A stretch of 34,333 nucleotides of DNA from Planctomycetaceae bacterium (GTDB lineage Bacteria > Planctomycetota > Planctomycetia > Planctomycetales > Planctomycetaceae), in NCBI GenBank assembly GCA_900299185.1, contig OMIV01000376.1, positions 1 through 34,333 on the forward strand, read 5' to 3'. Both the position numbers and the translations under genes were made by a program. How positions within the stretch are numbered: position 1 is the stretch's first letter; every line of letters starts with the position of its first letter. The notes under the pieces were generated by a model, which was not told where the DNA came from, ran no database searches, and worked only from the letters and a program-made list of their open reading frames with translations. This document shows, one piece after another, positions 1-34,333 of this stretch.

Positions 1-2
1 AC

Positions 3-2609
3 ACAACCACGCTCTCCAAGTCGTCCGATTCAATCGAGCAACTCGCGACGGTATCCAGCACCGAAACCGACGAAGCGGCCCTCACTTCGACCGCAGTAGC
101 TTCAACACCGACAGAAACGATCGATTCAACAGCTGCAAAACTACTCGAAGAAATTCAAAAGCAACTCGACGGCAAGACGCAACAAGCAGCTCCGAAGTCG
201 GATGCTCCCAAGTCGACATTGGTCGTCACGGCGTCTGGCCAAGTTGTGCGAGTACACTTCGAGGAAGAGAAGACCGACGACGCTCCGACAACGCCTTTCG
301 CCAATCATTCGACGCAGCTACTGCAATTGCCGGAGTCAGCCTTTCAACTGCCCGGTAGCCAGACATGGTCGTTGAATTCCAAGGTGGCATCGCCCGTGAA
401 TGGCGGCGCGACGTTGTCTCATCCCGAGCCGGCACTCCCCAGCGATAGCAGTCGCGAGGTCATGCAGTTCCAGCCAATCGCAGAACTGCCAACACCATCC
501 AGCTTCAACACGAAAGTTGCTCTCGTCCCACAAGTAGCTCCGTCTAACAACCAACCGACGACTTCGAAGACGCTTGCTGAGGACATGCTGCCAAGCGCTG
601 TCGAGAAGTCAGCACCAACGTCATCGGCGCCAGCGTCGAATACCGAAACGACCACTCAACCACTCTCGGATTCGTTGCAGTCCTTTCTCAAAGCATCAGC
701 AGGCTTCGCAGCGTTGAACGCTGCCAGTGAGTCATCGAACAACGCCACAGCAATGACGACAACTTCGGCTCAGCAACTCGCCAGCGACCTCGCGCCACCA
801 GTCAACGACCAGGCGCCAGCCAAGCCAACATCAGAGGCGGCCGCCCAAGTCTCGGCGTTCGACATACCTCGATCGACTTCGTTCGTGGACCTCTTGAATG
901 CCAATATCACCAAGCAAGCATCGGTTACTTCCGAGCCAGCCGTTTCACAGGTCGAGGTCACAGAGACAACTAAACCGCCAATCGCCACGAATACGCAGGC
1001 TCCAGTTGAGCCAGCACCGGCACTCGCAGTTGCCCCGGAGACAATTGTCACCACAACTGCCGCATCGACTTCGAATCAACCCAGCAGTCAAGACGCCGAC
1101 GCTTCGGTCGAGTCGTTCCCGGTGACTGAACCTCTAAGTGCGGACTCAACCCCGACTGTCCCGGATACGCAGGCCGCTCAGGCCGAGCCGAGTTCAGCTC
1201 AATCATTGAGTGACAACGCGCCCGTCGTCGCAGAGCCAACCACTGCTACCGCGCAATCGACTGCTGTCGTTGAACCGCAGCCCATCAAGCAGACCCAACT
1301 CCAATCTGCAGGCCCAAAGCTCGCGTCAAATCGACCGGCGACACCATTGACGAAGCCATCAAACCTAGTGCCGACGCCGCAAGCCGCTGCCGCGAGTCAA
1401 CCCGTCAATCCCGTCGTAAAGCCAGAGCCATCACAGCCTCAGCCCATCAAGGATGCGACACCGACCGAAGCAGTCGTTAAGGCGTCAAAAGCACCAACGA
1501 CTAACACCGCCGATGACAGCAAGCCGATCAGCCAGCCAGCGTCTATCAAATTCGATCAATCGAAAGACCTACCAACTGCGTCCAAGCCGACCGTAACACC
1601 GCAAGCAACCAGCGATGTTCAGCAACCAGCAAAGGATGATTCATCAAGCTCACCTCCACCGGTTGCCATCAACGAGCCACCAGTTGTTGTTCCGCCAGTA
1701 ACCAAACCGACCGAGCAATCCAAGCGGTTCGAACCGCAAGTCGTCCAACCGAACAACGCGGCTGCTCAAACTTTGGAACCCGCAACCGTTGCTCACGTCG
1801 CCAGCCAAGCAGTTGCCACCAACATCGATGATGCCGAAGCAACGCCATCGAACTCAGCCGACAGTTCGAATGATGTCTCAAGCCAAACCCAAGACGATGC
1901 TGGAACAAATCCGACAGCAGCGCCGACGTTGGCGGCTCGCATCGTACGAGACGCCCTGCCCATCGCAGCGGCTTCAGCACCAGTCGCACCTACAACCAAC
2001 AGCGTCGATCGCAACTCGTCCCCCAAAGACACGACCGACTCGCGCAAGGTCGATACTGTCGGGGCATCGCCAGTTGAATTAGTCGCCCCCACTTCGGTCA
2101 CAAGCACCAGCAGCAGTCCGGTCCAAACGACCGACTCAAGCTCATTCAAACCACTATTTGACCAAACCACTTCGGGGCCATTGGCCGAGCCCGGAACTGC
2201 GGTGACGCAAGTGGTGAGCGCGATGCAGCAAGCTGTTGATTCCAACGAAAAGCTGCGAGTGCATCTCAACCCGCCAGAGCTGGGCACCGTCCTGGTTGAG
2301 GTATCTCGGTCACCCCACGGCATCGTGGCCAAGATCGAATTCTCGAACGCAGGCACTCAGCAAGCCGTACAGACTTCGTTGCCGGAATTGCATCGAGCGC
2401 TGGCTCAAAGCGGCATTGTGATGGATCGCGTCGAAGTGACGATTCGCGATCAAAAGCAGGAGGCACCAGAGCGTCAGCCGCGCGACGAAAGAGGTCGCCA
2501 ACAACAGGGCTTCAATCAATCACGACAAGAACAGTCTCGTCAGCAACAGCGTCGAGCCGGTCGACCGTCGCCGAACCAAGACGAAGAAACATTCGAACGC
2601 GCGGCGTGA
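3..2609 (+). CDS. FliK-like flagellar hook-length control protein, 5' truncated by the window
   Basis: The reading frame is open from the first bases of the window, so the true start lies upstream; a TTG at 219 is only an internal codon. Most of the visible ~868 residues are low-complexity sequence rich in Thr, Pro, Ser, Ala, Gln and Val. Only the last ~120 residues look folded. They contain LRVHLNPPELGTVLVEV followed by HRALAQSGIVMDRVEVTI (encoded at about 2253-2455), the signature of the FliK C-terminal (Flg_hook) domain, which switches the flagellar export apparatus from hook to filament substrates. The tail after it is rich in Arg and Gln. A long disordered, Pro/Gln/Thr-rich 'ruler' before the C-terminal domain fits FliK. 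No other flagellar gene is visible because the window begins here. The family call is fairly secure; exact orthology is not. Confidence 0.78.
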   Translation, partial: TTTLSKSSDSIEQLATVSSTETDEAALTSTAVASTPTETIDSTAAKLLEEIQKQLDGKTQQAAPKSDAPKSTLVVTASGQVVRVHFEEEKTDDAPTTPFANHSTQLLQLPESAFQLPGSQTWSLNSKVASPVNGGATLSHPEPALPSDSSREVMQFQPIAELPTPSSFNTKVALVPQVAPSNNQPTTSKTLAEDMLPSAVEKSAPTSSAPASNTETTTQPLSDSLQSFLKASAGFAALNAASESSNNATAMTTTSAQQLASDLAPPVNDQAPAKPTSEAAAQVSAFDIPRSTSFVDLLNANITKQASVTSEPAVSQVEVTETTKPPIATNTQAPVEPAPALAVAPETIVTTTAASTSNQPSSQDADASVESFPVTEPLSADSTPTVPDTQAAQAEPSSAQSLSDNAPVVAEPTTATAQSTAVVEPQPIKQTQLQSAGPKLASNRPATPLTKPSNLVPTPQAAAASQPVNPVVKPEPSQPQPIKDATPTEAVVKASKAPTTNTADDSKPISQPASIKFDQSKDLPTASKPTVTPQATSDVQQPAKDDSSSSPPPVAINEPPVVVPPVTKPTEQSKRFEPQVVQPNNAAAQTLEPATVAHVASQAVATNIDDAEATPSNSADSSNDVSSQTQDDAGTNPTAAPTLAARIVRDALPIAAASAPVAPTTNSVDRNSSPKDTTDSRKVDTVGASPVELVAPTSVTSTSSSPVQTTDSSSFKPLFDQTTSGPLAEPGTAVTQVVSAMQQAVDSNEKLRVHLNPPELGTVLVEVSRSPHGIVAKIEFSNAGTQQAVQTSLPELHRALAQSGIVMDRVEVTIRDQKQEAPERQPRDERGRQQQGFNQSRQEQSRQQQRRAGRPSPNQDEETFERAA

Positions 2610-2617
2610 TCGCCGCG
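2600..2617 (+). other. Hairpin enclosing the fliK-like stop codon
   Basis: CGCGGCG and CGCCGCG form a perfect 7-bp stem around TGAT, so the stop codon at 2607-2609 lies in the loop. It has no T-run of its own and stands 29 bases before a better terminator. It may slow translation or protect the mRNA end; that is inference. Confidence 0.4.
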
Positions 2618-2646
2618 TCTCACATTCGAGGGTGATCTAGAAAAGC

Positions 2647-2685
2647 AGAAGCCCGGCAGCCAATGAGACTGTCGGGCTTCTTGTT
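2647..2685 (+). terminator. Rho-independent terminator after the fliK-like gene
   Basis: AGAAGCCCGGCAG (2647-2659) pairs with CTGTCGGGCTTCT (2669-2681) over 13 positions with one G-T wobble, around a 9-base loop. TTGTTT follows on the plus strand. It starts 38 bases after the stop of the fliK-like gene, as expected for its terminator. The oppositely oriented sod gene ends at 2822, so the stem could also stop readthrough from that side, but the T-run favours the plus strand. Confidence 0.8.
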
Positions 2686-2821
2686 TCAATCAATGGCAAC
2701 AGCCCTCTGAACAACGCCTCGTCACGAAGAGCACCAGTGCTGGGATTCTCAGTCGCGGAGCGTCTGAGTCTTCGCATGCTGTTGTACGTCTGGAAGAATT
2801 GTTGCACCCAGGCTGACGAAC

Positions 2822-3445
2822 TTACTTGCCTTGCTTGGCCGCGGCATAGCGACGAGCAACTTCGGTCCAATTGATGACGCTGTAGAACGCCGAGATGTAG
2901 TCAGGTCGGCGGTTTTGGTACTTCAAGTAGTAGGCGTGCTCCCAAACGTCGAGACCCAGAATCGGGGTCCGGCCTTCGGTCAGCGGGCTGTCTTGGTTGG
3001 CAGTGCTTTCCACAACCAACTTGCCAGCCGCATCAACCGACAACCAAGCCCAGCCGCTACCGAAACGAGTGGTCGCAGCGGCCGAAAGCTTCTCTTTGAA
3101 TGCGTCGAACGAGCCGAAGGTTTCGTTGATCGCGGCAGCCAGCTCGCCAGTGGGTGCGCCGCCTGCGTTGGGACCAAGGACCGTCCAGAAGAGACTGTGG
3201 TTAGCGTGCCCACCGCCGTTGTTACGAACGACTCCGCGAATGGCTTCTGGCACCAATGTGTTGAGATTGGCAACCAACTCTTCGACCGGCTTCGCAGCCA
3301 ACTCTGGATAGGCTTCCAAAGCCTTATTCACGTTGTTGATGTAAGCCTGATGGTGCTTGCCGTGATGAATCTGCATCGTTTGAACGTCGATGTGTGGCTC
3401 AAGAGCGTCGTGAGCGTAGGGCAAGTTCGGCAGTGTGTATGCCAT
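2822..3445 (-). CDS. sodA: Superoxide dismutase, Mn type
   Basis: The 207-residue product matches the full length of Fe/Mn superoxide dismutases, which convert superoxide to oxygen and hydrogen peroxide in the cytoplasm. Visible hallmarks are [10 protein letters not shown] at the N-terminus, the metal-binding IHHGKHH (His27), NHSLFW (His83) and [11 protein letters not shown] (Asp166, His170). GGGHANHS and ANQDSPL, with Gln151 in the second sphere, favour the Mn type over Fe. The frame is open 37 codons further upstream. The ATG at 3445 is chosen because GGAGG sits about 9 bases before it and because homologues begin at MAYTLP. It is a single-gene unit, convergent with the fliK-like gene and divergent from the peptidase gene. 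Confidence 0.95.
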
Positions 3446-3764
3446 GTTCTGAGGGCCTCCAAATGCTGGGGGGGAGAAAGGAAGAATCGCGTTTTTCCGC
3501 GTTCCAAGAGCATCAAACGCCAGCATTCTAGGCACCCTGTCGCGGTCAACAACCAAGCGAGAGGCGACGCAGTCTCACCTTCAAAGACAACAAGCTCTGA
3601 TAGACGCGATGACCTCGTGCGTGCCTCTGCACCGTGCCGTTCCAACAGCTACTCGGCTGCGCAACATCAAAGTCGCTCATCAAGATCCACGTGACGGACA
3701 AACTTGATACGTTCCCGCCTCACGACAACCAGTCCCCAACGCGAACACCCATCGGAGACTCTCT
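3446..3764. promoter_or_regulatory. Divergent intergenic region between sodA and the M20 peptidase gene
   Basis: These 319 bases hold no gene I can support. They must carry the promoters of both flanking genes. For sodA (minus strand) a possible -10 TAGAAT is the complement of 3525-3530, with a weak -35 TTGTTG (complement of 3547-3552) 16 bases away. This would leave a leader of about 75 bases. For the plus-strand peptidase gene only the ribosome site GGAG at 3754-3757 is clear. Promoter calls here are weak. Confidence 0.3.
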
Positions 3765-4955
3765 GTGCCTCAAACAACCTCGACTGTTTCGTTCGATGAA
3801 TCCGCAGCTATTGAACGTGTTGCGCGACTGATGGCCATTCCCGGTCGCAGCGGCCAAGAAGCGGCGGTCGCGAACTTCATCATCAATGCACTCCAAGCCG
3901 CTGGAGTTCCAGATTCGGCTATGAGTTTTGATACCGCCAACAAGCGCAGCCCAATCGGTGGCGAGTGCGGCAATCTGATTTTGAAGCTCCCTGGTTCAGT
4001 ACGCGGACCGCGACGATTGCTGATGGCTCATATCGACACGGTGCCGCTTTGCGTGGGTTGCCAACCAGTGCGCGACGGTGACTTCTTTCGACCGAAAGAT
4101 GCGACGACGGCCTTGGGCGGCGATGACCGTTCGGGGGCAAGCGTGATTCTCACCGCAGTTCTGGAGTTGCTGCGGTCAAAGACTGCTCATCCACCGCTCA
4201 CGGTCATGTGGGCCGTGCAAGAAGAGATTGGTTTGGTGGGAGCCCGCTGCGTCAGTGTGCCCAAGCTCGGACAACCCAAGCTGGCCTTCAATTGGGACGG
4301 AGGTGCGGTCAACCTCGTGACCATCGGAGCGACCGGCGACTACGCGATCGAGATCGAAGTCACAGGCTTAGCCAGTCACGCTGGTGCTCATCCCGAAGCA
4401 GGAGTCAGTGCGATCGCCATTGCCTCGATCGCCATTGCTGACCTGCAACGCAACGGCTGGCACGGGCTGATTGTGAAAGGTCGCAAGCGCGGCACGAGCA
4501 ACATTGGAGTCATCAACGGCGGCGAAGCCACAAACGTCGTTACGCCTTTGGTGAAGCTGCGGGCGGAAGCTCGCAGTCATGATCCGGTCTTTCGCAAACG
4601 CATCGTCGAAGAGATTCGCAAAGCATTCGAACGCGCGAGCCGGGAACTCAAGAACTCAACCGGCCAACGCGGCCAAGTGCGCTTTCACTCCGAGCTGAAA
4701 TACGAAGCCTTCAAGTTGTCCGAAGATGAACCAACCGTGCAAGCCGCATCAGCAGCCATCACGGCGGCGGGGCTGACTCCTGAATTGCGGATCTCGAACG
4801 GTGGCCTCGACGCGAATTGGATGACCGCGCACGGCATCCCAACTGTGACGCTCGGCTGCGGTCAGTCCGGCATTCACACTCCCAGCGAGACGTTGAACAT
4901 TCCGAGCTATCTCACCGCGTGCCAGATCGCCTCGCGATTAGCCGCCGGTCAATAA
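3765..4955 (+). CDS. M20-family metallopeptidase, PepT-like
   Basis: This 396-residue protein has the complete M20 di-zinc hydrolase layout. HID at 89-91 gives the first metal ligands. GGDDRSG (118-124) holds the bridging Asp. QEEIGLVGA (152-160) holds the catalytic and ligand Glu pair. Asp178 is in NWDGG, and His371 is in GIHTPSE near the C-terminus. GLASHAGAHPEAG (201-213) marks the inserted dimerisation domain. The pattern is closest to tripeptide aminopeptidase (PepT) and related M20B enzymes, which trim N-terminal residues from small peptides in the cytoplasm. Substrate specificity cannot be read from sequence. The start is GTG, supported by GGAG seven bases upstream. It ends 50 bases before the convergent membrane-protein gene. 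Confidence 0.88.
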   Translation: MPQTTSTVSFDESAAIERVARLMAIPGRSGQEAAVANFIINALQAAGVPDSAMSFDTANKRSPIGGECGNLILKLPGSVRGPRRLLMAHIDTVPLCVGCQPVRDGDFFRPKDATTALGGDDRSGASVILTAVLELLRSKTAHPPLTVMWAVQEEIGLVGARCVSVPKLGQPKLAFNWDGGAVNLVTIGATGDYAIEIEVTGLASHAGAHPEAGVSAIAIASIAIADLQRNGWHGLIVKGRKRGTSNIGVINGGEATNVVTPLVKLRAEARSHDPVFRKRIVEEIRKAFERASRELKNSTGQRGQVRFHSELKYEAFKLSEDEPTVQAASAAITAAGLTPELRISNGGLDANWMTAHGIPTVTLGCGQSGIHTPSETLNIPSYLTACQIASRLAAGQ

Positions 4956-4993
4956 CGGTCTCCGAGCGACGAAGACCGGCTGTAAGAACTCGC

Positions 4994-5035
4994 CCACCGC
5001 CAGCATCAATTCGGTAGCACGATGGCTGGCGGTGG
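4994..5035. terminator. Hairpin between convergent genes, overlapping the end of the membrane-protein gene
   Basis: CCACCGCCAGC (4994-5004) and GCTGGCGGTGG (5025-5035) form a perfect 11-bp stem with a 20-base loop. The right arm lies within the last codons of the minus-strand gene ending at 5006, and the left arm lies beyond its stop. Neither side has a strong T-run. Its place between converging genes suggests a bidirectional terminator. Confidence 0.5.
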
Positions 5036-6784
5036 CAGTCGACGCAGTTTGTAGACGCTGACGCCAACCGGATCGGCAAACACCAGCTCCAACTGCACCG
5101 GACCAAAAGTCGCAGTTCTTACAGGTTCAATGCGAGTGTCCTCAGGCGCGATCACGACAAAGTGGACTCGCTGACTTTCGAGCTTCGCCAAGACCCCACC
5201 GTAACTGGCCGGAGCGTTAATGGCGTCTTGAGTGCCGAAGTACTCCAAAGGGAAGAAGCCCGAGTAGCCATTCACGAGCGGCTTGCCATGAAACGTCCCG
5301 TAGTACATCCACCGAGTCGTAACTTCGAAGTCTCTGCATTCGTAGGCTTTGGGATACGGTAGGCAGAGGACGGCAGAGCCATCAGGAGTTTGCTGCTTCA
5401 CGAAGTCGATCCACGCTGCGTTCGCGACTTCGTTCGGAGCACCGCCCACCATGATGCGATACGGCCGGACTTCAAACGCGAAAGCCGCAGTCAACACGAA
5501 ACAGCCGATCCAAGCGATACGTCGGCAACTCGGCTGATGCCTGAGCTTCAATCGCAATCTCAGCCACGTCCACCACACGGCTTGAGCGGCCATGATCACC
5601 ACGGCGATCTGAGTGAAGAACGCGAATCGAAACACGTTTCTCACCTGACCAAGTCCCGGCACGTATTTGGCCATCACCGGCCACGGCTGCCATGAGCCGA
5701 GCTTGAGATTCGTCCCTAACGACATCGCGAACGAAACGCCGACGGTCAGCGTTAAGAACAATGTCACGCGGCGCGTGCGACGACGACTCAACCCCAGGCC
5801 GATGGCAACACTCGCCAAGACCAACTTGATCCACCCCGGCGACAAGTACCAATACGGCCGAGCCCATTTCGATCCCCACTCAATCAACTGAGCACCGGGA
5901 GCCACCAAGTAGTCTTGCGGCATGCCCGACAGTGACCCGATCAACGCGTCGGTCCGGACGAAGTTGTGAGCCTTCATCACGCGCGTCATGTGAATGGCAA
6001 ACGGACCAACGGTCACGGCGACAACGATGCAGGCTGCGAGGAACGAAATCCAGAGTCGACGATCGAGCCAGCGGCGCGGTAACAACCAACATGTCGCCAC
6101 GGCCAGCAATCCCAAGAACAAGCCGTGATGCCCACACGAATGAAAGGTCAAACTGATGGCGGCTCCGATTTCGATGCCTCGCGCGAGAGCAGTCGGCCAA
6201 CGCGCCAAGTCTGGCAAATGAGTGGCCTGCCAACACGCCGTCCAGCACCACAAGATGCCCCAAATGGGTGCCAATTGAATGACATCCAACTGCCAATGCA
6301 CGATGGGCAACAAGACCATCGCCGCACCGCCACCAATCGCGGCCCACGATCGAACTTTGAGCACGCGCAAGAGTCGCTCGGCAAAGACTCCATTGAGCAC
6401 CAACGACAGCCACAAATAAACGTTGTAGGCCAGCACTCGGGACCCGTTGAACCAGATGATCGGCGCAACGATCAGCGACGTGATCTGCAGCTCCGAGAAC
6501 GCAAACGCGTCCTTCGCCGGATGAAAAATGGGTGCGTCCCAATAGCCCTCAAAGCCATGAGCGGCTCGATCTGCATTCCACCAAATGGTCCACACGTTGA
6601 AGAGCGGCACGGTGACAGCTTGCGTCGTTCCCATCGGAAACGTCGTTGCTGGTGCCTGCATGACTGGCCAAGTCGTCGCTAAAGCAATGATGAGATAGAG
6701 CCCGACCGCCGCGACTCGTTGCAACAACGCGGAGCGCAGCGTGGAACCGCAGCGTTCCAGCATCTTGCAAATCGGAATCTTCAT
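5006..6784 (-). CDS. Polytopic membrane protein, possibly a GT-C-type glycosyltransferase
   Basis: The 592-residue product has many hydrophobic spans: about 24-42, 100-116, 118-138, 147-162, 170-186 and several more to about residue 420. A soluble C-terminal part of about 150 residues follows. The layout (a membrane span, an external loop with conserved-looking aromatics such as NVWTIWWNADRAAHG and YWDAPIFHP, many further spans, a soluble tail) resembles GT-C-fold enzymes that use lipid-linked sugars. No diagnostic catalytic motif is certain, so the call is by architecture only. The C-terminal part includes APASYGGVLAKLESQRVHFVVIAPEDT, shaped like a small alpha/beta domain. The ATG at 6784 precedes a basic, then hydrophobic N-terminus. 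It is co-directional with the Bax inhibitor-like gene, about 110 bases away across a palindromic element. Confidence 0.55.
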   Translation of the reverse strand: MKIPICKMLERCGSTLRSALLQRVAAVGLYLIIALATTWPVMQAPATTFPMGTTQAVTVPLFNVWTIWWNADRAAHGFEGYWDAPIFHPAKDAFAFSELQITSLIVAPIIWFNGSRVLAYNVYLWLSLVLNGVFAERLLRVLKVRSWAAIGGGAAMVLLPIVHWQLDVIQLAPIWGILWCWTACWQATHLPDLARWPTALARGIEIGAAISLTFHSCGHHGLFLGLLAVATCWLLPRRWLDRRLWISFLAACIVVAVTVGPFAIHMTRVMKAHNFVRTDALIGSLSGMPQDYLVAPGAQLIEWGSKWARPYWYLSPGWIKLVLASVAIGLGLSRRRTRRVTLFLTLTVGVSFAMSLGTNLKLGSWQPWPVMAKYVPGLGQVRNVFRFAFFTQIAVVIMAAQAVWWTWLRLRLKLRHQPSCRRIAWIGCFVLTAAFAFEVRPYRIMVGGAPNEVANAAWIDFVKQQTPDGSAVLCLPYPKAYECRDFEVTTRWMYYGTFHGKPLVNGYSGFFPLEYFGTQDAINAPASYGGVLAKLESQRVHFVVIAPEDTRIEPVRTATFGPVQLELVFADPVGVSVYKLRRLPPPAIVLPN

Positions 6785-6809
6785 CAGCTCACATCAGCCT
6801 TTGAATTCA

Positions 6810-6859
6810 GCGAGTCGCAGAGCGACTCGCCTACGTAGCTCAGTCGTTCCGCGACTGAG
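6810..6859. repeat. Intergenic double-hairpin palindromic element
   Basis: GCGAGTCGC (6810-6818) pairs perfectly with GCGACTCGC (6822-6830) across AGA. The self-palindrome CTACGTAG (6831-6838) follows directly. Then CTCAGTCG (6839-6846) pairs perfectly with CGACTGAG (6852-6859) across TTCCG. Three perfect inverted repeats packed into 50 bases between two minus-strand genes look like a REP-type mobile palindrome rather than a plain terminator, since no T-run follows. Only one copy lies in this window. Confidence 0.6.
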
Positions 6860-6893
6860 ATTGGCAACCCACATCCACAGCGATGAAGACGCA

Positions 6894-7610
6894 TTAGTCA
6901 TCCTGCTGCATCTGAATGAGCAGACGAATCACGTACCAGAACAACGTCGACAGCGACGAGAACAACGCCAAAGCGGCAGCGGCATGCTGAGACGTCCGGT
7001 AGTGGTGCAGCACGTTGGAAGTGTCATAAAGAATCCAGCCCGCCATCAGTGCAACCATCGCTCCCGAGTAGACAATGCCGAGCCTGAAGCCAATGAACAT
7101 TCCAGCCAAGGCGACAGCCAACGCCAGGAAGGACAGCACCGACAAACCCGTTCGCAAGAACGAGAAGTCAGCCTTTGTCATCAGCACAATTCCCGTCAAT
7201 CCGCCGAAAGTCACAACAGTGATCAGACCTGCGGACGGCACGATGTCCGGCGATACGCGCGATGCAATGGCCAGCAACGGCACAAAGATCAGAGCTTCGG
7301 CCACGGTGTAGAGTCCGAGCCCCAAGTACTCCACGGTCGCCGACGCGCCGCTCTCAGCCCACCTCTGAGCCAGAAAGCTGACGCCCATATAAGCCAGCAA
7401 CGCGATCCACCAGTGGCCACCAATCAAACCCAACATTGACGCTTTGAGTTGCAGGTTGGAGAGGAAGAGAAATTCCAATCCACCAAATAGCGCAATGGCT
7501 CCGATCAATGTGAGATACGTCTTGCGAATGAACGCCGATCGTTCATCGAGCGCGGCATCCATCGCGAAAGGATCGTGTGAGGCAGTGAGATCGTAGTCGT
7601 AGTTCGCCAT
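6894..7610 (-). CDS. Bax inhibitor-1 / YccA-family membrane protein
   Basis: The 238-residue protein has a short hydrophilic N-terminus containing LDERSAFIRKTYLTLIGAI, the usual lead-in of bacterial BI-1 proteins, followed by about seven membrane spans in rapid succession. The last span carries FSSLSTLFWYVIRLLIQM. Segments such as GGLTGIVLMTKADFSFL and YSGAMVALMAGWILYDTSNVLHHY match the family (TMBIM/UPF0005), whose bacterial members are implicated in calcium or proton leak and membrane-protease interaction; the role here is inferred only. Length is normal. It is monocistronic or weakly linked to the downstream membrane-protein gene on the same strand. Confidence 0.88.
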   Translation of the reverse strand: MANYDYDLTASHDPFAMDAALDERSAFIRKTYLTLIGAIALFGGLEFLFLSNLQLKASMLGLIGGHWWIALLAYMGVSFLAQRWAESGASATVEYLGLGLYTVAEALIFVPLLAIASRVSPDIVPSAGLITVVTFGGLTGIVLMTKADFSFLRTGLSVLSFLALAVALAGMFIGFRLGIVYSGAMVALMAGWILYDTSNVLHHYRTSQHAAAALALFSSLSTLFWYVIRLLIQMQQDD

Positions 7611-7683
7611 TCAATGGCTCTAGGTAGAAGACAAGGCCCGAGGAGTAAGTCGCTCCGATCCGCAAAGGCTATCGGAGATGCTC

Positions 7684-9117
7684 TTAGGAGAAGAGTTCAT
7701 AGAGCGGACGACCGGTCGAAAGCGGTCGCGTAAAGCCATCTTTGCCCAAACGCATATCAAGCGGAACTTCGAGTGCGTGGAAGATTGTGGCTCCCAAGTC
7801 CTGAGGTCGAACGGGCTTGTCTTTGACGTAGGCACCGTCCTTATCGGACTCGCCCCAGACCCGACCGCCCTTAATGCCGCCGCCCGCCAACATCGTCGAG
7901 AAGCAGGACGGCCAATGCTGACGGCCAGGGCTCGCCATTCCGTTTTGATTGATGCGCGGAGTCCGCCCGAACTCACCAGTCACGACGACCATGGTGTCGT
8001 CGAGCATCCCACGATCACTCAAATCGGTGAGCAGCGCAGTGAGACCTTGATCGAGGCACGGCAAGCACCAGCCCATTCCATAAGACCCCGAGCCGAAAGC
8101 GTTGCCCATACCCATCTCGCCACCGTGCATGTCCCAACTGGAAGCTGGCGGTCCGCCACCTCCGTTTGGAGAAGGCCCAGTCCAGCCATTCACAGTCACG
8201 AAGCCAACTCCCGATTCGACAAGACGGCGAGCCAGCAACAAGTTCTGCCCCAGCGGATGCATGCCGTAGCGATCTCGAACTTCAGGTGACTCGCGATGAA
8301 GTTCAAACGGAGCGCGACCAGCAGAACCACTCGTCAATTCAAATGCGCGACCATGCAGGTCTTGCCAGTCACGAGCCGCTTGATGCTGATTGATGTCGCT
8401 GGCAGTCGGCGCCGATGCCATCCCATCCAGCAAGCGGCGTCGATCATGCATGCGTTCGGACGACACGATGCCCACCAACTCATCCGGTGCTTTGAAGGTT
8501 GGCATCGCCGGATGGTTCGTCGCAGATCCCACAAACAACGGACTGTGCATCATTCCGAGGTGTCCTCCGTTGCCGATGTTGACCGCGCAGAAAACCGGAT
8601 CACCGACGCACTTAATCAGCCACACATACGGGGCAATGCTGCGATCGTCCGGTCGAGCCTTCGACATGATCGACCCCAGGTACGGCGCATCGAGCGGAGC
8701 TTGCGACTGACCGCTCAGCATGTGGTGCATCGCGTCGAAGTGATTGCTGATATTGCCTTCGTGCGACATCGACCGAATGAGCGCGATCTTGTCGGTCATC
8801 TGAGCCAGCCGAGTATGCATCTCATTGATGCGCATGCCCGGCACTTGAGTAGCGATTGGAGAGTACGGACCGCGGATCGTATCCGGGGCATCGGGCTTCA
8901 AATCCCAGGTGTCAACATGACTAGGTCCACCGCACAACAGGATGAAGATGCAAGACTTCTTGGCTGGCCCTTTGCCAAGCCCTCGCTTGGGGTCGACGCC
9001 CGCAGCCACAGTCCCAGGCAACCCCAACGGCAACGCTCCCAAGCCAGCGGCTTGCAGCATCGTTCGCCGCGAAATCTGTGAGAGAACTGGAACCGAATGC
9101 TGACTGCGATTGCTCAT
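7684..9117 (-). CDS. DUF1501 protein, Tat-exported, alkaline phosphatase/sulfatase-like fold
   Basis: The 477-residue product starts with a twin-arginine signal: SRRTMLQAAGLGALPLG at residues 16-32, then a small-residue stretch ending near AAG. The body shows CGGPSHVDTWDLKPDAP, SHEGNISNHFDAMHHMLSG, GEFGRTPRIN with a downstream GRQHW, and a C-terminal LGATIFHALEVPLDMRL. These are the typical blocks of DUF1501 proteins, abundant in planctomycetes and related to the alkaline phosphatase superfamily. Molecular function is unknown. These genes are usually next to a DUF1549/DUF1553 cytochrome gene, but no such partner lies beside this one. AAAGGA about 7 bases before the ATG at 9117 supports the start. 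A 7-bp hairpin at about 7658-7677 follows the stop but lacks a T-run. Confidence 0.9.
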   Translation of the reverse strand: MSNRSQHSVPVLSQISRRTMLQAAGLGALPLGLPGTVAAGVDPKRGLGKGPAKKSCIFILLCGGPSHVDTWDLKPDAPDTIRGPYSPIATQVPGMRINEMHTRLAQMTDKIALIRSMSHEGNISNHFDAMHHMLSGQSQAPLDAPYLGSIMSKARPDDRSIAPYVWLIKCVGDPVFCAVNIGNGGHLGMMHSPLFVGSATNHPAMPTFKAPDELVGIVSSERMHDRRRLLDGMASAPTASDINQHQAARDWQDLHGRAFELTSGSAGRAPFELHRESPEVRDRYGMHPLGQNLLLARRLVESGVGFVTVNGWTGPSPNGGGGPPASSWDMHGGEMGMGNAFGSGSYGMGWCLPCLDQGLTALLTDLSDRGMLDDTMVVVTGEFGRTPRINQNGMASPGRQHWPSCFSTMLAGGGIKGGRVWGESDKDGAYVKDKPVRPQDLGATIFHALEVPLDMRLGKDGFTRPLSTGRPLYELFS

Positions 9118-9378
9118 GAATCGTCCTTTGACAGAGTGTCGTATTCGTGACGCCCTGATGATGATGCTGCAGACCGCACCAATTGGAAGCGTGCATGGCA
9201 GGAATCATCGTCCGAAGCAGCGGCAATCATGACAGGCAGCAGCACTATCCCGAGTAAGCTTGCTCACTCGACCGACACCTGCCCGCCAGAGTAACTCGAT
9301 GGAGATGCAATCGAAGTCCGTTTGCAGGACGATGACGTGAGTCAACCTTGGATCTCGCCACACACAAAGGATGGAAGC

Positions 9379-9810
9379 ATGGCTCGTGTCGTCCGGTATG
9401 CGTCTCAGTTTCGAGTCATGGGATGGCCGCTGCTGGCGATCTCGCAGGGACCTGATGCTTCGAAACAAGAAGAACGCGGACATGCTCGCGGCATCATCGC
9501 GATTGGCGATATCGCGACGGGAGTCATTGCTATCGGCGGAATATCGCGTGGGATCGTGGCGGTAGGTGGCGTCGCTGCCGGACTGGTATCCGTTGCCGGA
9601 GTGGGCCTGGGTGGTTTTGTCGTAGCCGGAGTGGCGTTGGCTCAAACCGCATTTGGTGGAGTCGCCATCGGCCAATATGCGATGGGAGGCGTCGCCGTCG
9701 GTTCGCACGTCATCAGTGCTAAGCAGATCGACGACGAAGCGGTGACTTGGTTCGGTCGCATCGGTCTGCATCCCCCCAAGCCCAAACTGCCCGACTTGCC
9801 TGCCAAGTAA
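9379..9810 (+). CDS. Small protein with seven decapeptide Gly/Ala/Ile/Val repeats
   Basis: The 143-residue product has an N-terminal segment (1-37) containing MGWPLLAISQGPDASKQ and then seven consecutive 10-residue repeats at 38-107. The pattern is roughly G-h-h-A-h-G-G-h-A-x, where h is hydrophobic: GIIAIGDIAT, GVIAIGGISR, GIVAVGGVAA, GLVSVAGVGL, GGFVVAGVAL, AQTAFGGVAI, GQYAMGGVAV. A hydrophilic tail ends in a Pro/Lys-rich stretch. Similar Gly-Ile-Ala-rich repeats occur in uncharacterised bacterial proteins; I cannot assign a function. A beta-solenoid or a glycine-zipper membrane assembly are both possible. The ATG at 9379, with AAAGGA about 7 bases ahead, is preferred over a TTG 57 bases upstream. 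It diverges from the DUF1501 gene and has its own terminator. Confidence 0.75.
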   Translation: MARVVRYASQFRVMGWPLLAISQGPDASKQEERGHARGIIAIGDIATGVIAIGGISRGIVAVGGVAAGLVSVAGVGLGGFVVAGVALAQTAFGGVAIGQYAMGGVAVGSHVISAKQIDDEAVTWFGRIGLHPPKPKLPDLPAK

Positions 9811-9820
9811 GTCAACGGCA

Positions 9821-9850
9821 TGCTCAGACTCATTCTGAGCAACTGTTTTC
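9821..9850 (+). terminator. Terminator after the decapeptide-repeat gene
   Basis: TGCTCAGA (9821-9828) and TCTGAGCA (9834-9841) form a perfect 8-bp stem with a CTCAT loop. ACTGTTTTC follows on the plus strand. It begins 10 bases after the stop codon. Confidence 0.7.
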
Positions 9851-10085
9851 AATCGGTTGCCCTCGACGGATGACTGTGACATCGTCCGCAAACAGCGCAT
9901 GAAAGCTGCTTGTGGCTAGCCAACCAGTTGCCGCCAAGTGGCCTTTCTTACAGACAGGTTTGACCAACCAAACTTGTGACGAGCTAGCTTGCCGCCAACC
10001 AAACCAGCGGCAGTTTGTCCCTCACCCGTGACTTGTCTGACGTGCGATGCGGCATTGGAAACTCTCCCCAATCAATGGACCTGAC

Positions 10086-11720
10086 ATGCGAGCTTCTGAG
10101 TTTGTCGAAACACATTTCCGGCTCATCTTTTTGTGGTCGGCTGCGAGCCTCGTAGTCATCACGGCGATCGCCGGCGCCTTCCTTGGTCCTATGGTGCTGT
10201 GGCCGTGGGTCATCTTTGGTCCGCTGGTCATGCTGGGCATCGCCGACCTGACTCAAAAGAAGCAAGCCATTCGCCGCAACTATCCGGTTCTCGGACACAT
10301 GCGGTACTTCCTCGAACTGATTCGCCCCGAGATCTATCAGTACTTCATCGAGAGCGATAAGGAAGGCGTGCCATTCGATCGCGAGCATCGTTCGCTCATC
10401 TATCAACGTGCCAAGAGCGTTCGTGATACGACTCCCTTTGGGACAAAGCTCGATGTCTACGCTCCCGGCTATGAGTGGGTGAACCACTCGCTGCAAGCGC
10501 GCCATGTCGATGCCAGCAACATGCGCATCACAATCGGCGGACCGGACTGTAAGCAGCCTTACTCATGCAGTCTGTTAAACATTTCTGCCATGAGTTTTGG
10601 TTCGTTGAGCATGAACGCGATCCTCGCACTCAGCCGAGGCGCCAAACTCGGCGGGTTTGCCCATAACACGGGCGAAGGTGGACTCAGCCCTTACCACATC
10701 GAAGGTGGCGGCGATCTGATTTGGCAGATCGGAACTGGCTACTTCAGTTGCCGCGAAGAGAACGGCAACTTCTCGCCCAAGTTGTTTGCGGAGAAGGCGG
10801 CGATTCCGAACGTCAAGATGATCGAGATCAAGCTGTCACAAGGTGCGAAGCCGGGGCACGGCGGCATCCTGCCAGCAGCGAAAGTGACGCCCGAGATCGC
10901 CGAAATCCGCGGCGTCCCGATGGGCAAGGATGTGCTCTCCCCACCAATCCACTCGACGTTCTCAACTCCGATTGGATTGCTGGAATTCGTGAAACAACTA
11001 CGAGAGTTGAGCGGTGGCAAGCCGATTGGTTTCAAACTCTGCGTGGGCAAGCGACGAGAATTCCTGGCGATCTGCAAGGCGATGGTGAAGACCGGGATCA
11101 CTCCTGATTTCATCACCGTTGACGGCGGCGAAGGCGGAACCGGTGCAGCTCCTTTGGAGTTCTCCAACCACATTGGAGCCCCCTTGGTCGAAGGCTTGAT
11201 CTTCGTCCACAACGCGCTCGTGGGATACTCGCTGCGCAACCGCATTCGGATTCTGGCCAGCGGTAAGGCCTCATCGGGCTTCGGCATGTTGAAACGACTT
11301 TGCATCGGAGCCGACGTTGTCATGTGTGCTCGCGCCATGATGATGTCGATCGGCTGCATTCAAGCCTTGAAGTGCAACAGCAACCATTGCCCGGTCGGTG
11401 TGGCAACTCAAGAAAAGCATTTGATGGCGGGACTGGATCCAACCGACAAAGCCAATCGAGTGGCGAGCTATCACAAGCATACGATCCACAGCTTGGCCGA
11501 AATGATTGGAGCAGTCGGACTCGACTCGGCTCAACAACTCCGCCCGTGGCACTTGATGCATCGCATCTCGGCCAACGAAACCAAGCACTATGGCGAGCTG
11601 TATCACTTCTTACGCGACGGCGCACTTCTCTCCGAAAACCTACCGGACGACTACGCGCGAGCCTGCACCTCGGCCACGGCGGAATCCTTCGGCCACAGTG
11701 GGATCGGCGGGCGCGACTAA
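10086..11720 (+). CDS. FMN-binding glutamate synthase-family protein with N-terminal membrane anchor
   Basis: About 544 residues. Two hydrophobic spans lie near the N-terminus (LIFLWSAASLVVITAIAGAF and VLWPWVIFGPLVMLGI). They are followed by the synthase-type TIM barrel of glutamate synthase: GAKLGGFAHNTGEGGLSPYH, the flavin-site block SQGAKPGHGG, and DFITVDGGEGGTGAAPLEF. SIGCIQALKCNSNHCPVGVAT holds three cysteines spaced like the iron-sulfur cluster site of GltB. Stand-alone proteins of this kind lack the amidotransferase domain and the NADPH subunit, so the electron donor and true substrate are unknown. An ATG at 10047 is also in frame. The ATG at 10086 is preferred because GGA lies 6-7 bases before it and the N-terminus then begins as in relatives. 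No gltD-like partner is adjacent. Confidence 0.85.
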   Translation: MRASEFVETHFRLIFLWSAASLVVITAIAGAFLGPMVLWPWVIFGPLVMLGIADLTQKKQAIRRNYPVLGHMRYFLELIRPEIYQYFIESDKEGVPFDREHRSLIYQRAKSVRDTTPFGTKLDVYAPGYEWVNHSLQARHVDASNMRITIGGPDCKQPYSCSLLNISAMSFGSLSMNAILALSRGAKLGGFAHNTGEGGLSPYHIEGGGDLIWQIGTGYFSCREENGNFSPKLFAEKAAIPNVKMIEIKLSQGAKPGHGGILPAAKVTPEIAEIRGVPMGKDVLSPPIHSTFSTPIGLLEFVKQLRELSGGKPIGFKLCVGKRREFLAICKAMVKTGITPDFITVDGGEGGTGAAPLEFSNHIGAPLVEGLIFVHNALVGYSLRNRIRILASGKASSGFGMLKRLCIGADVVMCARAMMMSIGCIQALKCNSNHCPVGVATQEKHLMAGLDPTDKANRVASYHKHTIHSLAEMIGAVGLDSAQQLRPWHLMHRISANETKHYGELYHFLRDGALLSENLPDDYARACTSATAESFGHSGIGGRD

Positions 11721-11937
11721 CCTGCATGACACTCGATGCAGTTGCTACTCCGAGCACATCCCAGACCGCGTTTAGACACCGCGTGGTCGTCGGCAAACGC
11801 GTACCGTGAACACTGCCATCGCCGTTCGTTCGAGCCTCGCCGATCCTTCGCCCAAAGATTAGTCTCGACTCCGTTTCCGACGGATCGCCACCTCAAACCG
11901 GTTGGACCCGCAGCAGGCGAAAGACGAAAAGCTGGCT

Positions 11938-14547
11938 ATGAAGATTTCCACGTTCACGGTCGGGATGCTGCTTGGCAGCGTCTGCCTTATTTCCGCATCC
12001 AAAGCTCAGGACGCGCCGGTCTCTCTGGAGATGGCCAAGGAGCAGGGACGAGCCAAGTCGCGATACCTCAAAGAAACGAAGGAAGTCGCGAAGACGTCCG
12101 ACGTGGCACCGAACGCCAACGTGGCCTTCTTCAACGAGTCGGTGAAGCCCATCCTGACGAAGAGTTGCCTGGCTTGTCATGGTCCCGAAAAAGCGGAAGG
12201 CCGACTACGCATCGACAAACTGAATCCAGACATGCTGACTGGTCCGGACGTCGATCGCTGGCGAGAAGTCTTCAACGCTCTCGGTAAATCCGAGATGCCG
12301 CCGGAAGACGCGACCGAATACGCCCTCGCCGACGCAGATCGTGGCAAGATCGTAGATTGGCTCAGCGAAGAACTAACCACAGCGTCGGTCGTGCGTCGCA
12401 ACAGCAAAGAGCACACGTCGTTCAGACGTCTCACGACGTACGAATACAACTACGCGCTACAAGACTTGCTCGGCTTGCCCTACTCACTCGCCAGCAAACT
12501 TCCGCCGGAAACCGCTTCCGAAGACGGCTTCAAAAACAGCTCGGAATTGCTGCAAATGTCCGTTATGCAATTCGAGGCGTACCGGGACATCGCTCTGAAA
12601 TCTCTGAAGCGAGCCACGGTGATTGGTGAGCAACCGCAGCCCGTCACCTACATCATTTCGATGCCTGAAGAGATGGCTAAGGCCGAGTCCAAGAAGGATG
12701 ACAAGGACACCGATCCAGCCAAGAAAGCCAAAAAGAAGCCCAAGAATCAGCAGCAACTCTTCAATCGAGAAAGCGGTGACACCATCCCGTTCGGCGAGCG
12801 TAAGACGCTACCTCGAGAAGGCGCCGTGCCCGGACAAACGCCGCCGGTTTTGCCGGTCGTTCTCGTGCTGCCTCGTTCCAACGAGTTGAAGCTGGATCTT
12901 GACCGCTTCCTGCCGGACGAAGGGATCATGCGAGTCCGCATCCGGGCCGGACGCTCAACAATGAATCCCGACGAGTATGCGAGCCTGCGTCTGATCTTCA
13001 GTGCTCATACCAGTAACAACGCCAACTTCACCCAAGTCGTCAGCGAGGGTGATATTCCCGTCACGGCCTCCGCCGACGAACCACAATGGATTCACTTCGA
13101 CATACCTCTCAGCGACATCCAGCGCAATCCTTTCCGTAAGCTGAAGACAACTTTTCCGCGTCGAGACGAGTTTCTGCATATCCACAACGTTTCAAATGCA
13201 CCCGGCGGCGAAGAACCGTTGCAAGTGATGATCGATCACATCGAAATCAGCGCCCCGTTCTATGAGCAATGGCCGCCGAAAACTCATACCGCCATTTTCT
13301 TTGACAGCCCGCACAAGAGCGACGAGCAAGCCTATGGCCGCGAAGTATTAAACAGATTTCTAAGACGCGTCTGGCGGCGACCTGTGACTTCAGCAGAAGT
13401 CGAACAATTTATGGCATTGTTCGCCAAATATCGCCCCGGCTTCGAGACATTCGAAGAGGCCATGATCGAAGTTCTCGCAACGGCGCTAGCGACTCCCGAA
13501 TTCCTTTACCTGACGCAACGCTCGACCGCCGACTATACCAAAGTCGCATCGAAAATCAGCGACGTGGAATTTGCTAGCCGCCTCTCAGTGTTTCTGTGGT
13601 CCAGCATCCCTGACGACGAACTTCTCAACGTGGCCGAGCAGGGTAAATTGAGAGAGCCGTCAGTTCTGACCGGTCAGATCCAACGCATGTTGGCCGACCC
13701 GCGATCCAAGCGATTCTCACAGAACTTTGTCGAGCAGTGGCTGGGCTTGGACCGGATGAATAGCGTGACTCACGTCACAGACAATTCACTCAGAGACGCC
13801 ATGCTCGAAGAGCCCGTTGCCTTCTTCGACGAAGTGCTTCGGAGCAATCACAGTATCATGGATTTCATCCACTCGGATTACTCAGTAGTAAATGAGCGAC
13901 TCGCTGGTCATTACCGTATCCCGAAAGTCTACGGGCCGCACTTCCGTAAAGTCGCAATTTCACCACAAACGAATCGAGGTGGCCTACTCACTTCGGCTGC
14001 GATCATGACGATGAATTCCGACGGCAAGGACTCGCACCCTCTCAAGCGCGGCGTCTGGATACTCAAACGAATTCTCGACGATCCGCCGCCACCACCGCCG
14101 CCAAATGTGCCAGAGGTCGATCTCACCGACCCGGAGATCCTCAAAATGACCCTCAAAGAGAGGATTGTGAACCACAGAAATAAGCCGGCTTGTTATTCCT
14201 GCCACTCGCGAATTGACCCCTGGGGAATCGCCTTCGAAAACTACGACGCACTCGGAAGTTTTCGAACTCAGATTAAGAATCAGCCGGTCGATGCGACGTC
14301 AGAGCTATTCAATCGACAAAAACTGGCGGGTATAGATGGACTCAAGCGATATCTGTTGACGGACCGACAAGATCAATTTGCCCGAGCGATGGTGCATAAG
14401 CTGACGGCTTACGCTCTTGGTCGCCCGCTCTCATTCGGCGACCGAGCGGATGTGGATAAAGTCACAATGCAACTTCGACGCAAAGAAGATGGGCTCGGCG
14501 AACTCATTACTCTGGTTATCAACAGCAATCTCTTTAACTCCAAATAA
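11938..14547 (+). CDS. PSD1-type planctomycete cytochrome c protein (DUF1587/1595/1592/1588/1585)
   Basis: The 869-residue exported protein starts with a signal peptide (MKISTFTVGMLLGSVCLIS), so the ATG at 11938 is chosen over the in-frame start at 11902. Domain order is a PSCyt1-like heme segment with CLACH (77-81) and SEMPP; DUF1587 (RRLTTYEYNYALQDLLGL); a Lys-rich linker; a beta-rich carbohydrate-binding-like region; DUF1595 (FLRRVWRRPVTSAEVEQF); DUF1592 (FASRLSVFLWSSIPDDELL); DUF1588 with PPPPPPPNVPEVD and a second heme motif CYSCH (752-756); and DUF1585 at the C-terminus. The family is abundant in planctomycetes and is thought to act in periplasmic redox or polysaccharide processing; the reaction is unknown. 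It lies 17 bases upstream of a DUF1552 gene, its usual partner. Confidence 0.93.
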   Translation: MKISTFTVGMLLGSVCLISASKAQDAPVSLEMAKEQGRAKSRYLKETKEVAKTSDVAPNANVAFFNESVKPILTKSCLACHGPEKAEGRLRIDKLNPDMLTGPDVDRWREVFNALGKSEMPPEDATEYALADADRGKIVDWLSEELTTASVVRRNSKEHTSFRRLTTYEYNYALQDLLGLPYSLASKLPPETASEDGFKNSSELLQMSVMQFEAYRDIALKSLKRATVIGEQPQPVTYIISMPEEMAKAESKKDDKDTDPAKKAKKKPKNQQQLFNRESGDTIPFGERKTLPREGAVPGQTPPVLPVVLVLPRSNELKLDLDRFLPDEGIMRVRIRAGRSTMNPDEYASLRLIFSAHTSNNANFTQVVSEGDIPVTASADEPQWIHFDIPLSDIQRNPFRKLKTTFPRRDEFLHIHNVSNAPGGEEPLQVMIDHIEISAPFYEQWPPKTHTAIFFDSPHKSDEQAYGREVLNRFLRRVWRRPVTSAEVEQFMALFAKYRPGFETFEEAMIEVLATALATPEFLYLTQRSTADYTKVASKISDVEFASRLSVFLWSSIPDDELLNVAEQGKLREPSVLTGQIQRMLADPRSKRFSQNFVEQWLGLDRMNSVTHVTDNSLRDAMLEEPVAFFDEVLRSNHSIMDFIHSDYSVVNERLAGHYRIPKVYGPHFRKVAISPQTNRGGLLTSAAIMTMNSDGKDSHPLKRGVWILKRILDDPPPPPPPNVPEVDLTDPEILKMTLKERIVNHRNKPACYSCHSRIDPWGIAFENYDALGSFRTQIKNQPVDATSELFNRQKLAGIDGLKRYLLTDRQDQFARAMVHKLTAYALGRPLSFGDRADVDKVTMQLRRKEDGLGELITLVINSNLFNSK

Positions 14548-14564
14548 GCGTTAGGGAACCGACC

Positions 14565-15962
14565 ATGAATAACAAAGCTGCTTTAATGAGCCGCAGGACA
14601 TTTCTTCGCGGCACCGGTATCGCCCTGGCACTGCCGTGGCTCGAAACATTTGCAGTCGGAAGCCAAACCAAAGACGCCACACCCAAAAGGTTTCTCAGCG
14701 TCTATCACCCGGACGGAGTCGGACTGCCATTGAAGTCCGACCCGGCGTGGGAGGATTGGAGTTGGTTTCCTCGCGGTGGCGAAACCGATTTCAAATTGAC
14801 CAAGGTGCTTGACGTTCTCGAACCGCTCCGCAGTGATATCACCATTTACTCCGGATTATCTCACCCCGCTGCCCGCAGTGTCCACGGGCACTCCAACGCA
14901 GATCAGTATCTAACCGGAGCACCAGTCGGGGGACACGGTCCGTATCAAAACACAATCTCTCTCGATCAGGTCTATGCCGAACACGCCGGTGAATTCACCC
15001 GACACTCTTCACTGGTCATGTCGACCAACGGCGGCGTGGGTGGCCCGCGCGGAGCACAAACGCAGTCCTTCAATCGAGAAGGCCGACCGATCCCGGCCAT
15101 GAATAAGCCCAAGGAAATCTTCGACCTGCTGTTCGTCACAAGCGGTAAGGACGCAGCGGAGCGTCTCGCCAGAAGTAAGAGCGCACTCGATCTATTGATA
15201 GACAATACCCGCTCGCTAGGTCGCCAACTCTCCAAGCGAGACCAAGAAACTCTCAAGCAGTATCTGGATGCGGTACGTGATACCGAAGTCAAACTCGCCA
15301 AAGCACAACGCTGGATCGACACTCCGGTCCCACAAGTTGATACCAAGAAACTGCACCTGGAAGCTGAGCCCAAGGAAGCACGCCTCTACTTCCAAACCAT
15401 GTACGAGCTGATTTATCTCGCATTCCTGAGCGACTCAACGCGATCCGCGACGTTCCAACTCGGCCGCGAGAATGGAGAAGGCCCGCACGATTTGCTTTCT
15501 CAAGCTGTTGGCCTAGGTGGTGCTCACGGCCTGACTCACGAGGTCAAGAAGCCTGGCGGCTGGCAAAACCTGGGAACTTACAATCGGTATCAAGCCGAGG
15601 AATTCGGTCGCTTCGCGAAGCGGCTTAAAGACACTCCAGAACCAACCGGCAACGGCAATATGTTGGATAACACTTTTGCCATGCACGGTTCCGCATCGAG
15701 TAGCTTCCACCTCTCTCGCAACTACCCAATTATCTCTGCCGGTGGCAAGAACCTCGGTTTCGTTAATGGGCGATACCTTAAGTTCGGTAAAGGAAACGAA
15801 GACAACCAAGCGGGTGCTGGAATTGATACCGATGCGGGTTGGACAAGCAAAATGGAGATCGAGGAACTCCCACTGTCGAAGTTGTTCGTCACCATCTTAC
15901 AGCGACTCGGAGTCGAAACGGACTCGTTCGGCGGCTACTCCGGCGCCTTGAGTCGAGTTTGA
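14565..15962 (+). CDS. DUF1552 protein, Tat-exported partner of the PSD1 cytochrome
   Basis: The 465-residue product begins with a twin-arginine signal, SRRTFLRGTGIALALPWLE (residues 9-27). It continues with blocks typical of DUF1552: VYHPDGVGLPL, a SGLSHPAARSVHGHSNADQYLTG segment and HGSASSSFHLSRNYPIISAGG near the end. DUF1552 proteins resemble the DUF1501/alkaline-phosphatase-like group, and no reaction is established. AGGGA precedes the ATG. The 17-base gap after the cytochrome gene indicates one transcription unit, so both products probably act together outside the cytoplasmic membrane. Confidence 0.92.
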   Translation: MNNKAALMSRRTFLRGTGIALALPWLETFAVGSQTKDATPKRFLSVYHPDGVGLPLKSDPAWEDWSWFPRGGETDFKLTKVLDVLEPLRSDITIYSGLSHPAARSVHGHSNADQYLTGAPVGGHGPYQNTISLDQVYAEHAGEFTRHSSLVMSTNGGVGGPRGAQTQSFNREGRPIPAMNKPKEIFDLLFVTSGKDAAERLARSKSALDLLIDNTRSLGRQLSKRDQETLKQYLDAVRDTEVKLAKAQRWIDTPVPQVDTKKLHLEAEPKEARLYFQTMYELIYLAFLSDSTRSATFQLGRENGEGPHDLLSQAVGLGGAHGLTHEVKKPGGWQNLGTYNRYQAEEFGRFAKRLKDTPEPTGNGNMLDNTFAMHGSASSSFHLSRNYPIISAGGKNLGFVNGRYLKFGKGNEDNQAGAGIDTDAGWTSKMEIEELPLSKLFVTILQRLGVETDSFGGYSGALSRV

Positions 15963-16245
15963 TCCGGTCATTCGTGACATCGAAACGGATCGAGCCAACC
16001 GGTAGCAGAATCCCTCTCAGAAACCGATGTGCCGCTTGATCGTCGCGCAATGCGGACTCAATTCGCCGCCATGTACCGCAACGATTCAATGCTGCATTAA
16101 TCGGTACTCGGCTTACTGGAGCAAGTCGGAACAAGACCCGTCGCTACGAAGAGCGATCGTCCCGAAATGCTCATCCCGCGAATCAACAGGGACTTCGGTA
16201 TTGAGCCTGCATTCATCGAATCCAATTCGCGGTTGAGACAAGCAC

Positions 16246-16329
16246 ATGTTGCGAGCTAGCGTGCCTCGCTCGCGTTTGGCGTCGCTGATTACATTGGCTG
16301 TTGGTTTGTTTTCCGTTGGTTTGAAATAA
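16246..16329 (+). other. 27-codon signal-peptide-like reading frame just upstream of the second DUF1552 gene
   Basis: ATG at 16246 to TAA at 16327-16329 encodes 27 residues: basic MLRASVPRSRLASLIT, then hydrophobic LAVGLFSVGL, then Lys. This is shaped like the front of an exported protein that stops at once. Its stop overlaps the AAGGA ribosome site of the next gene, whose ATG is at 16339. It could be the leftover 5' end of a deleted cytochrome gene (these normally precede DUF1552 genes), a translated leader, or chance. The rest of the gap, 15963-16245, holds nothing I can support. Confidence 0.35.
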
Positions 16330-16338
16330 GGATCGATC

Positions 16339-17658
16339 ATGCTCGACCGCAGGCATTTCTTGCAGGGAATGGCGGCTAGCGCAGGAGCTGCACTGACAGC
16401 TTCGCTCTTCCCGAATCAGCTCTTGGCCGCATCGGCGAGCAGCTCGGGACCGAAACGCATCGTCTTCTTTATGCAGAATCAGGGGTTCGATCCGCTGACC
16501 TGTATTCCTGAGGGAATGAAGAGCAGCGGGTCGTTGGCGAAGGCTCGGCTGCCCGAGCCGATCGAGGCACTCGAACCGTTCAAAGAGCGGCTGCATATCA
16601 TCAACGGGTTGCACGGCCTGCATACCAGTCCGTCGCACAGCGCCTTCTTCGGTGCGCTGGGCGGGTATCGCGGCGGTGATGGAGTGCCTCCGAGTGCCGC
16701 AACGATTGACTACGAATTGAGCCGCGTGCTACCTCAAACACTGCTGCCGCATCTCTGCATCGGCATGGACTCGATGGAGAACATGACGTCGAAGCCGACG
16801 ATCGCGACGCTCTCAGCCAGCGGTGCCGGGCAGCCGATCTTCATGCACTCGAACCCGAATCATCTCTATCAGATGCTCTACGGCGGGATTTCGACGGGAG
16901 ATATCCGACGTCAGCACGAAGCTCGTTCCAACGTGCTGAATCAGATCGAGCAGCTCGCTGCGTCGAAAGGACAGTCATTGCCGGTCGCGGATCAGCAACG
17001 CTACGGCCAGTTCGTCGGCGGGTTCCGAGACGTCAATGGCCTGCGCGATCGGCTCGATACAGTCGCTGATCACCTCCGAAAGTTCGCGCCGGCAGTTGAT
17101 GAGCATTACACGAAACCAAAGTTCGAAACGGACTGGCACGACGCACTGCTCGATTTGGGCATCTCGGCCCTGACATCGGGGATCACCAACACGCTGACGA
17201 TTGGCTCAGGGCGCGGCGAGATTTTCGGTTCGTGGAAAGGAATCGGAGTCGAACAACAGGGGCACAATCTCGGGCACATGAAGCAGCCCGATAACCCGAT
17301 CTGGATCAAAATCCGCCAGTACAACAGCCGAATGTTGGTTCGCATCATGCAAGCACTGGAACGAGTCCCCGAAGGCAACGGCTCGATGATGGATCAAACG
17401 CTGATCGTCTACACGAGCAACAACGCCGACAGTCAACACACCAGCGGAGCGAACTGGCCGGTGATGTTGCTCGGCAACTGCGGCGGCATCTTCAAGACCG
17501 GCTGCTTCACGCAGCTCGACGGCAAGCGACCGATCAACGCGCTGTTCACAACCCTGCTGCAAGCCGCCGGACAAAACGTCGATCGCTTCAACATGACCGA
17601 GCAACTGGCGAAGAAGTTTGATTCCAGCAACGGCCCGCTGAAGGAAGTGTTGACGTAA
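16339..17658 (+). CDS. DUF1552 protein, second copy
   Basis: The 439-residue product starts [19 protein letters not shown], a twin-arginine export signal. DUF1552-type blocks follow: [53 protein letters not shown] and [20 protein letters not shown], the last close to the C-terminus. It is clearly divergent from the copy at 14565 in length and wording, so this is not a recent duplication. AAGGA seven bases before the ATG supports the start. Its expected cytochrome partner is not immediately upstream. A matching family member instead lies 1.7 kb downstream at 19402, after two unrelated genes. Confidence 0.9.
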
Positions 17659-17770
17659 GCCATGGATGCTTTTGGTCGCCTTTCGCTCCGAGAAAAAGCG
17701 TCTTGAGCGCACCATCGGTAACCTCAAAAAGTCTGTTCGAGAAGTAGGTAGTGAGCCGCGAGATGCAGCA

Positions 17771-18358
17771 ATGATTCAAACCACGATCACGTCCGGATGG
17801 GAGCGAGTCGCAATGGGTATCGAGCGCGTGCGCGAGCGGCTGCTGAGAGTCACGAGCCTGTTGAACTCGGCTTCGATTCCTTACGCAGTGCTCGGTGGTA
17901 ACGCAGTTGCCGAGTGGGTCGGTCGAGTCGATGACGGTGCAGTGCGATTCACCAAAGATGTCGACATCTTGATTCGCCGGACCGACTTGCCGCGCGTTCT
18001 CGCGTGCTTACAACCCGCCGGCTTTGTGTATCAAGAATTCCAGGGAGTCCACATGCTGCTGGATGGTCCACACGCAACGCCGAAAGAAGCAGTTCACTTG
18101 GTGTTTGCGGGCGAAAAGATTCGCGCGGACAACGTTGCGGCAGCCCCCGATGTCACCGAGTCTGAAGTCACCGATGAGTTCACCGTTTTACGGCTCGATG
18201 CTTTGCTACGAATGAAGCTGATTGCCAACCGACGCAAGGATCAAGTTCATATTCTCGACATGCTGGACGTCGGACTGATTGACGCAGACTGGATCGGTCG
18301 CCTGCCGCCGGAATTGGCGCCGCGATTTCAAGCATTGCTCGATAACCCCGATAGTTAA
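17771..18358 (+). CDS. Nucleotidyltransferase-fold protein
   Basis: About 195 residues from the ATG at 17771; the frame is open to 17666, but the added residues look noncoding. YAVLGGNAVAEWVGR (38-52) followed by FTKDVDILIRR (60-70) gives the GG...DxD pattern (Gly42-Gly43, Asp63, Asp65) of the minimal nucleotidyltransferase superfamily. EFTVLRLDALLRMKLIANRRKDQVHILDML resembles the helical region that follows this core in AbiEii/MNT-like proteins. The target, whether nucleic acid, protein or small molecule, is unknown. Such proteins may be toxins of type IV or MNT-HEPN modules, but no HEPN or AbiEi partner is next to it. It sits between the second DUF1552 gene and an orphan secreted protein. 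Confidence 0.7.
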   Translation: MIQTTITSGWERVAMGIERVRERLLRVTSLLNSASIPYAVLGGNAVAEWVGRVDDGAVRFTKDVDILIRRTDLPRVLACLQPAGFVYQEFQGVHMLLDGPHATPKEAVHLVFAGEKIRADNVAAAPDVTESEVTDEFTVLRLDALLRMKLIANRRKDQVHILDMLDVGLIDADWIGRLPPELAPRFQALLDNPDS

Positions 18359-18475
18359 GTGATAGTGGCGCATTTTCCCCCAAGACCTAACGCGGGGCGC
18401 CCGCAACCCAAAGACGGTGCTGATCGCAGCAATTCATTATTATCTTCCCGCCTATCGCTCGCCTAAAGTTATCAA

Positions 18476-19210
18476 ATGCTTGAACTCCGTTCGATCAAAC
18501 AGCTTGTATTCTTGGTTGGGCTGCTGGTTGGCGGCGATTATTACTCGAATGCGAGCCCGCCTCCGACCGCGTCTGAGAAGCCACCAAACAATCCACAATC
18601 AACCATTGAGATACCATTAAGAAAACAGAAAGAAGTTCGCTGGAGTCTTGACAAGAATTTCGCAGAGACGGGAGTCACAACGAAGAGCAGCGATGGCAAG
18701 CAATCCTATCTTGCTGTGCGGGCTGTAGACGTCACCCAACTCGATCAAACGCAGCGCCGTTCGATTGATGCCAAATCACCGTTCGCTGTTTGGTCGAAGA
18801 AATTTGACGATCCGTCTCTGAAGGCTCAGAACGGATATGCGTCTGTTGTCGACGAGAAAGTCTTTACCGACTGCCGATGTGTCTATGGACGATCCGCTAG
18901 GAAGCTTGACCGTAACGGACTTGTAATCGGGTGCGTGAAGCTAAAGAACTATGATCCTGTCGACCTTGTGGAGTTCCTCATTTCCAGTGGCATCGTCAAC
19001 GCAAATCTTCACTTTGATGCCACTGTTTCATGTGCTCATTTTATGTCAGACGTCGGACATTGGTTCTCTCTGCATAGCCATAATGTTTATTTTACCGATC
19101 GCATGAATATCGAAGAGTACGACTTCGGTATTCATATCGCTCCCGATGGCGCCATCCGACTCATAAACGCTTCAGATATCGGCCGTCTGGTTAAGGCAAA
19201 CGATAAGTGA
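18476..19210 (+). CDS. Hypothetical exported protein
   Basis: The 244-residue product begins MLELRSIKQLVFLVGLLVGG, a plausible signal peptide, followed by a Pro/Ser/Asn-rich stretch (about 28-47). The rest looks like one globular domain with no motif I recognise. It contains a cluster VFTDCRCVYG, one further Cys in VIGCVKLKNY and one in TVSCAHFMSD, so disulfides are possible. Codon use looks more AT-leaning than in the flanking cytochrome and DUF1552 genes, which may indicate separate origin. It starts 117 bases after the nucleotidyltransferase gene. I cannot assign a function. Confidence 0.6.
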   Translation: MLELRSIKQLVFLVGLLVGGDYYSNASPPPTASEKPPNNPQSTIEIPLRKQKEVRWSLDKNFAETGVTTKSSDGKQSYLAVRAVDVTQLDQTQRRSIDAKSPFAVWSKKFDDPSLKAQNGYASVVDEKVFTDCRCVYGRSARKLDRNGLVIGCVKLKNYDPVDLVEFLISSGIVNANLHFDATVSCAHFMSDVGHWFSLHSHNVYFTDRMNIEEYDFGIHIAPDGAIRLINASDIGRLVKANDK

Positions 19211-19321
19211 GGATTGTTGCGAAACCGCTTTTTGCCAGAACGCGATCTTAGAGAATTACATCGCATCTGATGATCCGCCAGATGCTAGATAAATTCGAAT
19301 AAACTCAGCTCGGTGCAAATC

Positions 19322-19405
19322 ATGCTCAGATTCGCTTGTATAATACTTCTTACCCTTAATCTTCTGCGATCCGCGGAGGTGAGACTTACCAACCGGGGCA
19401 GTTGA
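19322..19405 (+). pseudogene. Signal peptide of the second PSD1 cytochrome, out of frame with its body
   Basis: ATG at 19322 opens a 27-codon frame starting [19 protein letters not shown], a convincing export signal ending where cleavage would be expected. It then runs into TGA at 19403-19405. The cytochrome body is in the next frame, open from 19360 with no ATG or GTG, and would be joined by a -1 shift between 19360 and 19402. The simplest explanation is a one-base loss or a base-calling error. The TGA overlaps a TTG (TTGA), which could allow restart. A strong ribosome-like site GGAGGTGA lies at 19375-19382, and a perfect TATAAT lies at 19339-19344. Confidence 0.6.
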
Positions 19406-21789
19406 GCAAGCGGGATTTCAAGACATTCGCGAAGGTGTTTCTCAAGCAGCATTGCGTCGAGTGCCACGGCGCGAAAGACCCAGAAGGCAATCTGTCGCTG
19501 CTCGATTTGGGGCCGGTTAATGACGTCAACTCGGGAACGTGGCGCAGTGTTTGGGCGCAGGTCACGCTCAAGGAGATGCCGCCCAAAGATGCTGAGCAAC
19601 CGGACGTTGTGCAGCGGTTGATGTTCTCGGAATGGATCGTTGGCGAGCTTGTCCGAGTCATGCGCGATAAGGGCGGCTTTCGCGATCATCTCGATCCGAA
19701 CAAAGGCAACTTCGTCGATCACGATTTGTTGTTTGGGCCGCTGCCTAAAGGGATCGAACTCGTGCCGACTTCGTCTCCGGCGCGGTTGTGGCGAGTGACT
19801 CGTGAAGAACACATCACCCGGCTGAATGAGCTGATCAACATCGAGCCGGTGTTCGATCCGCAGAGGCCGGGACAGCGGACTCGCGGCGATGTCGTGCCGA
19901 CCAATCATGGCGGTGAGCTCAAGCTCTACTTTGGCACCGACAACATTCTGAAGTGGCAAGGCGGGACCGTTGCTTATGCCACTGCGGTGAAGAGCGTCCC
20001 GGCGGTGCTGTCGTCGGCTCGCAGTCACGGACTGGAGAACTATCCGCATCTCTACACCGTCAACAGTGCCGAGGCGACGCAGATCATGGGGGCCGCTCAT
20101 GACATTATTCGTTACATGGCTTACGGGCCGCTCAGCATCGCGAAGCCAGAGCAAATCACTGACAACCCCGAGTCCTACAAAATGGAAGGCGACATTCGCG
20201 GCCTGCCAACCTCGATCGTCTACAGCACGAAGGTCACGCGCCCGCTGACTCCGATCTATGAACTGATGAAAGCCGAGGGCGTCACCGACCAGCAACTCCG
20301 CGCGGCCGTTGATGATCTCTTCGAATCGCTGACGTTCCGACCGCCGACTCAAACGGAGTCCGACAACTATCTCAAGATCGTGAAACAGTCCGTTGAAAAA
20401 CTCGGCAAGGAAGAGGGCTGCGTGCTCGGGTTGTCGTCGATCTTCCTCGATCGCGACGCGCTGTTTCGTCCGGAGTTAGTCGAACGCGGCAAGCCCGACG
20501 CGCATGGCCGAGTCATGTTGCAAGACTGGGAACTGGGGCTCGCCGTTAATCATGCGCTGCGCTACATCAAGCCGGACGACGAGCTTCGCAAAGCCATCGT
20601 CGAAGGCCGCATGCGCACGCGAGCCGACGTGCAGCGAGAAGTCGAACGTCTGCTGGCCGACGAGAGCAATCGCAAGCCGCGACTCATTCAATTCTTCCGC
20701 GACTACTTTGATTACGACCTCGCGGGCACCATCTGCAAGGACGAGAAAGCACTCGCCAACACGGGCGTGAAGAGTCGCGGCGACGCTCACTATCTGGCGA
20801 TGTTCCATGCAACGGCGAGCACCGACAGTTTGATCGAAATCATCCTGCGCGAAGACAAAGACGTGCTGCGGCAGTTATTGACGACGAAACAAGTTGTGGC
20901 CACCAAAGGCGACGAAGTCTATTTCGGTCAGAGACGCTCGAAGCAGGAAATCGCCGCCGCCGTTGCGGCTGCGAAGGCGGCTGAAGATGCCGCGAAGACC
21001 GAGCCCGACGACTCTGCCTCGTCGCAGAAGGCCGACTTGAAGAAGCAGCCGCCGAAGCCCAGAGCGAAGAAGTCGGAGGAGACCAATCAAACCATTCTCG
21101 AAGCGAAGCTGACGGGACCGGCGACATACGCCCGAGTCAGCCGCCGCAGCTTCGGGCTCGGATCAATGAAGCCGGAACGAGTTCTCGCGACGGTCCCTGA
21201 AGGCCAACGACTGGGCTTGCTGACGCATCCAAGTTGGCTCGTCTCGCACTCGGACGCGATGGACAATCACGCGATCCGGCGCGGCAAATGGATTCGCGAA
21301 CGGCTGCTCGGCGGCGGCATTCCCGACGTGCCGATCACGGTCGATGCGATGTTGCCCGACGAACCGCAGAACACTCTGCGCGTACGCATGCGGGTCACTC
21401 GCGAGACGTATTGCTGGACCTGCCACAAGAAGATGGACCCGCTCGGCCTGCCGTTTGAGATGTTCAATCACGCGGGCTTGTACCGAACAACGGAACTCGA
21501 AAAGCCCGTCGAGACGAGCGGCGCTGTGATCGACTCCGGCGACCCAACGCTCGACGGTCCTGTGTCTAACGCGTTGGAGCTGATCGACCGCTTGGCCAAC
21601 AGTCAGCGTGCCGAGCAAGTCTTTGTGCGGCACGCCTTCCGTTTTTGGATGGGCCGCAACGAAACGCTGAACGACGCCCCCGTCCTGCAAGCCGCTCATC
21701 GTGCCTACCGAGAAAACGGCGGCAGCATGAAAGCACTGCTCACATCGCTGCTGACCTCAGACGCGTTCCTGTATCGCAGCCGAAAGTAG
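19402..21789 (+). CDS. PSD1-type cytochrome c protein (DUF1592/1588/1585), second copy, N-terminus displaced
   Basis: The frame gives 795 residues from a TTG, but the real protein should begin earlier with an export signal found in another frame at 19322. The body starts with a heme segment (CVECH at residues 18-22, then [12 protein letters not shown]). It continues through [12 protein letters not shown], a DUF1595/1592-like region ([40 protein letters not shown]), an Ala/Lys-rich linker near residue 520-570, a DUF1588-like region with a second heme motif CWTCH (671-675), and a DUF1585-like C-terminus ([17 protein letters not shown]). It is probably exported if the frame is restored. It is a distant paralogue of the gene at 11938. 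A GC-rich hairpin follows the stop. Confidence 0.85.
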
Positions 21790-21798
21790 CCCACTTCG

Positions 21799-21822
21799 AA
21801 TGCGGCGATCCATCGCCGCGTT
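21799..21822. terminator. Bidirectional hairpin between converging genes
   Basis: GCGGCGAT (21802-21809) and ATCGCCGC (21812-21819) are perfectly complementary around CC, extended outward by AAT/GTT with one wobble. It lies between the plus-strand cytochrome stop at 21789 and the minus-strand PIN-gene stop at 21841. Confidence 0.55.
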
Positions 21823-21840
21823 CTACGACTTCAAAACGAA

Positions 21841-22275
21841 CTAAGGCAGTACGGACATGCCGAGCGCTGCAGCTGCGGCTCGTTGACGGTGATCGTGCGA
21901 GACAAATTCGGTTTCACTGACCGACAAGGCGGCTGCTAGGTGCAGCGCGTCTAGCGTCCGGATCGAGATGGGCTGCGGACGTTTCAAGCAGGTCTGCACA
22001 ACATGCTGGAATTCGGAATACACCTTCAAGTCAGGGGCGACAACTTCGACGACACCGGTCTCTACATCGAACAGCAAGTCCTCAATGAGTTGATCGGCCT
22101 GCTGCCCGGTGAGACGACGGGCGGCTTCGTGATGGCGAATCGTCAGGAGCGATTCGAATTCACCCAGCGGGCACGTTCTCATCGGGCCGGGCTGTGCTGC
22201 CAACGCCTCGAAGACGGCAGAATCTGACTCGTGGAGATAGAGCTTCACGAGTGCTGAGGAATCCCAGTAGCTCAT
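21841..22275 (-). CDS. PIN-domain ribonuclease toxin, VapC-like
   Basis: The 144-residue length is typical for VapC-type toxins. The acidic PIN active-site residues are visible: Asp5 in YWDSSALVKLYL, Glu39 in LGEFESLL, Asp109 in IRTLDALHLAAAL and Asp128 in FVSHDHRQ. PIN toxins are magnesium-dependent RNases that cut tRNA, rRNA or mRNA when the antitoxin decays; the target here is unknown. The start at 22275 is only three bases after the stop of the upstream small gene, so the two are co-translated as a toxin-antitoxin pair. Confidence 0.88.
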   Translation of the reverse strand: MSYWDSSALVKLYLHESDSAVFEALAAQPGPMRTCPLGEFESLLTIRHHEAARRLTGQQADQLIEDLLFDVETGVVEVVAPDLKVYSEFQHVVQTCLKRPQPISIRTLDALHLAAALSVSETEFVSHDHRQRAAAAALGMSVLP

Positions 22276-22278
22276 GAG

Positions 22279-22530
22279 CTAGATCCGATCCTCGCGCAGT
22301 TGATCCAAAATCGCTTGTGTCGATCCGGGCGGCAGCAAGGGCATCTGCTCACGGCGTTGTTCGAGGCGTTTGAGCCACTGCGTGCGATCCATCGGAGTCA
22401 CCGCAGTCGACGGCTTTGATCGCCGAGATGTCGACGCGGCATCCAGCTTCGAGGCCAATGAGCGGAGGAGTTGTTCCTGCTCGTTACGGGGGAGTTCGGC
22501 AACGAGTGATTCGATTTCTTGAAGGCTCAT
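22279..22530 (-). CDS. Antitoxin of the PIN toxin pair
   Basis: The 83-residue product begins MSLQEIESLVAELPRNEQEQ, a helical segment seen in many small antitoxins paired with PIN toxins, and continues with a Ser/Thr/Lys-rich middle. The C-terminal part (TQWLKRLEQRREQMPLLPPG) probably wraps the toxin. No clear DNA-binding fold such as AbrB or ribbon-helix-helix is visible, so autoregulation is uncertain. It lies immediately upstream of the toxin gene on the same strand with a three-base gap, which is the main support for its role. Confidence 0.72.
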   Translation of the reverse strand: MSLQEIESLVAELPRNEQEQLLRSLASKLDAASTSRRSKPSTAVTPMDRTQWLKRLEQRREQMPLLPPGSTQAILDQLREDRI

Positions 22531-22662
22531 GATGGTCGGAATCTACGAGTGTCCTGAGATCTCCTCAATATGGGATTTCGCGAACGGCAGATGAGTTGTC
22601 ACTTACGGTTCGCCGAAACGAGAACAAGACGTCCGTGACGGGCCATTCGACTTCACTCAGCT

Positions 22663-24765
22663 TTAGAGCCAGTTGAAGTCGGTGAAGAGATCGTCGAGAT
22701 GGCTGACTCCCGGCTGTAGCTCTTCTGACAAGAGGTCGTTGTCGGTCTCGGAGTGGTCGGCTCCGAGGGTGTGGAGGAGTTCGTGAGCGACGACGGATTG
22801 CAGGTCGTAGTGAGTCGTCGCCTTCGCGTCTTCATTGCCCAGCGACCAGCCGTAACCGGCTCCGTCGTCGTCGAGGACGATCAAGTTGCTGGCTAGCGTT
22901 AAGCCGAGGGCACGTTGTTCGTTCATGTCGGCGATCATGATGTTGATCGCGCTCAGACGAGCGATTTGATCGACGGTCAGACGCGGGGCGAGCAGGTTGA
23001 TGATCGTGCTCAATGCTTCGCGGGCTTGTGGCTCGGTCAGCTTCGCGACCTCGGGAGTTGCGGGGCGGACTTCAGCGGCAAGTTGCGGGGCTGCTCCCGG
23101 ATCACTGGCTCCGTCTTTCACGATGTCGAGACCGTTGAGGCCCCAGCCGTTTCCGGCTCCGCCGAGGTCGGCGATTGTAATTCCAATTGCTCCGTCGTTG
23201 TTGAGGTCGACGGCGTTGTTGAAGAAGAGCGAACTGAAGAGGCTCGCCGTTGTGGCGACGAACTGAGTGCCCGCGCCTTCGACGCTGACTTGAAGTTGGT
23301 CGTAGGCGGTGCCGGTGTAGGAGACTCGATCGAGGTAGACGCGGACGTCGTAGGCTTGGGCTGAGGCCGCTTCGAAGACGAATGTGCGAGCGGGTTCGGT
23401 TGAGGAGCCTCGATGGCCGTCTTGATAGAGGGCCGTCGTTGTCACTCCGGGGGCGGAGTTGTTGTTGAAGCTGCTCGTCATGGCATGCGTCCAGCCGAAG
23501 CCGTTCGTGGCGAGCTTCGCGTCGGTCGCGACCGGGATGAAGCCGGTGGCGGTCGGACTTTGTGTCGTGCCGAGACCCTTGTTGAAGTCGAGACGTCGCA
23601 CGGTCGGAATCACGAAGTCGAGGAACGACGCACTGGTGATGCTCGTGTGATAGAGACCGTTGACCGAGTGCAGGTCGATTGTCGGCGTGCCGGTCTTCGT
23701 CGGGCTTTGCAGTTGGAACGAGATCGCTCCGCCGCTGACCGCGACTTGAGTGCCGATGTAATTCGCATTTCCATCAGGGGTGAGGATCGTGCCGAGCGTA
23801 GAGCTGACCGTGATCAGAGTGCCGTCGGCGGCTCCGGGAACGGGGGCAGTAATTGTTCTGACAGTCATGCCGTCAGCAGGAGTGGCTCCGAAGTTGGCGG
23901 TCGGTTGAATTGGCTTCACGGACGAAAGCGGAACAACTTCGAGCGCGCTGACGGTCCAGTTGCGGTCGTAGAAGTCGCCGTCGTTCTGTGAGAAGGTCAG
24001 ATCGAGCAAGCCGCCGCTCACCGAGACGTTGAAGGTCGTCTCGAAGTATTGGCCGTGCTTCAGGCCGATGCCGTTCACAACCGGCGAGCCGTTTGCGACG
24101 AGCGAGAGGCTCTTGTGATCGCCGACTCCGCCCATCGTCACATGCACCGAGTAATCGCCGTCGGGCATGGCCACTCGGAACGTGCCGGGTGCGGTGCCGC
24201 GATGACTGTCTCGCAACAGATCGCTCTCGGGCAGACCGGCGAGCGCGGGTTGAATGTTGCTCGTCGGTTGAGCGAGCCAGCCGTAAGCCCGCGCGTCGGT
24301 GTAGAGGTCGCTCGTTTGCACTCCGATGTAGCCGCCCGGATTCGTCGTCGCGTTGAACGGGCTATAGGTCGCGCTGTTCGGAGTGTTGAAGTCGAAGTTG
24401 CGAGCAGTCACCGCTCCGTAATCGATCGCGATGCTGCTGTAGGCTTCACCGGTCGGCGTCGTGAGTTCGACCGCCACAGTGCCGCCAGCACTCGGACGAC
24501 GCAGCGAGAATGTCGCTTGTCCGAGTGTATTTGTTGCTACCTGATAACCATCGAAACGCGAGCTGGCGTCGGGGCTGACGATCGTGCCGTTCGAAGGCTT
24601 GATCGTGACAAAGCTATTGGCCGGATTACCCAAAGCGAAATCGGAAAAGTTGATCCCGAGGACTGTTAGCAGACCACCACAACTGCCCCTGCGGCTTACC
24701 TCGAAGAGATTTTTCCTCGACGAATCCGCCGGGAACCAGTCGCACTCGCTAAACGTGCAATTCAC
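22663..24765 (-). CDS. Modular surface-type protein with two galactose-binding-like modules and C-terminal HExxHxxGxxH
   Basis: The 700-residue frame holds two copies of a module beginning with an F/LDFN motif: about 123-277 (FDFNTPN, AYGWLA, LLRDSHRG) and about 390-549 (LDFNKG, GFGWTH, LYQDGHRG, GLNGLDIV). Each is preceded by an Ig-like beta region. The modules resemble carbohydrate-binding units of planctomycete extracellular proteins. Near the end, HELLHTLGADH gives His661, Glu662, His665 and His671, the metzincin zinc-binding pattern, so a metalloprotease-type site is possible. No signal peptide is seen. The start is GTG at 24765 with a stop four codons upstream, and the usual planctomycete N-terminal block before LLTVLG looks degraded. 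It may be 5' truncated. It lies 72 bases after atpC on the same strand. Confidence 0.7.
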   Translation of the reverse strand: MNCTFSECDWFPADSSRKNLFEVSRRGSCGGLLTVLGINFSDFALGNPANSFVTIKPSNGTIVSPDASSRFDGYQVATNTLGQATFSLRRPSAGGTVAVELTTPTGEAYSSIAIDYGAVTARNFDFNTPNSATYSPFNATTNPGGYIGVQTSDLYTDARAYGWLAQPTSNIQPALAGLPESDLLRDSHRGTAPGTFRVAMPDGDYSVHVTMGGVGDHKSLSLVANGSPVVNGIGLKHGQYFETTFNVSVSGGLLDLTFSQNDGDFYDRNWTVSALEVVPLSSVKPIQPTANFGATPADGMTVRTITAPVPGAADGTLITVSSTLGTILTPDGNANYIGTQVAVSGGAISFQLQSPTKTGTPTIDLHSVNGLYHTSITSASFLDFVIPTVRRLDFNKGLGTTQSPTATGFIPVATDAKLATNGFGWTHAMTSSFNNNSAPGVTTTALYQDGHRGSSTEPARTFVFEAASAQAYDVRVYLDRVSYTGTAYDQLQVSVEGAGTQFVATTASLFSSLFFNNAVDLNNDGAIGITIADLGGAGNGWGLNGLDIVKDGASDPGAAPQLAAEVRPATPEVAKLTEPQAREALSTIINLLAPRLTVDQIARLSAINIMIADMNEQRALGLTLASNLIVLDDDGAGYGWSLGNEDAKATTHYDLQSVVAHELLHTLGADHSETDNDLLSEELQPGVSHLDDLFTDFNWL

Positions 24766-24775
24766 CGTCGAGACT

Positions 24776-24831
24776 ACTCAATAATGATTGAGTCGGAGAT
24801 GAACAACGAGCTTGCCCCACACCAAGGCAAG
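24776..24831 (-). terminator. Tandem hairpins after atpC
   Basis: CTTGCC/GGCAAG (24811-24816 and 24826-24831) is the first stem met after the atpC stop at 24838. ACTCAAT/ATTGAGT (24776-24782 and 24787-24793) is a second, perfect 7-bp stem with a 4-base loop. T-runs are weak, but their place just past the last atp gene fits termination of the operon. Confidence 0.5.
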
Positions 24832-24837
24832 AGACTG

Positions 24838-25233
24838 CTATCGACGAGCGACTGCGAGCTTACGGCGTGCGCGATCCTGGTCGGTCATTCGAGAGTCGAT
24901 CTCGGAATCTGAAGCCGCGTGTCGCGAAGTTGCATCTCGCAACTCAAGTTCAGCCGCAGACTGATCGATCGCGGAAGCTTCAATACAACGGGATGTCAGC
25001 AACGTAAGAACGCCACCGCTAACCTGACTAAAGCCGCCGTCGATGAAGTACTTTCGCTCGCCAGAGACGCTCACAACTTTCATCTCGCCATACCCCAGGC
25101 GACCGACCAAAGGAGTGCGTCCAGGAAGAATCCCGATCTGGCCATCAAAAAGCGGAAACGAAACACTTGAGACCGGCTCGTCCAAGAGAGTCGTTTCCGG
25201 AGTTATGACAACAAGCTGTAGAGGAGATCCCAT
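24838..25233 (-). CDS. atpC: F-type ATP synthase subunit epsilon
   Basis: The 131-residue length is normal. LQLVVITPETTLLDEPVSSV, FPLFDGQIGILPGRTPLVGRLGYGEM and YFIDGGFSQVSGGVLTLLT are the conserved beta-sandwich blocks of the epsilon subunit. The shorter C-terminal helical part (AELELRDATSRHAASDSEID and after) is where epsilon can inhibit rotation. It acts in the F1 central stalk together with gamma. It is the last gene of the atp operon, 91 bases after atpD. Confidence 0.95.
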   Translation of the reverse strand: MGSPLQLVVITPETTLLDEPVSSVSFPLFDGQIGILPGRTPLVGRLGYGEMKVVSVSGERKYFIDGGFSQVSGGVLTLLTSRCIEASAIDQSAAELELRDATSRHAASDSEIDSRMTDQDRARRKLAVARR

Positions 25234-25324
25234 CTAATCAAATCCTGTGTTTCAACGTATCACCGGAAGGAGAAAACGCCTCACACAAGGGCGCCATACC
25301 TCAACACGAAAACGAGACTTCCGA

Positions 25325-26767
<1,443 letters not shown>

Positions 26768-26865
26768 TCAACCTTACTGAGTGAGCATGCTCACCATGAA
26801 CCAATTCTTATTACGAGACATCGCGGATGGCCTCCGCGTCAACGTGACTCGAAAGAGATGTCTGC

Positions 26866-27738
26866 TTAGCCATCTAACGCAGCGGCACCGCCAATGATTT
26901 CAGACAACTCAGAAGTAATCTGTGACTGTCGAGCGCGATTGTACTGCATAGACAACGACTTAATCATGTCGCCTGCATTCTCAGTTGCACCTTTCATTGC
27001 AACGCGTCGAGCGATTTGTTCGCTCACGGCTGCGTCTAAAAAGCATTTGAAAAAGCGAGCTTTGAATGCTGCGGGAACAATTTCCTCGAGAATCTCACCT
27101 GCGGACGGCAAGAACTCATAATCCGTATTACCGCTTTGCGACCCGGAAGCACCGCTTAAACTACCAATTGGCAAGAGTGTCTCTACGACTGCAGACTGAC
27201 GCGAAGCGCTTTCAAATCTCATATACGCAATGTCGAGACGGTCTATTTTACCAGCACAATAGGCCTCAATATATCTATCCGCAATCCGTTCAACTTCCGC
27301 GTAAGAAGGCTTGTCTTCAAAATTCGTAAACTGCTGGTCCACATCGATCTGCTGATACTTAAGAAACGCCAATCCCCGACGCCCAGAACACTCAACACTT
27401 ACTGAATAAGCTTGTTTGAGTTCCTTCAGCCGCGAAAGCGCCTGCCGAAGCGTCGATGAATTATAACCTCCACACAACCCGCGATTAGAGGTGAGCACCA
27501 ATAAAACCGCATTGTTCTGAACCGGATGGGAAACAAGCAAGGGATGCGTAAACGCGAGATTTGCATTAGAAAGATCTGCAACAATTTCCGCGATCTTCTT
27601 AGTATAAGCCGCTGCCTCAGTGGCTCGATCCATCGCTTTTTTGAACCGAGCCGTGGCGATCAGCTCCATCGTGCGTGTGATTTTGCGAATGTTCTTTACC
27701 GCCTTCAGGCGTTTCACAATCGCACGTGCTTTTGCCAT
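26866..27738 (-). CDS. atpG: F-type ATP synthase subunit gamma
   Basis: The 290-residue length is normal. The N-terminal helix (LKAVKNIRKITRTMELIATA) and the C-terminal helix (SLSMQYNRARQSQITSELSE), which form the coiled-coil rotor shaft, are both present. NRGLCGGYN marks the conserved Rossmann-like middle. Sampled 60-base blocks in this gene have only about 42-43% GC (27241-27360), clearly lower than upstream atp genes. It follows atpA by 59 bases. Confidence 0.95.
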   Translation of the reverse strand: MAKARAIVKRLKAVKNIRKITRTMELIATARFKKAMDRATEAAAYTKKIAEIVADLSNANLAFTHPLLVSHPVQNNAVLLVLTSNRGLCGGYNSSTLRQALSRLKELKQAYSVSVECSGRRGLAFLKYQQIDVDQQFTNFEDKPSYAEVERIADRYIEAYCAGKIDRLDIAYMRFESASRQSAVVETLLPIGSLSGASGSQSGNTDYEFLPSAGEILEEIVPAAFKARFFKCFLDAAVSEQIARRVAMKGATENAGDMIKSLSMQYNRARQSQITSELSEIIGGAAALDG

Positions 27739-27797
27739 GACTCACCTAACAATGGAACTAAACCAAACCAAACGCAATCGCCACAAGATTTCTTCAG

Positions 27798-29904
<2,107 letters not shown>

Positions 29905-29950
29905 TGCTCTTGAACCTTCGCTTCCCGACCTTCGGAACGCACCGACCTCG

Positions 29951-30036
29951 TAGGATGGGCTACTAGCCCACCCTTTTTTATTCCCAGCACCTACTGGCGA
30001 CAGGAACTCACAATCGCCTGCAGGCTAAAAGCCCGC
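29951..30036. repeat. Two palindromic elements between atpF and atpH
   Basis: TGGGCT/AGCCCA (29956-29961 and 29965-29970, loop ACT) is followed on the plus strand by CCCTTTTTT, so it would terminate transcription antisense to the operon. A second hairpin, GCAGGCT/AGCCCGC (30020-30026 and 30030-30036, loop AAA, one mismatch), lies 50 bases on. Both look like dispersed intergenic palindromes inserted in the operon; copy number elsewhere cannot be seen. Confidence 0.5.
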
Positions 30037-30044
30037 GCGACGTA

Positions 30045-30713
30045 CTAGTTGTTGCTAGCCACTTCCGCCAAAGCTTCATCGACCAACCTGAGATGATCCG
30101 CATCGGTCAACGCACGCGAGAGAACTCGCTCGGTCGCACTGATGACGTTCGATCGCATATGACTGAAGAGCGACGCGATGGCTTGATCCTTCGCGCGGTT
30201 GATGTCGTCAAGTGCTCGTTGCCGAGTCAGCTCAGCTTCACGTTGAGCCGCTGCAACGATCTCTCGCTTCGTATGGTCAGCATCCCGACGAGCCTCAGCG
30301 ATGATCTCATCAACGCGAGCCTCAGCGGACTTCAGCTTCTGCTCATACTCAGCCAGCATCTTGAGAGCGCTGGCTCGACCGTCTTCAGCATCGCGCAACA
30401 GCTTCTCGTATTTGGCTTCGCGATTGTTGAGCCCCTCAACGAGTGGCCCCCAAGCAGCAGCCTTCAACACCACGAGAAACACACCGAAGACCACAAAGGA
30501 CCAAATCACAAGGTCCCGAGTAGCACTGTCGGCCTTCAGTGGAACGCCATCGTCATGATGCTCACCACCATGAGCCGCATCGGCTTTGTGCTCAGCTTCC
30601 GCTTTCGCCTCAAAGGCCGACACCGGAGACGACCACAACACGACAGACAAGCACAGCGCGAACACGCCCACGAGGGCCAGTGACGCACGGCACATCCTGG
30701 TCAACATCTGCAT
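30045..30713 (-). CDS. atpF: F-type ATP synthase subunit b, with N-terminal leader
   Basis: The 222-residue protein is longer than the usual ~160. A signal-peptide-like start (LALVGVFALCLSVVLWSSPVSAF, residues about 12-34) precedes a hydrophilic His-containing stretch (HKADAAHGGEHHDDG). The family's single membrane span follows (about 67-88, DLVIWSFVVFGVFLVVLKAA). Next are WGPLVEGLNNREAKYEKLL and a long charged coiled coil that forms the peripheral stalk. The extra N-terminal part would lie outside the membrane if cleaved. It sits 54 bases after atpE. Confidence 0.93.
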   Translation of the reverse strand: MQMLTRMCRASLALVGVFALCLSVVLWSSPVSAFEAKAEAEHKADAAHGGEHHDDGVPLKADSATRDLVIWSFVVFGVFLVVLKAAAWGPLVEGLNNREAKYEKLLRDAEDGRASALKMLAEYEQKLKSAEARVDEIIAEARRDADHTKREIVAAAQREAELTRQRALDDINRAKDQAIASLFSHMRSNVISATERVLSRALTDADHLRLVDEALAEVASNN

Positions 30714-30767
30714 GAACTCACCTTGCTTACGATCGTGCGGAAGGACAACCCAACGACAGCCACCAAA

Positions 30768-31058
30768 TTAGGCGCCGGCAACCATGCAAACGATGAGTGC
30801 GAAGAACGTCGCGCCTTCGATAAGAGCGGCGGCAACGATCATCGCACCGCGGATGTCGCCGGCCTTCTCAGGCTGACGAGCCATGCTCTCGACGGCCGCG
30901 CCGCCGATCTTGCCGATGCCATAGGCGGCACCGAGCATCACGAGGCCAGCACCAAAGGCACCGGAAAAGGCTATGGTCGAGTCAGCGGCCATTGCCGGGA
31001 CCGACATGGTCACCAGAGCGGCAGCGGCGATCACCACGAGCTTGAGAGCTTGCGACAT
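30768..31058 (-). CDS. atpE: F-type ATP synthase subunit c, with N-terminal leader
   Basis: The 96-residue proteolipid has a leader (1-24, ending AMA) before the two-helix hairpin. Helix 1 has the glycine-rich stretch GAFGAGLVMLGAAYGIGKIGG. The polar loop is RQPE (61-64). Helix 2 carries the ion-binding Glu81 in ALIEGATFFAL. Helix 1 lacks the Gln found in sodium-type rings and no Ser follows Glu81, so proton coupling is more likely. A ring of these subunits drives rotation in the membrane. Confidence 0.95.
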   Translation of the reverse strand: MSQALKLVVIAAAALVTMSVPAMAADSTIAFSGAFGAGLVMLGAAYGIGKIGGAAVESMARQPEKAGDIRGAMIVAAALIEGATFFALIVCMVAGA

Positions 31059-31150
31059 TTCTTACGATCTCCTTGAAACAGAAAATACCCCAGTTGGAAA
31101 CACGCGACTGCTGACTGCGGAGCAACACTCCGAGCTCGCGTCGAAACGGA

Positions 31151-32038
31151 CTAGTGAGCATGCAGGCTCGACGACAAGAAGATCGTCGTCAGATACGCAA
31201 AGACGTAAGCCTGCAGGAAAGCCACAAAGAGTTCGAGCAGTCCGATAAAGACCTGCCCGACGATGCTTCCCGCGATGACAACAGGCAGCAGACCACCTGA
31301 TACCGAATCCATCGCAATGAAGCCCAAGATCACACCGACGACCGTGTGGCCGCCCATGATGTTGGCAAAGAGACGCACCGCCAAAACGCCGTGCTTAATG
31401 AAGAAGCCCAGCACTTCGATGCACCACAAGATGGTGCCAATAATGACGCCCATCGCGCCCGACAATCCCAAATTGGGACATTGATTCTTGATAAAGATCA
31501 GCAATCCGCCTTGCGACTTCGAGCCCTGCACGACGTTGTAGAAGAACGTCGAGATCGCCAGCATCGCCGTCACACCAATCGCGCCGGTCGGCGACCCGAG
31601 CATCGGAATCGCACCCAGCAGATTGCAAAACAGGATGTAGAAGAAGCAGGACCAGATATAGGGCAAGAAGCGGTCGGAATGGTGCCCCGACAAAGCCTTC
31701 TCATGATGATGGTCAGTATGTCCGTGATGATCATGACCATGTCCGTGATCGTCGCGATGCTCGTCGCCAATCGTCGGTCGCACGACTTCATCACGAATGA
31801 AGAGCGCCAGAGCTTCCCAGAAGTTCCAGAACTTGCCCTTCGTCGGACGGCCCGACTGCACGCGACTGGCCAAACCACGGAAGATGATCAAAGTCAGGAC
31901 TGCCGCAATGACTTGCAGCACCATGAACTTCGTAATCTGAAATTCGCCAATCTTCGGAAGGTCGAACCGCAATCCAAGCGGACCCTCAAAGCAGGAGAAG
32001 TCTCGTACGTGATGAAAATGGTCAGCGAGCAATTGCAT
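31151..32038 (-). CDS. atpB: F-type ATP synthase subunit a, with His-rich insertion
   Basis: The 295-residue stator membrane subunit carries the essential Arg222 in AVRLFANIMGGH and C-terminal helices LLELFVAFLQAYVFAYLTTI. Start: a TTG lies one codon earlier, but the ATG at 32038 is preferred. Residues 94-120, between the first membrane span and the next, hold 12 His with Asp and Gly (HGHGHDHHGHTDHHH inside). By comparison with E. coli this loop is cytoplasmic. The insertion might bind metal, or might simply be a tolerated loop. The gene lies between atpI and atpE. Confidence 0.94.
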   Translation of the reverse strand: MQLLADHFHHVRDFSCFEGPLGLRFDLPKIGEFQITKFMVLQVIAAVLTLIIFRGLASRVQSGRPTKGKFWNFWEALALFIRDEVVRPTIGDEHRDDHGHGHDHHGHTDHHHEKALSGHHSDRFLPYIWSCFFYILFCNLLGAIPMLGSPTGAIGVTAMLAISTFFYNVVQGSKSQGGLLIFIKNQCPNLGLSGAMGVIIGTILWCIEVLGFFIKHGVLAVRLFANIMGGHTVVGVILGFIAMDSVSGGLLPVVIAGSIVGQVFIGLLELFVAFLQAYVFAYLTTIFLSSSLHAH

Positions 32039-32086
32039 CAATTCGCTTTCGCCGATCGAAAAACCGCATCCAGCAACAATAAGCCA

Positions 32087-32476
32087 CTAGCCGCGGAGCG
32101 CTAACCACGTTTCAATGGCAAGCGCAAACAAATAAAAAACAATCAACCAAATATAAAACTCGCAGAGCCCAAACTCAGGGCGAGCCAGTTTTGCCACAAG
32201 AGCACTCAAAACAAGTATTCCGAACCTCAATCCCGTCGATACCAAGAAAAAAACGTCATGAGACGGGCAGAAATAGCATTTCCATAAGAGAGCCAAGCAC
32301 CCAGGCACGAAGCAAAGGACCGCAGAAATGGTCAAGCCGACCGCACCATTGCTTCCGCCTAGAAGCCAGGCTGGGACAATCAACAAGAGCCACAGACCGA
32401 AGTCCGAGACCATCAGCATGCCAACCTGAGGCAGAGCAGACTTGGATCTAGACATCCCAGCTACCGTTGAACTCAT
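32087..32476 (-). CDS. atpI: ATP synthase subunit I-like membrane protein
   Basis: The 129-residue protein has four hydrophobic spans (GLWLLLIVPAWLLGG, GLTISAVLCFVPGCLALLW, LRFGILVLSALVAKL and YIWLIVFYLFALAIETWLAL), matching the size and topology of AtpI. AtpI is thought to help assemble the c-ring. Sequence identity is loose in this family, so the call leans on its place between atpZ and atpB. Its start overlaps the atpZ stop by four bases (ATGA), indicating translational coupling. Confidence 0.75.
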   Translation of the reverse strand: MSSTVAGMSRSKSALPQVGMLMVSDFGLWLLLIVPAWLLGGSNGAVGLTISAVLCFVPGCLALLWKCYFCPSHDVFFLVSTGLRFGILVLSALVAKLARPEFGLCEFYIWLIVFYLFALAIETWLALRG

Positions 32477-32703
32477 TTATCGAGATCACGAATGAGTTTG
32501 ACCAATCCAAGTAATCCCAACATGCTCCCTAACAGCACCCCACAAACCGTCAACCAAGGCGCAAGCCCATATTTGGCATCTAACCACCATCCGCCAGCAA
32601 TCGGGACCGCAAGTTCAATCCCGACTGAAGTCACTTGATTGACCCAACGATACGCTGCGGCGGTTGTTTTTCGGCTTTCTTGTGGGGTCATGTTCGGTTC
32701 CAT
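32473..32703 (-). CDS. atpZ: ATP synthase accessory protein AtpZ/AtpQ-like
   Basis: The 76-residue protein has two membrane spans. VGIELAVPIAGGWWLDAKYG and a following GLLGLVKLIRDLDK are the blocks of the AtpZ family (F0F1-ATPase putative subunit), which in other bacteria forms, with AtpI, a magnesium/calcium transporter or assembly factor. It is the first gene of the operon. A second in-frame ATG lies at 32691 and no strong ribosome site discriminates between them. Confidence 0.82.
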   Translation of the reverse strand: MEPNMTPQESRKTTAAAYRWVNQVTSVGIELAVPIAGGWWLDAKYGLAPWLTVCGVLLGSMLGLLGLVKLIRDLDK

Positions 32704-32730
32704 GACCAGGGACGACCATTTGAGGGGCGG

Positions 32731-32759
32731 AATTTAGGGCCCCCCTATGGGAGTGTCAA
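32731..32759 (-). promoter_or_regulatory. Sigma70-like promoter of the atp operon
   Basis: On the minus strand a perfect -35 TTGACA (complement of 32754-32759) is followed after exactly 17 bases by TAAATT (complement of 32731-32736), a 4/6 match to the -10 consensus. Transcription would begin about 20 bases before the atpZ ATG at 32703, leaving a short leader. A G/C run (GGGGGGCCC) fills the spacer. Confidence 0.65.
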
Positions 32760-34095
32760 AAGAGGTCGATCAGCAAGTTTTTGAAATTTCCCAATTCTGA
32801 TCGAATCCATTCTCGGAACGACACCAGACAATCCGAGAGCCTCCTGGCGTCAATTCCTTTTTGCAGTGACAGCAGAATTCAAAGGGAGCTTGCAGAGGCT
32901 TGCAACCCCCGGCTTTATGTTTGCCATTGAATAGCGAGTCGCGGTTTCCACGATATCGTTTGCGTTTCGATATGCCTATTCAATGCAACTCCAACAAGGC
33001 TGCAACTTGTTTCGAATGACAAGCAGCAGGATCTGACCCCCAGTTGAGACTGCAGCATCTTCTTGACATCCAATGCTGATTCAAGTCTTCCAGGGCTAGG
33101 CTCCGAAATCACGAGTTAAGCGGTGACTCGTAAGAATCGACCACAACCTGAAGTTAAACTCACATTCGTGATTCTCGCACAGCCGAAGAACGCCCGAGAA
33201 GAGCGAGAAAGCATTGTGCCTCGAGGCTTCATTCATCGTTTTGAGTATCAAATCTAAATTAGTAGTTGATTACCACCTTTTCGCACTGGCGCCGTTTGGG
33301 TTGCAGATGTAGTGTGCTGTGATCATGGAAGTTCAATTGCAGCCACGGACGGACGAAAATTACCGATGCGAAGTATGTAGTCGTTCTGCTGGAGCACTGC
33401 GAAAATCCCAGCCTGCATAGATAACCATGAACTCAACGTCGAACGTATTGGTATTGCAAGCTCGTGATCGCCAAACGCTCGGGGCATTGGCTGAAAACGG
33501 GTTCATGGACACTGACATGATTCATGAGCACCACTTCTCGGCCGTGTCACAGCGACGTTTTCGACAACGATTGAGTCAGTACCAAGAGCACGGCCTGACA
33601 CGGGTTCTGAATCTGCGGCTGTGGCCAGCGAGCAATCTCGGCGGGCTCCGGTCGTGCATTCCGTCACCGAGAGGGGAGTGGACTTCGTGCAGTCACACGA
33701 TCCGACGCGACCGATGCGAGTCTCAAAACTTGAGCCGCAAGCTAGCACGATTCATCATCGACTCAGCATCGTGCGGACCAAGCTGGTGCTTGATGAAGCG
33801 AGCCAGTCTCTCGGCCTCCTTCCCCCCGAGTCGCTTCTCGATGGGAGCAAGACCGCGATCCACTCGCGAGTGATGACTTGCCGCCGAATTAACGTCGCTA
33901 CCTGTATCACTTGTTCCGAGAGCCTGTGCGTTGCACTTGCCAACTGGACGCCGCGTTTCGAGCGGCGATCCCGCAAGATTCAGCACAACCTCGACGCGAC
34001 ATCACTGAGTTATACGTCTAGAGCGGGTTGCACGTAGTTCTGGCGCCCATTGGGAATTTTAGGTAGGTTGGGTGCGGCGATGGAGGTCCCGCATA
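32760..34095. other. About 1.3 kb with no supported gene
   Basis: Upstream of the atp promoter the sequence is more AT-leaning to about 33420. From 33427 to 34037 it contains several overlapping open frames on both strands, none with recognisable domains, consistent start sites or coding-like composition. It may include decayed genes next to the transposase remnant at the window end. I see no RNA gene here. Confidence 0.4.
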
Positions 34096-34333
34096 ATTGC
34101 CTATTCGAAAGAGTTTCGTCGGGACGTGTTGGCCGCGTGTGATGCTGGACGGAGCACGTTGGAAGTGGCTTAAGAGTTTGGAGTCAGCACGTCGTGGGTG
34201 CGGAAGATCAAGCAGGATCGTCGAGAGACCGGCAAAGTCGCCCCGGCGACCACGCGTCGACGGCGGCGTGCGTGGGATGCCTGGAGCGATTGGTTGGTCA
34301 GAAAAATTACCGATCGACCGGACATCTATCTGC
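34096..34333 (+). pseudogene. IS630-type transposase, 5' part, with internal stop, cut by window end
   Basis: The frame reads AYSKEFRRDVLAACDAGRST then LEVA, a TAA stop at 34171-34173, and resumes EFGVSTSWVRKIKQDRRE, then TTRRRRRAWDAWSDWLVRKI and TDRPDIYL. This is the N-terminal helix-turn-helix region of IS630-family transposases. The expected ATG is ATT (34096). The missing start and the in-frame TAA in the recognition-helix region mean this copy is probably inactive. The catalytic DDE part, if present, lies beyond the window. I could not identify the terminal inverted repeat. Confidence 0.8.

Follow-up and report, generated by a model that had tools for sequence, protein, structure and literature searches.

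A planctomycete repeat protein as a putative free-standing copy of a beta-roll module of bacterial signalling proteins

The window, the whole 34,333-nucleotide stretch of planctomycete DNA analysed here, carries a small gene whose product contains a hydrophobic glycine/alanine repeat between two conserved ends. What is this protein, what fold does the repeat adopt and in what process might it act? A first-pass annotation made from the sequence alone described seven exact decapeptide repeats and proposed either a regular solenoid or a glycine-zipper sheet or membrane assembly. The gene and its parts are as follows.

9379–9810, plus strand: free-standing repeat protein gene, 143 amino acids, stop codon included (open reading frame; purifying selection; close relatives start at the equivalent methionine)
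9367–9371, plus strand: Shine-Dalgarno-like AAGGA, 7 nt before the ATG (read from the sequence)
9388–9489, plus strand: N-terminal cap, residues 4–37, with GWPLLAISQGPD and with GHAR at its end (conserved positions in 30 aligned rows)
9490–9699, plus strand: repeat, residues 38–107, seven decapeptides equal to 14 pentads G-x-h-A-x, with types A (GhhAh) and B (GGhAx) alternating (periodicity, alignment, predicted beta structure at 35–116)
9715–9765, plus strand: C-terminal cap, residues 113–129, motif DDEAVTWF (family DPxAxxFF), with a predicted helix at 119–128 (alignment, AlphaFold2)
9821–9841, plus strand: terminator-like hairpin TGCTCAGACTCATTCTGAGCA, then ACTGTTTT (terminator scan and RNA fold)

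Judged by sequence comparison, the frame at 9379–9810 is coding and under purifying selection, because the differences between the repeat gene and six relatives fall mostly at third codon positions and dN/dS is low in two closer pairs of relatives (∼0.16 for L035/L036 and 0.21 for L007/L009); dS is saturated between the repeat gene and these six relatives. The ribosome site and terminator that the first-pass annotation had assigned to the gene were both recovered, as the AAGGA and the hairpin listed above. The hairpin has an RNA fold z of -2.7, and two terminator-like sites were found in the 951 bases scanned versus a shuffle mean of 0.7. A sigma-70-like promoter for the repeat gene was looked for in the sequence and none was found.

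To describe the repeat, we measured column identity in the window protein at different periods. Residues 38–107 split gap-free into ten-mers, and identity peaked at period 5 (z 13.8) and period 10 (z 9.8); neither value was reached in any of 5000 residue shuffles, which confirms the seven gap-free ten-residue units. Period 14 scored below the shuffle mean. The units are not exact, as first claimed, since the pattern G-h-h-A-h-G-G-h-A-x fits only one of the seven ten-mers (GIVAVGGVAA). The finer period is five: the unit is the pentad G-x-h-A-x, and two alternating pentads make up the ten. Position 1 is glycine or alanine in all 14 pentads of the window protein, position 4 is glycine, alanine or serine in 13 and position 3 is a large hydrophobic residue in 13. 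Positions 3 and 5 together are large and hydrophobic at 13 of 14 sites in type A pentads (face A) and at 11 of 14 in type B (face B). The repeat has a GRAVY of +1.6 with only D44 and R57 charged, and the window protein contains no cysteine.

The same pattern is found in the relatives. Across 120 aligned rows, position 1 is glycine at a frequency of 0.93, position 4 is alanine or serine at 0.87, and positions 3 and 5 are hydrophobic at 0.83 and 0.79. By autocorrelation, five is the strongest glycine-glycine spacing among spacings of 2–9 in 92 of 93 modules. A pentad-parser count was set aside as evidence since it gave no separation (median 24 for shuffled arrays versus 20 for real ones); the periodicity evidence in the relatives is this autocorrelation together with the cap-to-cap lengths below. 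Both caps, like the many relatives, were absent from the first-pass annotation. Within the N-terminal cap, P17 and A36 are invariant in a 30-row alignment and R6, G15, L18, G24 and G34 nearly so. The cap consensus GxPLxxIAxGPDxxxGExRGxARG is common to the relatives, and the C-terminal DPxAxxFF is often present. Left out of the set were L140 (a low-complexity match), L002–L005 (weak matches from the window's own genome) and a 93-aa fragment of L034, in which the module is split between two frames; the L040 copy has stop codons inside the repeat and only its first 43 residues were aligned.

Cap-to-cap lengths could be read in the 28 of 92 ORFs with both anchors, the other 64 being without a recognised anchor pair. 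The distance was 82 residues in 14 ORFs, 83 in two, 90 in two, 92 in four, 93 in one, 94 in two and 103 in three, with no half steps; these counts treat related rows separately, and close relatives make up most of the 14 at 82. The two ORFs at 90 end differently at the C terminus and fall outside the 82+10n series. Additionally, the Allochromatium and window proteins can be aligned over 145 columns (43% identity) with a single gap of exactly ten. Because lengths grow by ten and this gap is exactly ten, the structural unit is most likely the decapeptide, with one or two residues inserted in places. The first-pass annotation had named a lack of homologues with the ten-residue period as evidence against its reading; the relatives keep the period.

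We next give the distribution of the module, with genomes counted at E≤1e-6 and the own or centre genome included in each count. Within the same family 53 of 170 genomes had a match, and within the phylum 40 of 392 did; the counts were 5 of 149 for the phylum of a Ruminiclostridium MAG and 10 of 101 for that of a Thermotogae MAG. A single plasmid among 72,556 records carries the module, pALVIN01 of Allochromatium vinosum, where it is annotated as a hypothetical protein. This free-standing copy (L154:2263-3438, WP_012972329.1) immediately follows a ProQ/FinO gene. A plasmid search with a Bacillota query and a phage search with one Bacillota query gave no match, and no relatives were found in the viral contigs scanned. 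At this threshold the window genome contains a single module; four weaker matches (E 0.016–1.2) were not counted as members. As far as these searches reach, the module is spread patchily: in planctomycetes, in MAGs of Bacillota and Thermotogae, and on a single plasmid from Allochromatium.

The window protein had no match at E≤10 in either Pfam or NCBIfam. For the trimmed modules of 30 relatives, the best Pfam match was GLTT in one relative (E 0.00069), with all others at E 0.044 or worse, and NCBIfam gave E 0.041 or worse. The GLTT repeat (PF01744) matched 2 of the 92 ORFs at E≤0.001, above its cut-off in L077, and was rejected as the low-complexity resemblance of another five-residue repeat. 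A sequence search of the PDB returned nine matches, all dismissed as weak: the best (E 0.026) was chain sc-apCC-4 at residues 6–33, outside the repeat, and the others included two CCR4-NOT chains, one over 42–137 at E 0.086, and the antifreeze chain 4kdv over 28–87 at E 0.71. Searching the PDB with a profile yielded no match at E≤1. We found neither a paper describing the module nor an experiment on one of its members. The nearest statement, in the available part of PMC11237479, is one sentence in a PSP survey on Firmicutes fusions of HAAS with 'pentapeptide repeat domains'.

AlphaFold2 was run on the window protein with alignments of 6 and of 8 rows, the second run without the last 14 residues. 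The first model reached pLDDT 69, with one of five models above pLDDT 50. The second reached pLDDT 75.2 and pTM 0.60, with three of five models above pLDDT 50 and blocks at residues 41–90 at 80–87, and it shows unbroken beta structure at residues 35–116 followed by a helix at 119–128. A regular fold was thus predicted, so the other outcome that the first-pass annotation had named as refuting its reading did not arise, and its 'regular solenoid' is supported by this moderate-confidence continuous beta structure and by the near-universal five-residue glycine spacing. Foldseek gave no match at E≤0.001 in the PDB or BFVD (best in BFVD, E 0.0031). With VIA-align, the second model was led by the YadA-like heads 3s6l (Z 10.3, rmsd 6.4, 101 aligned) and 7o23 (Z 9.6), followed by 3ult (Z 6.4) and then rows at 3.7 or less; the top rows have rmsd above 6, and for repeats a Z under about 13 may mean a common arrangement only. 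YadA-like heads also led for the first model (Z 9.5 and 7.9), with a less clear gap to the next rows (7.1, 7.1 and 6.1). Pentapeptide towers and Toastrack are absent by name among the PDB structure matches listed, which excludes nothing. For the array, the prediction is a beta-solenoid that most resembles a flat left-handed beta-roll in which each decapeptide makes one turn and supplies two five-residue faces; we infer the handedness, the turn length and the outward-pointing side chains of this roll.

The five-residue beat could also be read as that of a pentapeptide-repeat module with a 20-residue turn, and the 'pentapeptide repeat domains' placed beside HAAS by the sentence in the accessible text of PMC11237479 may be the same module. 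Pentapeptide repeat proteins (PF00805) share a strict five-residue beat and a solenoid tower, and a phage protein named Pentapeptide stands at rank 6 of the BFVD list (E 0.23). Their tower is a right-handed quadrilateral helix with four pentads per turn. The array of the module changes length by ten residues, a step that a 20-residue turn allows but does not require, and left-handed rolls lead the structural rows of both models. The PF00805 model matched neither the window protein (E≤10) nor any of the 30 relatives (E≤1), although the same model does find members in the window genome and in 9 of 14 control genomes. In the portion of PMC8145042 available, the consensus is given as [STAV][DN][LF][STR][G] with at least 8 contiguous repeats; the 2006 and 2019 forms of the consensus had 0 matches in the window protein. 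By profile and by published consensus the protein falls outside the pentapeptide-repeat family, and we consider it improbable that the module is a pentapeptide-repeat module of this build.

Evidence on function comes from the proteins in which the module is found. At E≤0.001 (Pfam), the 92 module ORFs include 13 with Pkinase, 13 with Sigma70_r4_2, three with HTH_3, two with HAAS and two with a zinc ribbon. The module occurs alone or C-terminal to Ser/Thr kinase, ECF sigma, XRE-HTH, zinc ribbon or HAAS partners; GLTT apart, the families listed (the best 25 of 32, 25 of 138 and 25 of 54) are partner domains. HRDxKPxN and DFG are present in all 13 kinase ORFs; a joint scan of the sigma ORFs gave a Sigma70_r4_2 match for each of the 13. 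The zinc ribbon of L055 passes the Pfam cut-off and that of L043 falls just below. A PadR-like ORF lies directly upstream in 5 of the 14 loci listed, and all five pass the Pfam PadR cut-off; in these loci HAAS scores above its cut-off in L081, below it in L080 and L070, and is undetected in L083 and L147. No PadR-like ORF is listed for six loci with a similar helical-looking N-terminal segment (L039, L155–L159). The first-pass annotation, which knew of no function for such repeats, was too pessimistic, as these fusions point to intracellular signalling.

Two further observations concern particular copies. In the Ruminiclostridium MAG (L038:5116-6522), a free-standing module gene lies directly upstream of an XRE-HTH-module gene, 3 nt from its GTG and 54 nt from its first methionine; this tandem is a natural pair for module-module binding tests. 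In L054, L055, L058, L065, L144, L145 and L146, the second glycine of the GG step is often glutamine (GQ), suggesting a stacked glutamine ladder. Several of these GQ variants have in common, by eye, an N-terminal stretch around 'GxWRR', where L145 and L054 are without a clear Pfam match.

Transmembrane (TM) helices were placed by a crude hydropathy scan. None separates partner and module in any of the 13 kinase or three XRE ORFs, and the XRE fusions have no flanking TM helix at all. The 13 sigma ORFs have one to three TM helices before the module, with one after it in 10 of 13; some of the kinase and HAAS fusions also have TM helices after the module. Among ORFs shorter than 230 aa with a recognised repeat, 40 of 43 have no TM helix outside the repeat. 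Because no TM helix lies between cytoplasmic partners and the module, the architecture suggests that the module is on the cytoplasmic side, and near the membrane in the sigma fusions. The planctomycete sigma ORFs (L067, L127, L130–L134, L136–L139, L141 and L142) are themselves of an unusual self-contained architecture: an ECF sigma factor with C-terminal TM helices and module, mostly with one more TM helix.

The neighbours of the repeat gene in the window are the following.

7684–9117, minus strand: DUF1501 protein, beside the repeat gene (Pfam)
10047–11720, plus strand: Glu_synthase-like stand-alone protein, 557 aa, just downstream of the repeat gene (Pfam)
11902–14547, plus strand: planctomycete-type PSD/PSCyt protein (Pfam)
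14565–15962, plus strand: HXXSHH (DUF1552) protein, after the PSD/PSCyt protein (Pfam)

None of these is a known signalling gene. Comparison of three genes on each side in 18 stretches showed neighbours common mainly to close relatives. The module gene itself was placed in 14 of the 18, being missed in the window, L087, L090 and L100, probably where an overlapping ORF was kept. An operon with the neighbours was rejected: of seven window neighbours, only DUF1501-like genes occur near relatives, in 3 of 15 neighbourhoods. There is also no HAAS Pfam match in the window protein and its adjacent genes are Glu_synthase and DUF1501, so the coupling to HAAS-PadR holds for the module family and not for the window gene. 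Free-standing and sigma-fused copies co-occur in 3 of the 53 matching genomes (G104, G110 and G135, judged by ORF length). With neighbours unrelated and mostly not conserved, and with this low co-occurrence, no fixed partner for the free-standing copy was found.

Taking sequence, model and analogy together, we give about even odds to the following reading. The gene would encode a free-standing version of a hitherto undescribed module, found C-terminally in intracellular signalling proteins of bacteria, whose beta-roll serves as an assembly or sensing platform. In such a roll, the glycine at position 1 would form the corners and the alanine or serine at position 4 would pack a very thin core. 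Since position 4 is near-invariant, it is taken as the inner residue; positions 3 and 5, mostly I, V, L or F, would therefore point outward and give large hydrophobic outer faces. Such faces must be covered, so docking onto another module copy or a membrane-proximal partner is probable. In the fusions, kinases, sigma factors or HTHs may be brought together in this way, or held at the inner membrane until a signal alters the packing. The window's free-standing protein would serve such an assembly as a scaffold or as a partner acting in trans.

The same hydrophobic faces could instead act mainly on the membrane, the module being a peripheral membrane sensor in which one roll face lies on the inner membrane and gates the attached sigma factor, kinase or HTH, with copy-copy assembly secondary. 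TM helices flank the module in the sigma fusions and lie behind it in some fusions with a kinase or HAAS, the outer positions are large and hydrophobic in a strongly hydropathic repeat, and a sub-membrane role has been proposed for Toastrack (PMC11237479, in the part available). However, by the crude scan most of the short ORFs and all three XRE fusions are without a TM helix outside the repeat, and the window repeat, with D44 and R57 as its only charges, has no basic belt. On this evidence we think a primary membrane-sensing role rather unlikely. A glycine-zipper alpha-helical or amyloid-like membrane assembly, the alternative raised at first pass, draws on 70 highly hydropathic, Gly/Ala-rich residues but is very unlikely, as a five-residue period that runs without gaps is not helical, the beat spans 82–103 residues between caps (28 ORFs) and the best models of both AlphaFold2 runs are beta. 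Of that earlier alternative, the zipper or transmembrane form is disfavoured by the cytoplasmic-side fusions and the non-helical beat, while a sheet-type lateral assembly is possible and belongs to the platform reading above.

The platform reading can be extended to a broader proposal, which we put forward tentatively and at somewhat under an even chance. The module would be an unrecognised domain family with, to our knowledge, the tightest regular turn of disulfide-free beta-solenoids (ten residues, with an alanine core and glycine corners). Bacteria of several phyla would attach it interchangeably, as an assembly or sensing end, to Ser/Thr kinases, ECF sigma factors, one-component HTH regulators and HAAS-PadR pairs; free-standing copies would act in trans by roll-to-roll docking. 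A module that occurs on several main classes of bacterial signal proteins, and for which Pfam and NCBIfam give no match in the window protein and weak ones in relatives, is a missing common annotation element. If the ten-residue turn is true, the module represents a beta-solenoid reduced to its minimum, well suited to testing structure prediction and design. Should roll assembly control kinases and sigma factors, it would offer one testable mechanism for those planctomycete ECF sigma factors and kinases that have unexplained C-terminal parts. WP_012972329.1 of Allochromatium vinosum provides a copy from a cultured organism.

Among known ten-residue coils, the midge antifreeze protein has the pattern xxCxGxYCxG, with cysteine at positions 3 and 8. 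The module has the same spacing, xxAxGxhAxG, with alanine replacing cysteine. In contrast to the midge protein, it lacks cysteine, is bacterial, is cytoplasmic by its fusion partners and is capped at both ends, and homology is not claimed.

The YadA-like heads (3s6l, 7o23), left-handed parallel beta-rolls of trimeric autotransporter adhesins, are the top structural rows for both models. They resemble the module in having a short repeat with a conserved glycine and in having some layers one residue longer, as in the lengths of 82/83 and 92/93 here. YadA-type layers have 14 residues with an invariant glycine, and UspA1 has layers of 14 versus 15 (PMC9543794, in the part available). Layer length rejects a YadA head, as the module has a period of 5/10 and grows by 10, not 14. 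The heads are also secreted trimeric surface adhesins, whereas the module is found in cytoplasmic signalling fusions. The window protein consists of N-terminal cap, repeat and C-terminal cap only, with neither a YadA stalk nor a membrane anchor, and it has no YadA family match in Pfam. An ice-binding or adhesin role, prompted by LpIBP (3ult) and the YadA heads in the structure lists, was rejected since the fusion partners are cytoplasmic.

The Toastrack domain (DUF4097/DUF2807/DUF2154) of PSP, Lia and HAAS-PadR systems offers a parallel in context. According to the accessible text of PMC11237479, Toastrack likewise lies C-terminal to HAAS beside PadR, has a repetitive beta fold, sits near the membrane and is tied to transcription regulators; HAAS-PadR systems with Toastrack are proposed there to form a sub-membrane assembly platform. 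Its fold is a right-handed beta-helix with an intertwined seven-stranded N-terminal region, whereas the module turn is probably ten residues. The Toastrack models (DUF2154, DUF4097 and DUF2807) match neither the window protein nor the 30 relatives and are absent from the best 25 of 32 families. The window protein is best read as a predicted minimal cytoplasmic beta-roll for assembly or sensing, with a putative role like that of Toastrack.
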